A stretch of 64,000 bases of DNA, taken from Candidatus Poribacteria bacterium. GTDB lineage: Bacteria > Poribacteria > WGA-4E > PCPOR2b. The DNA lies in contig JAPPKS010000032.1 of the NCBI GenBank assembly GCA_028819845.1, forward strand, positions 186,001 to 250,000. The letters run 5' to 3'. This document shows, in pieces, positions 1 through 64,000 of the stretch. Position numbers and translations under genes: made by a program. Position 1 is the first letter of the stretch, and every line of letters begins with the position of its first letter. The notes beneath the pieces are model-generated. The model was not told the origin of the DNA and did no database searches. It saw nothing but the letters and a program-made list of their open reading frames with translations.

Positions 1-180
1 CATTTTAATACTTGGGATTGATTCAGATCTATCGATTTGCGCGACCCATTAAACCAAGAAAAAAATTAGAAGAATCGTAGGTGCCTTGGATACAGAAGGT
101 TACACTACGATTGATTTCTGTTGTTGGTTTGTCGGCTGAAATGCCAATCGCCCAATCTATTGCGCGTACGGAGAACTGGG

Positions 181-483
181 ATGAGCGTTACGGTTATCGT
201 CCGTTACCAAGCTAAGCCGGACAAAATCGATGCCCTATTGGATTTTTTGACCGATTTACAACCTATGTTGCTGGATGCAGGTTGTAAGCGTATTTCACTG
301 CTTCAAGATCAAACAAAAAAACACCACATATTTGAGATAGAGGAATGGGAATCCGCTGAATCGCACGAGGCAATGGTCAAACAGTCGGAAGAAGCAAGTG
401 AATTTGACCAGTTAGCGGAGCTATTGGAGACCCCCTATGAGGCATATACTCTCGATACAATTCATGCAATGCGGGGCAGTTAA
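181..483 (+). CDS. Antibiotic biosynthesis monooxygenase (ABM) domain protein
   Basis: A 100-residue single-domain protein of the ABM ferredoxin-like fold. It opens with a beta strand (VTVIVRYQAKPDK) and has the family's central WESAESHEAM stretch. Members act as small cofactor-free monooxygenases, heme-degrading enzymes or autoinducer-2 modifying proteins; the substrate cannot be told here. The open frame extends upstream to 121, but ATG 181 is preferred because GGAGAA at 170-175 lies five bases before it and the protein then starts at the domain edge. It stands 72 bases upstream of lspA on the same strand. Confidence 0.75.
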   Translation: MSVTVIVRYQAKPDKIDALLDFLTDLQPMLLDAGCKRISLLQDQTKKHHIFEIEEWESAESHEAMVKQSEEASEFDQLAELLETPYEAYTLDTIHAMRGS

Positions 484-555
484 TTTTAATCGCGGTGCGT
501 TTAATGCGCAAACCAACTAGAACCGCAGCAATATGGTACATAGGGAAAGTTAACC

Positions 556-1065
556 ATGTTGAAAGATAGAATCAAGCTGTTTCTTCCGTTATTGGGGATT
601 ACCTCTCTCGTACTCGCCGCAGATCAGTTGACCAAATGGTTGGTCCAAGAAATCATTGTACCGCGCAATCCACAGGTTATTGTTGTCATTGAAGGAATAT
701 TTGAACTAAGCTATACCACAAACACCGGTGCTGCCTTCGGACTGATGCGCGGGCAAAATTTGATTCTTACGATAATAACAATCGTTGCTATCGGCTTTAT
801 ATTTGTCTATTACAAGCAATACCTGCACAGTTTGTGGATGAGAATTGCCCTCAGCGTCCTACTAGGCGGGGCGCTCGGAAATTTTTTGGATCGAATTCGC
901 CACGGCGAGGTTACAGATTTCCTTCGGTTTCGATTGCTGCCGAATTTTTGGTGGCCAACATTTAACCTTGCCGATGTGGCAGTCTGTGTCGGGGCGGGAA
1001 TGCTTATAATTCACCTGCTTCGTCATCGAGGAGATTACGATGATCGCAAACAAAATGAAAGCTAA
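556..1065 (+). CDS. lspA: Lipoprotein signal peptidase (signal peptidase II)
   Basis: A 169-residue inner-membrane aspartyl peptidase that removes the signal peptide from lipid-modified prolipoproteins. It has the usual four membrane segments and normal family length. Conserved motifs are DQLTKW (23-28), NTGAAFG (56-62), the GNFLDR box with catalytic Asp112, and FNLAD with catalytic Asp140. The many lipobox proteins in this window (40.0, 43.4, 49.6 and 59.1 kb, for example) are its expected substrates. Its last 26 bases overlap the next gene, so the two are probably translated together. Confidence 0.97.
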   Translation: MLKDRIKLFLPLLGITSLVLAADQLTKWLVQEIIVPRNPQVIVVIEGIFELSYTTNTGAAFGLMRGQNLILTIITIVAIGFIFVYYKQYLHSLWMRIALSVLLGGALGNFLDRIRHGEVTDFLRFRLLPNFWWPTFNLADVAVCVGAGMLIIHLLRHRGDYDDRKQNES

Positions 1066-1537
1066 ACTACTGTCTGTTCTAATAATTGCGTTGTTAGCGT
1101 CAGGGAATTCCTATGGCCAATCTCAAAATTCGTCGGGGGAAAGGGCGTCGGTGCGCAGAGGACAGGGCAAAGCCCAAGAAAGAGAAGTATATCAAGAGAG
1201 CGCATTGCGGCGATTTGAGATTGTGACACTCGTTTCACTACCATTTACAGCAATTCACAGTTTTCTTGCTGTGCGCGGCGTTGAAATGATTCGGCAAAAC
1301 CAAGTTGCGCCTGACCTTGACAGCCTGGACTTTAAAATTATGGGTGCGTCAGCCGCGTCACTCGCACTCTTCATTGGTTTCTGGGATTGGCTTCATACAC
1401 GCGATAAAAACTTGTCCGAGCAGCTCATTCCAACGTCTCCACCCTCCGCACCGACCCCGGAAAGAGTCAGTGAGAACGAATGGGAATTGGAAGATTCGCA
1501 GGGTCTTTTTGTTCCGTTGGTCCACATTCGATTTTAG
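1040..1537 (+). CDS. Unknown exported membrane protein
   Basis: A 165-residue protein of unrecognised family. An N-terminal signal-like helix (about residues 8-26) is followed by a charged linker rich in Arg, Gln and Ser, then two hydrophobic stretches (about residues 63-82 and 100-117), the second ending in FWDWLHT. The start at 1040 is supported by GAGGAG at 1028-1033, six bases upstream and inside the lspA gene. It overlaps lspA by 26 bases and so is likely part of that operon. No function is assigned. Confidence 0.7.
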   Translation: MIANKMKAKLLSVLIIALLASGNSYGQSQNSSGERASVRRGQGKAQEREVYQESALRRFEIVTLVSLPFTAIHSFLAVRGVEMIRQNQVAPDLDSLDFKIMGASAASLALFIGFWDWLHTRDKNLSEQLIPTSPPSAPTPERVSENEWELEDSQGLFVPLVHIRF

Positions 1538-1542
1538 CTGTT

Positions 1543-1571
1543 TTGCCAATTATAACCAATAGTGCTATAAT
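1543..1571 (+). promoter_or_regulatory. Sigma-70-type promoter before def
   Basis: TTGCCA at 1543-1548 and TATAAT at 1566-1571 are separated by 17 bases and lie 43 bases upstream of the def start. It implies def and fmt are transcribed separately from lspA. Confidence 0.6.
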
Positions 1572-1614
1572 CAATTGGAATTGGCTTATCTGCTTATATG
1601 CTACATAACAAGCT

Positions 1615-2130
1615 ATGGCAGTTTTGAATATTGTGGTCGGTGAAAACACACCCATTTTACGTGAGAAGGCCTCGCCCGTCGAACAGATTTCCGCGAATAT
1701 TTCTAAATTGGTTCAGGATATGTTTGAGACCATGCGGTCAGCTCAAGGCATTGGTTTGGCTGCGCCGCAGGTTGGTGTTTCCAATAGGATTATTGCCATC
1801 GACATCAATGACTATCACCCTGAAATTCCGCCAATTGCGTTGATTAATCCTGTAATTACGCGTGCGGAAGGTGAGGAACTGGGAGAGGAAGGGTGCTTGA
1901 GTTTGCCCGGTTACAGGGGCATTGTGAGGCGTGCCATGGATGTAACGGTTAAGGGCCTGCTTCTGAACACGGATGAAGTCGAATTTGAAGCGAGCGGGTT
2001 AATGGCGCGAGTCTTACAGCATGAAATCGATCATCTTGACGGGGTTCTGTTCATTGACCGATTGATTCTTGAGGATCAGGAGTTGCTGGAAACTCAACCT
2101 GAAAGGATTAAGCGAACAAATAGTAAATGA
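1615..2130 (+). CDS. def: Peptide deformylase
   Basis: A 171-residue cytoplasmic metalloenzyme that removes the formyl group from the N-terminal methionine of new proteins. All three family motifs are present: GIGLAAPQVG (45-54), EEGCLSLPG with metal ligand Cys94, and HEIDH with His136, Glu137 and His140. Length is typical. It is followed 50 bases later by fmt, the enzyme that adds the formyl group, which is the classic pairing. Its stop codon directly abuts a copy of a short interspersed repeat. Confidence 0.97.
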   Translation: MAVLNIVVGENTPILREKASPVEQISANISKLVQDMFETMRSAQGIGLAAPQVGVSNRIIAIDINDYHPEIPPIALINPVITRAEGEELGEEGCLSLPGYRGIVRRAMDVTVKGLLLNTDEVEFEASGLMARVLQHEIDHLDGVLFIDRLILEDQELLETQPERIKRTNSK

Positions 2131-2150
2131 TCAGGCGACCGAATAGGGAC
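2129..2150 (-). repeat. Partial copy of the 30-bp interspersed repeat
   Basis: On the minus strand this reads GTCCCTATTCGGTCGCCTGA, close to the repeat core CTATTCGGTCGCTTGATCCC found intact at 38301-38332. It starts at the def stop codon. Confidence 0.55.
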
Positions 2151-2180
2151 GACTGAGCGAAAGGACAGCGCTATTGAAAA

Positions 2181-3140
2181 ATGAGAATCGTTTTCATGGG
2201 GACGAGCGAATTTGCTATTCCTAGCCTGGAACAGCTAATCGCTGAAAACTTCGATATCGTCGGTGTCGTGACCCAACCGGATAAACCCAGCGGCAGAGGC
2301 AAGCGGCTCACGCCGCCGCCCGTCAAGATTATTGCCGCTGCGCATAATTTGCCGGTATATCAACCTGAGAAGGTACGCCATCGAGAGTTTATTCGAGTTT
2401 TGAAAAACCTCCGGCCGATGGCTATCGTAGTCGCCGCATTCGGTCAATTGCTGCCCAAATCGGTGTTAGCTATCCCGCCTTGTGGATGTATCAACTCGCA
2501 TCCGTCTCTACTTCCCAAATACCGCGGCGCTGCGCCAATTCAATGGGCTTTAATCAATGGGGAGACGGAGACAGGAGTTACCATAATGCTGCTTGATGAA
2601 GGGGCGGATACCGGGGGCATTATCCTGCAAAGGCGGGTGAAAATTGACCCTCAAGATACAGCCGCGACCCTCTCCAACCGCTTGGCGCGCTTAGCCGCTC
2701 CGCTTTTGATTCAAGCTTTGGAAAACGCATCAGGCGTACCTCCGCCTCATTCGCCGCAGGACCACGCGGAGGCGACGCAAGCGCCTCGACTGACAAAAGA
2801 GATTGGGCAAATTGACTGGCAAAAATCCGCGGCTGAAATTTGCAATTTAGTGCGAGGTACCGCTGTTTGGCCCAGCGCATACACCTATTTGGGGGATAAC
2901 CTTCGCTTGAAGGTAATCGACTGTGCTGCTGTCGATTGTACGAATTCCTCAGATAATCCGCCGGGTACAATCCAGATTACGCCTGAAAAGGAGCTCATTG
3001 TGATTGCGGGACACCGAGCAGTGCGGCTGGATTGTGTGCAACCCGCAAACAAACAAAAAATAAGCGGTTACGATTTTATTAATGGCCGTCGTTTGAAAAC
3101 TGGGGATCGATTTTTCCGTAGGGATCAACCGAGTGAATAG
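2181..3140 (+). CDS. fmt: Methionyl-tRNA formyltransferase
   Basis: A 319-residue enzyme that formylates initiator Met-tRNA with 10-formyltetrahydrofolate. The N-terminal hydrolase fold has the catalytic Asn105-Ser-His107 in the INSHPSLLPKYRGAAP block and Asp143 in LLDEGADTGG. The C-terminal OB-type domain begins near residue 205. The ATG has AAGGAC at 2161-2166 upstream. The last residues (DQPSE) and the stop codon are encoded inside an interspersed repeat, so the C-terminal end appears to have been set by repeat insertion; this lies outside the catalytic domain. Confidence 0.96.
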   Translation: MRIVFMGTSEFAIPSLEQLIAENFDIVGVVTQPDKPSGRGKRLTPPPVKIIAAAHNLPVYQPEKVRHREFIRVLKNLRPMAIVVAAFGQLLPKSVLAIPPCGCINSHPSLLPKYRGAAPIQWALINGETETGVTIMLLDEGADTGGIILQRRVKIDPQDTAATLSNRLARLAAPLLIQALENASGVPPPHSPQDHAEATQAPRLTKEIGQIDWQKSAAEICNLVRGTAVWPSAYTYLGDNLRLKVIDCAAVDCTNSSDNPPGTIQITPEKELIVIAGHRAVRLDCVQPANKQKISGYDFINGRRLKTGDRFFRRDQPSE

Positions 3141-3204
3141 CGAGGGCGATAGTTTTAACCGATAAGTAGGTACAATCTCAACCGAGCGAATAGCGAGGGC
3201 GATC
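3121..3204 (-). repeat. Two copies of the 30-bp interspersed repeat
   Basis: Two minus-oriented copies lie at 3121-3151 and 3180-3204, sharing CGAATAGCGAGGGCGAT or GTGAATAGCGAGGGCGAT on the plus strand. The first matches the unit at 60057-60089 almost base for base and includes the fmt stop codon. Confidence 0.75.
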
Positions 3205-3253
3205 GGCTTCTAAAACTTTCACGCTCCACCTTCGGAGGTTTAATCGGACTAAA

Positions 3254-4231
3254 ATGATGAACCTAAATGCCGTTTTCTTTGCGATTATCAAAGTTGCCTT
3301 TTTCAGCCTCATTGTTGTTTGCATTGTTGGATTGGTCTTGTTGTTCGTCGTTATTCCTAGTTTGGTTCAGGGCGGCGAGGTTGCAGTTCCTAATCTGATA
3401 AGTCAGAGCCATCAACAAGCCATCCAGATGGTCTACAACGCGGGATTGCAACTCGATCCGGAACTTGAGCAGAAACCGAGCGATGTGATTCCGGAAGGCC
3501 ATGTAATCGCACAAGAACCCCTCGCCGACTTCAAAGTGAAACGCAAGAAGCCGGTTCGACTGACTTTGAGTGTAGGCAACGAGAGTATTTCAGTTCCAGA
3601 CGTTGTCAATCAATCCTTGGCGGACGGGGAAAGAATCCTCAAAGACGCCGGATTTCGCCGTGGGCGCGTTGCGGTTGTGCATTCGGACCGCTATCCTGAA
3701 GTCAATACGGTGATTGCGCAAACGCCGCAAGCCGGCGCCGCGCATGTGCGCGGAACTCTAGTGAATCTGCTGTTAAGTTCGGGTCCGCGTCCAAAAATTT
3801 TGCGTATGCCGGATTTACGCCGTATGGGTCTTGATGAAGTTCGTAATTTACTTGAATCGCACAGCCTTAAAATTGGAGTAGAAAATTACGCGCTGCATGC
3901 AGAAATTAATCAAGGGTTGATTATCAGCCATCAGCCGGACGCGGGCACCCTGATTCCAGTGGGTCAGGTTGTTGAACTCGTAATTAGCGGCTCACCGATA
4001 GGGTCGGGAGAAAAAGGGGAATTCGTCGTCATTAAACACGAAGTGTCCTCGACGACTGCCGCTTCGAAAAAGGTGACCATTTTTGTGGTAGACGACCGCG
4101 GAAGAAAAAGAGTGATTGATAACCGCTACCAAGCCGGGTTTAAGATTTCTCAGCCGTATAAAGTCCTCGGCGAAGCGACGATGGTTGTCTATGAAGATGA
4201 TAATGAAGTAGTGAGGAAAGAACTGTGGTGA
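3254..4231 (+). CDS. Membrane-anchored PASTA-domain protein (no kinase domain)
   Basis: A 325-residue protein with one N-terminal membrane helix (about 12-36) and three extracytoplasmic PASTA domains (about 43-108, 112-178 and 183-248), each opening with a VPNL, VPDV or MPDL motif. The C-terminal 75 residues are basic and unrecognised. PASTA domains bind peptidoglycan fragments and usually occur on Ser/Thr kinases or penicillin-binding proteins; neither catalytic domain is here. GGAGG at 3234-3238 precedes the start; ATG 3257 is also possible. The gene lies between fmt and rpe and overlaps the rpe start by a few bases, so the two are coupled. Confidence 0.85.
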   Translation: MMNLNAVFFAIIKVAFFSLIVVCIVGLVLLFVVIPSLVQGGEVAVPNLISQSHQQAIQMVYNAGLQLDPELEQKPSDVIPEGHVIAQEPLADFKVKRKKPVRLTLSVGNESISVPDVVNQSLADGERILKDAGFRRGRVAVVHSDRYPEVNTVIAQTPQAGAAHVRGTLVNLLLSSGPRPKILRMPDLRRMGLDEVRNLLESHSLKIGVENYALHAEINQGLIISHQPDAGTLIPVGQVVELVISGSPIGSGEKGEFVVIKHEVSSTTAASKKVTIFVVDDRGRKRVIDNRYQAGFKISQPYKVLGEATMVVYEDDNEVVRKELW

Positions 4232-4896
4232 CCGAAAAAAAAATTAAGATTGCCCCGTCAATGCTATCAGCGGATTTCAGCCGGATGGGTGAGGAAGTTA
4301 GCAAAATCGTTGCAGCGGGCGCTGATCTGATCCACCTCGACGTTATGGATGGCCATTTCACTCCCAATTTGACGATGGGACCGCAACTCATCAAATCCAT
4401 CAGGCATTATACCAATCTCCCTTTCGATGTGCATTTGATGATTACGCATCCTCAAGATTACATTGATGTATTCGTGGACGCCGGCGCGGAGTTCATCACG
4501 TTTCATATCGAAATTGATTTTCCCATCCAGAAAGTGATTGACCAGATTAAGTCACGTGGGATACGGGCGGGTATCGCCCTACGCCCTTCAACACCGATAT
4601 CTTCGGTTGAACCGTACCTTGCCGATTTGGATCTTGTCCTGCCTATGAGCGTCGACCCAGGCTTTAGCGGTCAATCGTTCATGATGAGCACCCTCGAAAA
4701 ACTGGATCGGTTGCAGCAACTTATTCGTGAACGGAACACGGATATTGAGATTGAGGTCGACGGAGGAATCACGCTCGATACTGCTCGTTTGGTAGGAAGC
4801 CGCGGGGCGACAATTTTAGTGGCGGGCACGGCAATTTTCGGCAGCGATAACGTTAAAGAGGCGATAAACGGATTGCGGGAAGCCGCATCGGCATGA
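4225..4896 (+). CDS. rpe: Ribulose-phosphate 3-epimerase
   Basis: A 223-residue TIM-barrel enzyme of the pentose phosphate pathway that interconverts ribulose-5-phosphate and xylulose-5-phosphate. It has the metal-site motifs HLDVMDGHF (His37, Asp39), VHLM (His70), the MSVDPGFSGQ phosphate loop and the VDGGI segment near residue 177. Two GTG codons in a row can start it; GTG 4228 has the better spacing (seven bases) from GAGGAAAG at 4213-4220. The start overlaps the PASTA gene stop, indicating translational coupling. Confidence 0.96.
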   Translation: MVTEKKIKIAPSMLSADFSRMGEEVSKIVAAGADLIHLDVMDGHFTPNLTMGPQLIKSIRHYTNLPFDVHLMITHPQDYIDVFVDAGAEFITFHIEIDFPIQKVIDQIKSRGIRAGIALRPSTPISSVEPYLADLDLVLPMSVDPGFSGQSFMMSTLEKLDRLQQLIRERNTDIEIEVDGGITLDTARLVGSRGATILVAGTAIFGSDNVKEAINGLREAASA

Positions 4897-4943
4897 AGTT
4901 AAAAATCAAGATAAAATGAAGCGGGAATACCTGAAATAAATTA

Positions 4944-5257
4944 GGTTCTGTTGACATTTCATCGCAACTGGACAATCAAGAACGGTGCACATACACATGA
5001 CGCTTCGTAGGGGTTGGGTTCCCCAACCCTTTTTTCACAATCAGATACGATTTCGGACTGCTGTAGGTTGTTTGGCCAAAATCGACTCAATCTGTATGGA
5101 TAGAAGTTCCCTGCCCGCGTTGGTCAATGGGCGAGGTAACCTGATAAACACTATAAGTAAAACTATCGCACTCCCTATTCAGTCGCTTGATCCCTCGCTA
5201 TTCACTCGGTTGATCCCCTACGATTACAGGCCGTTTTACATAAATGTCAACACGCCC
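4944..5257. mobile_element. MITE-like element, copy A (TA-flanked, TIR GTTGACATTT)
   Basis: A 314-bp non-coding element. Its ends are imperfect inverted repeats: GGTTCTGTTGACATTT on the left and GGGCGTGTTGACATTT read inward from the right. It is flanked by TA at 4942-4943 and at 5258-5259, which fits insertion by a Tc1/mariner or IS630-type transposase. A longer, clearly related copy lies at 59747-60128. Open frames inside it are not conserved between copies and are not genes. It contains a perfect terminator hairpin and two units of the 30-bp repeat (5163-5194 and 5195-5218). From its end to 5420 nothing else was recognised. Confidence 0.75.
5010..5035 (+). terminator. Rho-independent terminator inside MITE copy A
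   Basis: GGGTTGGG, a short loop and CCAACCC are followed by six T residues. It sits 114 bases after rpe and probably ends the plus-strand operon. The equivalent hairpin in copy B has a broken T tract. Confidence 0.8.
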
Positions 5258-5420
5258 TAGTATTCTCATCGCTGGAATTTGTATTTGAATGTTTTGCTCT
5301 ACCTTAAAAGAGGTGTTTTCCAATCGGGTGAATGGACTTTTCTGCCTAAAAATGGGATTCCTTCCATCGGTTTATTCAGTCTAATGCAGGTCCTAGTTCC
5401 ACGGCCAGAACTGAAATGTG

Positions 5421-6932
5421 TCAAACTCGCTTTACCGACTGCAAGACCATGTGTTTGTCTTCATGGGTGAGAATGCAATGCCAGCCAAAAAGGAGGGTGC
5501 TTGCAATGAACACGGGGGCGCTCAAAATGACAGACCACGGGAGGATACCTACAACTGTTTTGAGCAATACTGTCGCTGAAATGATAATCAAAAATCCGCA
5601 AATGAGCGTTGCCAGTTTGCCGGTGGAAACCCGCAAAGGACGAAGCAGATTTAACCTTCGAGCGGTACAGTAGAATACCAGAACCACCAGCGCCCGACTA
5701 AATGTGAATGCCAAAGCCGCGCCCTCGATTCCCCACACGGTGATTAACGCCCATGAGAATGGAACCTGAAAAACCAAGAACGCCAGCGCAATTGCGGTCA
5801 CCGCTTTAATATAACCCGTCCCTTGCAGAAACGTGCTGAAATACCATGAAACAACCGAGAGCACGTATCCCGCGGCGAGGAACTGAAGTACATAGACGCT
5901 TCTGATACCCCCCGCACCTATCCACAGCACCAAGATTACCTCCGAAAATATCATCAGAAACATCGCCGCTAGCCCCATCAATACGACGAGGTATTTCAGC
6001 ACGCGCCGGAAAAGATTCTCTAATCTGGTCACATCCGAATGGTGAAGGGCACTAAAGGCGGGAAAGAGGACAGGCATCAGGCTCGAAGGAAAAACTGTCA
6101 ACGCACTGATGAGGGTGAAAGGAACGCTGTAGTAGGTGACCGCTGTTACCGTCAAAAGCGCGCCAATTAGGAGTCGCTCAACGTAATGTAGAACATAACT
6201 CGCGACGTTGTGCAGCGTCAACCACCCGCCAAACGAAAAAAGAACGGGGCTTATTTTCACATCTAGCGTAAAGAAACGGTCTCCGGACGGCAACACCTTC
6301 AACCAGAGGAAGGACAAAACGAATAACTCGAAACCGTTTTTGATAACGAGTAGAATAACAATAGCAGGCAATCCGCCATCCGCATAAAGAACAATGGGTG
6401 GAATCACCGCGGACAACACGCTTGAAGGTACGCCCACCAGATTGATTAAATCGAACCGCTGATGCGCCTCTAACACCCCGGTAAGCGCGGATTTGACCAG
6501 TGCGATGAGCAGCCCGACTGCAGCAAGGTAGAAGACCTGTTGGGTCTCTTCGCTCAAGTTGGCATTCACCTGAAAGACATTGTTCACCAGAAGCGATGTA
6601 AATGCCATGAGGGTGAAGCTTACAATTAACCCTAAACCCAGTGTAAGAAGGACAGCCGTCCACGCGATAGCGGGAATCGAGGCGCTTTCCCCTCTACCCA
6701 GCGCTTCCGCTACCTTCTTTGCGGTCGCTTTCCCCAAACCCAAATCAAGGACGCTGAAATAACCTATGACAGCCCAGATTAGCGTGAAAACCCCGTAACG
6801 CGCCGCACCCAAACCTTCAATCACATACGGAATCGTGACCCCCATCACAACTAGCGGCAGTACCTTCGCCCCGAAATTGAGGCTCGTATTTTTAACCAAC
6901 AGGCGCCCATGTAGTTTGAGTGTTTGAGGCAT
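5421..6932 (-). CDS. Polysaccharide flippase (Wzx-like, MATE/PST superfamily)
   Basis: A 503-residue integral membrane protein with about 12 to 14 hydrophobic helices across its full length. The N-terminal region (LLVKNTSLNFGAKVLP, then a glycine-rich VIEGLGAARYGVFTL) is characteristic of O-antigen and teichoic-acid-type flippases, which move lipid-linked oligosaccharides across the inner membrane. It is the last gene of the polysaccharide locus, 14 bases after the radical-SAM gene, so co-transcription is likely. The family is certain from hydropathy and motifs; the exact glycan is unknown. Confidence 0.88.
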   Translation of the reverse strand: MPQTLKLHGRLLVKNTSLNFGAKVLPLVVMGVTIPYVIEGLGAARYGVFTLIWAVIGYFSVLDLGLGKATAKKVAEALGRGESASIPAIAWTAVLLTLGLGLIVSFTLMAFTSLLVNNVFQVNANLSEETQQVFYLAAVGLLIALVKSALTGVLEAHQRFDLINLVGVPSSVLSAVIPPIVLYADGGLPAIVILLVIKNGFELFVLSFLWLKVLPSGDRFFTLDVKISPVLFSFGGWLTLHNVASYVLHYVERLLIGALLTVTAVTYYSVPFTLISALTVFPSSLMPVLFPAFSALHHSDVTRLENLFRRVLKYLVVLMGLAAMFLMIFSEVILVLWIGAGGIRSVYVLQFLAAGYVLSVVSWYFSTFLQGTGYIKAVTAIALAFLVFQVPFSWALITVWGIEGAALAFTFSRALVVLVFYCTARRLNLLRPLRVSTGKLATLICGFLIIISATVLLKTVVGILPWSVILSAPVFIASTLLFGWHCILTHEDKHMVLQSVKRV

Positions 6933-6946
6933 CCGTGCACCTGCAT

Positions 6947-8470
6947 CTATGTATACTGCCGCACTAGCTTATGACTCGCCATCTCACGAATGTGATTCGT
7001 TGTTTCCGGGCCGAACTTTTTGGCAATCATATCCAGATACCTTGAGCTATTAAAGTACACTTGAAAAGCGTGGTCTCGGAATCGCAAAACCTCTGCCGCA
7101 GACAGATACTTCGTCGGCAGCGGGAGCGTGTTTGGCGCGTGTTGAGAATAGCCGCTCCATTCCGCCGGCAACTGCCACCCCGCTTCTAAAGCTTGGTCGT
7201 AGAGTTGGGATCCCGGATATGCCATGGCGCAGTAAACGTTCGCGAACTCGCAATTGAGTTCAAGCGCGAGGTCTAGGGTCGCCTGCATTGATTCCAGATT
7301 GTCTTCGGGCAAGCCAAAGATATAATTCCCGATGACGTTGATACCTGCGTCCCTAACCGCTTCGAGGGTCTGGTATATGTCCTGTTGATTAAACCCTTTC
7401 TGCACTTCATCCCGCACGCGCTCGCTGGCAGCCTCTATACCGAAAGCAAGCCAGTTGAACCCTGCACGCTTCAGCATATCCACCATCTCCGCTTTCACCG
7501 TATCCACTCGGGCGTATGCCCAGATGTTCAGGTCATACCCACGTTCGATAATCCGGTTGCAGATTGCCATCACATGCCTGGGGTTGAGCACGAACATCTC
7601 ATCGGCAATCTTGATGTTCTTCACCCCGTATTCCCTAACGAGCGTGTCGATTTGTGCGATGACGGAATCCGGGTGCCAGAACCGGTAACTGTTGACGCGG
7701 GATTTGTATCCCAACGCTTGTTCTCCGCTCTTGAACGGGGCTTGGATGCAGCAGAAACTGCAACGATACGGACAGCCCAATGTTGTATAGATGGCTGCAT
7801 ACGGTTTTCGGTCAAGGCCGCCAAAGCAGTGCCAGTTGTGGGCGCGGTATTTCTCCATAGGTAGAAGGTCCCACGCCATTGCCGGCATTTCACGGTCGAG
7901 GTCTTTGACCAGCGGAGTTGCCGGTGTTGTTTTGATTGTACGATTGTTGTCCCGATACCACAATCCTCGGACTATGTGATAGTCTGTTTGTGCTGATTTA
8001 AGTATTTGCAAGAGTTCTATGACCGTGAAGGGCCCTTCCCCATCGCAAACAAAGTCGACGGTTTCCTCTTGGAGAGTTCGCTCAGGTAGGGCGGCAGCAT
8101 GACCGCCAACCAGAAGGACTTTCAGCGCTGGCGACCGCTGTTTGACCGCTGTGCATATCTCCCCCGCACTGGTCATGTTCTGAGTCGAGGCAGAAGGTTG
8201 GTGGCCATATACGACAACTGCTGTCAACATCGGGCGCATCTCGGAAACTCGTTCGGCGGTCTCTTCAGGCGTTAGGTTTTCCGCATTGGCGTCAAGGATA
8301 GCAACGGAAAACCCTTGATTGCGGGCAAAAGTCGCCAACAGCCCGACCCAAACGGGGGGTTCAACAGCAGTTAGGGTAGATGCGAGTGACTGGTAGATTT
8401 TCCGTGGGCTCCCTGGATTCACCAGCACTAGATCGAGTTGCGCTTTCGTTGTGATAGTTTGATCCTTCAT
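6947..8470 (-). CDS. B12-binding radical SAM protein
   Basis: A 507-residue enzyme. The N-terminal third is a cobalamin-binding fold (ILDANAENLTPEE, then LLVGGHAAALPE), and the centre carries the iron-sulfur motif GCPYRCSFCC (CxxxCxxC, about residues 233-240) of radical SAM enzymes. This class includes C-methyltransferases and ring-modifying enzymes acting on sugars, lipids and antibiotics. ATG 8470 is chosen because AAGGAC precedes it and the upstream extension lies in a repeat-derived hairpin. It lies between the sugar enzymes and the flippase, suggesting modification of the glycan or its lipid carrier; this is inferred from position. Confidence 0.85.
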   Translation of the reverse strand: MKDQTITTKAQLDLVLVNPGSPRKIYQSLASTLTAVEPPVWVGLLATFARNQGFSVAILDANAENLTPEETAERVSEMRPMLTAVVVYGHQPSASTQNMTSAGEICTAVKQRSPALKVLLVGGHAAALPERTLQEETVDFVCDGEGPFTVIELLQILKSAQTDYHIVRGLWYRDNNRTIKTTPATPLVKDLDREMPAMAWDLLPMEKYRAHNWHCFGGLDRKPYAAIYTTLGCPYRCSFCCIQAPFKSGEQALGYKSRVNSYRFWHPDSVIAQIDTLVREYGVKNIKIADEMFVLNPRHVMAICNRIIERGYDLNIWAYARVDTVKAEMVDMLKRAGFNWLAFGIEAASERVRDEVQKGFNQQDIYQTLEAVRDAGINVIGNYIFGLPEDNLESMQATLDLALELNCEFANVYCAMAYPGSQLYDQALEAGWQLPAEWSGYSQHAPNTLPLPTKYLSAAEVLRFRDHAFQVYFNSSRYLDMIAKKFGPETTNHIREMASHKLVRQYT

Positions 8471-8519
8471 TATTTTGTCCTTGCTATATAGTACAGCGTC
8501 AGATAAATTTTTATTATGT

Positions 8520-8574
8520 CTGTGGGAGGGGCTTCCTAGACCCGATTTTCGGGACAGGGATGACCCTCCCACAG
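8520..8574. repeat. Hairpin repeat CTGTGGGAGGG, copy 1
   Basis: Perfect 11-bp arms CTGTGGGAGGG (8520-8530) and CCCTCCCACAG (8564-8574) enclose GCTTCCTAGACCCGAT. A related but truncated copy occurs at 45271-45304. It is a REP- or MITE-like intergenic repeat. The stretch from here to 8686 holds no gene that could be recognised. Confidence 0.7.
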
Positions 8575-8686
8575 TGAAATAACATAACGTATCTAAACTT
8601 AATCTGATGCTGCAATAGTCTGTCAGATGGACATTATCAAAAAAGGGGTGATATTCTTGCCTACCTCAGATCCTGTGGTAAGTGTG

Positions 8687-9862
8687 TTATGCCGTTGTAA
8701 CCGAAAGCACGGTGTCGCATATGAATTGAATGTCTTCTGGGCTGAGCCTGGGATGATTCGGCAGTTGAAAAGCCGTCTCGTGTATTCGGTCGGCGACTGG
8801 AAATGCGGTGCTTTCATAACAATTTGCCCAAAACGGCTGGCGTGACATGTTGCCTCCACCTAGCGGCCGCGTCTCAATATGGTTTTTTCTAAGGACTTGG
8901 GCAATTCTCTCCCGTTGCGATTGCGATTGAGCCAGAGCTACGAAGGCAATACTGCAGATGGACGCACGGTCATTTCGCTGGCAATGAAAACTTGTAGCGC
9001 TTTGGAATCGAGACTGATAGATGTTGTGATTTTCGATTCGCCGCCTCACGACGTAATCAATCTTTTTCATTTGGGACAAACCGATTCGCGCGTTCAAATC
9101 CGTTGACCGCAGGTTGTAGCCCGGATAGTAGAAGGTGAAGGGACGATTGAACGCAAGGATATTGTTCTTCCTAGCTCTGGTCTCCGATTTCTCAGTGGAG
9201 AGATCCTTCCCCCAACCGTGGCTCCGAATCTGAACGAAAATGTCGTGAATCGCTTCATCATGCGTGCAAATCATTCCACCCTCTATTGTAGAAAGGTGGT
9301 GGCCGTAATAGAAAGAGAAGGTGCTAACATCCCCGAAGGTGCCAACAAGTTGATTGTCATAGCGCGATCCAATGGCTGCGCAAGCATCCTCCATCAGAAT
9401 AAACCCGAACCGATCTTTGAGCCCGAGAAGCGGTTCCATGTCGTTCGGCACACCGAGTGTGTGAACAATGAGAACCGCTCCCGGATGATGCGCTTGCAAT
9501 AATCTTTCTAGACAGTCCAAATCCAGCCCAAAGGTATGTTCGTCCGCTTCGCATAAAATGGGTTCAAAACCGAGCTGAATCGCTGGCGCAACTGAGGTTG
9601 ACCAACTGACGGCTGGGAGAACTATCTTTTTGTTGGTCAACTTCCCCGACAACAATAGGGCGTCGTACATCAGGAGATTGGCGGAAGAACCGGAATTGAC
9701 AAAGGTTGTGTACCTGACACTAAGCCATTCAGCCCATTGACGCTCGAATTCGTGTACCAGTTCACCCTGAGTCAACCAAGGGTTGGTCTTTAACCACGCG
9801 ATGAGGTCCTGGAGGTCGTCCTCGTCGATTGTCTGTTCGGCAAGCCGGTATTGTCTTCCCAT
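8687..9862 (-). CDS. DegT/DnrJ/EryC1-fold PLP enzyme, ColD/RfbH-like sugar 3-dehydratase
   Basis: A 391-residue fold-type I PLP protein of the sugar aminotransferase superfamily. Family hallmarks include VNSGSSANLL near residue 56 and MEDACAAIGS near residue 157. At the position where aminotransferases have the PLP-binding lysine, it reads FSFYYGHHLSTIEGG, with His-His near residues 188-189. The same Lys-to-His change defines the 3-dehydratases ColD (colitose) and DdhC/RfbH (3,6-dideoxyhexoses), which remove the C3 hydroxyl from 4-keto-6-deoxy sugars. The prediction is therefore deoxygenation, not transamination. Its start overlaps the stop of the E1 beta gene by one base (TAATG). Confidence 0.85.
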   Translation of the reverse strand: MGRQYRLAEQTIDEDDLQDLIAWLKTNPWLTQGELVHEFERQWAEWLSVRYTTFVNSGSSANLLMYDALLLSGKLTNKKIVLPAVSWSTSVAPAIQLGFEPILCEADEHTFGLDLDCLERLLQAHHPGAVLIVHTLGVPNDMEPLLGLKDRFGFILMEDACAAIGSRYDNQLVGTFGDVSTFSFYYGHHLSTIEGGMICTHDEAIHDIFVQIRSHGWGKDLSTEKSETRARKNNILAFNRPFTFYYPGYNLRSTDLNARIGLSQMKKIDYVVRRRIENHNIYQSRFQSATSFHCQRNDRASICSIAFVALAQSQSQRERIAQVLRKNHIETRPLGGGNMSRQPFWANCYESTAFPVADRIHETAFQLPNHPRLSPEDIQFICDTVLSVTTA

Positions 9863-10929
9863 TAGAAAGGCCCCCTGAACTCGACCGACTCTGGTGAAAC
9901 CTCAGGTGGTATTGAGAAATCGGGTATTCTATCGACAACCGTAGATACGCGGTCTCCGTTAACCATACGGCATGCCACTGATGCTATCTTTTGTGCATCC
10001 GGGTAAAAGTGGTTCTCCAGATTTTTCGTGGTTGGACAGGTCACCGGCGCAAACCCCATCCGGCGGCATTCCGTTTTTGCATTGCCCAGACGTTCTGTGA
10101 CCTGCACTATAATTTCCGCGCTGGCACCACAAGCGGTCCAGGCAGTGTCAACAACGAGGAGCTTTCCTGTTTTTTCAACAGAGGCGGCAATCGTATCTAT
10201 GTCGAGGGGGCTTAAAGACACCGGGTCTATGACTTCAGCGCGGAGGTCCATATCATGGAGGTATCGCTTAGCACGTAGACACTCCGCAGCCATATGTGAA
10301 ATACCGACGAGTGTGATGTCACTCCCTTCTGACAGCACTCGCGCTTGACCGAAGGGAATAGTGTAGACCACTTCTGGTACGTGTCCCTTCTGATAGTGAA
10401 TCAGGCGGTGCTCGACGAACACCACCGGATTATCGTCCCGAATACTTTGAATCAAGCAACCTTTCGCGTCATAAGGTGTGCTGGGCGCAACTACTTTGAG
10501 CCCCGGAACGTGCATAAAGAATGAATGAAGCCCTTGCGAGTGCTGCGCCCCTTGTCCCCAACTTCTTCCAATAATGGCGCGAACGACCATAGGCACGCAG
10601 ACTTCGCCGCCGTACATATATCGGCCCTTGGCGGCGATGTTCACCAGTTGATTCATGGCTAAAAGCAGAAAGTCCATGCGGATATGAACGTGAATCGGCC
10701 GCAATCCCGCAAGTGCGGCGCCGATAGCAACCCCCGTCATGGCGTCCTCGGAAATCGGCGTATCTACTACCCGGTCAGTTCCGAATTTCTCAACCAGCCC
10801 CGTTGTGGTGCCGTAAACCCCTTTGAAATCGTCGACGCCGATTCCTAGCACCATGACCGACGAATCTCGTGCCATCTCGTTTTCAGTCGCCTCGCGAATC
10901 GACTCCGCATAGGTCAACATACGCGCCAT
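9862..10929 (-). CDS. TPP-dependent dehydrogenase E1 component, beta subunit
   Basis: A 355-residue transketolase-type protein matching the beta chain of pyruvate/acetoin/branched-chain 2-oxoacid dehydrogenase E1. Typical segments are DTPISEDAMTGVAIGAALAG, GQGAQHSQGLHSFFMHVPGL and VVAPSTPYDAKG. ATG 10929 is chosen: GGAGG at 10937-10941 lies seven bases upstream, inside the 3' end of the alpha gene, whose stop is one base away. No E2 or E3 gene is nearby and both partners lie among sugar genes. They may transfer a two-carbon unit to a keto-sugar, as proposed for avilamycin AviB1/AviB2, rather than form a 2-oxoacid dehydrogenase complex. That role is inference. Confidence 0.85.
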   Translation of the reverse strand: MARMLTYAESIREATENEMARDSSVMVLGIGVDDFKGVYGTTTGLVEKFGTDRVVDTPISEDAMTGVAIGAALAGLRPIHVHIRMDFLLLAMNQLVNIAAKGRYMYGGEVCVPMVVRAIIGRSWGQGAQHSQGLHSFFMHVPGLKVVAPSTPYDAKGCLIQSIRDDNPVVFVEHRLIHYQKGHVPEVVYTIPFGQARVLSEGSDITLVGISHMAAECLRAKRYLHDMDLRAEVIDPVSLSPLDIDTIAASVEKTGKLLVVDTAWTACGASAEIIVQVTERLGNAKTECRRMGFAPVTCPTTKNLENHFYPDAQKIASVACRMVNGDRVSTVVDRIPDFSIPPEVSPESVEFRGPF

Positions 10930-10930
10930 G

Positions 10931-11872
10931 CTAAGCCTCCGTGAACACATCGGTGTAGAGTTCGTCTTCATCGGGAAACGGACTTTCTTCAGCAAATACA
11001 AATGCCTCATAAATTTCCGCTTCTACGTCCACTTCAATTTGTCCGCGCCGATCGATCTCCAAACTGGCGCCGAGGGTTTTGAGCGGGTCACTTTCAAACC
11101 AGGGCTGCGCCTCGCTTCTGGAGCGGTAGCCTGCATCGAAGTCTTCATTAGGTCCCACATGTTCCCTCCACCGATATGTCATGCACTCAAAGAGTCTGGG
11201 ACCTTCCCTCCCATTTCGAATTTCACTGCTTGCACGCTCTACCCGTTCGTATATCTCGAAAATGTCATTATCCTCAATGCGCTCCGCTGGCATCCCATAA
11301 ACGCGCGCACGTTCGCAGATGTTGTCCATCGGTTGGCGTTTGGATTGATGCGAATTGATGGCGTAGCCGTTATTTTCGCAGATGAAGAGAATAGGAACGC
11401 CTTTAAGGGCTGCAAAATTCAGAGTCTCGTGGAAAACCCCTTCCTCAACCGCACCATCCCCGAAAAAGCTAGCTACGATGCTGTCCTTCCCAGACTGCTT
11501 CAAGGCATAGGCATAACCGACCGCTAGCGGAATAGTTGTCCCCACAACAGCAGACGTGCCCATGAACCCGGCGGCGGTGTCAATCAGGTGCATTGAGCCG
11601 CCTTTCCCTTTAGCGCATCCCGTAACCTTGCCGTACAATTCGGAAATCAACTTCTTCAAATCCCCGCCCTTCGCCAAGTAGAGCGCATGACTCCTGTAAG
11701 TGCCGAAAACAACGTCGCTCGGTTGCAACGCCTCGCACACCCCGACAGATACCGCCTCTTGACCGATTGATAGGTGTATGGGGCTCTTGATTATGTCGGT
11801 GGGGTAGACTCTGGCGATTTCTTGCTCTACGCGTCGAATTCGGTACAGGGCACGATAAAAATTCTCAACCAT
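10931..11872 (-). CDS. TPP-dependent dehydrogenase E1 component, alpha subunit
   Basis: A 313-residue alpha chain of the same E1 heterotetramer as the downstream beta gene. The thiamine diphosphate motif is intact: GDG at 148-150, about 17 residues, then NN at 167-168. The E1 alpha signature IHLSIGQEAVSVGV is at 32-45 and GGSMHL at 101-106. It is somewhat shorter than many pyruvate dehydrogenase alpha chains, like acetoin dehydrogenase types. It is coupled to the beta gene and follows the GMD-like SDR gene by 40 bases. Substrate unknown; see the beta subunit for the proposed sugar role. Confidence 0.87.
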   Translation of the reverse strand: MVENFYRALYRIRRVEQEIARVYPTDIIKSPIHLSIGQEAVSVGVCEALQPSDVVFGTYRSHALYLAKGGDLKKLISELYGKVTGCAKGKGGSMHLIDTAAGFMGTSAVVGTTIPLAVGYAYALKQSGKDSIVASFFGDGAVEEGVFHETLNFAALKGVPILFICENNGYAINSHQSKRQPMDNICERARVYGMPAERIEDNDIFEIYERVERASSEIRNGREGPRLFECMTYRWREHVGPNEDFDAGYRSRSEAQPWFESDPLKTLGASLEIDRRGQIEVDVEAEIYEAFVFAEESPFPDEDELYTDVFTEA

Positions 11873-11912
11873 GGTCTTTTCTTCGTCCGTTTTCTGATTG
11901 CTAACGCGCCTA

Positions 11913-12923
11913 TCAATTTCCGATTATTGAGGCTTGGTGCACAGCCTTGTCCGCTTCCCGACGCCAATACGCAAGCAATTCCGCACGGCTTTCCTCAAAA
12001 GTGTGTACCGGCTGCCAACCGGTCGCTTCCACGAATTTATCGACGCTGGGGATTTGAAGCGTCACATCTGCCGGTCGAAGCAGGTGCGGCGCGCAACGCC
12101 TTGGAATCGGCACTTCGCTCAATACAACTAGACGATCCAGAAACTCGCCGACAGTCATAGTAGTCGTGCCCCCAATGTTGTAGACTTCGCCGGGTTTGCA
12201 GTGCAGAATTGCTTCCCAATATGCCCGCATGGCATCCCGCACATCAATGATGGTGCGGACCGAATCCAAGTTGCCATGCACCAGTTCCTTCTGTAATCCG
12301 CGTTCAATCCACGCGACTTGCTTTGCAAATGCAGTTGCAAACAGGTCGGAACGCCTCGGATTCAGATAGGTGAACATACGCGTGCGTATGATGCGCATGT
12401 TGTAACTGATAAAAAAGGTCCAACCCAACAAATCTTGAGCCGCCTTCGAAACCGCATAAGGGCTCGCCGGCCGCAACGGCGCATCCTCGGTAATTGGTAC
12501 CGACTTAGAATCCAATTGACCGTAGACCTCTGAACTACTGCACAATTGAATGATAGGATTCAACTGTGCCAGCCTAACTGCTTCGAAAAGATTGCTGGTG
12601 CCCAATACATTGTTGCTCAAAACTGTGTTTGGTGTGATAAATGAGGCACGGACATTAGCGTGCGCCGCTAGGTGAAAGATGGCGTCCGGTTGACAATCCT
12701 GCAATACCGCCAGAACCGAGCTAAAATCCATCAGGTCGGCTTCATGGAGGGTCACTCGTTCTTTGATGGCAGAAAGGTTATCGGTTGAAGTGCTGTGCCA
12801 TCGGGAGATGCCGTGGACTTCAACAACTGGGTGATTAGAGACAATGTACTCCGCCAAGTAGCTGCCGCCGGAACCCCTAATTCCGGTAATCAAGACGCGG
12901 CGAATGGTCCGATCTTGACCCAT
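11913..12923 (-). CDS. NAD-dependent epimerase/dehydratase, GDP-mannose 4,6-dehydratase-like
   Basis: A 336-residue extended short-chain dehydrogenase. The nucleotide-binding loop TGIRGSGGSYLAEYI is followed by an EVHGISRW segment, as in GDP-mannose 4,6-dehydratase; the catalytic SSSEV and Tyr-x-x-x-Lys (SPYAVSKAA) are present. The C-terminal YNIGGTTTMTVGEFL also fits GMD-type SDRs. It would produce a GDP-4-keto-6-deoxy sugar, either mannose or, given the neighbouring heptose-kinase-like gene, a heptose. This is the substrate class of ColD-type dehydratases, one of which lies three genes downstream. The exact substrate is inferred. Confidence 0.8.
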   Translation of the reverse strand: MGQDRTIRRVLITGIRGSGGSYLAEYIVSNHPVVEVHGISRWHSTSTDNLSAIKERVTLHEADLMDFSSVLAVLQDCQPDAIFHLAAHANVRASFITPNTVLSNNVLGTSNLFEAVRLAQLNPIIQLCSSSEVYGQLDSKSVPITEDAPLRPASPYAVSKAAQDLLGWTFFISYNMRIIRTRMFTYLNPRRSDLFATAFAKQVAWIERGLQKELVHGNLDSVRTIIDVRDAMRAYWEAILHCKPGEVYNIGGTTTMTVGEFLDRLVVLSEVPIPRRCAPHLLRPADVTLQIPSVDKFVEATGWQPVHTFEESRAELLAYWRREADKAVHQASIIGN

Positions 12924-12994
12924 CAGCGGACTCCTTTTCCACCTACAATGTGTGGACGGCTGCCGGATGTTTACTCTGCATCCGTCCTTTCCTT

Positions 12995-14047
12995 CTAAAG
13001 ATGAGCTAACTCTTGAAAAACTTGACTCGGCTGAGTGGCGCGCGCTTGCGCTTCAGCGGCATAACTTTCTTCGGGATTAAAAAAGATAATCTGGCTGCCT
13101 GACGATTCAAATCGAATCGGCACATGGATTAGTTTGCTAAACGCCTCCTTTACCTTTTCTTGTCTGTCGGGCGGCACAAAAAGCAGCATGAATCCTCCAC
13201 CACCGGCGCCCGTCAGCTTGCCTCCGATGGCGCCCACTGAACGTGCCCGATTGTAAAGTTCATCCACACGTGAATTGGAGACCTTTGGACTCAATGTGCG
13301 CTTGACCTGCCAAGCTTCGTGCAACAATTCTCCAAATGCGGTAATGTCCGATTCGCTGTTCAGAATTAGAATTCCCTTTTCCACCAAATCCCTCATGATG
13401 CACAACTGCTGTTGTTTACCCTCTAAATCGTAACTGCGGGCGATATCCGAAGCCGTTCGCTTGACGCCGGTGTAGAACAGCATCAGGTGGGAATTCAGAT
13501 CCTGTATACGCTCCGGACGAACGGTGATTGGCACGATAGAGAATTTTCCATTTTGAAAAAAAGAGATATGGTTTAACCCACCATAAGCGGCTAGCACCTG
13601 ATCCTGAGAGCCAACCGCCTCTTTGAGCTGTTCCTGTTCTATGTAGATGCTCTCATTCGCCAGTTGGTCCTTGCCAAGCATCTCACCTTTGAGGGCGTAC
13701 AGCGCATGCAGAAGCCCGACCGTGAACGCGGAACTGGATCCCATCCCGCTTCGTGCGGGAAGATCGCCGTCATGGTGAATCTCGACGCCGCGGTCAAGGT
13801 TCACATGCCGCAATCCTTCACGAACGGCGGGGTGACGAATCTCGTCCAGGTTCTGGCGATTTTCTATCTGAGAGTAGACAATCCGGAAACGATGCTCGAA
13901 GAACGGGGGCAGGTATCGACATGTCAGATAGCAGTATTTGTCAATTGTTGTGGCGAGCACCGCCCCGCCGTGTTGGAGATACCATGCCGGATAGTCCGTC
14001 CCACCGCCAAAGAAGGAGATTCTAAACGGGGTTCTGCTGATAATCAT
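12995..14047 (-). CDS. GHMP kinase, D-glycero-D-manno-heptose-7-phosphate kinase-like
   Basis: A 350-residue kinase of the GHMP fold. The N-terminus ISRTPFRISFFGGGTDYPAW is the signature of HddA-type heptose kinases and related sugar kinases. The ATP loop PARSGMGSSSAF (motif 2) and C-terminal GKLTGAGGGGF (motif 3) are intact. HddA phosphorylates heptose-7-phosphate at C1 on the way to GDP-heptose. The isomerase, phosphatase and guanylyltransferase of that pathway (GmhA, GmhB, HddC) are not in this window. It is flanked by two SDR genes in the polysaccharide locus. Confidence 0.85.
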   Translation of the reverse strand: MIISRTPFRISFFGGGTDYPAWYLQHGGAVLATTIDKYCYLTCRYLPPFFEHRFRIVYSQIENRQNLDEIRHPAVREGLRHVNLDRGVEIHHDGDLPARSGMGSSSAFTVGLLHALYALKGEMLGKDQLANESIYIEQEQLKEAVGSQDQVLAAYGGLNHISFFQNGKFSIVPITVRPERIQDLNSHLMLFYTGVKRTASDIARSYDLEGKQQQLCIMRDLVEKGILILNSESDITAFGELLHEAWQVKRTLSPKVSNSRVDELYNRARSVGAIGGKLTGAGGGGFMLLFVPPDRQEKVKEAFSKLIHVPIRFESSGSQIIFFNPEESYAAEAQARATQPSQVFQELAHL

Positions 14048-14077
14048 CAGCTATCAGTCCTTTCAACTCCATCTCTC

Positions 14078-15013
14078 TTAGATATTCTTGAAAGGCGCCC
14101 GCCCCAACATGCGATACCCTTTCAACAACTCCTTAATCCCATCGTCCAGTGAACGCCGCGCCTCAAATCCGGCTTCACGCAACCGCTGGTTGGATACGAT
14201 ATAGTTACGTTTGTCCGGGTCGCTGCCAATTTCTGAGAAGTGAAGATAAAAGTTAGGCATGTGTTCCTTAATCTTTAACGCTAGTTCAATCTTCGATAAA
14301 TTGGCATCGTCCAGTCCGACGTTGTAAGGGCGTCCAACCATCCGCTCCGCATTCTCAATGCAGTGAATAAAACAATCCGCTAAATCGCGGACGTGGAGGT
14401 AGTTGCGCTTGAAATCCTTCTCAAAGATGACGATGTAGCCATCTGTAACCGCGGCATAGACGAAATGGTTCACCAGCAAGTCCAGACGCATACGGGGCGA
14501 CATACCGAACACTGTTGCAAGACGCACGGTTATACTGTTGAGGCTGTTCAGCATCTCCATCTCCGCTTGCGCCTTCGTCTGACCGTAGAGCGAAATGGGT
14601 TTCAGCGGTGTATCTTCCGTACAATATGTCTCGTCAGACTGTGTCCCGTAGCCGCTGTTCGTTGTAGGAAAGATAACCAATTGCTGGGGGGATCTCAGTC
14701 GATTAAGTGTCCGTACAGCTTCCAGATTGACCGATTTTGCCAACCACGGATCGCGGTCGCAGGCGGTCGCACCGACAACTGCCGCAAGTGGGATGACCAC
14801 ATCGGAATCCTTCACAAGGCGGCGCATGAGTTCTTCATCGCGGACATCTCCCTTGACGAAATCGAATTCACGATGAGCGCAGAGGTGGAATAGGCTACCC
14901 TGACAGTACATTAGGTTGTCCAGGACACTTACGCGGTAGCCATTCTCCAAAAGCTGTCCGCAGAGAATCGAGCCAATGTAACCGGCGCCGCCAGTTACCA
15001 AAACGTGTGTCAT
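14078..15013 (-). CDS. NAD-dependent sugar-nucleotide epimerase/dehydratase (SDR)
   Basis: A 311-residue extended SDR with the Rossmann loop TGGAGYIGS near residues 7-15, an acidic residue ending the second strand (LDNL) and the catalytic Tyr-x-x-x-Lys in SLYGQTKAQAE. The C-terminal sugar-binding part has NYLHVRDLADCF and YNVGLDDANLSK. It probably epimerises or reduces a nucleotide-linked 4-keto sugar. As the second SDR of the locus, it is a candidate for the step after dehydration or branching. Substrate not determinable from sequence alone. Confidence 0.82.
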   Translation of the reverse strand: MTHVLVTGGAGYIGSILCGQLLENGYRVSVLDNLMYCQGSLFHLCAHREFDFVKGDVRDEELMRRLVKDSDVVIPLAAVVGATACDRDPWLAKSVNLEAVRTLNRLRSPQQLVIFPTTNSGYGTQSDETYCTEDTPLKPISLYGQTKAQAEMEMLNSLNSITVRLATVFGMSPRMRLDLLVNHFVYAAVTDGYIVIFEKDFKRNYLHVRDLADCFIHCIENAERMVGRPYNVGLDDANLSKIELALKIKEHMPNFYLHFSEIGSDPDKRNYIVSNQRLREAGFEARRSLDDGIKELLKGYRMLGRAPFKNI

Positions 15014-15066
15014 TGATCGGCGCCCTTTTCAGTGGGGATTGGAACGTTACAAAATAGTTTTAGTTC

Positions 15067-15984
15067 TCAATTGCCGTGCCACGTGCTATTTTTCAGCGAC
15101 AGAATCTTTAAGCTGTTGTATCGTTTTAACAGAGGAGGACACCACTTCGCGATTCTACGTTCAACTGCCTTTTTCAGGACGGTGATGAGAAATACAAATA
15201 GGGTTTTCGGAACGGCGCCACCATACCTGATGGACAAGTTGAAAGATTCCCAACAAGCCCGGATATAATGCTTTTGGCTCCGCCCACCCTCGCGCATGAA
15301 GGTGATATTTTGTGGGACGTAGTTGAACTCAACGCCTAATGAAAACGACCGCAACAGAAATTCGTGGTCATCCGCAAATTTATAGTCTCTGTTAAACAAG
15401 CCATGTTTTTCGAAAATCCGCCTATCCACAAAAGTGGCGGGTGTATTGACCGCGCAACCCTGAAACATCCTTCCTAGGTCTTCGGGCGGCTTAAGCAGGA
15501 AAGTTTTTTCGCCGGTATGGACATCAATCCGTGTCATATCCCCATGATAGATTTTCGGTGTATCGGCAGAATAATTTCCAATAATAGTCTCCACCGCCCC
15601 CTTTTCATAGAAGTCATCAGCGCATAAGATGCCAATAAGTGCACCGCAACTCAACTGTATTCCCTTGTTTATGGCATCAGAAGTTCCACCGTCGGGTTCG
15701 CTCACCCAATAGTCTATCTGGTTATCGTATTTTCTGATTATATCCAGGGTGCTATCCGTTGAACCTCCGTCAATAATAAGAAATTCAATGGGATTGTAGG
15801 TCTGGTTAATGACCGATTGGATGGTTTGCTCAAGGGTTTTCTCAGCGTTGAGGCAGATCGTAATAACGCTCACAAGCGGCGCGTCACTGTTCAGTTTTCT
15901 ATCGAAATGGGTGCCAAGGCGGGTTCCACCCTCCAACCTATCAAGGGTTTTCATATTTCCCGCTGGAAAAGAGAGGGCTTTCAT
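15067..15984 (-). CDS. Glycosyltransferase family 2
   Basis: A 305-residue GT-A transferase: SVITICLNAEKTLEQTIQSV near the N-terminus, IDGGSTDST as the nucleotide-sugar loop and a CADDF variant of the DXD motif. The later VDRRIFEKHGLFNRDYKFADDHEFLLR stretch contains the acceptor-base region. It lacks membrane segments, so it should work on the cytoplasmic face. The start is ATGA-overlapped with the previous gene and has AAGGAG upstream, showing tight coupling. Confidence 0.88.
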   Translation of the reverse strand: MKALSFPAGNMKTLDRLEGGTRLGTHFDRKLNSDAPLVSVITICLNAEKTLEQTIQSVINQTYNPIEFLIIDGGSTDSTLDIIRKYDNQIDYWVSEPDGGTSDAINKGIQLSCGALIGILCADDFYEKGAVETIIGNYSADTPKIYHGDMTRIDVHTGEKTFLLKPPEDLGRMFQGCAVNTPATFVDRRIFEKHGLFNRDYKFADDHEFLLRSFSLGVEFNYVPQNITFMREGGRSQKHYIRACWESFNLSIRYGGAVPKTLFVFLITVLKKAVERRIAKWCPPLLKRYNSLKILSLKNSTWHGN

Positions 15985-16955
15985 GCTTGTCTCCTTAATG
16001 CAGCGACGATAGTTCCTAACCCATAGGCTGTCTGTTGTAAGATAAACAGAAAGGGCACAATCCCAAAAGCCTTGAGCGTTTTCAATCGGATTGCGCTATG
16101 AATGCCGATAGTAGTCAGAAACGTTAATGCAATTATTATGCCTCCCGCGGAAATCTCAAAAAGCGTTTCAGAGAAAAACGAGCCACAGCCTAGTATCATG
16201 GAAAACAGGAGCATAAGCGCAGGCAACACATATATGAGCTCCAACAAGGATTTATGCAGACAAGCCAACTCGACTCTCGCCTTTCCCATGCGGTACAGTT
16301 GCATAAAGTATTGGCTCAACGTTGCACGCCGGTGATGATAAATTGCCGCGTCCGGCGCAAATTCGAGGGTGTAGCCCATCTGTTTTACTTTGAAACCGAC
16401 GAGTATGTCCTCTCCATAGAGCCGTTTGGGAAAACCTCCAACGACTTCGATGGATCGCTTTCTGACAGCCATATTGAAACTCCGAGGATAATAAACTCCA
16501 AGTTTATTTCCCTTACGACCGCGCAGGCCGCCGGTGGTGAGAAAAGCTGTCATCACGTAACTCTGACACTTTCGAAGTAAACAATCATTGGGCGGTGCCA
16601 ACTCAGGACCGCCCACCGCCCCAACTTGCGGGTTGTCGAAACCTGAAGTCAACTTGGTCAACCACTCGCTAGGCGCAATACAATCTGAATCCACAAAGAC
16701 CAAGATATCGCCGTTGGCGTGTTTGATTCCCAGATTCCGCGCGGCCCCTGGGCCGGCACGATTTTGCTCAAGAAACCGCAACCTCCCTTTCCAGTCTTCG
16801 GCTAGGTTTTTTAGTAGTTCGCGTGTCCCATCCGTCGAACCGTCATCTACAACGATAATTTCAAAGAGAACAGTGGACTTCTGCCGTCTGAGCGAAGGGA
16901 GTAAGTCTTCGAGTTCATCTTTTCGATTGTAGGTCGGGATAATGATGGAAATCAC
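15981..16955 (-). CDS. Glycosyltransferase family 2, membrane-associated
   Basis: A 324-residue GT2 with an intact catalytic domain (IIIPTYNRKDELEDLL, VVDDGSTDGT, then FVDSDC as DXD) over the first 220 residues. Two or three C-terminal hydrophobic helices (about residues 235-320) anchor it in the membrane. The acceptor region includes GEDILVGFKVKQ. It is 9 bases downstream of the next GT2 and overlaps the following one by four bases, so the three transferases are one translational unit. Confidence 0.88.
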   Translation of the reverse strand: MISIIIPTYNRKDELEDLLPSLRRQKSTVLFEIIVVDDGSTDGTRELLKNLAEDWKGRLRFLEQNRAGPGAARNLGIKHANGDILVFVDSDCIAPSEWLTKLTSGFDNPQVGAVGGPELAPPNDCLLRKCQSYVMTAFLTTGGLRGRKGNKLGVYYPRSFNMAVRKRSIEVVGGFPKRLYGEDILVGFKVKQMGYTLEFAPDAAIYHHRRATLSQYFMQLYRMGKARVELACLHKSLLELIYVLPALMLLFSMILGCGSFFSETLFEISAGGIIIALTFLTTIGIHSAIRLKTLKAFGIVPFLFILQQTAYGLGTIVAALRRQA

Positions 16956-16964
16956 ATTTTCACC

Positions 16965-17990
16965 CTATTTCTGTCCTTCCAGCACCCTTTTGATAGGGTA
17001 GCGGCGATTAATACGCTCAAAGGCATTGGTGAACATCTCACCCAAAAAGCCGATGGAGAAAAATTGCAGCCCTAAAATCATTAGCAGAATGCCCAACATG
17101 AGCAGGGGACGAAATCCGATGCCGCCTTGAACAAACCAGAGTACCGCGAGGTAGAAATTAATTCCTATGCCGCTGATGAAGCATAAAAGTCCCAGTACCC
17201 CAAAGAAGTGGAGCGGTCGTTTCAAGTATCGGTTGAGAAATAGGATGGTCAATAAATCCAAAAAGCCGCGGGGAATGCGTTCAATACCGTATTTCGATTT
17301 TCCGTATTGTCGGGGAAGATGCTTTACAGGTACTTCCGTGACTCGAAAGCCGTTTTGGTAGGCTAAAATCGGCAGATAACGGTGACGGTCGCCGTATACC
17401 AAGAGTTCCTGAATCACTTGGCGTCTATAGGCTTTGAATCCGCAGTTGATGTCGTGGAGGTTGAGACGAGTAAACCAACAGACCACCCGATTAAAGAGTC
17501 GTGAGAGTAACACTTTAGACCACGAATCTTGACGATTGATTTTCCAACCAGACACGACATCGTAACCAGCCTCGATTTTCGCCAAAAAGTTTGGGATTTC
17601 GCTAGGGTCGTCTTGCAAATCGGCATCAATCGTGATGACAACATCTCCCCTCGCACGCGCAAACCCCGCTGCCAACGCCATAGCCTTGCCCATATTGCAG
17701 CGAAACTGGATGACGATGACTTGGGACACCGCCGGCGATTGGATGTTCGCAAATTCTTTGTTTGAAGGACACCGCGTATCCGCTTCTGCAGACACCCCAT
17801 CTTGATGGAAATGATAAATCTCCTGCAAAATATCGAAAGAACCATCTGTGCTGCCATCATCTACGAAAATCATCTCGTACGGCGAACCAATTATCCCCAT
17901 TAAATCGCAAATCTGATAGTAAAGTGGCTTAAGCGTTGGGGCTTCATTGAAGGCGGGAACGATTATGGAGATATGCGTTGATGTTTTCAT
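16965..17990 (-). CDS. Glycosyltransferase family 2, polyprenyl-phosphate (DPM1/ArnC/GtrB-like) type
   Basis: A 341-residue GT2 with ISIIVPAFNEAPTLKPLY at the N-terminus, FVDDGSTDGS and a TIDADLQDDPSEIP block. This last block, together with two C-terminal membrane helices (about 262-325), marks transferases that charge undecaprenyl phosphate with a single sugar. Such a product would feed the GT39 enzyme encoded at 20.3-22.1 kb. ATG 17990 is chosen at the domain edge; a start at 18029 is also open. A decayed paralogue of this gene lies at 18.8-20.3 kb. Confidence 0.87.
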   Translation of the reverse strand: MKTSTHISIIVPAFNEAPTLKPLYYQICDLMGIIGSPYEMIFVDDGSTDGSFDILQEIYHFHQDGVSAEADTRCPSNKEFANIQSPAVSQVIVIQFRCNMGKAMALAAGFARARGDVVITIDADLQDDPSEIPNFLAKIEAGYDVVSGWKINRQDSWSKVLLSRLFNRVVCWFTRLNLHDINCGFKAYRRQVIQELLVYGDRHRYLPILAYQNGFRVTEVPVKHLPRQYGKSKYGIERIPRGFLDLLTILFLNRYLKRPLHFFGVLGLLCFISGIGINFYLAVLWFVQGGIGFRPLLMLGILLMILGLQFFSIGFLGEMFTNAFERINRRYPIKRVLEGQK

Positions 17991-18122
17991 ATGGGTTATC
18001 TTTGCAGCTATTGTGGCGCCTACTACCATGATTTTACCGGTGTTTGCGATGATTTCTATTTATTTACGACTGACTACTTTGGTGCGATTTCGCGTCATGA
18101 ATGGATTGCCTAAGGTAGTCTG

Positions 18123-18622
18123 TTAATTGCGGTTTTTTCGCGGATTAAGGAACTGCATTGAAGGAGCCTCAAGGGTCACTCTCTTCCCCGAAATATCAAA
18201 GTTGATTTGTTTTGATGCAATGTTTTCAATTGTAGCATTCCCAACCCTTTCGCCTAGAATCACGTAATAGGTTTGTTTAGATCTTCGTTCCTTCAGGAGT
18301 GCTTTGGCCGTTTCACCACGAGATCCAATCCAAGTTGCTATCAAAGTGTATTCAGTTCGTGTTTCGGTGGCTTCCAACCCAGTGGGCGAAAGAGGTTATT
18401 TTCAACGATAACACGATAGAAGTCACGTTCACGGCCAAATTGCAAATTTGCATTTTCTTGATTTGTCCGGCTTCGCTCCAATAAGTCAACGTGCGCATGC
18501 GTCTGGTTGCATTGAAGTAAGAATAGAAGCAGGCCAATAACAAAACATACGAGCAACACAACAGCAATTCCACTGTGGTAGTTTACTGGCCACATTAATC
18601 TTCGCCGCATTTCCGTCTCCAT
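18123..18622 (-). pseudogene. GspC/PilP-like inner-membrane protein, broken by a frameshift
   Basis: Two overlapping minus-strand frames make one protein. The first (18622 to 18341) has a membrane helix and ends in DFYRVIVENNLFRPLGW, the usual segment before a type II secretion GspC homology region. The second (from 18377) carries the beta-rich continuation YTLIATWIGS and VILGERVGNATIENI. Joining them needs a -1 shift near 18350-18365. Either a base was lost or gained, or the assembly has an error; no strong slippery heptamer is visible. The GspC/PilP assignment rests on pattern and is moderate. No other secretion gene is adjacent. Confidence 0.5.
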
Positions 18623-18800
18623 TTTTCTTTGGACTCCTACGTTGAATTGTGATTCCGGTGGCTAACTCGCCTATGATTACGCGTGATGTCCACGTCTGTT
18701 TGCCGACAACTCTATGGAGACACTGCCCGAGTAACTTGGGAGAATGCAAGGTAATCTCATTTACATTCCCCTGCCTGTAGACAAAATCGCAAACTTCGTC
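18486..18800 (-). other. Unassigned coding-like remnant upstream of the GspC-like gene
   Basis: An open frame reads NVNEITLHSPKLLGQ and TSRVIIGELATGITIQRR, then runs out of frame into the start of the GspC-like gene. It joins directly to the decayed GT2 sequence at about 18.80 kb. It looks like the tail of a real gene fused to glycosyltransferase remains, but no family was recognised. Confidence 0.3.
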
Positions 18801-18946
18801 GATCTTCGCCAAGAGACGCTGCACTTCGATTGGGTCATCTCATAGATCGGTGTCAATGGTGGTGACAACATCTCCCTTTGGACGCGCAAACCTCGCTGCC
18901 AACGCCTTGCCCATATTGCGTCGGAACTAGATGACGACGACTTAGA

Positions 18947-20044
18947 CTACATCGTGCACTTGATTTTCGCACTCATATGCCTGGTTTTAAGGACGCGGTG
19001 TATCCGCCGCCGCAGATTTTCATTTTTGATAAAGGCTAGGAGTTGCGCAGTTGTTTGGAGCGTATAAAGGCGTTGAGCCAAATAATCACGGACAGCCTTT
19101 CTGACAAGTGAGAGTTTTGCTTCAAACCAACGGGTACCGGTGTGATAACAGTGATGCTCAATTCTCAGAAAGGCTCTCAGCGCTAAGCCGATATGATTGC
19201 TTTGAGTGCGAGTCAATTGCACTTGTGCTCGTTCGATACCAACGAATTGCTTGATTCCACGTTGATATTCCTCTATCGCCCAAGACCATTCTGTATATTT
19301 GAGACGGGTTAACTCGTCCATGTGTAAGTCATTGGTTGCCCAATATTCAATGTCACCTTTTGGAGTGTCCACCTTGAATACCAAAATCAATCCATAACCC
19401 TTAAGATGAACAATCGTACCCGTTGATTCAATCGGCACTGTATTTACAGGACGATTGCCGGAATAGTCTTTACTGACCTGTCGGTTGGCAGCTAGACGAG
19501 TCAGCCATCTCCAACCATACCCTCGGATGGCTTTTAGATTCTCTAAGCTAGCATACCAACTATCAAAGCAAAGGCATTCGGGAACAAAGCCACGCTGCTT
19601 CGCTGCCGCCAGCATGGCACGGAAATGGTCATTTTTCGTCAAGCCGTCCTTGGCTTTGTTATAGATTCGATAATCACATGGAATATGTCTATCGCCATTC
19701 GTCCAAATCAAAGTGATTAGGTTAATGCCATGCACAACTCAATGGTGTTTCCCCGACCAGTGTTTTGTCACTAGGTCAATCTTTTGGGAATAAGGTTTAT
19801 CTAGGGTCGAATCATCTATAACTTGGACGCCTGATTTCAATTGCACCTGACTTTTTGATTCGTGCCACAGTTTGCCAGTATCGGGTTCATCTCGATGTAA
19901 CAGTCTCGTTATCGAATCATGAGCCGATGAGTCATCAGTTTGGGGTTGAACCTTTTCTGCCTCAAGACAACTGTAACTTCGCTGAGTGCAAACCAAGAAA
20001 TTGATATAGTCAATGTCATTATATTTCGGTGGATTCATGCTCAA
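18947..20044 (-). pseudogene. IS701/IS4-like DDE transposase with one in-frame stop
   Basis: Two parts in the same frame are separated by a single TGA at 19739-19741. The 101-residue N-terminal part holds the first catalytic Asp in VIDDSTLDKPYSQK. The 262-residue C-terminal part holds FDSWYASLENL (second Asp) and EWSWAIEEYQRGIKQF (Glu region). An Arg codon CGA changed to TGA would explain the stop. The frame has no stop inside the element and runs about 90 bases past the left end into glycosyltransferase remains. Family placement is by recalled motif only. Confidence 0.75.
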
Positions 20045-20080
20045 ATTATAACCTTTTTAATCTCAACTGCCTAACTCCTA
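19037..20080. mobile_element. Insertion sequence, 1044 bp, with terminal inverted repeats
   Basis: The left end is TAGGAGTTGCGCAGTTG (19037-19053). The right end, read inward, is TAGGAGTTAGGCAGTTG (20064-20080 on the opposite strand), giving 15 of 17 matches. A 6-bp direct repeat AAAGGC flanks it at 19031-19036 and 20081-20086. It carries one transposase gene with a nonsense codon. It interrupts a GT2 paralogue. Confidence 0.85.
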
Positions 20081-20287
20081 AAAGGCAATAAATTTCTTCC
20101 ATGATGTCCATCGAACCAACCGTGCTTCCATCGTCCACGAAAATCATCTCATACGGTGACTCGATTATCCCCAAAACATCTCGAATCTGATGGTAGAGCG
20201 TTTTAAGAGACGCAGCTCCGTTGAATTCAGGGAGGATATTCGAAATATACGAGGGAATTCGATCGTATGCCATCTCGTTGATTTGCC

Positions 20288-22069
20288 TCAATGACTTGTA
20301 ATAGATTCATTCACTTTGTAAATCCATGCATAATCGACACCGTTGATATGAACGACATGCTCTAACGTCAACTTTCGCAAGGATGTTGTTGGTGGTATCC
20401 AGCCAATCTGTTTGTCCCGAATGTATACTACCACAAAATCGGATTCGAGAGGTGTGGTTGGGGTATCAATTGTGCGGGTTCGCCCTCTAAAATAGTGCTG
20501 CAGAAACCCACCGAATTGTGTCACTTGGACCGCCAACTGTTCGGCGTTGGGTTTTTCGTTGAGGTATTCGGCGGCGAGATCTAACCCTGTTCCACCGCCT
20601 TGGGAGATATTGTTTTCAATCCAATCCGCAGGAATTGCCGGATGGTGATATGCACGATAGTTTGGGTGAAGGCTCAAGACCGGTGTAGCATGTAAAAACA
20701 GAACGAGAACCAATGCCGCGTAACTGAACACCGGTTTCTTGACGGCATTTTGCACCAGACGCATCAGTGACACGGCGCCAATAGCTGCTAACACGTCCCA
20801 AGCTGGAGCGGTTATAACAAGGTATCGTGCCATTTTTTTTGCAACAAGCGTCAATCCCCACAAGTAGAAGCAACTAAATACCAGTAGGGCGAGACCCACA
20901 CGAAAAGCTAACGGAGCCTGTTTGCGCCGCTTCCATAATTGCCAAATTGCAAATACAACTAGCGCGGCAGTCAAAGGCGCGCTATTGATTACCCCGTGCA
21001 CGGGGTAGTATAACCAGCTCTGAGCGAAACTGACCTTACCAAGAAACAGTTGTGGGATTTCGTGCGGTGTGGTCAACGCCCAAAAAACGCGGGCGAAAAT
21101 CAAGCGGCTGGCACTCAACAAAATTGCGACGATACCCAAAAGCCCACAGGCGATTACAAGTTTACCTAAACCAGCCTGAATGCGCGATGTACGCTTTCCA
21201 TCGGTAAAGGAGGTCCCGTCATCCGGCGAAACTCTTTCCGAATGGCGCTGTGCAGCAACGACGGCTATCCCAAGCACCACGATGATAAGTAAAGGAGACA
21301 GTGGGACTGAACCCAGGCGCAACGTCCATAGATATGGCCAAAGCAGGATAACAGTTGAAATTGCAGTCGTTGCCCACAAACAAACGCCCCAAAAGACACG
21401 GGATGCCATCTGTATACCGTGGTATCCGAAAAGTAGAAACGGTAGAAATAACACAAAACCACCAGAAAGGCTCTTCGAGAGGCACGCCAATCCGAAACAG
21501 ATACCAGAAAAGACAATTTCGCGGCACCGGCAAACTTTAGCCTCAAGATAACACAGCCAGCAGAGCAACGAAACCATCAGAAATAGAGTCGCCAGCGCAT
21601 CGGTATGAAGCCGCCGGCTTTCACCGAGAAGAAAAGGATCGAGCGCAAGGAATAGGACACTCACACATGCCACAGCGTTACCCAATAGCCGACGTAGTAA
21701 CAGTCCGATTACCAAGATGAGCAAGCCGGTCAGAAGCGCAACGGGTAAGCGAACAGATGAGAGCCGCGCTGGAGAGAGAAATTTTCGCGTAACCAAGGCT
21801 GGTGCTATTTCTAATGCGTCACCGTACTCGCGCCAGAGCGCAAATCCACCGAGCCAAATGGTTGTTACGCCGGGATGATAGGATTGGAATGTGCCTGAAT
21901 ACTCATGATGTTGCAGGGCAATCGCAAAACTACGGGAACGGTGCAACCATGTGGTTTCGTCAGAGGACCAAGCGGCGTTTAGGGAGAGCATGCGGGGTAG
22001 GAAGTTAAGAAGTCCAATTGTGATGAGTATTACACCCGTAAAACCGCAGCGTTTAAACCGTGTCTTCAT
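20288..22069 (-). CDS. GT39-type (ArnT/PMT superfamily) membrane glycosyltransferase
   Basis: A 593-residue integral membrane protein with a dozen or so helices. The first periplasmic loop contains SLNAAWSSDETTW with the acidic pair expected of GT-C enzymes, followed by SYHPGVTTIWLGG. The soluble C-terminal 100 residues follow the last helix (near 470). GT39 enzymes use polyprenyl-phosphate sugars as donors to glycosylate proteins or lipids on the outer face of the membrane. The polyprenyl-type GT2 at 17.0 kb is the likely donor-maker. It is the first intact gene of the polysaccharide region and ends at the decayed GT2. Confidence 0.82.
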   Translation of the reverse strand: MKTRFKRCGFTGVILITIGLLNFLPRMLSLNAAWSSDETTWLHRSRSFAIALQHHEYSGTFQSYHPGVTTIWLGGFALWREYGDALEIAPALVTRKFLSPARLSSVRLPVALLTGLLILVIGLLLRRLLGNAVACVSVLFLALDPFLLGESRRLHTDALATLFLMVSLLCWLCYLEAKVCRCREIVFSGICFGLACLSKSLSGGFVLFLPFLLFGYHGIQMASRVFWGVCLWATTAISTVILLWPYLWTLRLGSVPLSPLLIIVVLGIAVVAAQRHSERVSPDDGTSFTDGKRTSRIQAGLGKLVIACGLLGIVAILLSASRLIFARVFWALTTPHEIPQLFLGKVSFAQSWLYYPVHGVINSAPLTAALVVFAIWQLWKRRKQAPLAFRVGLALLVFSCFYLWGLTLVAKKMARYLVITAPAWDVLAAIGAVSLMRLVQNAVKKPVFSYAALVLVLFLHATPVLSLHPNYRAYHHPAIPADWIENNISQGGGTGLDLAAEYLNEKPNAEQLAVQVTQFGGFLQHYFRGRTRTIDTPTTPLESDFVVVYIRDKQIGWIPPTTSLRKLTLEHVVHINGVDYAWIYKVNESITSH

Positions 22070-22126
22070 TTTTTAATCTCGCTTAATTTTGCGGCAATTG
22101 CTATTCAGACGGTACTTTGGGAATTA

Positions 22127-23581
22127 TCATCTTTGTTTTACCATTGCATAAACAGGAATCTCCAGTGGTTGTGTATGCGGTTCTGCGAAAATTTCAACGT
22201 TAGTTTTTAATGCACCGCTGGGGGTCGCAGGTAACAGCGTCACCGTCATCTCGTATTTCGTTTGATCTGCCAAAGATTTCAAATCAACATGAAGCCATTC
22301 AGAGTGGCTGCGGGCATTAACTAATTTTGTGCTTGGAACTCTCACTAGAATCTTGGCGGTTTTGGATGTTGATTGCCCTTTGTCAATGACACCAAAGAAA
22401 ATTGTGTTTGGAACACAGGAAATTGCATCCAGAATCAGTCCTTGAACAGGGAGTTCTAGTTCTGGTTTCTCAGCGATATTTGTATAAATCGTAATCATTT
22501 CATCAAGAGTATTGCTTTCACTATTTTCTAGTAATAGTCCGGACACAGCTATATGTAGTGTGACATGGTTAGAGTTTTGTCCGTCATAGATGGGCTCAAC
22601 GGCAATAGCAGGGCTTGATGTTTCTATCGAAGTAATTTGAACATTTTGATTTTCAAGACCAATTAATGTAGCTTGACGTTCAATGGTCTCCGTCCTCGCA
22701 AACTTTCCCGCATACAGAATTTTCGGTGATAACCGGAGCGGTAGTTTCACTGTCCCTCGAATCGTCAATATATAGCGAGGTTCCTTAGAATCATTGACGT
22801 AGATTTTCATTGACTCCTCAAATCGGCTTGATTTCTCCGATAGACTAACCCTCATATCTACTAATTTAGTTTCTTTAGACCTTATGACTGTACCAATTTG
22901 TAACAAAGTAGTAGAACATAAACACGAACTGTCGATATTCGATACAGTGTAAGACACATTCGCAAAATTAGTTAGGTGAAAAGTTTTTTCAACCACTGTT
23001 TCCTGGAATTGAATTGTGCCGATGTCATAAATCAATTCTTCTACACCTGAAACAAGTGAGTCAGGAGAATTCGGTAGTGGTTTTTCAAAACAGAGTGCTG
23101 TGCCTTCCCACATGTCAGATAGCCTTTTCTTCGAGATAATATAGGGCTTCTTGGGCGGGTCCAAAATATGCACATCGGCTCCCTCAATTTTTTCAACCAC
23201 GAAGAAATGGTTCCCATTTACATGCAGAATTACAGGACCTGCTCTCTTAGCCAATTCATCTATAGTCGTGTGAAGGGCAACAGGTTGTAATCCCTTCCGT
23301 TGACTGGCTTCAAAAATCCCTTCAAGAGAAGTCCCACGGGCTTCCGTTTTGGACAGAACCGTAAGTTCTTCAACGTCCGCCTCAATTCTATATAATTGGC
23401 ACACTTCTAATAGACTTAACGGACCGCATAGATTTTCTGTAGGGGTTTCAGGCGTTAAAGCGGTGTTACTTGCCTTTGTGATGGTTCCGGTGTTTGAGGG
23501 TAAAAACCGAGCCAAAATCAATACTCCCATCGCAAAAACAAACAAAAGAACGACCGATAGTTTCCATAAAATCGATTGCAT
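22127..23581 (-). CDS. Membrane-anchored C39-like peptidase fused to a DUF1573-type domain
   Basis: A 484-residue protein. One N-terminal membrane helix (about 6-27) is followed by a papain-like C39 domain: Cys in NLCGPLSLLEV, His in NGNHFFVVEKI and Asp in ILDPP. The usual oxyanion Gln before the Cys is not obvious. From about residue 165 an extracytoplasmic DUF1573-like segment follows (FHLTNFANVSY, then IDSSCLCSTTLL), then two more Ig-like units. C39 domains cleave double-glycine leaders; here the domain would face outward and no ABC transporter is attached. ATG 23581 is chosen because AGGAAAGG lies seven bases upstream. Confidence 0.75.
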   Translation of the reverse strand: MQSILWKLSVVLLFVFAMGVLILARFLPSNTGTITKASNTALTPETPTENLCGPLSLLEVCQLYRIEADVEELTVLSKTEARGTSLEGIFEASQRKGLQPVALHTTIDELAKRAGPVILHVNGNHFFVVEKIEGADVHILDPPKKPYIISKKRLSDMWEGTALCFEKPLPNSPDSLVSGVEELIYDIGTIQFQETVVEKTFHLTNFANVSYTVSNIDSSCLCSTTLLQIGTVIRSKETKLVDMRVSLSEKSSRFEESMKIYVNDSKEPRYILTIRGTVKLPLRLSPKILYAGKFARTETIERQATLIGLENQNVQITSIETSSPAIAVEPIYDGQNSNHVTLHIAVSGLLLENSESNTLDEMITIYTNIAEKPELELPVQGLILDAISCVPNTIFFGVIDKGQSTSKTAKILVRVPSTKLVNARSHSEWLHVDLKSLADQTKYEMTVTLLPATPSGALKTNVEIFAEPHTQPLEIPVYAMVKQR

Positions 23582-23757
23582 TATTCGACCTTTCCTGAAA
23601 TTTTCGTTGAAGTTCAATGCTAAGAACCTGTTCGAAAAGTATGTAGCTGAACCATTGTTTGGTCATTTCAGGGCAATAATCATCGGATTTTCAAGGTATT
23701 TACCCCAAAATAGCTTCTCCCGAAGACGGATTTGGACTTTTAAAACAAGTTCTAAGG

Positions 23758-24354
23758 CTATTGTTGCAATTGCCTTAACTCACGACTCAGATAATACTCC
23801 TCTTTACCAAGTTCCGCCTGTTGCAGTTGTAGTTCCCGACGCCGAGTGGCGATTTCTCTATCTCTCTCCATCTCTTCTGGCATCTGTTCGGTTGGTTCCT
23901 GACCACGCGGATAACGGGGTGGTAGAGCAGATTCTTCGTCTTCCAACTGCTTAATCTGCTCGGAAAGCTGCTCAATTTGTCGCTTTATTTCGGCGATGCG
24001 TATTTGACGCTCTGATGACTTGGTAGCATCGGCTTCGTCGATTTCATATCCTGGTTCAATCTGACCTTCTGTTGACTGAAATTGGAAAACTTCTTGTTCA
24101 TCATTCAATTCTGTTACCCGTTGTTCAAACTGCTGCCCGTCGACAGGATGCGATATTTTTTTTGGTGCGCGGGTTTTCTTGGTAAGCGGTGTGAAACGAA
24201 CGCCAGTGTTTGGTACGTCCGATCGTTCAGCCTCATCCACTATCTCATCTTTAGTAGATTGTGTTGATATCGACCGATTTACGCGCACAAAAGCAATTAT
24301 TGATATGAGAAAAATACAGACCGAGAAGACAAGGAATAGGCGTAGCCAAATCAT
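23758..24354 (-). CDS. Membrane-anchored coiled-coil protein
   Basis: A 198-residue protein of unknown family. An N-terminal membrane helix (residues 3-24) is followed by a basic linker (LTKKTRAPKKISHP) and then a highly charged Gln/Glu-rich region, about residues 115-198. There IAEIKRQIEQLSEQIKQLED and RRELQLQQAELGKEEYY give a coiled-coil pattern broken by a Pro-rich turn. It lies between the C39/DUF1573 gene and the cysteine-rich gene, all on one strand. It could be a scaffold or tether; this is only a suggestion from shape. Confidence 0.6.
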   Translation of the reverse strand: MIWLRLFLVFSVCIFLISIIAFVRVNRSISTQSTKDEIVDEAERSDVPNTGVRFTPLTKKTRAPKKISHPVDGQQFEQRVTELNDEQEVFQFQSTEGQIEPGYEIDEADATKSSERQIRIAEIKRQIEQLSEQIKQLEDEESALPPRYPRGQEPTEQMPEEMERDREIATRRRELQLQQAELGKEEYYLSRELRQLQQ

Positions 24355-24557
24355 TTAATAACACCCCTATAGAATTCACGCACTTGGAAACAAATAGTTT
24401 ATAATACAGTTTGGAGCGACACTCTTTTTTCAAATCCGTTGTTTTCAAGCCAAGACCACGATTATTAGGCAAGCGGTGCGTGCTTATCTCGCTCAACCCA
24501 TTTTCACCTTAAAATACAACTGCGCAAGTCCTAAGCCTATTTCAAAAAGGTTTTGGC

Positions 24558-24591
24558 CCGTGTGGGCATACATTAAGGTATTCCCACACGG
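24558..24591 (-). terminator. Strong intergenic hairpin, possible terminator or attenuator
   Basis: CCGTGTGGG and CCCACACGG pair, extended by ATAC and GTAT, around a short loop. It lies after the cysteine-rich gene and 200 bases before the coiled-coil gene start. The T-rich run is about 12 bases beyond the stem on the minus strand, so an ordinary terminator is uncertain. A second imperfect inverted repeat (GTGAAAC at 24617, GTTTCAC at 24660) spans the stop of the cysteine-rich gene. Nothing else was recognised between 24355 and 24634. Confidence 0.45.
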
Positions 24592-24634
24592 ACCACAATG
24601 CCGGTGAGTTCGCAACGTGAAACGACACGACTGC

Positions 24635-25048
24635 CTAAGAACAACTCACAGCGCGTCGTGTTTCACTACAGTCAGGACCTAGGTTCGTATACTTGTACAC
24701 ATACGGTAATACACACTCATCGACAGGACATGCGCAAGAAACTGCCCGCATCAAATGAGTTTGGTGTTGCCCGTTACAATCATACCATTTATGGGGGCCA
24801 CTACAGTAACCGCCAGTACGCGTTTGAATTGTCTTTGGGCAATTATAGGGATCTTCACAGGGTTGGTTGTTACAACTCGGTGAAGGTCCCGTCCATCTAC
24901 CAGGCGCTATACATCTTTCACAGTTAGCCGCCCCCCAAATTTCACTAATTTGGATTGGCGTCTGCACAGAAGTTGCATAACTGAAAGCGACAATACAACA
25001 GATGGCGGCACAACCTATCAACATCGCCATCAAGCTTATCCGTTTCAG
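24635..25048 (-). CDS. Small secreted cysteine-rich protein (CTG start)
   Basis: A 137-residue protein of unrecognised family. With start CTG at 25048, the N-terminus reads (M)KRISLMAMLIG and continues as a hydrophobic core ending at FSYA, a normal signal peptide. CTG is chosen because GGAGG at 25055-25059 lies six bases upstream and an in-frame stop lies just before it; ATG 25030 or 25024 would lose the basic n-region. The mature part holds 12 cysteines in about 110 residues (CERC, CNNQPC and CACPVDEC among them), suggesting up to six disulfides. It neighbours the C39/DUF1573 protein and a CcdA-type thiol protein gene. Confidence 0.65.
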   Translation of the reverse strand: MKRISLMAMLIGCAAICCIVAFSYATSVQTPIQISEIWGAANCERCIAPGRWTGPSPSCNNQPCEDPYNCPKTIQTRTGGYCSGPHKWYDCNGQHQTHLMRAVSCACPVDECVLPYVYKYTNLGPDCSETRRAVSCS

Positions 25049-25207
25049 TTTTTACCTCCATTTTGGCAAACTAAATAGTTTTGCCTTCTCTTGGCGCTTA
25101 CTCACCGGCAAAGTGTTTTGTAAGGTTGATACTATGCACGAAAACTCAGAATCAACATCATTCTTCGTGCTGTTAATCGACACTACATAATCTGAGGGCA
25201 GAATCAA

Positions 25208-26236
25208 TTATTGGATAAACTGTCCCAATTTTTCCGGGATCCGAAAATAATCATCTGGAAATCTGACATTAAACTTGGCACTTTTGATGTTCCATTCCTC
25301 AGTACGTGAAATACGTCGAGTGTCCCCTTTTATCTGATAACCGACTCGTCTGATTTTCCGTGGATGCCAAATACCCGATGAGGATTGATATTCAAGGAAT
25401 TCGACAGTTTTATAAGGGTATTCAGCGTCCGGCGGAGAGAAGTATTCGATTCGCTTGACACCAAAGCCTTTCTTAATATCAATAAACACTTTTTTAAGAA
25501 TATGCTTTTCTTTTCCTATCCGAATAGCAAACACATATTCACTTTTTCCACCGGTAACTGGGGCGAAGATTTCTATGTCTTGTCTTTGTAGATTAGTATC
25601 AATACATTTGCCTATCAGTAACCTAATCTCATATACGAAATCTTCCGAAGCGCCAAGAGGTGCTTCCGGAGGATTTATGACGTTTGGCGGAGCTTCTGTT
25701 GATAAAATGGCTCGTTGACCGTCAAATATGACAGTATTTGTCAATCCAGCATTATAAAATTCTGCAGCTCCCGGGTCTACGTATTTTTTGATGTCTTTTC
25801 GGGTGAATCGATGTGCAAAGATAGGTTCTTTCGATTTACGCGAAAAATAGGCGACTTCAAAGGCAAGATTCCATTCCTCATGTACACTCTGTTCGCCAGA
25901 TATCATCTCAGGTAGATACTTGCGCGATAATTGAATGTTTCGTTCATGCATTCTGCGGTAACGCGATTGTTCTCTAACTTCTGCAGGTAACTCTGAGAAC
26001 CGCTCCTCCAACTCTAGAATAGCGGCTTCGGCTTCAGCGTTGGCTTTCTCTTTGGATTTAGTTGGAAGCGCGTCATGTTTTTTGATGAATTTCAACTCAC
26101 CACTAGTGACTTCGGTTTGGGCTAACTGCAAATAGTTTAAAAACTCTTCAAGGGAGAGTTCCACAGCGTCACAGGCAGTCAATCCAAGCTGTGTCAAAAT
26201 GATAAAAACGAGAAATTTCCTCATTCGAGTTCTCAT
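25208..26236 (-). CDS. Unknown lipoprotein
   Basis: A 342-residue protein. The signal sequence MRKFLVFIILTQLGLTAC ends in a lipobox (LTAC), so it is probably a lipid-anchored envelope protein. The N-terminal mature part is helical and charged (KSKEKANAEAEAAILELEERF). The C-terminal half has alternating strands and ends with FRIPEKLGQFIQ, similar in style to LolA-like or outer-membrane lipoprotein-sorting folds, but this is not certain. ATG 26236 follows AGGAGGAA. It is about 160 bases upstream of the cysteine-rich gene on the same strand. Confidence 0.65.
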   Translation of the reverse strand: MRTRMRKFLVFIILTQLGLTACDAVELSLEEFLNYLQLAQTEVTSGELKFIKKHDALPTKSKEKANAEAEAAILELEERFSELPAEVREQSRYRRMHERNIQLSRKYLPEMISGEQSVHEEWNLAFEVAYFSRKSKEPIFAHRFTRKDIKKYVDPGAAEFYNAGLTNTVIFDGQRAILSTEAPPNVINPPEAPLGASEDFVYEIRLLIGKCIDTNLQRQDIEIFAPVTGGKSEYVFAIRIGKEKHILKKVFIDIKKGFGVKRIEYFSPPDAEYPYKTVEFLEYQSSSGIWHPRKIRRVGYQIKGDTRRISRTEEWNIKSAKFNVRFPDDYFRIPEKLGQFIQ

Positions 26237-26427
26237 AACAATTCCTCCTGTCAGTGTTGTGATTAACAGTCTCAAACATGCCATCTAGAACGATTGATGC
26301 ACCATTGCGAATTTATAATGGTGGATCCTGTCCAAACACCTAAAGAAATGGTTTTGTACGACGAATTTAGTGCCAAGTCTTAACTCTAATTGTTTCAGTA
26401 GTGACATCGAAAGAATTCTTGACCCGG

Positions 26428-27240
26428 TTAATTCGCATTCCGAGCACAGCGAAATCCGACAGTGGTATTTCTATAATCGGGTTTGTTGGTATCACGATAA
26501 GTCGACCGCATTTCCAACATACCCGAATGCCAACTTCCTCCTCGTATAACCTTCTTGGTTTTGTAACCGCTCCCTTGGAAAGGCATAGAAGTCATTTCAT
26601 AATGATTATACCAATCACTGCACCATTCCCAAGCGTTTCCAGCCATATCAAAAGCCCCGAAAGTGCTTGCACCTGTGGGATAACTTCCCACGGGTGACGG
26701 ATCTCTCCCAAACTGGTAAAAAACGGCGGTAAAGTCCATCTCATGACCCCATGGATAAGTGTTTCCATCATTTCCGCGTGCCGCTTTTTCCCATTCCGCC
26801 TCTGTTGGCAACCGCTTACCTGCCCATCTAGCGTAGGCGTCCGCTTCGTACCAACTGATTCCCGTCGCTGGTTGGTTTTCTGTCGGAGTGAAATATCTGA
26901 CGCCCAAGCCTAGTGGTACCACAATCTCATTTTTTGTTATAAACTCCCAACCTTCTTCCGTCCAAAGTTGTTGGTTTTGATAACCCCCTGCGAGCATAAA
27001 CTCTTCGTACTGTTGCTTTGTTACTTCATATTTGTCAATATAGAACGCATCCAAATATATTTGATGTGCCGGATTTTCGTTGGGTGGGGCTTCAGGATCG
27101 TCCGTTCCCATTATGAACTCGCCCGCGGGAATTAAAACCATGTCCTCGGGCGGCTCCGACGAGACGGAAACTTTGTCGCACGCACTCAATATGGTCAGCA
27201 TTAGCCCTATGATGGATAAAAACCCAATACCTTTTTTCAT
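26428..27240 (-). CDS. FGE/sulfatase-modifying-factor (SUMF1) domain lipoprotein
   Basis: A 270-residue protein with a lipobox signal (LTILSAC) and one formylglycine-generating-enzyme fold. Family motifs are present in order: MVLIPAGEFIMGT, FYIDKYEVTKQQYEEF, PATGISWYEADAYARWAGKRLPTEAEWE (quoted here as consecutive short motifs), AFDMAGNAWEWCSDWY, VIRGGSW and GFRCARN. Most bacterial members are not true sulfatase activators but have C-type-lectin-like or oxidase roles. No sulfatase is in the window. It starts 21 bases after the nucleotidase/CcdA fusion gene, so it is probably in the same operon. Confidence 0.88.
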   Translation of the reverse strand: MKKGIGFLSIIGLMLTILSACDKVSVSSEPPEDMVLIPAGEFIMGTDDPEAPPNENPAHQIYLDAFYIDKYEVTKQQYEEFMLAGGYQNQQLWTEEGWEFITKNEIVVPLGLGVRYFTPTENQPATGISWYEADAYARWAGKRLPTEAEWEKAARGNDGNTYPWGHEMDFTAVFYQFGRDPSPVGSYPTGASTFGAFDMAGNAWEWCSDWYNHYEMTSMPFQGSGYKTKKVIRGGSWHSGMLEMRSTYRDTNKPDYRNTTVGFRCARNAN

Positions 27241-27261
27241 TGCTGATACTCCTCCTATTCA

Positions 27262-29299
27262 TTAAACTAAACTGAACAACAACCAAAACCCTAATCCAAG
27301 CAACAACACCCCGGTTCCTAACTTCACCGGCATCAGATGCCGTTGCAGCACACCGCCGAGTTGCAGTGAAGTCGTTCCCCAATACACAAACCCGAACACT
27401 ATCAGCAGCGGCGTGATAAACATGAGATTGTAAAGAATGAGGTATGCCACCGCGTTCACGCGCATCCCCTCAACGCCCATCACAAACGTAATCGTCGGCA
27501 AGTACACTTGACCCGTACAGACCAATTCCAACGCCGATATCGCGAACCCGATGACCAACGCGCCGATGATGACGCTTGATGTTCGCGTCTGTTCGCGGAT
27601 GACTTTGTGGATACGCTGCTTTAGATGCTTGGGCAACTGAAGCGTAATCTCCTTCACTTTCCCCTGTTTGGCTTTGATAGCGTCGTATAGACTCAAGAAC
27701 GCCAGCGTGAACGTCCCAATTGCGGCAACTAGGTAAACGCACTTGGCAACGACCGAGAACTCGTTAAGGAACGAGAGAAACTTGAGCAGTCCCATCCCCA
27801 ATAGCAGGTACGTTACAAACACCGCGGCGGCGAATGCGCCGCCGGCGACGAGCATCTCTTTGCGCGAACGTCCAACAAGAGAAAGATAAGAGATGAAGAA
27901 CACAATAGTGGCAAAGGCGCACGGGTTAATTCCGTCGAGCAACCCCGCGCCCGCAACAGCCAATGTTCCAAAAGCGCTAAACCGTTTGACGATATCGGAT
28001 TCCGCCTCACCGGTGTTGGCTTCTGCCTCCGTTAGCCGAGAGGCAACCCCCGTTGCGAGGTATGTTCCGACAATCTCTTCCAGTTGCGCAGCATCAAGTT
28101 CATTCAATAGATAATTATCCCCGATGAACAGCGCAGGTGTGGTGAGCCGCTTGACTTCCGGAACGTTACATAACGCCCCCATCGCCTCAAGCAGCTGTTG
28201 GTCGGCTTTGGCGTAGCGTTTTTCAACCACAATCTGCGGGTATTGGGTTTTGAGGCGTTTCAGAATCTCGCTGGCTCTGACACACTTCTGGCAGCCCCGT
28301 TTGTGGAAGTAGGTGATATGGACGGCACGGTCGTCAGGTACACGCTCTTGACCGTCAAATTCGACATCTTCCGCAAGTGAATCGTAAAGCGACAGCAGGG
28401 CTTCAAGATCGGCATCGGGTGTAACTCCTTCCGAAACCGCAATGCGCTGATTCTTCCTTGACACTACTTGTTGCCGAACCGCGTCGAGTCCAATCTCCAG
28501 AACACCAACCGCTTCTCCTTTCGCAGGGTTGGTGACAATAGTCGTGCCGCCCACAACAATCGGTGCCGCCGAAGCTGATTCAGAGGATTCGTTCTGGGCG
28601 AGGACGAGAACGGATAACCATGAGAATCGCTCCGCAAGTTCACGCGCTTCCGCCTCTGACCCGTGAAACACGCCCACGGCAAAATCACTTTGACGCGTGA
28701 TTTCTTCCCGCAAAGTCTCTAGCGCTTCCGCTGGATAGGTGAGGGTGACCCCCAGATTGTAAGCGGAAATTTCCAACTCATACGATTTCGATATTAGACC
28801 AACCACAGCGATTTTTCTCTTCACCGATTCGACGACTTCAAACGGTCGCGGGAATTGCGCCCCTACGATATTCGTGCAAATAACGGGCAGATCCGGATAG
28901 TTGGCGTGGAGGGCGGAGAGTGAATCAAGGGGAAGACACAAGTCACTCGGTCCTAGACTGAGAGCATCGTAATGCATTGCGCTTAAGGCTTCGAGGGCAA
29001 TTTGGCAGATAAGTTCGCTGTTCGGGTCGGTAGGGTCGAGGATGTTTCCGGTGTGCAGATTCAGCGGGGCGGGGTGTATTTCACGCAAGGATTTGGATAA
29101 CGGTCTGGCGTCGAGAAAGCCCGCCGACTTGCTCAATTCCGCATCCGTGGAGTCCAAGCTGCCCGCCTTCCTCACCTGCGTAGATGAGCGTAAGCGTATT
29201 GGAGGCCTCCGAAGTGGTTTGCGTAAACGAGAACAAGCACCCAAGCAAAACGAAGGAAATGATGCTAAGTGAGATGCGCGACACCCCAAAATTCATCAA
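27262..29299 (-). CDS. Nucleotidase-like/glutaredoxin/CcdA fusion, frameshifted near the N-terminus
   Basis: The main frame (27262 to about 29095) has three parts. About 250 residues resemble a 5'-nucleotidase/metallophosphoesterase-type region (YDALSLGPSDL). A glutaredoxin-like domain follows with GCQKC. Last comes a six-helix CcdA/DsbD-type domain with the paired cysteines in DGINPCAFATIVFFISY and ELVCTGQVYLPT. The real N-terminus lies in another frame, starting at 29299: a signal peptide followed by LTLIYAGEEGGQLGLHGC and ending IQILA. A one-base shift near 29090-29100 joins the frames (an error or a mutation). CcdA domains carry electrons from the cytoplasm to periplasmic thiols. Confidence 0.78.
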
Positions 29300-29626
29300 T
29301 ACCGCCTCCCTTGAAGTGAATCTCCGCGTTCTATTCTAAATGAAGATTTCTGGGCTTAGGCGTATATTTACAGCAATTTCTATTACAGCAATTTCTATGC
29401 CAAAGCTAAAATCCCGCATCAATTTGAACTCGGTTTTGACTCGAAAACCCTGATGTATCAAGGGATACGGGCATTTTCATTTTTTTTCAGACTGGCGCGG
29501 CAGTGTCCTGACGAGAAATGAAATGCGGAACGACAATTTGGCTACACGATTCGGGAAAATTGGGGTTAAAAGGCGTGGGAAGCCTTGTCAGGCACGGGTT
29601 TTGGGGGTTGTAGCCAAAATGTCTAC

Positions 29627-29658
29627 AAAAACGCCGAAAAGGCGTCGCCTTTTGGCGG
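29627..29658 (-). terminator. Rho-independent terminator of the regulator operon
   Basis: On the minus strand CGCCAAAAGGCG and CGCCTTTTCGGCG pair and are followed by TTTTT. It lies about 225 bases past the stop of the NtrC-type gene and before the fusion gene start. The rest of 29300-29620 shows no gene. Confidence 0.75.
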
Positions 29659-29689
29659 GTAGGGGGACAAAGTAGTAAGAATATAACCA

Positions 29690-29835
29690 GGACTTACGCA
29701 AATTGCGCAGAAAAAGGAAATATTGGACTTAAATAGTCGTTATTTCAGTGTTTTTAACCCCCTAAGACTATCGCACACACTATTCGTCCGCTTGATTCCT
29801 TGTCAGGGGGACTTTTGAACTTATTGCGTAAGTCC
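29690..29835. repeat. 146-bp element bounded by inverted repeats GGACTTACGCAA
   Basis: GGACTTACGCAA at 29690-29701 and TTGCGTAAGTCC at 29824-29835 are a perfect 12-bp inverted pair. The interior is non-coding and contains one diverged unit of the 30-bp repeat (29768-29799). The same GGACTTACGCA end occurs at 58452-58462. It looks like a small non-autonomous mobile element. Confidence 0.65.
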
Positions 29836-29881
29836 CAATTAACGTAGAAAGCGAGGAGATTGAGTAAAAGCAAACGCCATT

Positions 29882-31327
29882 TTACGCATCGTCCGATGAT
29901 GTTTGGGCGCGGCTAAGGCGCTTGTGCAGCGCATTTTTCGATAAGCCCAAGAGTCTTGCGGCAACGGTCTGGTTGCCATCGGCACGCTTAAGGGCTTCGG
30001 AAATTATCAGTTGTTCCGCTTCTTTCAAAGTTTCCTTCAAATCCGGAAGTGCGGGGAACGCCGACAATACATGCGCAAACCCACTTGCTTGCAGCGACAT
30101 GTCCTCACCGGAAACAGTTGACTGCTCGTTAATCGCTTGTCGGAAAGTATGTGCGTCGAGTACGCCCTCTTTGTGCCGACTGACAGCGTCTAGGACCATG
30201 CCTTCAAGTTCGCGGACGTTCCCCGGGAGATTATACGTTTTAAGCAAAGTAAAGACCTCTGGTGAAGTGGTGGGTATTTGCTTTCCTAGTTTTTCAGCCG
30301 CGATTTTGACGAAATGGGCAACTAGTAGTGGGATATCGCCCGCCCGCTCGCGAAGCGGCGGCAGGTGAATATGATGAGTTTTCAAGCGGAAGTAGAGGTC
30401 GTTGCGAAAAGTTTCGGACTCTCTCAGGAATTGTATATCTCGATTCGTAGCAACAACTATTCTTGCGTTATTTGTTCGCGGGAAATCGTCGCCAAGCGGG
30501 TAGTAAGTTCTTTCCTGCAGAAGACGCAGCAGTTTGACCTGCGACTCCAGGTGCAGGTCTCCGATTTCATCAAGGAAGAGCGTGCCGTTTGACGCTTGTT
30601 CAATCAATCCCTTGCGAGGCTTATCCGCCCCGGTGTACGCCCCTTTTTTGTGGCCGAAAAGCGTGTCCGAGAATAGGTGGTCGTCGAGCCCCGCTATATT
30701 GACTGAAACGAATTCACCCTCCCGCCCGCTCAGCTTGTGGATTGCCGCTGCAATCAGTTCCTTGCCAACACCGGTTTCGCCCGTAATCAATACTGGCAGG
30801 TCGGTTTGGGCGATTGCCTCGGAATATTGAAAAATGGCGTGCATGCCGCTGTCTTGAGTAATAATGTCAGAGAACGCTTCAGGTTGTTCCAAGGCGTCCG
30901 TCAGCACACGTTCCTTAAGCAGACGACATTGGCACCGCAGTTCGCTGAGTTCTACCCCATGTTTAACCGTTGCCACAAGCCTGGCGCTATCGATCGGTTT
31001 CAGGACGTAGTCGTACGCCCCAGTTTTCAAACAATCTACCGCAGTTTCCACATTGTTTACTGCGGTGAAGACCGCTACGGGAAGTTCTGGAAAGTCAGCA
31101 AGAATTAACGGTAGTATGTCCAGTCCGGATATGCCGGGCATCAGCAAGTCCAGCACGACAACCGAAAAATCTCTCTTCGACAGCGTAGACATAACCTCGC
31201 TGCTGTCACCGCATTGGACGATATTATTAATGCCCGCTAACTTGAGAGCGTAATCTGCACTGACTAAGAAATCTGCTTCATCGTCAACCAGTAGAATGGG
31301 ATGCGTAGGAAACTGAATTGGATTCAT
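29882..31327 (-). CDS. Sigma-54-dependent response regulator (NtrC family)
   Basis: A 481-residue regulator in three domains. The receiver (residues 10-125) has VDDEAD, phospho-acceptor Asp in VVVLDLLMPG and Lys in VLKPID. The AAA+ domain (about 150-380) has Walker A GETGVGKE, the sigma-54 contact loop as GAYTGA instead of GAFTGA, and Walker B GTLFLDEIGDL. The C-terminal Fis-type helix-turn-helix has NQTVAARLLGLSKNALHKRL. It should activate sigma-54 promoters after phosphorylation by the kinase whose gene overlaps it by four bases. No sigma-54 promoter was confidently found in the window. Confidence 0.95.
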   Translation of the reverse strand: MNPIQFPTHPILLVDDEADFLVSADYALKLAGINNIVQCGDSSEVMSTLSKRDFSVVVLDLLMPGISGLDILPLILADFPELPVAVFTAVNNVETAVDCLKTGAYDYVLKPIDSARLVATVKHGVELSELRCQCRLLKERVLTDALEQPEAFSDIITQDSGMHAIFQYSEAIAQTDLPVLITGETGVGKELIAAAIHKLSGREGEFVSVNIAGLDDHLFSDTLFGHKKGAYTGADKPRKGLIEQASNGTLFLDEIGDLHLESQVKLLRLLQERTYYPLGDDFPRTNNARIVVATNRDIQFLRESETFRNDLYFRLKTHHIHLPPLRERAGDIPLLVAHFVKIAAEKLGKQIPTTSPEVFTLLKTYNLPGNVRELEGMVLDAVSRHKEGVLDAHTFRQAINEQSTVSGEDMSLQASGFAHVLSAFPALPDLKETLKEAEQLIISEALKRADGNQTVAARLLGLSKNALHKRLSRAQTSSDDA

Positions 31328-32844
31328 ACGGTTAGTTTTAGGGGGGCGGCAGGCAGCTTGACTGCCGCTGTCGTTCCCTTTCCAAGTTCGGAGGAGAGGG
31401 TTAATTCCCCGCCATGATTCTCCACGATATTGTAAGAAATGGAAAGCCCTAGTCCGACGCCGCCGGCATCTCGCTTGGTGGTGAAAAAGGCGTCTGTGAT
31501 GGACTGCAGACTTTCGCAGGGAATCCCTTCACCCTCATCACGAACTTCTATCAACACCTGCTTTGAAAGCTTGCGGGTAGAAACTACGATGCTTTTTGTA
31601 TGGTCGGTCAGGGCTTGGCAAGCGTTCGAGATTAAGTTAATACATACCTGTTCGAGCTGTTGCGCGTTGCCGAGAACATCAGGCAGATTGTCCTCAAATT
31701 GAGTCGAGAAGTTTTTCGTAGATTTTTTTATCAGATTCCCCAAAATTAGGACTGCGGAGCCAATCACCTTATTACAATTGATCGGTTGGCTTAGGTCCAG
31801 GTCACCTTGAGGTGCGAAATTGCCGAGCGCATTTACAATCTTTTGAATTCGGTTCGCGCCGTTAATGATTCTGGTCGCCATTTCGTTGATACCGCCTCGC
31901 AATTGCGAATAGGGCATGTCGGCGCACATGAAATCCCCGTGCTCTTCGCAATATTTATCCAGAAACGGTATTACGCTTGCCCAAGATTTCTGAAGAGATT
32001 CTCCGTTTAGCAAGATAAAATTGTTCGGGTTGTTAATCTCGTGCGCCACGCCCGCCGTCAGACTTCCTAATGAAGCCATCTTGCTCGCTTGAATTAACTG
32101 TTGCTCGGCACGCTTGCGTTCGGTGATATCCAGAGTCAAGCCCGCAACGACGTATGGATTGCCGTTCGCATCGTTGACTGGAAAGGCGCGCGTATGAAGC
32201 CAGCGGATTTCGCCATCGGGTCTGACGATACGGCCCTCGTACTCTACACACTCTCCACGTTTCTGTGTTTCAAAGGTAGCTAAAATGCCCTCTAGGTCAT
32301 CCGGATGAATATGCTTCGTCCACGACATCGGATCTGCGTATAGTTCCGAGCGAGATCTTCCCCACATCGCTTCGTATCCGGGACTTATGTACAAGACCTC
32401 ACCCCCGTCAAGCGACATCAGCCAAAAACCTTCGCGGATACTGTTCGCCAACTGGTGAAAGAGCGCTTCACTCGCTCGAAGTTCCCGTTCAATCTCCTTA
32501 TACTGCGTGATGTCGCGCCAAATGAACCGGCAATAAAGCAAATCGCCGATTGTATCACGGATAGTTGAGGCACTCGAGTTTACTTCGATTGAGTTTCCAT
32601 CCTTCTTCCGCAATACTAGCTCTACATCATGTATTTCACCCTTACTTACAAGGCTGGTGAACCTTGCCTTTGCATCTTCAAGGCAGTCAGGATGGTATAT
32701 CTTCGAAATAGGGTGGCCGACAATCTCCGCTTCAACGTAACCCAGTTTCTTGCAAAGTGCTTCATTGCAGTGGCGAATCTTCTCTGTATCACCATCCGTT
32801 GAAGCAAGCATGTCGGAGGAATTGAAATATGGGTCTGCCTCCAC
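31324..32844 (-). CDS. PAS-domain sensor histidine kinase
   Basis: A 506-residue cytoplasmic kinase as read from GTG 32844. It has two PAS domains (about 8-115 and 125-250), the second ending in a PAC segment (GLTLDITERKRAEQQL), then a dimerisation helix with phospho-His in GVAHEINNP. The ATPase domain has the N box NLISNACQAL, G1 DEGEGIP and G2 GVGLGLSISYNIVENHGG. GTG 32844 has no ribosome binding site. A better start (ATG 32949) exists in the same frame but is cut off by an in-frame TAA at 32872-32874, so the gene may be damaged or need re-initiation. It overlaps the regulator gene by ATGA. Confidence 0.9.
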   Translation of the reverse strand: MEADPYFNSSDMLASTDGDTEKIRHCNEALCKKLGYVEAEIVGHPISKIYHPDCLEDAKARFTSLVSKGEIHDVELVLRKKDGNSIEVNSSASTIRDTIGDLLYCRFIWRDITQYKEIERELRASEALFHQLANSIREGFWLMSLDGGEVLYISPGYEAMWGRSRSELYADPMSWTKHIHPDDLEGILATFETQKRGECVEYEGRIVRPDGEIRWLHTRAFPVNDANGNPYVVAGLTLDITERKRAEQQLIQASKMASLGSLTAGVAHEINNPNNFILLNGESLQKSWASVIPFLDKYCEEHGDFMCADMPYSQLRGGINEMATRIINGANRIQKIVNALGNFAPQGDLDLSQPINCNKVIGSAVLILGNLIKKSTKNFSTQFEDNLPDVLGNAQQLEQVCINLISNACQALTDHTKSIVVSTRKLSKQVLIEVRDEGEGIPCESLQSITDAFFTTKRDAGGVGLGLSISYNIVENHGGELTLSSELGKGTTAAVKLPAAPLKLTV

Positions 32845-32871
32845 AAACCGATTGAACTGAACGCGTTCGCG

Positions 32872-32949
32872 TTAAAATACCGCCGAATTCTGACGTATGC
32901 GCAGTGATTCACTTTTTGGTTGTGCTTGCGTCTTATCCTCGTCTTTCAT
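32872..32949 (-). other. 25-codon leader frame in phase with the histidine kinase
   Basis: ATG 32949 has GGAGG at 32957-32961 seven bases upstream. It reads MKDEDKTQAQPKSESLRIRQ and ends at TAA 32872-32874, in the same frame as the kinase. It is either the true kinase N-terminus cut by a nonsense mutation or a short upstream peptide. Confidence 0.6.
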
Positions 32950-32985
32950 TTTCACACCTCCGTGCTTGCAAGATACATAATTGAT

Positions 32986-33014
32986 AGCATAACACGGTTC
33001 GGAAAAGATGTCAA
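32986..33014 (-). promoter_or_regulatory. Promoter of the two-component operon
   Basis: On the minus strand TTGACA (33009-33014) and TATGCT (32986-32991) are 17 bases apart, 37 bases before ATG 32949. It supports ATG 32949 as the intended start. Confidence 0.7.
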
Positions 33015-33060
33015 TCCTCCTTAAAATCAGCGGCAGGGGAAACGCATCTAAATTTTGTGC

Positions 33061-33088
33061 TTGACATGAGAGGGATTTAGGTTATGCT
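33061..33088 (+). promoter_or_regulatory. Promoter candidate for the symporter operon
   Basis: TTGACA at 33061-33066 and TATGCT at 33083-33088, spaced by 16 bases. It faces away from the kinase promoter, which has the same -10 sequence, and leaves a 5' leader of about 230 bases before the DUF4212 gene. No riboswitch was recognised in that leader. Confidence 0.5.
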
Positions 33089-33327
33089 TGTGTAAAATCT
33101 CCCAAAGGCGTATTCTCTATGTCAAAACTCCTATTTTCTCTCAAAGCCGCATGGGACAACAATTACTTGACTACTATTTTAGAAACTCTATTCTGAATAA
33201 TCAGGCGCGTTTCCCATGTTACACAATCTATTCACGGTTGATAACCTGTCCATGACGTGATACACTGTGTGTTATTTCTTTTTATCTCCTTCAGGTCGCT
33301 GCATATCGAATATCATAAAGGAATCAC

Positions 33328-33597
33328 ATGGCGGCGAATGACAAAAGACGGTCGTATTGGCGGAAAAACCTACAATACTTGGGTATTTTGCTTTCTGCGT
33401 GGTTCATTGTGTCGTTCGGCTGCTCGATTCTATTTGTAGACTTTCTGGATAGAATCAAGATTGGGGGTTTTCGACTCGGATTTTGGGTGGCTCAACAGGG
33501 GTCGATTTACGTATTTGTGGTATTGATTTTCATCTATGTTTATCTGATGAATCGCCTCGACAAAAAGCACGGTGTGGACGAAAGCAATCGGGAGTAG
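33328..33597 (+). CDS. DUF4212 small subunit of a sodium:solute symporter
   Basis: An 89-residue membrane protein with two helices (about 18-37 and 52-74) separated by RIKIGGFRLGFWVAQQGS, the typical DUF4212 pattern. Such proteins are encoded just before SSS-family acetate/carboxylate symporters and are thought to form a complex with them. The next gene begins two bases after its stop codon. Confidence 0.9.
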   Translation: MAANDKRRSYWRKNLQYLGILLSAWFIVSFGCSILFVDFLDRIKIGGFRLGFWVAQQGSIYVFVVLIFIYVYLMNRLDKKHGVDESNRE

Positions 33598-33599
33598 GT

Positions 33600-35297
33600 A
33601 TGAACGTGCAGGCTTGGACTTTTGTGATGGTCGGTCTTTCGTTTGCACTCTACATCGGTGTGGCAATCTGGTCGAAAGCGAGTTCCACCGGTGAATTTTA
33701 CGTCGCGGGCAGCAATGTACGGCCGGTCCTTAACGGCATGGCGACTGCTGCGGATTGGATGAGCGCCGCATCGTTTATTTCAATGGCTGGGCTAATCTCG
33801 TTCATGGGACGTGACGGCGCAGTTTATCTCATGGGGTGGACCGGCGGGTATGTCTTGCTCGCGCTGCTCTTGGCTCCCTATTTGCGGAAGTTTGGCAAGT
33901 TCACCGTTCCGGACTTTGTTGGTGACCGTTATTACTCGCAAACTGCGCGATTTGTTGCCATTATCTGTGCGATTTTCGTGTCGTTTACATATGTCGCGGG
34001 ACAGATGCGCGGCGTCGGCATTGTCTTTTCACGGTTTCTGAACGTCGATGTCAACGTGGGCGTGCTTGTCGGCATGGGCATCGTCTTCTTTTACGCAGTG
34101 TTGGGCGGAATGAAGGGCATTACCTACACACAGGTCGCGCAATACTGTGTGTTGATTTTCGCTTACCTTGTCCCGGCGATTTTTATTTCCCTTCTGATGA
34201 CAGGAAATATTGTCCCTCAATTCGGATTCGGCGGGACACTGGCAGACGGTTCGGGTGAATACCTACTGGACAAACTGAATGGATTGAGCCGCGAACTCGG
34301 CTTCGACACATATACTGACGGGCGAAAGGCTAAAATTGATGTCTTCTTTATCACCGCCGCACTGATGATTGGCACCGCGGGCTTGCCGCATGTTATCGTA
34401 CGTTTTTATACGGTGCCGCGCGTTGCCGCCGCGCGCAGCTCGGCTGGATGGGCGTTGTTGTTCATTGCGATTCTTTATACGACCGCTCCTGCTGTAGCCG
34501 CATTTGCCCGAACTAATCTGCTTACTACGATGTCCAATACGAACTATGAAGACACTCCGGACTGGTTTAAAAAATGGGAAAAGACTGGGCTAATCCGATT
34601 CGATGACAAGAACGGCGACGGAATCATCCAATACCGCGGTCCAAATTCGGATGTCGCAAACGAACTTACAATTGACCGAGACATCATGGTGCTTGCGAAT
34701 CCCGAAATTGCCAAGCTTCCAAACTGGATTGTCGGTCTTGTTGCCGCGGGCGGACTGGCGGCTGCACTGTCGACAGCGGCTGGGCTGTTACTCGTAATCT
34801 CTACAGCAATTGCGCACGACCTATTGAGAAAAGAACTCATTCCGACCATCAGCGAGAAAGGCGAGTTGATTGCGGCGCGCATTGCCGCAGGCGTCGCGGT
34901 GTGTATTGCAGGGTTCTTCGGTATGAATCCGCCGGGCTTCGTTGCGCAAGTAGTGGCTTTCGCATTTGGGTTGGCTGCGGCGTCATTCTTCCCCGCTATC
35001 ACCATGGGGATATTTTCAAAGCGTATGAACAAATACGGTGCTGTCAGCGGAATGATTGTTGGCATCACCTTTACCGCAACATACATAATTTACTTTAAGT
35101 TCATTCAACCGGAACACAACACTGCGGAACACTGGTGGTTGGGCATTTCGCCCGAGGGGATCGGAGCGCTCGGCATGGTGCTGAATTTCTTGGTTGCGGG
35201 TATCGTCTCTTTAGCGACGCCTGCGCCGCCGGGCGAGATTCAGGAACTTGTCGAGGAAATTCGCATGCCTCAAAATTCAAAGCCTACGCTTCTCTGA
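33600..35297 (+). CDS. Sodium:solute symporter (SSS family, ActP-like)
   Basis: A 565-residue transporter with about 13 helices. SSS features include GEFYVAGSNVRP, ATAADWMSAASFISMAGLI (short motif), GGMKGITYTQVAQY and GTAGLPHVIVRFYTVP. A cytoplasmic or periplasmic insertion near residues 310-370 carries an EF-hand-like loop DDKNGDGIIQY. Partner DUF4212 plus this layout is typical of acetate or other short-chain carboxylate uptake driven by sodium. ATG 33600 is chosen over the upstream frame because it follows the DUF4212 stop directly. The divergent two-component system may control it. Confidence 0.93.
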   Translation: MNVQAWTFVMVGLSFALYIGVAIWSKASSTGEFYVAGSNVRPVLNGMATAADWMSAASFISMAGLISFMGRDGAVYLMGWTGGYVLLALLLAPYLRKFGKFTVPDFVGDRYYSQTARFVAIICAIFVSFTYVAGQMRGVGIVFSRFLNVDVNVGVLVGMGIVFFYAVLGGMKGITYTQVAQYCVLIFAYLVPAIFISLLMTGNIVPQFGFGGTLADGSGEYLLDKLNGLSRELGFDTYTDGRKAKIDVFFITAALMIGTAGLPHVIVRFYTVPRVAAARSSAGWALLFIAILYTTAPAVAAFARTNLLTTMSNTNYEDTPDWFKKWEKTGLIRFDDKNGDGIIQYRGPNSDVANELTIDRDIMVLANPEIAKLPNWIVGLVAAGGLAAALSTAAGLLLVISTAIAHDLLRKELIPTISEKGELIAARIAAGVAVCIAGFFGMNPPGFVAQVVAFAFGLAAASFFPAITMGIFSKRMNKYGAVSGMIVGITFTATYIIYFKFIQPEHNTAEHWWLGISPEGIGALGMVLNFLVAGIVSLATPAPPGEIQELVEEIRMPQNSKPTLL

Positions 35298-35401
35298 GTG
35301 CGTGTCTTTGGAGGTAATGGTAAAACGTTCCAAACTGGCGCTTAAGTCTTTCCCGAAGAGTTGGAATGTTTTGGTTTCCGTGTTGTAAGGAGGTGCATGA
35401 T

Positions 35402-36022
35402 ATGAAGCGGTTAAACCTAAAATTAATCAGTATTATCGCCTTGGGTATGTTGCTAGCGTTGGGATTGATCCAGATTGATGCAATCGGCAACTTGCATCCG
35501 GTACTTAGTTCCATCGCTGCTTCAATTCAATGGATGGTGGGTTGGATATTCGGGCCGGATTCGTCGGAAATACAACGAATCATTGTGATAGGTAAACAAG
35601 GTGAATTTTTAGACGCTAACGACGCGAAGAACCGGCGCTCGCTGCAAATGAAACCGACATTGCCGCGCCGCCATACAGATATGGGTATGGACAAGGTTGA
35701 AACACCGATGATGGATTTCTTGCGAAGAGATTTTGGTAATTCGACCCAAGATACGGCGAGTGAGTCTGTCGATTCCCAGGCATATCAAATCTTACATGAC
35801 ATAACAGCGACTGAAGATCCTGTGACAAACCTATTTCCGGAATATGTGATTGGAATTGACGACTACGATTTGGAAGGAATCTTGACAAACGACAATAACG
35901 AGAAGAATCCAGATGCGGCGCTAAACGCGGCAGTTGTTGGTCCCTTGTTGGACGAAATCAGAACCGATCTTGAGGACAAATTAGAATTAGATTCACTGGA
36001 CGACGTTGGGCAGGAGGAGTAG
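35402..36022 (+). CDS. Unknown single-helix membrane protein
   Basis: A 206-residue protein of no recognised family. Residues 6-25 form a membrane helix or uncleaved signal, and a second weak hydrophobic stretch lies at 37-50 (SIQWMVGWIFG). The rest is acidic, especially the C-terminal 70 residues (many Asp, Glu and Asn). ATG 35402 is selected for the strong AAGGAGG at 35387-35393. It follows the symporter by 104 bases and may belong to that operon. Confidence 0.65.
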   Translation: MKRLNLKLISIIALGMLLALGLIQIDAIGNLHPVLSSIAASIQWMVGWIFGPDSSEIQRIIVIGKQGEFLDANDAKNRRSLQMKPTLPRRHTDMGMDKVETPMMDFLRRDFGNSTQDTASESVDSQAYQILHDITATEDPVTNLFPEYVIGIDDYDLEGILTNDNNEKNPDAALNAAVVGPLLDEIRTDLEDKLELDSLDDVGQEE

Positions 36023-36266
36023 GCTGTGACCATGATGCTATAGTTTCATTAGGCTAATGTCTAAGCACGATTTTTCAGGTCATGCGGTAGTTTGAGATGT
36101 CGTAGTCGTGGAAGCAGATTGCTGGAGGGGTATCAGGAATGATACATATCTGTTGCAGAATGAGAATGGCTCAAGATCGAAAATCCTGCCTATTAGCGTT
36201 CAATTTTTTGGTGAAGGGCGGGCACAAATACGGGAGCAATGACGGACACATCGAACACTTTGAGAA

Positions 36267-36827
36267 TCAAGCATCGGTTTGGCTTTCTGTGTCCGCAAGG
36301 AGCTTGATTCGGACGGCGTTCTTGTAGGCTGCTACAGCCTCTTGGCGCTTGCCTTGCGCTGTGTAAACGGAACCTAGCCGAGAATACGCTTCAGCGTTGT
36401 TTGGTGAGAGGGCAATCGTTCGTTGGTAGGCTCCGATGGCTTCGTCATAATGTTCTTGCAGTTGATAAACAATCCCTAAATTGAGGTGTATCATCGGATC
36501 GCTTGGTTCGCAGATGATTGCTCGCTTGTAGGAAGCTGCTGCCTCGACGTAATTTCCAATCATGAAATATGTCAAACCGAGGTAGAAATGCCCCTCCGCG
36601 GATTCACGATTGTGTTGCAGCGCTTGTTGAAATTCCCCGATTGCCCGCGGGTAATCTTTTGAGTTCAGTGCGTCTATCGCCCGGTTCAAGTGGGCCGATG
36701 CTGCCCGGTAAGTCTGCGCGTGTTCTCGGCCGCGCTGTATCGCCTTGTCCCTAGGCATACCGCCGTCAATTTGAACCCCGGTTACGGTTAATGCGCGATC
36801 TGAATCGTCTTTGCGGTTGTTATTCAT
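36267..36827 (-). CDS. TPR-repeat protein
   Basis: A 186-residue cytoplasmic protein without signal peptide. Four tetratricopeptide repeats run from about residue 40 to 175, with the usual pattern (DYPRAIGEFQQALQHN, NYVEAAASYKRAIICEP, HYDEAIGAYQRTIALSP, KRQEAVAAYKNAVRI). TPR domains mediate protein-protein contacts; the partner is unknown. Convergent with the 35.4-kb gene. Confidence 0.85.
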   Translation of the reverse strand: MNNNRKDDSDRALTVTGVQIDGGMPRDKAIQRGREHAQTYRAASAHLNRAIDALNSKDYPRAIGEFQQALQHNRESAEGHFYLGLTYFMIGNYVEAAASYKRAIICEPSDPMIHLNLGIVYQLQEHYDEAIGAYQRTIALSPNNAEAYSRLGSVYTAQGKRQEAVAAYKNAVRIKLLADTESQTDA

Positions 36828-36921
36828 AACGATTTACTTTTGGAATGCACTGTGTGGTTCAACCGTCTACTTGGAAACGCCCGAGAACATTCTCGTTTTT
36901 AGATATGCTTAGCGCCGCCCT

Positions 36922-38043
36922 TTACGCCTCAATAATCTCCACATTTGCGCGCGGCAGCGTGATGCGTGCGCCGTCATCCAGCTCAACTTCCAGTACCCGC
37001 ACGTTTGCTTCAGTTTCAAGCTGTTGAAGTTCGACCGGCAAGGCGGTGACACGTCCAAGTTGCCCGAAATAGGGTTCACGGATAATGCGGATAGGGGTAT
37101 TGACTTCAAGCACGCCGCTTTCATGCGCGGTTTGGAGAGATTGTTCACGCTTTTCAAATGGTATGACAATTTCGGGGCGCACAACCCCGGCTCGAATTTG
37201 CGTGGCACCATTAATTGAGGCTTGCATCCCTTCCTGATCTTTGAGCAAATTATATGTACGCCCTGCCATACTAATTTTGCCAAAACCTTCAGTAATGATG
37301 AGCGTAATCCCAAGTGCCTCTGTACCCGTGATTGCGACGCCGAGTTCGTAACCCAAGAACTTCCGAAGATCGGTGTCGTTAATTCCACCTGCGACGACTC
37401 CTTTTACGCCACACCGTATGGCTTCCTGAAGCGCGTCATACCCAACGATGGAGCCGCCTACGAGGATTTTGCCGCGATGCGTAGTCTGAACGGCGTCCGG
37501 CGTCAGTGGCGCATTGGGCGAATCAACAACTACGTTCAGGGTACCGACGGCTTCTCCTCCAACGCCGAAAATTCCCTGAACGTACGTCCCATATGCTTCT
37601 ACAACGACGCCTTTATCGGGGAAAACCTCTACAACCGTTCCATTGATGAACGCCTTCATTTCAACGGGCAATGGCGGTTCACGCAAAATCACTTGCCCGG
37701 TAACATTAGAGATGGTTTCGATCGTGCCATCAATCGGAGAACGCGCCTGCGACCTGAACAGCCCGAAAATCCCTTTTGTCATTGCGAGCGTTTCGTCTTT
37801 TGCAACAGCTTCTCCCTCTGTTTTATGCATATAATCTTTCACGTCTTCGGGCGGAATGCTCAAGAGATTTGCGACGTTAACCAGTTGGACGTTCCCCGGT
37901 CGGTTAGTCCTTGCAACAACGTCTTCCGAGCGGACCGCATCGCCCTTCTGAACAAGCACGTCACCTTTGAGCGGCAACCTGCGGTCTTTCCGAATCGTCG
38001 AACCTGTTGTAACTTTTAGACCTGGGGTATACGCGTATGCCAT
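36922..38043 (-). CDS. Conserved protein with biotinyl/lipoyl-like and KOW-like parts
   Basis: A 373-residue protein of unassigned function. The first 130 residues have the hammerhead pattern of biotinyl/lipoyl-like domains (LKGDVLVQKGDAVRSEDVVA, then ARSPIDGTIETISNVTGQV), without a clear modified Lys. The middle (170-270) has glycine-rich strands such as GGSIVGYDALQEAIRCGVKG. The C-terminal 70 residues resemble a KOW/SH3-like barrel (FGQLGRVTALP, LELDDGARITLPRANVEI-like). It stands alone between a TPR gene and an endonuclease III-like gene. Recognised only as a conserved type. Confidence 0.7.
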   Translation of the reverse strand: MAYAYTPGLKVTTGSTIRKDRRLPLKGDVLVQKGDAVRSEDVVARTNRPGNVQLVNVANLLSIPPEDVKDYMHKTEGEAVAKDETLAMTKGIFGLFRSQARSPIDGTIETISNVTGQVILREPPLPVEMKAFINGTVVEVFPDKGVVVEAYGTYVQGIFGVGGEAVGTLNVVVDSPNAPLTPDAVQTTHRGKILVGGSIVGYDALQEAIRCGVKGVVAGGINDTDLRKFLGYELGVAITGTEALGITLIITEGFGKISMAGRTYNLLKDQEGMQASINGATQIRAGVVRPEIVIPFEKREQSLQTAHESGVLEVNTPIRIIREPYFGQLGRVTALPVELQQLETEANVRVLEVELDDGARITLPRANVEIIEA

Positions 38044-38300
38044 GTATCACAACCTCTGAATGCTGGAGCGTCAAGCGCGCAAAATTGATAGGTGTTATGG
38101 AACTAACTATTTCTGACTCTTTTTTATCTGAATCTTGAGGGTTCGTTCGTTGTCTCGACAGATTTTGCTGCGATCATTATAGCACAAGCGGGGTGAAAAG
38201 TCATGGATAAACCCGCGACTGATGAACGCTTAGAGCTTGTTTGAAAATTAAGCGCCAAACCCATACTTGAGCGATTGAGTGGTTATAATCATTGGAACTT

Positions 38301-38332
38301 CTATCGCGCTCCCTATTCGGTCGCTTGATCCC
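38301..38332 (+). repeat. Intact unit of the 30-bp interspersed repeat
   Basis: Reads CTATCGCGCTCCCTATTCGG followed by TCGCTTGATCCC, nearly identical to 5163-5194 in MITE copy A. It lies just past the stop of the endonuclease III-like gene. The remainder of 38044-38372 contains no gene that could be recognised. Confidence 0.75.
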
Positions 38333-38372
38333 GCTCAGGGGCTTTGGCTGTGTGTAAACTCCCGTTATCGTT

Positions 38373-39038
38373 TTAGCTTGTCCTGACGAGATAGGGGTAG
38401 GGACACTGCTGAGACAGCGTGCACACCGAGCATTTCGGTGTTTTAGTGCATGTCGCTTTTCCATGGCGGACAATCAGGGCGTGATACTCGTTAAACAGGT
38501 CGGCATCCATTGGTAAAGCGTCCATGAAGATTTTTTGAAGTTTGCCGTAGTGGTAAATTCGCTCCGCCCAGCCAAGCCTTGTAAATAGACGGTGTGTATA
38601 CGCGTCGACCACAAAGATGGGCTTACGAGCGGCATAAAGCAGAATTGAGTCCGCTGTCTCTTCCCCAATTCCATAAATCGAAAGCAGTTCTTCCCGAAGC
38701 GTTGGCTGGTCCTTTGCCAATAATGCGTCTAAACTATTCCGGTAATTAATTCGTAGATGCTCCATGAACGCCTGAATCTTCTTCGTCTTGACACGGTAGT
38801 AGCCAGATGGACGGATGAGCGCTTCCAGCGTGTCTTGGGGGCATTCGCACAACCGCTCGGGCGTTAACAGTTCGGCGGTTTTTAGATTTTTAATTGCGTG
38901 ATCGACATTCTTCCATGCGGTCGATTGTACAAGAATCGCTCCAATTATCACCTCGAATGGAGTCTCAGCGGGCCACCAATTCTGCGGACCGTATTCGGCA
39001 TATAGACTATCATACAGTTGGAGTAATTTCTCACGCAT
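38373..39038 (-). CDS. Endonuclease III-family DNA glycosylase (HhH-GPD, iron-sulfur)
   Basis: A 221-residue DNA repair glycosylase. The helix-hairpin-helix reads SIYGIGEETADSIL, followed by the catalytic Asp in FVVDAYTHRL. The C-terminal iron-sulfur cluster is CTKTPKCSVCTLSQQC (spacing 5-2-5). The Lys that gives Nth its lyase activity (normally in the hairpin at the GEET position) is replaced by Glu. So it is more like the monofunctional glycosylases MagIII or MIG/MutY-type than like Nth. It should remove a damaged or mispaired base without cutting the strand. Substrate not determinable. Confidence 0.88.
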   Translation of the reverse strand: MREKLLQLYDSLYAEYGPQNWWPAETPFEVIIGAILVQSTAWKNVDHAIKNLKTAELLTPERLCECPQDTLEALIRPSGYYRVKTKKIQAFMEHLRINYRNSLDALLAKDQPTLREELLSIYGIGEETADSILLYAARKPIFVVDAYTHRLFTRLGWAERIYHYGKLQKIFMDALPMDADLFNEYHALIVRHGKATCTKTPKCSVCTLSQQCPYPYLVRTS

Positions 39039-39279
39039 GTCAGGATAAAACTCGTTACAGCTATGAACGACACAAAATTATTTTAGACGATACCGGATCG
39101 AATTGGCGTGTTTTAAGGTGACGCATTGGTCTCAGAATATAACCTTCCCAGTCGCCGCCGCACCGAATTTGACGGATTTGCATGGAGGGCGGTTTATACT
39201 GCGACCGCTCAATGTTCGGTCTATGAATACTGGGAGGTTCACAGCCACACCGAACAGTTGCGGCCTGTACGACTTTGAC

Positions 39280-39308
39280 TTGCTCTGCAAGTTGCCGTGG
39301 GTTATAAT
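39280..39308 (+). promoter_or_regulatory. Promoter before the 39.4-kb gene
   Basis: TTGCTC (39280-39285) and TATAAT (39303-39308) are 17 bases apart and 58 bases before ATG 39367. Otherwise 39039-39366 appears empty. Confidence 0.55.
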
Positions 39309-39366
39309 TTAGCTAAATCTCAAGTCTTACACAAATGCCACGCTCGAATAACTGAAGGAGAACACA

Positions 39367-39960
39367 ATGGGTTCAGAGTATTCATCGACAATTGCAGCGA
39401 TTGTCCAAGAGCTCGAAGCGCGTCGTCCGCTCCCGCCGCTTGTGCCACAGAACGATTGGAATAGTGATTTAACGAATCGAATTCAGGGAGTCTCTGTAGA
39501 TGAACTCTTTGACGGCCAAGCGGTTAAAGATGATACTTTCGGCGTTTCAGTGAAGAGTGGGTTGCTGCTTTGGAACGATGCCTTGGACGTGTCGCACAAA
39601 ATCTCTCAGAAAATCGAGGGTCAAACCGGCAGCTATTGGCACGGTATCATGCATCGCCGCGAGCCTGACTATAGCAACGCCAAATACTGGTTCCGCCGTG
39701 CAGGCGCGCACGCCATTTTTCCGGCGCTTCGAGAACAGGTGCTAGCATTGATAGAAGAGCGATCCAACCACGCGTCTGGACTCGCGGATTATGCGTCAGC
39801 CATACAGCAGAAGACGGACTGGGATGCGTTTCAGTTTGTCGATTGGTGCCAGGATGCGGCGAGAGCGTTAGATGAGAATGTGGTGGAATTCCTAAAAGCT
39901 ACACAAGTCGAAGAAATAAAGCTGCTACTCGCTTACTCTTATCAACGTGCGATTGCTTGA
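39367..39960 (+). CDS. Conserved hypothetical protein
   Basis: A 197-residue soluble protein, no signal peptide or membrane helix. The most distinctive stretch is GSYWHGIMHRREPDYSNAKY followed by WFRRAG (about residues 91-116), with many His, Arg and Trp that could form an active or binding site. It has helical segments on both sides. Proteins with this block occur in several phyla without known function, as far as I recall. AAGGAG at 39354-39359 precedes the ATG, and a TATAAT promoter lies upstream. Confidence 0.75.
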   Translation: MGSEYSSTIAAIVQELEARRPLPPLVPQNDWNSDLTNRIQGVSVDELFDGQAVKDDTFGVSVKSGLLLWNDALDVSHKISQKIEGQTGSYWHGIMHRREPDYSNAKYWFRRAGAHAIFPALREQVLALIEERSNHASGLADYASAIQQKTDWDAFQFVDWCQDAARALDENVVEFLKATQVEEIKLLLAYSYQRAIA

Positions 39961-40034
39961 AAACTCAACTGTCCGGAAACATAAGGGTTTGTTGTTGAGA
40001 TAGTGCAGAAGCGCCCTGAAGGAGTCTGCATCGA

Positions 40035-40631
40035 ATGAACCGTTTCATCGCCGTTAGCCTGTGTTTTTCACTTGTTGTGCTATTGGGCTGCTCCAACGAT
40101 CAGGAATTCGATACGGAGGCAGCCCGAAAAAACCAGGTTGCCGGCTGGACTGCCTACAATGGCGGCGATTTTTCCGCTGCACTCTTGAGTTTTGAGCGTG
40201 CGGTCAATCTAGATGAGACCCTGCCGGATGCGCACAACGGCTTGGGCTGGAGCCACTTGAGTGCATCACGGACTTCTTCAGTGAATCCTCAGATTGTCGC
40301 AAAGGCACAGGATGCTTTCGAGGAAGCTATACGTCTAGATGTGTCTAATGCGGATGCGTGGATTGGGCTAGCAAACACGCTTTTTCTCCGCCGTGAAAAC
40401 CCCACAGATTTTCAAACTGCACTGCTCGCCATAGATAATGCGCTGAAAGCCGATCACACCACTCTCTTTCGACACGATTATCAGTCGATCGCAGACCTAC
40501 ACGCGCTGAGAGGCGCATGTTATTTCTATCTGGGAGAGAAGGAGCTTGCGAAAGGGGCAGCGGAAGCCGCCATTCAGGTTGACCCCGAAAACACGGCTGC
40601 CTTGTCACTTGAACGTCTACTGGAATTCTGA
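40035..40631 (+). CDS. TPR-repeat lipoprotein
   Basis: A 198-residue protein with a lipoprotein signal (MNRFIAVSLCFSLVVLLGC; lipobox LLGC, Cys19). Three or four TPR-like repeats follow: NQVAGWTAYNGGDFSAALLS, ALSFERAVNLDE-like, AQDAFEEAIRLDVSN and ELAKGAAEAAIQVDPEN. It is probably attached to a membrane and acts as an assembly scaffold. It lies 75 bases after the preceding gene on the same strand. Confidence 0.82.
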   Translation: MNRFIAVSLCFSLVVLLGCSNDQEFDTEAARKNQVAGWTAYNGGDFSAALLSFERAVNLDETLPDAHNGLGWSHLSASRTSSVNPQIVAKAQDAFEEAIRLDVSNADAWIGLANTLFLRRENPTDFQTALLAIDNALKADHTTLFRHDYQSIADLHALRGACYFYLGEKELAKGAAEAAIQVDPENTAALSLERLLEF

Positions 40632-40689
40632 GAGAAATGGGCTGTTCCAGTCGTTGAAGCACGAATGGATATTACGTTGATAACTTGGG

Positions 40690-40718
40690 TTGACGAGGCT
40701 TGATAGAAGTGATACAAT
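40690..40718 (+). promoter_or_regulatory. Promoter before mqnC
   Basis: TTGACG (40690-40695) and TACAAT (40713-40718) with a 17-base spacer, 115 bases upstream of the mqnC start. Confidence 0.65.
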
Positions 40719-40832
40719 AATAAGCTGGAAACACAGGTTGGCAGCGAAGCGGTTTCGAATCATGAATCAATGCCCGTGCAATTCCTATGGTTGTAAAATG
40801 CAATCAATGCAACGAAGGAACCAGTAATCCTT

Positions 40833-41900
40833 ATGGATGAGACCATTCAGCCGATTTTGGAAAAAGCATTAGCCGCGGAACGATTGGAATTTGACGACGG
40901 TTTAACGCTTTTTAAGAGTTTCGATTTATTATCGATTGGCAGTGCAGCCGACACCATCCGCCAGCGGATTCACCCGGAGGGACACATCACCTATATTGTA
41001 GATCGCAATATCAACTACACTAACTGGTGCTATGTCGACTGCGAATTCTGCGGTTTCTATCGCCATAAAAGCGATCCTGACGCATACGTGATGTCCAAAG
41101 CGGAGTTAGGCAGTAAAATTCAGGAGACAATCGATCTCGGCGGTGTTCTCATCCTGATGCAAGGCGGATTACACCCCAAACTGAAACTCGACTGGTACGA
41201 AGATTACCTCCAGTGGATTAAGGCAAATTATGACATCCACATTCACGGTTTCTCACCGCCGGAAATTGACTGGTTTGCTAAGATTAACAGGCTTTCGCTG
41301 AAAGAGACGTTAATTCGATTACGCGATGCTGGATTGGATTCAATTCCGGGCGGGGGCGCAGAGATTTTGACTGACCACGCCAGAAACGAAATTAGTCCGA
41401 AAAAATGTACTGCGGACGAGTGGTTGGAAGTGATGCGGCAAGGGCATTATGTCGGGTTGAAATCAAGCGCGACGATGATGTACGGACATGCCGAGAGTTA
41501 TGCCGAGCGCGTAGAGCATCTCCTCCGTTTGCGCGAGTTGCAAGACGAGACCGGCGGATTCACCGCTTTCATCTGTTGGTCGCTACAACCGAATAACACC
41601 CGCCTTGAACACATGCCGCCCGCTGGAAGTTTTGAGTATCTTAAAACATTAGCGATTTCCCGCCTGTTGCTTGACAATTTTGACAACTTCCAATCTTCAT
41701 GGGTAACTCAGGGGCCAAAAATTGGTCAGTTGTCCCTCAGATTCGGCGCGAATGACATGGGCGGCACCATGATAGAGGAGAATGTTGTGAGTAAAGCGGG
41801 AACGGTTTACTGCATGCCAATCGAAGAAATCGAGCGGACAATTTCCGACTTCGGATTCACCCCAAAACGGCGGAATTTTTTCTATGAGATTCTTAACTAA
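40833..41900 (+). CDS. mqnC: Cyclic dehypoxanthinyl futalosine synthase (radical SAM)
   Basis: A 355-residue radical SAM enzyme of the futalosine route to menaquinone. It cyclises dehypoxanthine futalosine. The cluster motif is CYVDCEFCGF (CxxxCxxC), preceded by ITYIVDRNINYTNWC, the MqnC/CofH/MqnE subgroup pattern. SIPGGGAEIL and WSLQPNNTRLE match MqnC closely. Length is typical. MqnA, MqnB, MqnD and MqnE are not in this window. Its presence indicates a menaquinone-based respiratory chain. Confidence 0.92.
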   Translation: MDETIQPILEKALAAERLEFDDGLTLFKSFDLLSIGSAADTIRQRIHPEGHITYIVDRNINYTNWCYVDCEFCGFYRHKSDPDAYVMSKAELGSKIQETIDLGGVLILMQGGLHPKLKLDWYEDYLQWIKANYDIHIHGFSPPEIDWFAKINRLSLKETLIRLRDAGLDSIPGGGAEILTDHARNEISPKKCTADEWLEVMRQGHYVGLKSSATMMYGHAESYAERVEHLLRLRELQDETGGFTAFICWSLQPNNTRLEHMPPAGSFEYLKTLAISRLLLDNFDNFQSSWVTQGPKIGQLSLRFGANDMGGTMIEENVVSKAGTVYCMPIEEIERTISDFGFTPKRRNFFYEILN

Positions 41901-41997
41901 CCTCCTGCTAGTCTCCTAGTCAAATTCCCTCAAATGACCCCAACCTCCTCCACAAACGGAACTGCTACCCATCACAGATAGAATATGGGAGTTTTTT

Positions 41998-42894
41998 ATG
42001 TCCAAAAATGTTGTTGCAGAAACAAATCTCGCAGACCTAACGCTGCTTCATAGGGGCAAGGTTCGCGATCTCTACGATCTGGACGATCGGCTGTTAATTA
42101 TCTCTACCGACCGGATATCGGCGTTTGATTACGTACTGCCCAACGGCATCCCATACAAGGGACGCGTCTTAACCGCGCTTTCCGAATTCTGGTTTGATTT
42201 CACAAGTTCCATTGTCGAAAATCATCTTATTACGACGGATGTGGCAGCGTACCCTGATAATGTGCGGACTCATGCTGACTCTGTCGAAGGTCGTTCCATG
42301 CTTGTCCATAAAGCCAATCGGATAGATGTCGAATGCGTGGTACGCGGATATATCGCAGGTTCTGCCTGGGCGGAGTACAAAAAAGATGGTACTGTGTGCG
42401 GGGCAAGGCTGCCGGAAGGGTTGCAAGAGTCTGACCGCTTGCATGAATTAATCTTTACACCCGCCACAAAGGCTGAATACGGGGAGCACGACGAGAACAT
42501 TTCAATTGCTCAGATGGAAGGTATCATTGGAAAGGACTTGGCGGAGCGCGTAATGCAGACAAGCGTTGCGTTGTTTGAAGCGGCAAGCGAGCGGGCTGAA
42601 GAAGTTGGGCTAATACTTTGCGACACGAAATTCGAGTTTGGTCTGCTCGGCGAGGAACTAATCCTCATTGACGAAGTCTTTACGCCGGATTCATCTCGGT
42701 TTTGGCCAAAAGACGAATATGAACCGGGCAGGTCGCAGCGCAGCTTCGATAAACAGTACGTGCGCGACTATCTCAATGAGATTGGATGGAATAAACAGCC
42801 GCCTGTTCCCGAACTGCCGGAAGAAGTAGTCGAGAAAACCAGCGAAAAATATCTGGACGTGTACCGCATGATTGTTGGAAAGGATCTGGTGTAA
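41998..42894 (+). CDS. purC: Phosphoribosylaminoimidazole-succinocarboxamide synthase
   Basis: A 298-residue cytoplasmic ligase of purine synthesis that joins CAIR and aspartate using ATP (SAICAR synthetase). It has the N-terminal LLHRGKVRDLYDLDDRLLII, the STDRISAFD motif, VECVVRGYIAGSAW and LILCDTKFEFG with LIDEVFTPDSSRFW. The length fits the longer, single-domain form found in many bacteria and in yeast. GGGAG at 41987-41991 is the ribosome binding site. Confidence 0.97.
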   Translation: MSKNVVAETNLADLTLLHRGKVRDLYDLDDRLLIISTDRISAFDYVLPNGIPYKGRVLTALSEFWFDFTSSIVENHLITTDVAAYPDNVRTHADSVEGRSMLVHKANRIDVECVVRGYIAGSAWAEYKKDGTVCGARLPEGLQESDRLHELIFTPATKAEYGEHDENISIAQMEGIIGKDLAERVMQTSVALFEAASERAEEVGLILCDTKFEFGLLGEELILIDEVFTPDSSRFWPKDEYEPGRSQRSFDKQYVRDYLNEIGWNKQPPVPELPEEVVEKTSEKYLDVYRMIVGKDLV

Positions 42895-42957
42895 AGATAA
42901 AATTGCGGGAAACGTGGAGGGGAAGGCGAGGAAGCACAACAGGAACTATGTATTGCA

Positions 42958-43422
42958 TCACTCCACGGCGAAAAAAATGCTCCGTTCGAATAGTCCGTCT
43001 AAAAAAATGTCAACCGACCATTCGCCATCGGTGAAACCGCCAGAGGGGCGGTCGATAAAAAACCAAGTAATCTGATCGCCGGTTGATGACGTAAAGGACT
43101 CCGCGTCATCTCGAAATGGGGGATCGTCAACGTCTTGTTCTGGTGAATACCAACTCACTTCAGCGGTATGCCTCCCCTCAACAGCTGCCCAATAAATCCA
43201 TAAGTAGATGCGGTCGCTTGACTCGAAAAAGGTATCCGTGATTCCTACTGGACGGTCGTCGATGAGATCTACAGCTAGGACAGCATCCAATATCGCAGGT
43301 TCACCCTGGAGAAGATCCAGCGAACCGCTTCCGCCCGATGGCGAACTGTCGCACCCGCCGAGAACTATGCTGCTTAGAACCACGACCAAAAAGAACCTAA
43401 TCTGAAAATTATACTTTTTCAT
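42958..43422 (-). CDS. Small lipoprotein of unknown function
   Basis: A 154-residue protein with signal MKKYNFQIRFFLVVVL and lipobox LGGC. After a Ser/Gly-rich linker, the body is strand-rich with many aromatic and acidic residues (SSDRIYLWIYWAAVEGRHTA, TGDQITWFFIDRP), consistent with an Ig-like or beta-sandwich fold. ATG 43422 is preferred over 43437 because it gives a normal signal peptide n-region. The gene is convergent with purC and has its own promoter. Confidence 0.7.
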   Translation of the reverse strand: MKKYNFQIRFFLVVVLSSIVLGGCDSSPSGGSGSLDLLQGEPAILDAVLAVDLIDDRPVGITDTFFESSDRIYLWIYWAAVEGRHTAEVSWYSPEQDVDDPPFRDDAESFTSSTGDQITWFFIDRPSGGFTDGEWSVDIFLDGLFERSIFFAVE

Positions 43423-43462
43423 TCGACAATCACCCAATTTTGTTATTTCTGCTCACCACAAA

Positions 43463-43492
43463 ATCATAACCCAACCGACTTTCCCTTGTCAA
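43463..43492 (-). promoter_or_regulatory. Promoter of the 43-kb lipoprotein
   Basis: On the minus strand TTGACA (43487-43492) and TATGAT (43463-43468) are 18 bases apart, 40 bases before ATG 43422. Confidence 0.6.
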
Positions 43493-43537
43493 CTGAAATT
43501 TTTGCGGCGCGGCGGATTTAATTTTCGTCCGGCGCGT

Positions 43538-45184
43538 TCAGTCTTCCGTAGGCTCCAATACAATCCGAATTTGTGCATCTACGGCCGCACCGTCAAAGTC
43601 GATCTCGGCGGTGATTGCGCCAAGCGCTTCCAATGGGAAGAGATGATTTGTAATGCGAGTCATCAACGCTGAACCATCGCCTTGACCGGAAGTGGATGCA
43701 ATCAACTCGAGTATTGAGGTGAGGCGTTTTAGTTGAGGAAAGAATCGGTTGGGTTGAATAAAGATTTGACTTTCAGCGGATTGATGAGTTGAAGTTGAGA
43801 ATCCTGTTTCAGGCAACGCCGCGATTCGTCCCTCAGAAGTATCAATGGCGGTTTTCAATCCATCAAGCGTAGAACTGATAATCCAATAATTATCGACAAT
43901 TGCGCAGCCTCCCGTAACGGCGAACAAGAACCCTAAACGAAGTTGGACAGGGTAAATCTCTATTCCGCGGTAATCTTGAGGATTCAGAAATTCGAGCCGC
44001 TTGCCGAATATGGTGACCTTGCCGTTCCGCAGATTCGCAAAATCCGCTCTAAAATTAGAGTCATCGCTGATTGTGAGAATCAGCAGCGCTGGGGGAATTG
44101 CTGTCGGCATTTCGCCTTGGGCATCAAGCAGCAAGAACGCAAACTGCGAGTTTAAATGGCGAAAGAGTTCAACACGGTTCTCTTGAAATTGGATGAATTG
44201 GGCGTTTTCCATCGGCGTCCCCAACGCTAAAAAATCTTCGCCGCTGCTCGCGCAAAGAAATGCCGTGGTTGCCGGGAGTATGGATAATAGGCTTTGATCG
44301 ATTGGACGCGAATCATTTGGCATGATTTTCGGAGTTGCGTCCAATGTTAACCGATGTCGAGAGTGAATAACACTATTTTCATAGCGATTGCCGACGCTCC
44401 ACGCATTGACAGGTGACAATAGTGACTTGAGGCCGCCGTTCAACGCGAAGGCTTGAGTAAAACTGGGTACATTGATATACATTGTGTTACTGTCCGAGTC
44501 ATACCGCTGGCGCATGTATTCCCGGGTAGGATCGAGGCTGATGAAATCCTGCCTCGCATCTGAATGGATATCAATTGTCTCCTGAATTAATGATTTGTCG
44601 AGTCCCAACAGACCTATCTTGCCGATAAAGGCGTAGCTGAAATCTCGCGGATAGCCGGTAATTGTGTTGATATCAATTCCCCTGTAATTCTCCTTTTTCC
44701 GCTTGTATTTCGGGTTGACAAAATCTGTGGCTGTGAGTGCCGCAATCTCTAATTTCTCTTTCGCGCCAACAATGCTAATCAACAGGAAAGAAATTTCGTC
44801 TCCACGACGGTAAAGGCTCAAAATCGCTTCCTCTCCAAAGTAGCCTTTAAGTGCCTTTAGATTTAACTCCCCGCCCATTTCATACTCCCAATGTTGTTTC
44901 TGATACACAATTTGGCGCCACCACGATTCTCGTCGGATTTCTGTAAGGAGCGGCATCTTCATTGTCTGTTTTCCAAACTCGCTGCGCCCGAACGTTTCAA
45001 CAAATCCGCCGAGATCTTTTACACTTAGATAACAGATTGGCGCATCAGGAAGCAGGCTGAGCAGACTCCGATCCGGCTCCCGAAGGGAAATCGACCGATA
45101 AAATAATACCAGCGCGGCTAACAGGACCAGGAGCGCGCCAATCAAACTGAGAAGAAGCCATTTTTTGAAGAGGAGCGTACGCAT
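43538..45184 (-). CDS. DUF3352-like membrane-anchored protein
   Basis: A 548-residue protein with one N-terminal membrane helix (about 9-29) and a large extracytoplasmic region. The pattern LLPDAPICYLSVKDLGGF near residue 44, a repeat of it as SILPATTAFLCASSGEDF near residue 305, and YWIISSTLDGLKTAID are typical of DUF3352-type proteins. These have two similar halves and unknown function. No catalytic motif is apparent. Confidence 0.68.
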   Translation of the reverse strand: MRTLLFKKWLLLSLIGALLVLLAALVLFYRSISLREPDRSLLSLLPDAPICYLSVKDLGGFVETFGRSEFGKQTMKMPLLTEIRRESWWRQIVYQKQHWEYEMGGELNLKALKGYFGEEAILSLYRRGDEISFLLISIVGAKEKLEIAALTATDFVNPKYKRKKENYRGIDINTITGYPRDFSYAFIGKIGLLGLDKSLIQETIDIHSDARQDFISLDPTREYMRQRYDSDSNTMYINVPSFTQAFALNGGLKSLLSPVNAWSVGNRYENSVIHSRHRLTLDATPKIMPNDSRPIDQSLLSILPATTAFLCASSGEDFLALGTPMENAQFIQFQENRVELFRHLNSQFAFLLLDAQGEMPTAIPPALLILTISDDSNFRADFANLRNGKVTIFGKRLEFLNPQDYRGIEIYPVQLRLGFLFAVTGGCAIVDNYWIISSTLDGLKTAIDTSEGRIAALPETGFSTSTHQSAESQIFIQPNRFFPQLKRLTSILELIASTSGQGDGSALMTRITNHLFPLEALGAITAEIDFDGAAVDAQIRIVLEPTED

Positions 45185-45270
45185 GGGGAAATCTCTTGCC
45201 TTAATTTTGGCTCATGTTAAGAAATCGCATATCTACACCTTATAGCCATTGCGACCATTTACCATCGGTT

Positions 45271-45304
45271 TGTGGGAGAGGCTTCCTAGCCTCGATTATC
45301 AATC
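45271..45304. repeat. Truncated copy of the TGTGGGAG hairpin repeat
   Basis: TGTGGGAGAGGCTTCCTAGC matches the left half of 8520-8574 (TGTGGGAGGGGCTTCCTAGA). The right arm is missing. Confidence 0.55.
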
Positions 45305-45376
45305 ACCCCTTGTGTAAATAAAAACTAAAATGGCTATAATCCGGTAGGTTGCCAAATACCTTCAAATCTGACCCCC

Positions 45377-46792
45377 TTACTTCTGAAATGAACCGCCCTT
45401 TTTGATCGCCCACAAAGTCTTGAGCAGGATTTTGATGTCAAAGGCGAGCGACCAGTTTTCAATGTAGAATAAATCGTAACGGAGCCGCTCTTTGAGTGAG
45501 GTGTTTCCGCGCAGACCATTGACTTGCGCCCAACCCGTTAAACCGCATTTCACCCGATGCCGATCCAAGTAGTGAGGGAAAGATTTGCTAAAATCATCAA
45601 TCAGCCCTGACATCTCCGGCCGGGGTCCCACCAGACTCATATCCCCCTTGACTACATTGAATAGTTGCGGAAGTTCGTCTAAACCCCAACGCCTCAAGAA
45701 TCGCCCGAGCCGCGTTTGCCGTGGATCGTCCGGCGCAGCCCATGTGTGTCCAATTCCCGCCTCCGCATCTTGGCGCATAGATCTGAATTTGTAGATGCGA
45801 AAGGCTGTCCCATCCCTGCTAATCCGTTCTTGGCGGAAAATGACTGAACCTGAAGATGTTAACTTCACCGCAATCGCAATCGCAACCATAACCGGACTCA
45901 AAATAACCAAGGCAAACGTGCTTAAGGCGATGTCCAACCCCCGCTTAATCAGCCCGCGCCAGCCGTGTAGTGGAAGTTCTTTCAACTGAACAACCGGAAT
46001 CCCGTCAAAATCCACCACATGCGTCTTTCCAATCATAACTTCGTAGAGGTCCGGGAGTACCCGAATCTGAACGGGCAGCCCTTCGCAATCATGCACAATC
46101 TGTAAAATCTCTTCGTGAGAAATTGCCGGTGACGTGATGAACAGTTCGTTAATCTGATACTTTTGGACGAGGCTGCGTACTTCGGTTGTACCGCCAAGAA
46201 CATGCTGAGAAATTGGCTCAGACGGTAGTTGTTTTCCGATTATAACACCGAGTAATTGGTAACTTTTACGGGCTTTTCCGCGGATAGAATGGATGAGTTG
46301 TCTTGTGGTTGCGTTAAAGCCGACAACGGCGATTTGGCTTACACCAATGCCGGACTGCTGCAGCGCCTGCTTGAACCGCTGCACCGCGAGCCGATTCAAG
46401 TAAAGAAAACCCGCGCTCATTCCGCACGCCAAGAGCATGACCCAACGAGAATATTCGTGGTGGTGATAGAAGAAAAAGACGGCGCCAAGTGTTGAGATTA
46501 GCGCGATGGCTGAAGCCTTCAGCAGCGATAGCCCGGTTTCCAGTGAGACTTCGTTTGCGACCCAATAAAGCCCTAATCCCCGAAGCGTCAATATCCAGAT
46601 TACCGCGTTCAATGGGATGAGTTGAAAGTAAAATGCGAGCGGTGGATTTCCGCCCGTGTGGATAGCAACCGCCTGCAACCAGCCCGACTCAAACCTGAGC
46701 CAGTAGGCGATGCGGATCGAAATTCCGATGAGGCAGAAGTCGATGACGACCGTTACCGCGGTTAGGAGTTGATTGAGAGATTTATTCGACAT
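45377..46792 (-). CDS. Polyprenyl glycosylphosphotransferase (WcaJ/WbaP family)
   Basis: A 471-residue inner-membrane enzyme that starts glycan assembly by moving a sugar-1-phosphate onto undecaprenyl phosphate. Four or five N-terminal helices are followed by a CoA-binding-like domain (VGFNATTRQLIHSI) and another helix. The C-terminal catalytic region has KRGLDIALS, FRQERISRDG, IYKFRSMRQDAE, RWGLDELPQL and DMSLVGPRPEM. It stands outside the main polysaccharide locus (5-22 kb), which has no initiating transferase of its own. It is therefore a candidate initiator for that glycan. Confidence 0.92.
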   Translation of the reverse strand: MSNKSLNQLLTAVTVVIDFCLIGISIRIAYWLRFESGWLQAVAIHTGGNPPLAFYFQLIPLNAVIWILTLRGLGLYWVANEVSLETGLSLLKASAIALISTLGAVFFFYHHHEYSRWVMLLACGMSAGFLYLNRLAVQRFKQALQQSGIGVSQIAVVGFNATTRQLIHSIRGKARKSYQLLGVIIGKQLPSEPISQHVLGGTTEVRSLVQKYQINELFITSPAISHEEILQIVHDCEGLPVQIRVLPDLYEVMIGKTHVVDFDGIPVVQLKELPLHGWRGLIKRGLDIALSTFALVILSPVMVAIAIAVKLTSSGSVIFRQERISRDGTAFRIYKFRSMRQDAEAGIGHTWAAPDDPRQTRLGRFLRRWGLDELPQLFNVVKGDMSLVGPRPEMSGLIDDFSKSFPHYLDRHRVKCGLTGWAQVNGLRGNTSLKERLRYDLFYIENWSLAFDIKILLKTLWAIKKGGSFQK

Positions 46793-46955
46793 GTTGGTTT
46801 CTTAATTTATAGACATTCAAACTTCATGAAATTTTACCAAAGGAGTGCTTTCTCCATCAACCATAAACTTCTACGGTTGTTTTACCTTGTCAGAGCGCGC
46901 ATCCAAATCACTTTGCACTTGTCCTATATCACTCGACAGCGCTGTCAAGTATGGT

Positions 46956-46984
46956 TTGGAAATTCACCGCAAAGGTGATATAAT
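46956..46984 (+). promoter_or_regulatory. Promoter before the 47-kb dioxygenase gene
   Basis: TTGGAA (46956-46961), 17 bases, TATAAT (46979-46984). The rest of 46793-47112 shows nothing recognisable. Confidence 0.5.
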
Positions 46985-47112
46985 CGCATGTACTAAATTG
47001 GATCATTATGGCAGTTTAGGACGACTCAATCATACCATCGCGGCAACACAGTTTCGATTCGGACAGGACAAAACTTTAAAGGGTATTGAATACATAGACG
47101 GAGTTTTTTGCC

Positions 47113-47925
47113 ATGCAACTCACAACACATCAACTCAACTTCTTTCACACCTTCGGCTATCTGGTTTTCCGTGAACTTTTTGGTCCGGATGAGATCGCTT
47201 GGATTATCGATGAGTTTGAGGACGTTATGCAGACCTACGCCGGCGGTAAGATGCACGATGGATCGAAGCCGACTATGATTGTTCCGACCATTGACCACAG
47301 CGAACGGCTCTGCACGCTGCTTGACGATGCCCGTATTGAGGGTATCGCGTCCGGCATTTTGGGCGATGACTTCAACTATGCCTCGGGCGACGGAAACTAC
47401 TATTGCGGCGACACTGATTGGCACACAGACGGGAACTACCCTGAACTCTTCGCGATAAAAATGGTGTTTTACTTAGACGCACTCACACGCGACACCGGCT
47501 GCCTTCGCGTGCTTCCCGGCAGCCACCGCCGCGACTCCCTATGGCGGTCCGGTGAAATCCATCCCAGAGATGCGCAGCATTTGTGGGGACTACCGCCGTC
47601 CGAGATTCCTGGTGTCGCCGCATTGGCGACAAATCCGGGAGATTTGGTCGTATTTTACCACGACATCCTCCACGCGTCGTTTGGCGGATCAACCCGACGG
47701 CGGATGTTCACAATGAACCTGAATAAGCACGCAGCGACCGAGAGCGAAATGGCGCGTATTGACGAGTATGTCCGCGGCCACTGCCCCGTTGCTCACGGAT
47801 TCAAGATTGGCGGCATGTACACCGAAATCATGCTCAATACCGCAAGTCCGCAACGGATGCACCACCTCGCTCAATTGCGCGAACGGCATGCGTTGGTGTA
47901 TCCGCACGACACCCGTCATTCGTGA
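47113..47925 (+). CDS. Phytanoyl-CoA dioxygenase (PhyH) family protein
   Basis: A 270-residue Fe(II)/2-oxoglutarate oxygenase. The jelly-roll metal site is formed by His and Asp in DWHTDGNYPE and the distal His in VFYHDILHASFGG. The Arg that binds 2-oxoglutarate is likely in the following RRRMFTMN. It has FHTFGYLVFRELF near the N-terminus. The family hydroxylates many small molecules; the substrate is unknown. Paralogue at 56.7 kb. Confidence 0.9.
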   Translation: MQLTTHQLNFFHTFGYLVFRELFGPDEIAWIIDEFEDVMQTYAGGKMHDGSKPTMIVPTIDHSERLCTLLDDARIEGIASGILGDDFNYASGDGNYYCGDTDWHTDGNYPELFAIKMVFYLDALTRDTGCLRVLPGSHRRDSLWRSGEIHPRDAQHLWGLPPSEIPGVAALATNPGDLVVFYHDILHASFGGSTRRRMFTMNLNKHAATESEMARIDEYVRGHCPVAHGFKIGGMYTEIMLNTASPQRMHHLAQLRERHALVYPHDTRHS

Positions 47926-48329
47926 GAGTAATCTCACTGCCATAAGAATAAGAAGAAGTAACAATCGAATTTGAACGAATTCTCACAATCCTCAATATGG
48001 CGTGGTGAACTATGGCACCGCAGGCGCCATTTTGTAAGCGGTGTCACTCATTGGACGAAGGTCTTAACAACGCGAACGGCGGCTTTTGGGGAGTGCGTTC
48101 GTCTGGTGGGTTTGTTTCATCGGCCGGGAACACAAGGATTTCGTTCTGTTCGGGATATAGCCCTTCCCGGCAGCGCGGCGGGTTCACTTCATTGCCTAGA
48201 ATGATTCGTTCACTCGGTTCGTCGTATTGCATGGCGACTGAATACCGATTCCCATGATTGTGAGCGTTGCTCAAAATTAAGGACGAACCAATGAAAGTTG
48301 GGGGTAGGAGGTTTGGATTCGTGGAGGAA
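47926..48329. other. Intergenic stretch with unconvincing opposing small frames
   Basis: A 76-codon minus frame (48044-48274, TTG start) and an 81-codon plus frame (48012-48257) overlap completely. Neither has a clear ribosome binding site or recognisable domain. The minus frame has the more protein-like composition (YSVAMQYDEPSERIILGNEV). I cannot decide whether either is a gene. Confidence 0.3.
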
Positions 48330-48551
48330 TTAGGCGCGTTTGAAATCTGTCCAATTTATCCCCAATTGCCTAATACATGCGCGAAGCGTTCCAATTGGCA
48401 TATCATTAGTTCCGTGATCAGGAATAACTGTCGCGCTTTCCGTAAGGGGGTTGAACCATTTTCGATGAGAGCCTCGCGTTCTGTGTTTCGTTTCGCGACA
48501 ACCGAGTTTTTTGAGTTTACGCGACATTTCTCGATATGTCATGGCGCTCAC
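48330..48551 (-). CDS. hicA: HicA-type mRNA interferase toxin
   Basis: A 73-residue (70 from ATG 48542) YcfA/HicA protein with the double-stranded-RNA-binding-like fold: MTYREMSRKLKKLGCRE, then the catalytic His in RTRGSHRKWFNP and VIPDHGTNDMPIGTLRACIR. It would cleave mRNA when not bound by its antitoxin. Its start overlaps the end of the hicB gene. The antitoxin-first order is the reverse of the commonest hicAB layout. Confidence 0.85.
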   Translation of the reverse strand: MSAMTYREMSRKLKKLGCRETKHRTRGSHRKWFNPLTESATVIPDHGTNDMPIGTLRACIRQLGINWTDFKRA

Positions 48552-48867
48552 GATTTAGAGTGGCTTGAAAGACGTATGGTACAGGCGAGCCATCAGCCCC
48601 GTGTAATTTTGGTGTCAGTGTCTGAAACGGATGAACTATAGGTTCTTGTTTGGACTTTTGAATAATGTTGTCAGGCAATGTACGCCCTAAATCTTCATAT
48701 AGTTCGAGTGTTGCGATGAATGCGTCTATGACGTTATTTAACGCGTCATCTACCGAATTCCCGTCCGTTATCAATTCAGGCAATTCCTCACATGTTACTG
48801 TATAACCGCCTTCTGGTTCCGGGGCCAACCGCACGGTAATGCAATATACTGTGCTCGGGACACTCAC
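48517..48867 (-). CDS. hicB: HicB-type antitoxin
   Basis: A 116-residue antitoxin. The partial RNase H-like HicB fold is clear: ITVRLAPEPEGGYTVTCEEL, PELITDGNSVDDALNNV, FIATLELYEDLGRTLP. The C-terminal part beyond residue 75 would hold the dimerisation or DNA-binding element but no clear helix-turn-helix is seen. GTG 48867 follows AAAGGAG by eight bases. It overlaps hicA by about 26 to 35 bases, so both are translated together. Confidence 0.83.
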   Translation of the reverse strand: MSVPSTVYCITVRLAPEPEGGYTVTCEELPELITDGNSVDDALNNVIDAFIATLELYEDLGRTLPDNIIQKSKQEPIVHPFQTLTPKLHGADGSPVPYVFQATLNRERHDISRNVA

Positions 48868-48900
48868 GGTTAAATCTCCTTTCGGGTAGGTTTCGGTCGG

Positions 48901-48929
48901 TATACAAATGAAAATTGTTGTAATGTCAA
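48901..48929 (-). promoter_or_regulatory. Promoter candidate for hicBA
   Basis: On the minus strand TTGACA (48924-48929), 17 bases, TGTATA (48901-48906), about 34 bases before the hicB start. The -10 match is moderate. Confidence 0.45.
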
Positions 48930-49135
48930 AGGCGTACCAAACGGCGCCGCCGTTCGGCGGAAATTATACCATTGGATTCGATTTATAATCAAGTGACAAG
49001 TAGGAAGATAAGTCTAGTGTCTGATTTCTCATGTGGTTGCGTCGTTATCGCGTCGGGCGCGTGGAATTTCGCAACTATAGAAAGCAATCATTGAACCCGC
49101 TTGGTGCTCTTGAAAGCAATTATACAGTAGTGCAC

Positions 49136-49642
49136 TTAATACTCGATTCGCTTTAGAATCGACCGTGCGTTCTCGGCGTCCCAATTACAATCTTGTGTCA
49201 GGTACATGAGAATCGCATCTTCCATAGTTATATCAAGGCGCCTGTGGTGGCCGCGTATAATTTTAGCGGCAGCGATGGCGCTATTCACTGAATGACTGAG
49301 TTCGTGAATAGCTAACAGTGAATTCCGAAGCTTGTCCTCGGGCGGCGGATTGCTTGCTCTTTTATTGTATTCTTCATATAACTCTTGAAGTTGTTTGGTT
49401 CTGCCAGGGTCTGACCGAAGAAAGCTGTCAATTGCGCGTTTTTTGTTGATTCGTGAATGTGGATGTGCTGCAGGATTGGTGTAAATTGTAACTGCACTAT
49501 TATCTGTGTGAGTCTCGTTGGTTTGCAGTAGTCTATCCTCTTCGTCCGCCGCCGCATCGGCCCGATCTGATAGTCGATTAGCGCAGCCTGCACCGACAAT
49601 CAAACATATCAGGATTGTAAGCATCACCTTTATTCGCGCCAT
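49136..49642 (-). CDS. Unknown lipoprotein
   Basis: A 168-residue lipoprotein. MARIKVMLTILICLIVGAGC gives a signal with lipobox VGAGC. After a low-complexity linker the C-terminal 100 residues are helical: SDPGRTKQLQELYEEYNKR and AIHELSHSVNSAIAAAKII, ending in a UBA-like ITMEDAILMYLTQDCNWDAE. ATG 49642 follows GGAGGAGGAG. No family recognised. Confidence 0.68.
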   Translation of the reverse strand: MARIKVMLTILICLIVGAGCANRLSDRADAAADEEDRLLQTNETHTDNSAVTIYTNPAAHPHSRINKKRAIDSFLRSDPGRTKQLQELYEEYNKRASNPPPEDKLRNSLLAIHELSHSVNSAIAAAKIIRGHHRRLDITMEDAILMYLTQDCNWDAENARSILKRIEY

Positions 49643-49723
49643 TTTATCTCCTCCTCCATTTTCCCACCAACGATCCCAGACACACTGCTTCCAAAGCGGC
49701 CCCATCGAAGAGTATTCTGCAAA

Positions 49724-49752
49724 ATAGTAACACGCTGCACCGTGAGTGTCAA
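49724..49752 (-). promoter_or_regulatory. Promoter of the 49-kb lipoprotein
   Basis: On the minus strand TTGACA (49747-49752), 17 bases, TACTAT (49724-49729). Confidence 0.65.
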
Positions 49753-49777
49753 GATTTTGACCGCCGAGATATAACGC

Positions 49778-49806
49778 TTGTATTTATATTGGAATCTAGG
49801 TATAAT
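49778..49806 (+). promoter_or_regulatory. Promoter of the cupin genes
   Basis: TTGTAT (49778-49783), 17 bases, TATAAT (49801-49806), 107 bases before the first cupin gene and divergent from the lipoprotein promoter. Confidence 0.6.
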
Positions 49807-49912
49807 TTTACGGCTTGCTGCGGTACAACTTAAACCTCACGCTAGCCACAATCAACGCAACACTACCTGTTGCCGTCCGCGTGACGGAGGTTCAAGGTGA
49901 TAAAGGAGAATA

Positions 49913-50317
49913 ATGATGCAAAAATACATACGTACTCCAGACCATGACATGCGCTCTGGACAAATTTCGATCGCTGAGCTACATCCGGACGATCACAAAG
50001 ATCAACTGGCTTCATGGCTATTTCTTGGCCCCGATGTAATTCACGGCAAGTTTAATCTCGGCAACATGGTATCAAAACGATTGGAAATTTCTGTCGATAC
50101 CTATACGCCGGACGGTTACACGGAAGAACACACCCATCCCGATAAGGAGCAAGCCTATTACATCGTGTCCGGTCAGGCGAAAGCTACAGTGGGTGTTGAA
50201 GAAGGTATCGTCGGCCCGGGCGGGGTAGTATATATCCCGTTGAATATGCCGCACGGATTTGCCAATGCAGGCGATGAACCGTTGACCGTCGTGGTAATTA
50301 GCAGTTACGAACTATAA
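49913..50317 (+). CDS. Single-domain cupin protein
   Basis: A 134-residue cupin. Motif 1 is in GYTEEHTHPDKEQAYYIVSG (metal ligands His, His and Glu) and motif 2 in PLNMPHGFANAGDEP (final His). No partner domain. It is followed 77 bases later by a two-cupin protein with strongly similar ends (both finish in a VVSSY or VISSYE/D type motif), so the pair arose by duplication. The start is ATG 49913 after AAGGAG; ATG 49916 is equally possible. Function unknown; the cupins near RraA- and transaldolase-like genes suggest carbohydrate or aromatic catabolism. Confidence 0.85.
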   Translation: MMQKYIRTPDHDMRSGQISIAELHPDDHKDQLASWLFLGPDVIHGKFNLGNMVSKRLEISVDTYTPDGYTEEHTHPDKEQAYYIVSGQAKATVGVEEGIVGPGGVVYIPLNMPHGFANAGDEPLTVVVISSYEL

Positions 50318-50393
50318 AGGATGATTTGTATTTTGAATAACTCAACGGTTGTAACCCTAGCCGGTCTTTGATTTCAGGAGATGGAAAGCGCAC

Positions 50394-51053
50394 ATGAAGA
50401 AATATATGCGGACCCCAGAGGACCCATTGCTTCCAATTACGGTCTTTTGGCAAAAACGATTTGGGAATCTTGCCCCAAAGGAATACCGCTTCGGCAGGGC
50501 GCTGATTGGTCCAGACAAAATATTCGGCGAATACAACCTCGGAAATATCAGTTCCAGCCGGATGCAGTTCGTTGTACTTACCTATGCAACCGGTGGAAGC
50601 CATGACAAGCACGTACACGACGACAACGAACAAGCCTACTACATTATCGCGGGACAAGCATCAGTTACGATTGGAGAGGACACATCGGTGCTCGGACCAG
50701 GAGGCGTCGCCTTGATTGCGTTGGGCATACCGCACGGGTTCCACAATGCGGGGGAGGAACTGCTATCCTTGCTGGATCTCCATACCTACCAGTTCGACGA
50801 TGTCCCTCCGAGCAAATTAGGTGTGGCAGAGGTGACCTACGGACTGCAAGGCGGCGTCGAATCACACGCTCACTCCGACCGAGAGAAAGCTTATTACATT
50901 ATATCGGGACGGGCGTCTGTCAAGATTGGCAAAGAAGAAGCGGCATTGGGTGCGGGGAGCGTCGCATTTATTCCCCGACACGTAACGCACGCTTATCGGA
51001 ACGTTGGCGACGAGCCGTTAAAACTCGCCGTTGTCAGCAGTTACGATGTATAA
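50394..51053 (+). CDS. Two-domain cupin (bicupin)
   Basis: A 219-residue protein with two cupin barrels. The first has KHVHDDNEQAYYIIAGQAS with GIPHGFHNAG; the second, from about residue 145, has ESHAHSDREKAYYIISGRAS with VTHAYRNVGDEP. Each holds a full set of metal ligands. The first 100 residues resemble the single cupin gene just upstream (PLLPITVFW compared with its N-terminus; LGPDxIxGxxNLGN is shared). It therefore looks like a fusion of tandem duplicates of one ancestor. Substrate unknown. Confidence 0.85.
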   Translation: MKKYMRTPEDPLLPITVFWQKRFGNLAPKEYRFGRALIGPDKIFGEYNLGNISSSRMQFVVLTYATGGSHDKHVHDDNEQAYYIIAGQASVTIGEDTSVLGPGGVALIALGIPHGFHNAGEELLSLLDLHTYQFDDVPPSKLGVAEVTYGLQGGVESHAHSDREKAYYIISGRASVKIGKEEAALGAGSVAFIPRHVTHAYRNVGDEPLKLAVVSSYDV

Positions 51054-51134
51054 AATTCGTAAGGACTTTCCCAAATCCGTCGGCGCATTTCAACTCAGTT
51101 GCGGCAACCCCGAGACATACAACGAAGGGCGATT

Positions 51135-51866
51135 TCATTTCGTCCTTACGCGCTCACTGAGTTCCGCCAGCCTTCGCTTGCATTCGTTCTGAGCCTCGGT
51201 TAGGCCTTTTGGCGTCGCATCGCTACGATCAAGATAGTTGAGCACGACGGCTTCTGCGGCGGCGAACTCGGCACAGCAGTCAACCACTTCACTGGCAATT
51301 TCGTTCGGAATTGTGGTCACGCCGTTGCAGTCCCCGTAGAGAAGATCGCCTGGGTGTATGGTGATGCCGCCCACATGAACGGGTACCCCGATAGCAGCGG
51401 TGTAGCCGTAACCGTGCGAAGAGATTGCGCCGTTGGTAAAAGCGGGGAAGTCCAGCGCCCGCACCTGATCAAGGTCCCGCCCGATACCGCTGGTTACGAT
51501 TCCCACAGCGCCGAATGTCTTGAGCGACTTGCACATGATATCGCCGAACGTCGCCGCTACCTTCGGCTCATCGAGGTCCTGGTACACTACCACAGCCGGC
51601 CCCGGCAGCGCCTCGAAACTCTCCAATTGCGCTTCTAAACTCACCTGCTCGCCGCTCGTCCGTGGAGCGCTCGCACAGCGCCGCATCGCCGTAGAGGCGT
51701 ATCCTACCATCGGCGGCATTTCCGGGAAGCAACACTTCACATGTTCGTTCATATACCCCGCGTCTCTCGGACGCACATCGAATAGCTCGATGACGTTGCA
51801 CACTGTAGGCGAGTCGTACCGCTTTAGCTGCTCTATCTCCTCATTGGATAACCCTTTGTTCGGCAT
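51135..51866 (-). CDS. RraA-like (HMG/CHA aldolase superfamily) protein
   Basis: A 243-residue protein of the RraA/4-hydroxy-4-methyl-2-oxoglutarate aldolase fold. It has the swivelling-domain motif GDIMCKSLKTFGAVGIVTSG, the GRDLDQVR segment and GDLLYGDCNGVTTIP. In enzymes the last motif reads GDxxxGDxDGV; here the second Asp is Asn. The family covers aldolases or decarboxylases and the RNase E inhibitor RraA. ATG 51866 follows AGGAGG by five bases. It is convergent with the bicupin gene. Confidence 0.85.
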   Translation of the reverse strand: MPNKGLSNEEIEQLKRYDSPTVCNVIELFDVRPRDAGYMNEHVKCCFPEMPPMVGYASTAMRRCASAPRTSGEQVSLEAQLESFEALPGPAVVVYQDLDEPKVAATFGDIMCKSLKTFGAVGIVTSGIGRDLDQVRALDFPAFTNGAISSHGYGYTAAIGVPVHVGGITIHPGDLLYGDCNGVTTIPNEIASEVVDCCAEFAAAEAVVLNYLDRSDATPKGLTEAQNECKRRLAELSERVRTK

Positions 51867-52105
51867 ATCAGCCCTCCTGGTCAATGGTTATTGCAAAAGT
51901 TATTGTTTATTCATGGTCCGACGGCGAAGTATTTGCCTTTTATCAATGTTTACAGCAATTCAGAAATGTACATATTATATCACAACGTCAGCAACACGGG
52001 ACTACCTAATTGGAATTAGTTAATGTGGAAAATGCGGTTGTCGGTAGCCGGTTCACTGTCATTGGGGTTGAGAATCGCACAGATGGGATCGAGCGGAGAA
52101 ACGAA
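51867..52105. other. Intergenic stretch without recognisable gene
   Basis: Between the divergent RraA-like and transaldolase-like genes. No repeat, RNA gene or credible small ORF was seen; only the plus-strand promoter at its end (next entry). Confidence 0.5.
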
Positions 52106-52134
52106 TTGACCTGATTCACAAAATCGACTATACT
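52106..52134 (+). promoter_or_regulatory. Promoter of the transaldolase-like gene
   Basis: TTGACC (52106-52111), 17 bases, TATACT (52129-52134), 47 bases before ATG 52181. Confidence 0.65.
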
Positions 52135-52180
52135 TCCAAAAACATACCCAAGAATTTGCCAAAACTAGGAGAACATCGTA

Positions 52181-52912
52181 ATGACTTCAAACGGACCTGT
52201 GCCGAATGCGCGTTCTGAAGGCCGCGGCCCCACCATTTGGCTCGCCGGTACCCCCGACGATTTAGCACCGTGGATGCCGCTGGGAATAGCTGGAATTGTC
52301 ACCAACACTGTTGTGCTGAACCAGTACGCCAAGCCGTACGGTTCGGTCATTGCACTGATAAAGGAATATCTCAACATCACTGACAAACCCGTAGTTGTGG
52401 AAATTGATGGTCATACGGTCGAGGAACTGCTCGCGGTTGGTAAGGTTTTTACCGACCTGTCGGATCAGATTATCCTGAAAATCCCATGCTCGGCAAACGG
52501 GCTTAAGGCGTTCAGCGCGCTCAAGAAGGACGGGATTGAGACGTTTTGTACGACTGTCTTCTCCTTGACCCAAGCCGCCGCCGTCGCGCAGGCCGGTGTC
52601 GACCACGTCTTGCCGTTCTGCGATCCGGTCAAAGCCGTGGGCGGCGATCCGACGCAACTGATACGCGAGTGTGTAAATATGTTCAGTGGATGGGAGGAGC
52701 GGCCCTTTATTATGGCGGCGCTGGTGCGTTCAGTAGAGACGGCGCACGCGGCATTCCGTGACGGCGCCGACGAACTGGTCACCATGTGGACGGTGTACCG
52801 TGATATGCTGGAGCACCCGCTGACCGACCAATGGAACAAAATCTTCATGGACGAATGGGTGGATATGCACGAGAATGGCTTGCTGGATGGCGTGCCGGTT
52901 GAACTCGATTGA
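52181..52912 (+). CDS. Transaldolase/fructose-6-phosphate aldolase-like protein
   Basis: A 243-residue TIM-barrel protein of the transaldolase family, with the Schiff-base Lys in IILKIPCSANGLKA and the family strand order (GIVTNTVVLNQ at strand 1, ETFCTTVFSLTQAAAVAQAG, HVLPFCDPVKAVGGD). Usual short transaldolases are 210 to 240 residues. Here TNT(V) replaces the TNPS motif that contains the catalytic Asn/Asp region, so the substrate may differ. It starts after AGGAG and has a good promoter. Confidence 0.83.
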   Translation: MTSNGPVPNARSEGRGPTIWLAGTPDDLAPWMPLGIAGIVTNTVVLNQYAKPYGSVIALIKEYLNITDKPVVVEIDGHTVEELLAVGKVFTDLSDQIILKIPCSANGLKAFSALKKDGIETFCTTVFSLTQAAAVAQAGVDHVLPFCDPVKAVGGDPTQLIRECVNMFSGWEERPFIMAALVRSVETAHAAFRDGADELVTMWTVYRDMLEHPLTDQWNKIFMDEWVDMHENGLLDGVPVELD

Positions 52913-52941
52913 ATTGCGATGCCGAGCCATCCCGCACGGCT

Positions 52942-53976
52942 TCAAAGCGAATCTGAAGGCGGCGTGCGGCGGCTTTCACGGGGGACAACGCCAATCCCGG
53001 GCCGATCGGGGAGGATGAGTTTCCCCGCCTCAAGCGTTACGCCTGCGTACGGATCGTTAGCAATGAGAAGATTCCCATCAAGATCGGCGTAATCGACGAG
53101 CGGCGTGAGGTGGGCAGCCGCAGTGATGCCTAGCGAACTCTCTATCATACAGCCGATCATGACCTGTAGACCGTGGGTGCGCGCGGCATGAATCATCCGC
53201 ACGGCTTCAAGCAGACCGCCGCACTTGGTCAACTTAATGTTTATTCCGTCAACACATCCTACAAGTGGGGGGATATCGGCGGCGCGTTTGACGCTTTCAT
53301 CAGCGATTATGGGGACATCCACCTGTTCTCTGATGTGTCTTAGCCCCTCCAAATCGTCCGCGTTTGTGGGTTGTTCAATGAGTTCAATCCCGTAAGGGAC
53401 TAGTTCTTCGATTTTACGCACCGCTTCTTTGGGCGTCCACGCTGTGTTTGCATCGACATAAATCGGTTTATCCGTTGCACGGCGGATTGCGCGGATTATC
53501 TGGATGTCGTGAGGCGTGCCGAGTTTGACCTTTAGGATTGGGTAATCCCGCACCTCACGCGCTTTGCGTCCCATAATTTCCGGTTCGTCCAGCCCAATTG
53601 TAAACGCCGTGCGCGGGGTTTTTTTGGGATTGAGTCCCAACAATTGGTAAAGCGGCACGCCTAACCGCTTGCCGATCCGGTCATGCAACGCCATATCAAC
53701 AGCGCACTTCGCCGCATAATTCCTTGGTAGCGTACATTCCAACCTATCCATCACGGCTTGAATGGCATCTAAATCCCCATCAAGATTTGAATCGAAAATT
53801 TCTAGAGCTGCCTGAACCGTCTCGACATCTTCACTGTAGAACCGAGCCGGCGCAGCTTCGCCAAAACCGCCGTCAATCTCGACGGAGATAACTTGACGAA
53901 ACTGATCGACTTCCCGCCTCGATATTTTGAACGGATGGACAAGCTGAAGGTTTGTGACGCTATGCCGAATGTTCAT
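52942..53976 (-). CDS. Enolase-superfamily dipeptide epimerase-like enzyme
   Basis: A 344-residue muconate-lactonising-type enzyme. The active-site order is that of L-Ala-D/L-Glu epimerases: FTIGLDEPE, ILKVKLG (KxK), YVDANTAW, LIEQP, IIADESV, INIKLTKCGG and GCMIESSLG, ending with DLDGN. Metal ligands Asp, Glu and Asp are in place. Substrate is probably a dipeptide from peptidoglycan, or another amide; epimerase versus racemase cannot be settled. Convergent with the transaldolase-like gene (30 bases apart). Confidence 0.88.
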   Translation of the reverse strand: MNIRHSVTNLQLVHPFKISRREVDQFRQVISVEIDGGFGEAAPARFYSEDVETVQAALEIFDSNLDGDLDAIQAVMDRLECTLPRNYAAKCAVDMALHDRIGKRLGVPLYQLLGLNPKKTPRTAFTIGLDEPEIMGRKAREVRDYPILKVKLGTPHDIQIIRAIRRATDKPIYVDANTAWTPKEAVRKIEELVPYGIELIEQPTNADDLEGLRHIREQVDVPIIADESVKRAADIPPLVGCVDGINIKLTKCGGLLEAVRMIHAARTHGLQVMIGCMIESSLGITAAAHLTPLVDYADLDGNLLIANDPYAGVTLEAGKLILPDRPGIGVVPRESRRTPPSDSL

Positions 53977-54224
53977 AGTGTCAATCTGAGAAGAGGAGGA
54001 TTATGTCGGATGATGCGCGATGGCGACATCTAGCGGCAAAAGAATTAGGGAATCAAATTTCAATTTTAGCACGGCGTCAGTTGGTTCCGCAATCACTAAC
54101 GGCAGCATGGTCCCCCCTCCCGTTTTGAAATGAAAGTGCATCAACAAGAAAACGAAATCAAAAAAGAGGTAGAAAATGTCGTAAAACCGTGTCTTTATTA
54201 GGTAAAAGAGAGGAACAACCCACA

Positions 54225-55664
54225 GTGACCATTGAGGACGATACAATTTCTCGCGCACAATCCGGGGACGAAAGTGCATTCGTCGGTCTGATGCGGGTGC
54301 ATTATGGCTTTGTCTACGCGATTGTTCTCGGAATCGTGAAAAATCCGCAAGACGCCGAAGAGGTCGTGCAAGATTCCTTTCTTAACGCTTATCACGGCCT
54401 GCCAGACCTCGAGGATGGGAAAAAGTTTAAATACTGGCTGGCAAAAATTGCGCGAAATCGTGCGCTCAACTGGCAGCGAGAACAGCGGATTGATACCGTG
54501 TCCATAAATGAGGTGGGCGAGCACACACTATCGCCCTCGGATGCACCGGACGACGAGTTGATTCACCGTGAACAGCGGGAACTCATTCGCCGTGCGATTG
54601 AGACGCTCTCGCCAAGCGAGCGGGAGGTTGCCCGATCATACTATATTGAAGGTGCAAGCTACGATGAATTAACAAAGGCGCACGGGCTGTCGTATAAAGC
54701 GGTTTCGGTTCGGCTTTCACGCGCCAAACAGAAACTCTCCAAGCGGTTAGGTCAGTTGCTTACCGGTGCGTTTGTTTTCCCTGCTTCAACACTCAAGAAA
54801 ATTTCCTCAGGAGGGCTTACGATAATGAAAGTTGGAACAGTACCCAAAATCACCGCGGGGGTAGTAGCCGTCGTCATACTAGCCTACATCGGGACGCGCC
54901 AGTTCATTTGGCCGAAAGTGGATACGTCTCCATCGGTCGAGGTTGTAACTTCAACTGAGTCCATAAACTCAGATGCCCAAACAGACGCCATACCTAAAGG
55001 TGCGGTCACCGCGCCCCCGCGTGAAGATATACCGCAAATCTCCGCGGAGGAGATGCAGCAGATTGAGGACTTCTTCGCTCAACTTGATGAGGCGGACGCG
55101 CAATCGGAAACGGATACGTCACAACAAACAACGGACACAGCATTGGATAAGAACGCCGAAGCGGGACATGCCACCGACTCATGGGCGACGCCAGAAGACA
55201 CAACTCAATCCGCTGAAGATGTAATGAACGCTTATCTGAAGGCGTTTCGAAATTTTGACGTTACCGGGATTCGTTCATTTTTGACAGATGCCGCCAAAGA
55301 AGAGTTTGAAAGTAGTTTGCCTATGCTCATGGGAGGGTTGCCTCACGATATTGGGGATATTTTTGAAAATAGCGGGATATCAGAAGACAAGGCAGATGAG
55401 ACACTTCAGATGGTACAAGGAATGATGCAACCAATCCTTAAACAGATGTTTAGTCAAGCAGAGATTGTGAGCAGTGAGTTTGTCGGCGAGGAATTCCACT
55501 TTCGATTAAGGGTCCAGTTGCCGGGAATGTCAGAGATGCTAGGAAGGTTTGGGCAGGACATTTCAGAGATTCCTGAAACATTTCAGGCGCCTGAGATGCC
55601 GGAAATGCCCGACTTTCTTCATAAGATGCGAAAAGAGAACGGAGTATGGCAGATTTATCAGTAA
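54225..55664 (+). CDS. ECF sigma factor fused to a membrane helix and secreted NTF2-like domain
   Basis: A 479-residue fusion. Residues 1-170 are a complete ECF sigma-70: region 2 (YAIVLGIVKNPQDAEEVVQDSFLNAY, in two short motifs) and region 4 (LSPSEREVARSYYIEGASY, then LSYKAVSVRLSRAKQKL). A membrane helix follows (about 208-230), then an acidic linker and an NTF2-like domain (about 330-479: AEDVMNAYLKAFRNFD, VSSEFVGEEFHFRLR, ENGVWQIYQ). GTG 54225 is chosen over 54189 because it aligns with the start of the paralogue at 62939. An in-frame ATG 54825 with AGGAGGG upstream could make the membrane part alone. The tail may act as a built-in sensor; this is inference. Confidence 0.88.
   Translation: MTIEDDTISRAQSGDESAFVGLMRVHYGFVYAIVLGIVKNPQDAEEVVQDSFLNAYHGLPDLEDGKKFKYWLAKIARNRALNWQREQRIDTVSINEVGEHTLSPSDAPDDELIHREQRELIRRAIETLSPSEREVARSYYIEGASYDELTKAHGLSYKAVSVRLSRAKQKLSKRLGQLLTGAFVFPASTLKKISSGGLTIMKVGTVPKITAGVVAVVILAYIGTRQFIWPKVDTSPSVEVVTSTESINSDAQTDAIPKGAVTAPPREDIPQISAEEMQQIEDFFAQLDEADAQSETDTSQQTTDTALDKNAEAGHATDSWATPEDTTQSAEDVMNAYLKAFRNFDVTGIRSFLTDAAKEEFESSLPMLMGGLPHDIGDIFENSGISEDKADETLQMVQGMMQPILKQMFSQAEIVSSEFVGEEFHFRLRVQLPGMSEMLGRFGQDISEIPETFQAPEMPEMPDFLHKMRKENGVWQIYQ
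54809..54827 (+). promoter_or_regulatory. Internal ribosome binding site and ATG inside the sigma fusion gene
   Basis: AGGAGGG (54809-54815) lies nine bases before in-frame ATG 54825, exactly where the sigma part ends and the membrane part begins. The equivalent spot in the paralogue at 62939 has AGGGGG and ATG 63539. Confidence 0.55.
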
Positions 55665-55714
55665 TCGGAACGTGACTATGTTCACGCTTGCTTCCTGTCT
55701 TATAAGATGTCACG

Positions 55715-55746
55715 AGGCGATTGGTTAAACCCATTCGCCTTTTTTC
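55715..55746 (+). terminator. Terminator of the sigma fusion gene; start of 3'-flank repeat, copy 1
   Basis: AGGCGA-TTGGTT and AACC-CATTCGCCT pair and are followed by TTTTTTC. The 3' flank to about 55798 recurs after the other module copies at 58386-58451, 60168-60272 and 62774-62862. Confidence 0.8.
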
Positions 55747-55882
55747 TTTTCATACTGCTAAATATCTGCTATCCTGAAAATCCTTTAATGGGATAATCCC
55801 AAAAATCGAACGTAAACGCACGCGGTCTGAACCGCCTGCTGGCAAAGAAAATCGAACCAATCATAGTAGGGAGAATAGAATA

Positions 55883-56680
55883 ATGAAAGTACCGAACCTC
55901 ATATGTACAATTTGCCTCGCTTTGATACTCGGATCCGATGCCGCGGCTACGAGTGCGAAGGAGCAGCTTGAAAATTCGCCGCGGCACGGCGAATGGGTGA
56001 AAATCCCGTCGACTAAAGGGCGGAGCGTGAATGCCTTTATTGTTTTTCCTGAGATTAAAGAGCAGGCGACTTCGGTTATTGTCATTCACGAGATTTTCGG
56101 ACTGACCGATTGGGTAAGGCTCGTCGGCGACAGACTCGCTGAAGCAGGTTTTGTCGCCATTTGCCCCGACATGCTTTCAGGTATGGAAGGCGGCGGCACC
56201 GAGAGTTTCGAGTCCGGCGACGATGTTCGCAGAGCCATCCGGAATCTCGATTCCGATCAAATTACGGCCGATTTGAAAGCGGCGGCGAAATACCTTCGAG
56301 ACCTGCCCTCAACAACGGACAAGGTTGCTGTGAGTGGGTTCTGCTGGGGCGGCGGACAGACATTTCGGTTCGCGGCGAACGACGACACAATTGCCGGCGC
56401 GTTTGTCTTCTATGGTCCTCCGCCAGCCGGCGAAGCTATCCGTGATATTAAATGCCCTGTCTACGGATTTTATGGCGAGAACGACAATCGGATTAATGCC
56501 ACAATCGAACCTACCAAAGCCGCCGCAAACGCAGCCGGGGTGAGTTATGAGCCGGTAACCTATTCCGGTGTTGGCCACGGCTTCCTCAGACACGGGATGG
56601 CTGACGGTGCAAACAATACCGAAGAGGGAGCGGTGGAAAAAGCCTGGAAGCGATTTGTGGATTTGCTCAAAGCACTTTAG
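55883..56680 (+). CDS. Dienelactone hydrolase family protein, exported
   Basis: A 265-residue alpha/beta hydrolase. A signal peptide (about residues 1-21) is followed by the domain. The Cys nucleophile lies in SGFCWGGGQTF, the family form of the nucleophile elbow; His is in GVGHGFLRHG and Asp probably in YGENDNRI. The family opens dienelactones and related esters. It sits between two copies of the NTF2-like module and is followed without gap by a PhyH gene. Confidence 0.9.
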   Translation: MKVPNLICTICLALILGSDAAATSAKEQLENSPRHGEWVKIPSTKGRSVNAFIVFPEIKEQATSVIVIHEIFGLTDWVRLVGDRLAEAGFVAICPDMLSGMEGGGTESFESGDDVRRAIRNLDSDQITADLKAAAKYLRDLPSTTDKVAVSGFCWGGGQTFRFAANDDTIAGAFVFYGPPPAGEAIRDIKCPVYGFYGENDNRINATIEPTKAAANAAGVSYEPVTYSGVGHGFLRHGMADGANNTEEGAVEKAWKRFVDLLKAL

Positions 56681-56739
56681 TGGAACGCGATCACTGGGCG
56701 AGGGAGGCGATTTTTTTCAGCGCCAATGAGACTTCATTG

Positions 56740-57477
56740 ATGTTAAGCGACGAAGCTCAAAAACAGTTTCATGACGAAGGATACCTCGTATTAGAGCGAC
56801 TGATATCCGGCGATAAACTAGACCACTATTTAGCGGTTTTCGATGAATTGGTCAAGCGAAGCAAACATGTCCCTGTCGATACGCCGCACTGGTCATTCGA
56901 GATTGACGAAGAGGGGCAGCAGATACCGGGCTTTTTGCACAAAATTCAAGGTGTCTGCGTCCTTGAGCCGCGCATCGTTGCCCTGGCTAAAGAATCGGAA
57001 ATCCTCGACCGCGTTGCGCCGCTAATCGGACCGGACATTGACGTGTTCGGGACAAAGTTCTTCCCAAAACTCCCCGGCGGCGGAACATCTGTCTTCTGGC
57101 ATCAGGATAACTTCTACTTCGGGACGAACACCGGGCAGGTTGTAAGCTGCGCGATTTACCTTCAAGACGCGGACCGGGAAAACGGCTGCCTGCGGGTGGT
57201 TCCCAAAAGCCATAAATCGAAAGTTATCGCAAAACATCACAGAAACCCCAACACGTATGGCAGTTGGGTTCAAATTGATGAATCGGACGCGATTGATGTA
57301 GAAGTGCCGAGGGGTTCGGTTGTGATATTCTCAGCAAACCTGCTGCACGGCAGCCACGATAATCGCAGCAATCGAACGCGCTACTGCGCCGAATGGCATT
57401 ACACACCCGCTGACCTGCTGCTGGAGCGTTTCCCGCGCGATAAAATTAAAGACCGGCACAATGTTCGAGAAATCTAG
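56740..57477 (+). CDS. Phytanoyl-CoA dioxygenase (PhyH) family protein
   Basis: A 245-residue Fe(II)/2-oxoglutarate oxygenase. FHDEGYLVLERLI is the usual N-terminal segment; iron ligands are His and Asp in FWHQDNFYF and His in LLHGSHDN; the Arg for 2-oxoglutarate follows in NRTRYC. ATG 56740 is chosen at the domain edge; the frame is open back to GTG 56680, which overlaps the hydrolase stop, so coupling from there is possible. Substrate unknown. Paralogue at 47.1 kb. Confidence 0.9.
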   Translation: MLSDEAQKQFHDEGYLVLERLISGDKLDHYLAVFDELVKRSKHVPVDTPHWSFEIDEEGQQIPGFLHKIQGVCVLEPRIVALAKESEILDRVAPLIGPDIDVFGTKFFPKLPGGGTSVFWHQDNFYFGTNTGQVVSCAIYLQDADRENGCLRVVPKSHKSKVIAKHHRNPNTYGSWVQIDESDAIDVEVPRGSVVIFSANLLHGSHDNRSNRTRYCAEWHYTPADLLLERFPRDKIKDRHNVREI

Positions 57478-57530
57478 AAACGGTTCTTGTTACCAATAAC
57501 CACACGCGAAAACGCTATTCAGGAGAAATT

Positions 57531-58340
57531 ATGAAATTTGGAACGCTTCACAAAACCGTAACCGGTGCAGCAGCCCTCATTTTAGTCGGCACGATTATAA
57601 CACTCTGGTTCATTTCGGCTGAAGAGGATTCGGATCGAGAGGTTGAGATTGTAATATCATCGCCAACGGAGTTTTCAGAGTTGGCCGCTCATACGAGTAC
57701 GGCGCGAAAAGCCGAAATCGCCGTTCCTTTACCGGAAGACACGCCGCGAATCTCTGCCGCAGAGCTGCAGCAAATTGAGGACTTTTTCGCCCAATTCGAA
57801 GACATGGATGTGCAGTCAGCGTTGGATGTACCGCAATTCTCACTAGACGGAGAGGTGATGCAGGATACGGATGAACACTATTCTGACGACTCGAGTGCTG
57901 ATCTAGAGCATCCCGCTGAACAAGTGATGAATAAGTTCGTGGATGCGTTTAGAAATTTCGATTTGGAGACGGTTATCCCATTCACTACTGAAAGTGCCAG
58001 GAAACCGATTGAAAACATATTGAGTGTTCTCGGCGGGGTAATGCCGGAAAAAATGCTGAATGACCACCTGAGTTCGATCGACGATGGTATGTCGCAAACT
58101 GAAATAGATGAGGCAGTTGAGTCGGCTTACAAAGCAATGGATTCAATTCGATCTCCGGAAAACCTAGCGAAATGGCGTCGAATTTTCCGCCAGACGCAAA
58201 TCGTGAGCAGCGAACATGTCGGCGATGAATTCCAATTTCGATTGACGGTGCCATTGCCCGATAGGTACAACAATTTTGGACTAGTTGTTAGCATGCGAAA
58301 AATAGACGGTGAGTGGCGCATCTATCGGATGGAAAGTTAA
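57531..58340 (+). CDS. Membrane-anchored NTF2-like module without sigma domain
   Basis: A 269-residue paralogue of the C-terminal part of the sigma fusion. It starts MKFGTLHKTVTGAAALIL, which aligns with the internal ATG of the sigma genes (MKVGTVPKI...). The membrane helix is at about 10-28, then an acidic linker sharing PRISAAELQQIEDFFAQF, and an NTF2-like domain (about 130-269) ending GEWRIYRMES. VSSEHVGDEFQFRL is the family motif. CAGGAG precedes the ATG. It shows that the membrane half exists as an independent gene in this genome. Confidence 0.82.
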   Translation: MKFGTLHKTVTGAAALILVGTIITLWFISAEEDSDREVEIVISSPTEFSELAAHTSTARKAEIAVPLPEDTPRISAAELQQIEDFFAQFEDMDVQSALDVPQFSLDGEVMQDTDEHYSDDSSADLEHPAEQVMNKFVDAFRNFDLETVIPFTTESARKPIENILSVLGGVMPEKMLNDHLSSIDDGMSQTEIDEAVESAYKAMDSIRSPENLAKWRRIFRQTQIVSSEHVGDEFQFRLTVPLPDRYNNFGLVVSMRKIDGEWRIYRMES

Positions 58341-58385
58341 ACAACCAACGTCTCTCACCCCAGGCCCGCGCTAGGCATTTATTTT

Positions 58386-58451
58386 AACCCATTCGCCTGT
58401 TTTATTTTCAACCGGCAAATAATCAGTTATCCTGAAAATCCTTTACTCTTA
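58386..58451 (+). repeat. 3'-flank repeat of the NTF2-like module, copy 2
   Basis: AACCCATTCGCCT, then TATCCTGAAAATCCTTTA, matching copies 1, 3 and 4. The left arm of the terminator stem is decayed here, so it may no longer stop transcription. Confidence 0.75.
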
Positions 58452-58570
58452 GGACTTACGCAGTTCGGCTTGTAGTAGCGTAATTTATTGCGCGTCCGGC
58501 AGGTCGTTCACTTCCTTGACTTGACAAATTTTTTTTGTTAAATCGGGCGTTAAATTGCCCTACTACGAAC
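58452..58570. repeat. Element end GGACTTACGCA plus imperfect inverted repeat
   Basis: GGACTTACGCA (58452-58462) equals the ends of the 29690-29835 element. Directly after, GTAGTAGCGTAATTTA and TAAATTGCCCTACTAC form an imperfect inverted pair around 58472 and 58552. Probably a decayed mobile fragment. Confidence 0.5.
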
Positions 58571-58571
58571 C

Positions 58572-58872
58572 TTGGGACGCATTGAGATGCGTCAGCTGGC
58601 TGAACAGCAGATGCGGAGTATTGAACAAGACATACGAACTGGGCCTTTTGAACGGAAGATGCGAAGTGTGTGGATGAAATCTATCAGTCAGCTGGAGGTT
58701 ATGCGTAGCGAATATGCCGGTTATGAATTCCACTTTGTATTGGGAGGTCCAAAGCCGGATATGTCGGAGATTACAGGGATAGAAATTTCAGACGTTATTG
58801 TGGCAATACACTGGTTAAGATGCGGAAGAGAATGGCGTGTGGCGCGTTTATGAGAGTGAGGCATTGGACTAG
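58572..58872 (+). pseudogene. Decayed NTF2-like module copy
   Basis: The frame reads LEVMRSEYAGYEFHFVLGG, aligning with VSSEHVGDEFxFxL of the intact copies. Near 58835 the frame is lost; in the shifted frame NGVWRVYESEALD restores the conserved C-terminal end and a stop at 58870-58872. The N-terminal two-thirds of the module are missing. No start or ribosome binding site is convincing. The stretch from 58873 to 59110 holds only the ribosome binding site of the next gene. Confidence 0.7.
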
Positions 58873-59110
58873 CGCGAATCTGTATCCGATGGAACGCATC
58901 CGAAGGTGAATAATCGGGTTGCGGCTGTATTCTTGCTTCCTCAAGGCAACTTAATTGTTCTGAGTGGCGGTTGAAAATTTAATGTAATTTATGAAATTAC
59001 ATGTAAGTATGTTCATACTCAAGTTTTAAATGACTTCCCGCGATAAGCAACCTGTTGCTAATGCCTTACAAGGTTTGTATACCAAACGCTACTACCGGAA
59101 AGGAGAGAAA

Positions 59111-59728
59111 ATGCGATTTGTAATTGTAATCATTGTCTGTATATCGTTGTTAATTACCGGGTGTTCATTGGGTGTAACCGAGAAAAAAGATGTGAAGATA
59201 CCGACAGAAAGCACGTCTCAATCTGCTGAAGATGTGATGGACGTTTATGTAGAGGCATACAGAAATGCGGATTTTGAGGCGTTGATTCCATGCGTGACGG
59301 GTAATGCCAGAGAAGCGATTGAACGTAACATGCATTTCCTAAACGGAGGGTTTCAAGAAGACTACATGAAATTAGTAGAAAATTTTATCCCAGAAGGTAT
59401 GTCGGACGAAATGGCGAACGGCGCAATTCAGACATTGGACGAGATAGTAAACGGACCCATGATGCAGGAAATGCTGCGATCAATGTACAATCAAGTAGAG
59501 GTTGTGAGTAGTCAGCATGTCGGCGACGAATTCCACTTCCAATTCAGAAGGTTTTTACCGAAGGTTGAGATGCCGAATCTATCGGACATGCCGGAGATTC
59601 CAGGGATGGAATTGCCGGAGATTTCAGAATGGCCAGAGATGCCGGAAAGCTATGATACGACTGTTAAGATACGCAAAGAGGACGGCGAATGGATTATTTA
59701 TGATATTGAGTATTTGCATTTACGATAA
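59111..59728 (+). CDS. Lipoprotein form of the NTF2-like module
   Basis: A 205-residue protein. MRFVIVIIVCISLLITGC is a lipoprotein signal (lipobox LITGC), replacing the membrane helix of its paralogues. After a short linker the NTF2-like domain starts SAEDVMDVYVEAYRNADFEA and contains VSSQHVGDEFHFQF. Before the end there is a Met/Pro/Glu-rich run (MPEIPGMELPEISEWPEMPE) and then KIRKEDGEWIIYDIE. ATG 59111 follows AAAGGAGAG; the longer frame from 59030 would spoil the signal. Same domain, third type of anchor. Confidence 0.83.
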   Translation: MRFVIVIIVCISLLITGCSLGVTEKKDVKIPTESTSQSAEDVMDVYVEAYRNADFEALIPCVTGNAREAIERNMHFLNGGFQEDYMKLVENFIPEGMSDEMANGAIQTLDEIVNGPMMQEMLRSMYNQVEVVSSQHVGDEFHFQFRRFLPKVEMPNLSDMPEIPGMELPEISEWPEMPESYDTTVKIRKEDGEWIIYDIEYLHLR

Positions 59729-59746
59729 AAACTCGACCTTAAACTA

Positions 59747-60128
59747 GGTTCTGTTGACATTTAATCGAAACCTGACAATCAAGAGCGGGGCACAGACACA
59801 TGACCCTTCGTAGGGGTTGGGTCCCCCAACCCTTTGTTCACAGTCTGACACGCTTTCGGACTGCTTTAGGTTGTTTGACCAAATTCGGTAATACTCTAGA
59901 AAATAGTGCAACATGCCGGCTTAATTGAGCCAAGACCGTTGTGGAACACTCTTGTTGTTTTGTAAAGGTATGATTCTTGATGAACAACCCACTCAATCTG
60001 TATGGTTGGGAGTTCCCTGCCCGCGTTGGCCAATGGGCGAGGTGACCTGATAAACACTATCGCCCTCGCTATTCACTCGGTTGATCCCCTACGATTACAG
60101 GCAGCTTCACATAAATGTCAACACGCCC
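59747..60128. mobile_element. MITE-like element, copy B
   Basis: A 382-bp relative of copy A (4944-5257) with the same ends: GGTTCTGTTGACATTT left and GGGCGTGTTGACATTT read inward from the right. It is preceded by TA; the right TA has become CA. It carries an extra internal block of about 100 bp (roughly 59888-59992) absent from A, and one unit of the 30-bp repeat (60057-60089). The insertion lies between the lipoprotein module and the M16 gene. Confidence 0.75.
60057..60089 (+). repeat. 30-bp interspersed repeat unit inside MITE copy B
   Basis: CTATCGCCCTCGCTATTCAC followed by TCGGTTGATCCCC; it is the reverse complement of 3121-3151 at the fmt stop. Confidence 0.7.
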
Positions 60129-60167
60129 CAGTCCGCAACCGAATTTCCCATGACTTTACGCGTCAAT

Positions 60168-60272
60168 TGGCCGACCTATTCGCCTGTTTTAACTTCAACC
60201 CGTGAAAAATCTGGTGTCCGGAGAATCCTTTACTCCCGTAAATCCTGATTCAGATGTCTACTCTCTCAATTA
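60168..60272 (+). repeat. 3'-flank repeat of the NTF2-like module, copy 3, with sigma-gene leader
   Basis: CTATTCGCCTGTTTTAACTTC, then GGAGAATCCTTTACTCCCGT and AAATCCTGATTCAGA. The last part also occurs just before the sigma gene at 62939, which suggests a sigma gene once followed here. Confidence 0.65.
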
Positions 60273-60364
60273 CACCAAGCTGATTAACTTAATTAATGAT
60301 GAGGATGCCGCGCTAGTGATGTTTTTTAAGTGTATCAGAATCTCTCTACCCGTAGCAAAGGGTT

Positions 60365-60478
60365 AAATACTTGGGAGCTATTTACTAAAGAGATTGCGCA
60401 GTGTTTGAGCTTTCCGTCAACACCGCCAACCAGCGGTTGATGCGAACCAGAACCAAACTCAAGGAGGAGTCAATTGCA
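60365..60478 (+). pseudogene. Remnant of ECF sigma region 4
   Basis: In one frame TKEIAQCLS and in the next frame ELSVNTANQRLMRTRTKLKEE can be read; joined, they give a typical sigma region 4 helix-turn-helix. The upstream sigma domain is missing or unreadable (60273-60364 contains no clear match). The second frame runs on into the M16 gene. Confidence 0.6.
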
Positions 60479-62623
60479 ATGATAGACACCGCATTTACAG
60501 CGAAAAAGTTACAGTCAGGTTTTACCTTCCGAATCGTCGAAGCTATTAAATCAACCAAAGTGCAATCAATTTCAACGAAGCCGCGGTTTCCGTTCATCGG
60601 TTCAGCGGCGGTCGGGATTGTGCTTACCTTTATGCTTTTCAGTCAATTGCTCCGCCCTGCCGCTGCACACGGCGGTTTGACCAGTTCGCTGCACCCCAGC
60701 GATATCCAGATGACAATAATTGGAGGAATTCCAGTTGAACTTCTTGCTGATGCGTCCAAACCGCCGACGGTTGCCGGCGGGCGTGCAACCGAGGTTGAGG
60801 GCGATTCGCCCGATCAACCGAGTTCGATGAACGCCGCCGCCGATACAATTTCGAATTCTGAGATACCAGCGCCGTACAAACTGGACAACGGGCTGACAGT
60901 CATTCTACGTCCTGTTCCCACGTCAAGCCAAGTGGCGGTTGTAGTGCTGTTCAATTTGGGCGGCGGCCACGACCCGCTCGGAAAGTCCGGCAGAGCACAC
61001 CTGCTTGAACACCTATATTGCACCGCTGCAGCCGGTGACACCCCAGCGCGCGACGCCATGAAGCTTCAAGAACGCTATGTTGCAGGCTGGAACGCGCAAA
61101 CAGGGTTCGACTACACTATTTTTGCTGGTGTCGTCGAAGCAGGGCAATTCGCGGTGGAGTTGAAGGATGCGGCTGCGCGCATGAACGATTTGCAAATCAC
61201 ATTAGCTGATCTAATCCGCGAGGTGCCTCGCGTGATGACAGAATTGAGTAACATGTACAGCGGCGTGCCGTCGCTGGTCGGCATAAACCGTGTTCGCGCT
61301 CAGGTGCACCCCATCCCCGAAGGCGGACGGGTCGGCGGTGCGCCCGAGCACATTGAGACAATGACTCTCGGTGAACTGCAGCAGTTTTGGCAGGATTACT
61401 ACAAGCCAAACAACGCCGTTCTTGTCATCGCAGGCGGGTTTGACGTTGCCGAAGCGCGGCATTTGATTGACCAAAACTTCAGCCTGATTCCGTCCGGTAT
61501 GCCTCCGCCCGAAAAGCCGCCCAAGTCTGCAGCGAAGACCGGGGCGATTCGCTTCATCACCGCGGAACCTGCGAACGACGTTACGACCGGCGTCGCAGCG
61601 ATTGGATATGCTGCACCCCGACCCGGGAGCAAGGAATACGCGCCGTTCCTGATAGTTGTCTCACGTTTGTGGGCAGGCGCGCAGGCTGCATTTCAGCCGG
61701 GGAAAACACCGCCTGTGTACTTTACGCCATTGGACGATGGCACCACGCTTGTGCTCCAGACCGACGTGCAAACTGAGGCGGACATTGAGTCAGCGCTCGA
61801 TCAACTCGACCAACGCCTAAACACGGCATTGACGCCGAAACTCACGCTGGCAGACAAACAGCTAACGATAAACTCAATGGCAATGATGGGCACAGTTGAT
61901 GTACCGGATGCCATGTGGGCGCAGAATCCGTACGGATTAGCGTTCAGCATTGGCCGCCGGTATCAACTGCAACTAAATGGCGCTGATTTGCGCGATACCA
62001 TCCAGCGCGTCGCCGACGCAGATTTGCAGCACTTGGCGGCGAGTGTATTCTCGCCGGAAAAACGCGACACCGTCATCGTTGGAGGCACTTCTTTGCTCGA
62101 TTCTGAAGAATCGGATGCACGATTAAGCGTTGATAGCACAGGCGTATCCGCCGAGGAGGTGATGAACGCCTTTGTAGAGGCATACAAAAATCTTGACCTT
62201 GAGACGATGCTCCCGTATTTGTCAGGCTCCGCCCGAGAAGTGATAAAAAGTACCATGGACGTGTTTAGCGGTGAGTTTCCAGAAGAGCTTGTAGATTCCA
62301 TGCCGGACGGTACGGTTCAGATGATTGAGGATTCTATGGACAGTCCCATGGTGCAAGAAGGCTTGCGATCAATATACAGTCAGTTAACTGTTGTAAGCAG
62401 CGAACATGTCGGCGATGAATTTTATTTCAAATTGAGAATACCGATGCCGAAAATAGAGATGCCAGATATATCGGAGATGCCCGAGCTACAAGGGATGGAA
62501 TTACCGGAAGGGATGGACCTTTCGGATATGCCCGACCACCTGGAAATTCCGGATATGACTCACAAGATGCGAAAAGAGGATGGCGCATGGCGGATTTATG
62601 ACATTGATTATGAGTATGAATAA
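60479..62623 (+). CDS. M16-type peptidase-like protein with membrane helix and NTF2-like module
   Basis: A 714-residue fusion. One membrane helix (about 44-62) is followed by an M16 domain with the inverted zinc motif HLLEH (about 174-178) and a downstream Glu in the ELSNMYSG region. A second, inactive M16-like half reaches about residue 540 (ATGVAAIGYAAPRPG-type strand). The NTF2-like module (about 558-714) has SAEEVMNAFVEAYKNLDLE, VSSEHVGDEFYFKLR and EDGAWRIYDID. ATG 60479 is chosen because AAGGAGGAG lies nine bases upstream; the open frame reaches GTG 60401 through a sigma region 4 remnant. The site is intact, so peptidase activity is plausible. Confidence 0.85.
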   Translation: MIDTAFTAKKLQSGFTFRIVEAIKSTKVQSISTKPRFPFIGSAAVGIVLTFMLFSQLLRPAAAHGGLTSSLHPSDIQMTIIGGIPVELLADASKPPTVAGGRATEVEGDSPDQPSSMNAAADTISNSEIPAPYKLDNGLTVILRPVPTSSQVAVVVLFNLGGGHDPLGKSGRAHLLEHLYCTAAAGDTPARDAMKLQERYVAGWNAQTGFDYTIFAGVVEAGQFAVELKDAAARMNDLQITLADLIREVPRVMTELSNMYSGVPSLVGINRVRAQVHPIPEGGRVGGAPEHIETMTLGELQQFWQDYYKPNNAVLVIAGGFDVAEARHLIDQNFSLIPSGMPPPEKPPKSAAKTGAIRFITAEPANDVTTGVAAIGYAAPRPGSKEYAPFLIVVSRLWAGAQAAFQPGKTPPVYFTPLDDGTTLVLQTDVQTEADIESALDQLDQRLNTALTPKLTLADKQLTINSMAMMGTVDVPDAMWAQNPYGLAFSIGRRYQLQLNGADLRDTIQRVADADLQHLAASVFSPEKRDTVIVGGTSLLDSEESDARLSVDSTGVSAEEVMNAFVEAYKNLDLETMLPYLSGSAREVIKSTMDVFSGEFPEELVDSMPDGTVQMIEDSMDSPMVQEGLRSIYSQLTVVSSEHVGDEFYFKLRIPMPKIEMPDISEMPELQGMELPEGMDLSDMPDHLEIPDMTHKMRKEDGAWRIYDIDYEYE

Positions 62624-62625
62624 AG

Positions 62626-62733
62626 GGGCATGCAGCGTACATTGCTAGTCTTGCTTTCAGCCCGGATGGTTCCACGCTGGGGAGCGGGAGTTACGACGGA
62701 ACCGTGCTTTTATGGGATGTCTCCCGTTAGCCC
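62626..62733 (+). pseudogene. Single orphan WD40 blade
   Basis: One frame, starting right after the M16 stop, reads IASLAFSPDGSTLGSGSYDG and TVLLWDVSR, a textbook WD40 repeat, then hits TAG. There is no start and no other blade. It is the last blade of a lost beta-propeller gene. Confidence 0.75.
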
Positions 62734-62759
62734 GCCACCGAATTCCTTAACTCTTCATC

Positions 62760-62862
62760 AGGCGAATGGTTCAACCCATTCGCCTTTTTTATTTTCATCC
62801 CGCGGCTAATCTGTTATCCTGAGAATCCTTTAATCCGGCAAATCCTGATTCAGACAGTTACC
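62760..62862 (+). terminator. Terminator and 3'-flank repeat, copy 4
   Basis: AGGCGAATGGTT and AACCCATTCGCCT pair exactly and are followed by TTTTTT (62760-62790). The repeat continues with TATCCTGAGAATCCTTTAAT and AAATCCTGATTCAGA, which leads to the next sigma gene. Confidence 0.85.
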
Positions 62863-62938
62863 TCCCAAAAAAAGTGCTAGAAAAAATCGCAGAACGTCGT
62901 TATGTTTGATTAAGGGGTATAAGGAGGAATGAGGAACA

Positions 62939-64000
62939 GTGGCTAACACTAAAAATCTCATTTGCCGTGTCCAAACGGGAGACGAAGGTGCATTCACTGA
63001 ATTGATGCGGGCACATTATGCCTTCGTTTATGCGGTTATAATTGGAATCGTGAACAATCCCAACGACGCCGAAGAGATTGTGCAAGACACCTTTCTCAAT
63101 GCTTACCGCGGATTGGCGCAGTATGAAGATCGAAGAAAGTTCAAAAACTGGCTGGCGGAAATTGCTCGTAACAGTGTGCGAGATTGGTTGCGAAAACAGC
63201 GTATAAATACTGTTTCCATTGATGAGGTGAGCGAACACACACTACTAACCCCGGACGCACCCGACGAACAGTTGATACGCCGCGAACAGAGGGAACTAAT
63301 TCGACGTGCCATGGAATCGCTGCCGCAAAAAGATAGGGACATCGCTCGCTCGTACTATCTTGATGGCGCAAGCTACGACGAGCTGATTCGGACGCATGGG
63401 TTGTCATACAATGCGATTTCGTTTCGACTTTCGCGTGCCAAACAGAAACTCGCCAAGCGGTTGAGCCATCTGCTCACTGGTGTATTCGTTTCTCCGATTA
63501 CCTCACTCAAACAAATCTACTCAGGGGGACTTACGATAATGAAGGTTGGAACAGTTTCTAAGTTCACTGTCGGTGCCACAGCTATTATTGGAATCGCTGT
63601 CATCGGGATTCACCAGTTTATTTCGTCGAAGGAGGGCTCTCCTTCCGTCGAGCTTGTTACATCAACATCAAGCGCACCTACGCACTCGGTTACCCGAAGA
63701 GATGCTGCTCGTAAAACGGTTAAGGCATCCCGCCGTGCACGTGCAGTAGTACCCCAAATTTCCACCGAGGAAATGGAAGGGGTCGAGAGATTTTTTGCTC
63801 AACTTGAAGAAGACCTGCATGATTCAGAGAAAACCGTACAAGCTTCCCCGTCTGAAATGGACAACGAGATTGTTTTGGACACTTCCGAGACGGAAGTCGT
63901 TTCAGAATCACAGGAAGCGCGTTTTGTCGAGTCGCCACGCTCCGAAACTGAAGCGCAGATTCAAACGCTAAAAACGGAAATCACTAGTCTTTTATTCGAT
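62939..64000 (+). CDS. ECF sigma factor with membrane tail, second copy (runs off the window)
   Basis: At least 354 codons, open to the end of the window. Region 2 (IIGIVNNPNDAEEIVQDTFL) and region 4 (LPQKDRDIARSYYLDGASY, LSYNAISFRLSRAKQKLAKR in two parts) closely match the fusion at 54.2 kb. After the in-frame ATG 63539 (AGGGGG upstream) come a membrane helix (about 207-225) and an acidic linker with PQISTEEMEGVERFFAQLEE. The NTF2-like end must lie beyond 64000 if it is present. Start GTG 62939 follows AAGGAGG (62921-62927) and GAGGAA (62931-62936). Confidence 0.85.
   Translation, partial: MANTKNLICRVQTGDEGAFTELMRAHYAFVYAVIIGIVNNPNDAEEIVQDTFLNAYRGLAQYEDRRKFKNWLAEIARNSVRDWLRKQRINTVSIDEVSEHTLLTPDAPDEQLIRREQRELIRRAMESLPQKDRDIARSYYLDGASYDELIRTHGLSYNAISFRLSRAKQKLAKRLSHLLTGVFVSPITSLKQIYSGGLTIMKVGTVSKFTVGATAIIGIAVIGIHQFISSKEGSPSVELVTSTSSAPTHSVTRRDAARKTVKASRRARAVVPQISTEEMEGVERFFAQLEEDLHDSEKTVQASPSEMDNEIVLDTSETEVVSESQEARFVESPRSETEAQIQTLKTEITSLLFD

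Follow-up and report, generated by a model that had tools for sequence, protein, structure and literature searches.

The gene of an ECF sigma factor that is fused in frame to a membrane module in a poribacterial genome carries, at the seam between the two parts, a Shine-Dalgarno sequence followed by an in-frame ATG. Judging from its conservation, we consider this seam to be probably a retained and working translation start, which would make the fusion a case of dual translation.

The sigma-TM fusion and its seam

Poribacteria are uncultured bacteria that are known mostly from marine sponges. The window, by which we mean the whole stretch of 64,000 nucleotides that was analysed, belongs to a draft assembly of 35 contigs and 4.6 Mb and contains the fusion together with several related copies (Table 1). 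The longest ORF at this locus (54189..55664) opens at GTG 54189, and the real sigma start is likely GTG 54225, as it lines up with the GTG at which relatives begin. In Pfam, the sigma part matches Sigma70_r2 (E 1.4e-14) and r4_2 (E 6.6e-9) and no other sigma region, and in NCBIfam it exceeds the cut-off of TIGR02937. With regions 2 and 4 present and regions 1.1 and 3 absent, it is an ECF (group IV) sigma-70 factor.

Only about 20 residues link region 4 to the internal ATG. The C-terminal part opens with MKVGTVPKITAGVVAVVILAYIG: two lysines precede a single TM helix, which an acidic linker connects to the NTF2-like domain; by eye, the hydrophobic stretch directly follows MKVGTVPK in nearly all family members. 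The AlphaFold model of the C-terminal domain reached a pLDDT of 77, and its Foldseek matches, which were weak (best E 1.1e-2), were to NTF2-like proteins including SnoaL2. A SnoaL match was not found in Pfam, and the TM helix stands between the sigma part and the domain. An anti-sigma or zinc-finger domain was found neither in Pfam nor among the NCBIfam matches listed.

At 10 nt, the spacing from AGGAGG to the ATG is somewhat long yet still usable, and a duplex as strong as that at the seam occurred in just 9% of synonymous shuffles. The expected anti-Shine-Dalgarno sequence GGATCACCTCC was found in four related genomes; in the host draft genome, two search patterns found no 16S 3' end with a matching anti-Shine-Dalgarno sequence. 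The first-pass annotation had pointed to this ribosome-binding site and ATG at the sigma/membrane junction, to an AGGGGG and ATG in a second fusion and to a sigma-free paralogue that begins with the same residues, and direct reading of the DNA confirmed all of these elements at the positions given in Table 1.

Table 1. Features of the sigma-TM fusion and of related copies in the window.
Feature	Position	Strand	Basis or remark
ECF sigma fused in frame to TM and NTF2-like module	54225..55664	+	Pfam; start by alignment
Internal Shine-Dalgarno AGGAGGG	54809..54815	+	direct reading; duplex -10.8 kcal/mol
Internal in-frame ATG, candidate start of free module	54825..54827	+	invariant in relatives
Candidate second product: 8 residues in the cytoplasm, a single TM helix, a linker and an NTF2-like domain outside the membrane	54825..55664	+	sequence, predicted fold
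Sigma-free paralogue, begins MKFGTLHK at equivalent ATG (57531)	57531..58340	+	AGGAG at 57521-57525; 39% identity to module
Stand-alone lipoprotein-like copy of NTF2-like domain	59030..59728	+	45% identity over fusion residues 334-490
Second fusion class, M16-peptidase-like and NTF2-like, sigma part decayed	60401..62623	+	comparison with G003 homologue; Pfam
Seam of decayed fusion: AAGGAGG (60461-60467) and in-frame ATG (60479-60481)	60461..60481	+	direct reading
Second sigma-TM fusion, same family, leaves window at its end	62939..64000	+	ORF, Pfam
Seam of second sigma-TM fusion: AGGGGG (63523-63528) and in-frame ATG (63539-63541)	63523..63541	+	duplex -9.4 kcal/mol

Conservation of the seam in the family and in other ECF fusions

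An alignment of the window gene, the second window copy and relatives found in 6 further poribacterial genomes, often in tandem arrays, provided 33 usable junctions. The seam Met is encoded by ATG in all alignable relatives (33/33), whereas its neighbours vary, with A, V, I, T or G at -1 and V, I, A or T at +2. It is also kept where the cargo is a different one, namely PurC (PF01259, E about 1e-73) in loci L093 and L094 and WD40 in L128; in L222, a related WD40 fusion from another genome, the seam Met codon is replaced by GTG, which is itself a start codon. Most relatives carry GGAGG, with GGA as the codon for 24 of the 26 glycines at -5, and the Shine-Dalgarno sequence is weakened in about eight members (AAT GGT, AGT GGT, GGA AGT, AGA GGT or GAA GGT). 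In a broad scan, homologues were found in Poribacteria MAGs only, apart from one plain Stenotrophomonas sigma factor.

Constraint at the DNA level was assessed by comparing the synonymous differences per codon column over all sequence pairs with the expectation from pair divergence and amino acid. The lowest synonymous divergence fell on columns -209 to -196, i.e. the true sigma start and its ribosome-binding site, which serve as a built-in positive control. The second-lowest fell on -6 to +4 at the internal ATG (0.70-0.72 of expected), a modest dip of about 2.7 SD under the mean in a family whose members derive from recent duplication. When the divergence cut was set highest, windows of 6 and 8 codons had their overall minimum in the codons that follow the internal ATG, and for the GGA codon at -5 synonymous change was down to 0.28 of expected. 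The mean Shine-Dalgarno pairing in the family was -9.3 kcal/mol compared to -7.2 kcal/mol in synonymous shuffles, and local structure at the seam was slightly weaker than in the shuffles (z +0.5).

The arrangement extends beyond this family. We sorted 105 ECF fusions of Poribacteria into 20 subclasses, took one representative of each, and counted a seam site as present where an ATG lay between -6 and +42 codons from the end of region 4 and had a duplex of -8 kcal/mol or stronger. Such a site was present in 13.1 of 20 subclasses compared to 3.4 expected from synonymous shuffles (median P 2.2e-8); as many subclasses share a sigma type (KEE...M), a P of about 2e-8 overstates their independence, and from our point of view the independent seams are nearer 8/12 and the true P is weaker. 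With a stricter threshold of -10 kcal/mol, 7.9 subclasses were observed and 1.6 expected (P 7e-6). Other 48-codon windows of the same ORFs showed no excess, with 20 of 909 (2.2%) passing compared to 26.9 expected. Among the poribacterial ECF fusions, the classes with ankyrin and DUF4159 cargo lack the seam site; it accompanies carboxypeptidase-regulatory-like repeats with thioredoxin-like domains, lectin, beta-propellers and M16-like cargo. Seam sequences in these other classes include AAAGGAGGGTTTCTC-ATG, AAAGGAGGAATTGACG-ATG, AAAAGGAGGAAAATTCAG-ATG, GAAAGGAGGAAGATT-ATG and TTAGGAGGTATAGAAGCC-GTG, and a distantly related fusion class has GGAGGT and a GTG at this position. The residues at the seam differ between unrelated classes (KEE, KGGFLM, KRRKIQM, RRKIM), while the DNA signal is the same. 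Loss of conservation of the Shine-Dalgarno sequence and ATG among homologues had been named in the first-pass annotation as an outcome that would speak against the idea; what we found instead is an invariant Met, constrained synonymous sites and unrelated fusions that are alike in this respect.

Two further observations concern individual loci. In L097 and L223 (in the latter at about 2070-2100), which represent a distantly related sigma-TM class, the seam reads GGAGGTATAGA..CC-GTG, with GTG replacing ATG. In L071, L072, L151, L152, L157 and L174, the residues that follow the seam ATG resemble ordinary protein starts (MADEVKIEARL, MSDKAKDIRRNF).

Origin, alternative explanations and known systems

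Sigma genes that are not fused also occur in these genomes, and the start of the next gene often lies -14 to +20 nt from their stop codon and has a Shine-Dalgarno-like site (at -1 in L190, L205 and L189, at -11 in L035 and L202). A start that overlaps or adjoins the sigma stop in such pairs would, upon loss of this stop, give the fused arrangement that is observed. As such, the most probable precursor is an ancestral pair in which a membrane-anchored NTF2-like protein was encoded downstream of an ECF sigma gene, with the ribosome-binding site of the second gene within or beside the 3' end of the first; loss of the sigma stop codon would have created a single ORF, and the ribosome-binding site and start would have been retained because they were still functional. 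The full-length product would then be a sigma factor tethered to the membrane via its C-terminal module, and the same mRNA would supply an additional free module from the seam start. Free and tethered modules may pair via their TM helices or NTF2-like domains, which could shift how many sigma units stay bound to the membrane or become accessible to a signal or protease.

Three other explanations have to be weighed. If the ribosome-binding site and ATG were left over from the gene fusion and no longer used, both the overlapping or adjacent gene pairs in the same genomes and the weakened Shine-Dalgarno sequences of several members would be accounted for. We regard this as unlikely, since a dead scar should drift, yet all 33 relatives keep the Met and synonymous change is reduced there, and since the remainder of these ORFs has no excess of internal start sites. 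It is rather improbable, too, that the residues GGLTxMKxGT themselves matter, for example by forming a hinge or a protease site ahead of the TM helix, and that the DNA signals simply follow from them. The residues SGG, L, T, M, K and G around the seam are conserved and GG codons mimic a Shine-Dalgarno sequence, so that 44% of synonymous shuffles pass -8 kcal/mol; within the family, however, this duplex strength is reached in 74% and synonymous change is lowered, the Met stays where PurC or WD40 comes next, and unrelated classes have other residues with the same DNA signal.

One could further speculate that the purine-rich Shine-Dalgarno sequence provides microhomology for the swapping of cargo and is conserved by gene conversion instead of translation. 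A single seam with several cargoes (TM-NTF2, PurC, WD40) would fit such a recombination site, as would the unequal dS of the two class-A sigma-PurC genes (0.24 in the sigma part, 0.69 in the PurC part). It would not predict an invariant ATG with constrained codons +2 and +3, as at a true start, and the class-A PurC breakpoints lie about 8 or more codons past the ATG and not at the ATG itself, for which reasons we consider it very unlikely.

Hence, the conservation of the seam suggests a start that is still in use, and the idea of a scar probably describes how it originated. The first-pass annotation had proposed either two products from one gene or the scar of a fused sigma/anti-sigma pair; the comparisons support both halves, which are compatible, except that the partner is not recognisable as an anti-sigma factor. 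Its further suggestion that the free module acts as a dominant regulator was a guess that finds no backing here: with only MKVGTVPK, i.e. about 8 residues, in the cytoplasm and with no anti-sigma domain, the free module is unlikely to bind the sigma factor directly. If it regulates at all, pairing with the tethered form or competition for the signal or protease would be more plausible. The comparisons show the site, its conservation, its enrichment among poribacterial ECF fusions and the persistence of a downstream protein after decay of the sigma part; what we infer is initiation by ribosomes at the seam, an origin by stop loss and any regulatory role of the free module. More tentatively, ECF fusions to diverse cargo throughout Poribacteria may keep the ribosome-binding site of the cargo as collapsed operons that yield sigma-tagged and free cargo, with the seam ribosome-binding site and ATG permitting cargo exchange, including that for the metabolic enzyme PurC.

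Internal in-frame translation is known from the cas8 and cas10 genes of types I-B, I-C and I-D, which produce Cas11 in this way (PMC11899642). In both cases, a start codon and a Shine-Dalgarno-like site, which is conserved in the sigma fusions, lie inside a larger ORF, and in the CRISPR case the C-terminal part becomes a separate subunit that cooperates with the long protein (PMC11899642). The Cas11 start is experimentally demonstrated, whereas the evidence for the seam start, which is located in a sigma factor gene, is comparative. Among ECF sigma factors, ECF48, ECF52, ECF53 and IutY are described as fusions to a C-terminal transmembrane anti-sigma factor, for which an ancient translational fusion was proposed and, in IutY, proteolytic release was shown (PMC8999054). 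They resemble the poribacterial fusion in being tethered to the membrane by their own C-terminal part; unlike in them, no zinc-finger anti-sigma domain was found in the poribacterial fusion and its extracytoplasmic part appears NTF2-like, and the passages of the review consulted describe no internal start for ECF48, ECF52, ECF53 or IutY. ECF41 and ECF56 carry a C-terminal SnoaL-like domain directly after the sigma part (PMC8999054), and the poribacterial fusion may share this NTF2/SnoaL-type fold at the C-terminus, but its domain stands behind a TM helix, outside the membrane, and has no SnoaL match in Pfam. Neither the ECF fusions of Poribacteria nor an internal start within a fused sigma gene turned up in the open-access literature. 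A long C-terminal extension on an ECF sigma factor is usually taken to make it a one-protein sensor. With a working seam start, many poribacterial ECF fusions would be two-product genes, ideas on tethering and release would change, and a simple route would exist from a sigma/partner operon to a one-gene switch that retains the separate partner.

Sigma-PurC fusions and decayed copies

An ECF sigma factor is fused in frame to a complete PurC (SAICAR synthetase) in L094 (2529-4091, G003:C6), L093 (2648-4153, G005:C58) and L144 (G004:C24). These fusions span two sigma classes; a single ancestral sigma-PurC fusion behind all cases was rejected, as the sigma class in genome G004 differs from that in G003 and G005. 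In the pair from G003 and G005, purifying selection acts on both parts (dN/dS 0.16 and 0.055). The PurC of a product starting at the seam ATG would have an N-terminus close to the usual length. In the assembly of G003, which is 88% complete, no purC was found besides the fused one; that this organism relies on the fusion for purine synthesis is unsupported, as the normal purC neighbourhood is missing from the assembly as well.

Among the decayed copies, the M16-peptidase-like ORF of the window has an intact homologue in G003, a 908-aa sigma fusion. In the window ORF, most of region 2 is missing from the sigma part, which also contains a stop and a frame change; 700 open codons follow, and the AAGGAGG-ATG seam is intact. 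The NTF2-like C-terminal domain of this ORF belongs to the same family as that of the sigma-TM fusions. In L096 (G004), a frame change lies within region 4 and the module is intact. The opposite decay, with sigma intact and the module broken, is present as well (L084 at 4220; L128 at 6704 and 10092). Since both kinds of broken copy exist, the module can outlive the sigma part, and the notion that it always does so was rejected. Tandem arrays of sigma-TM-NTF2 fusions (54189-64000 of the window; L087, L090, L128) comprise sigma-only, module-only, frame-shifted and cargo-swapped copies, which suggests rapid expansion and decay.
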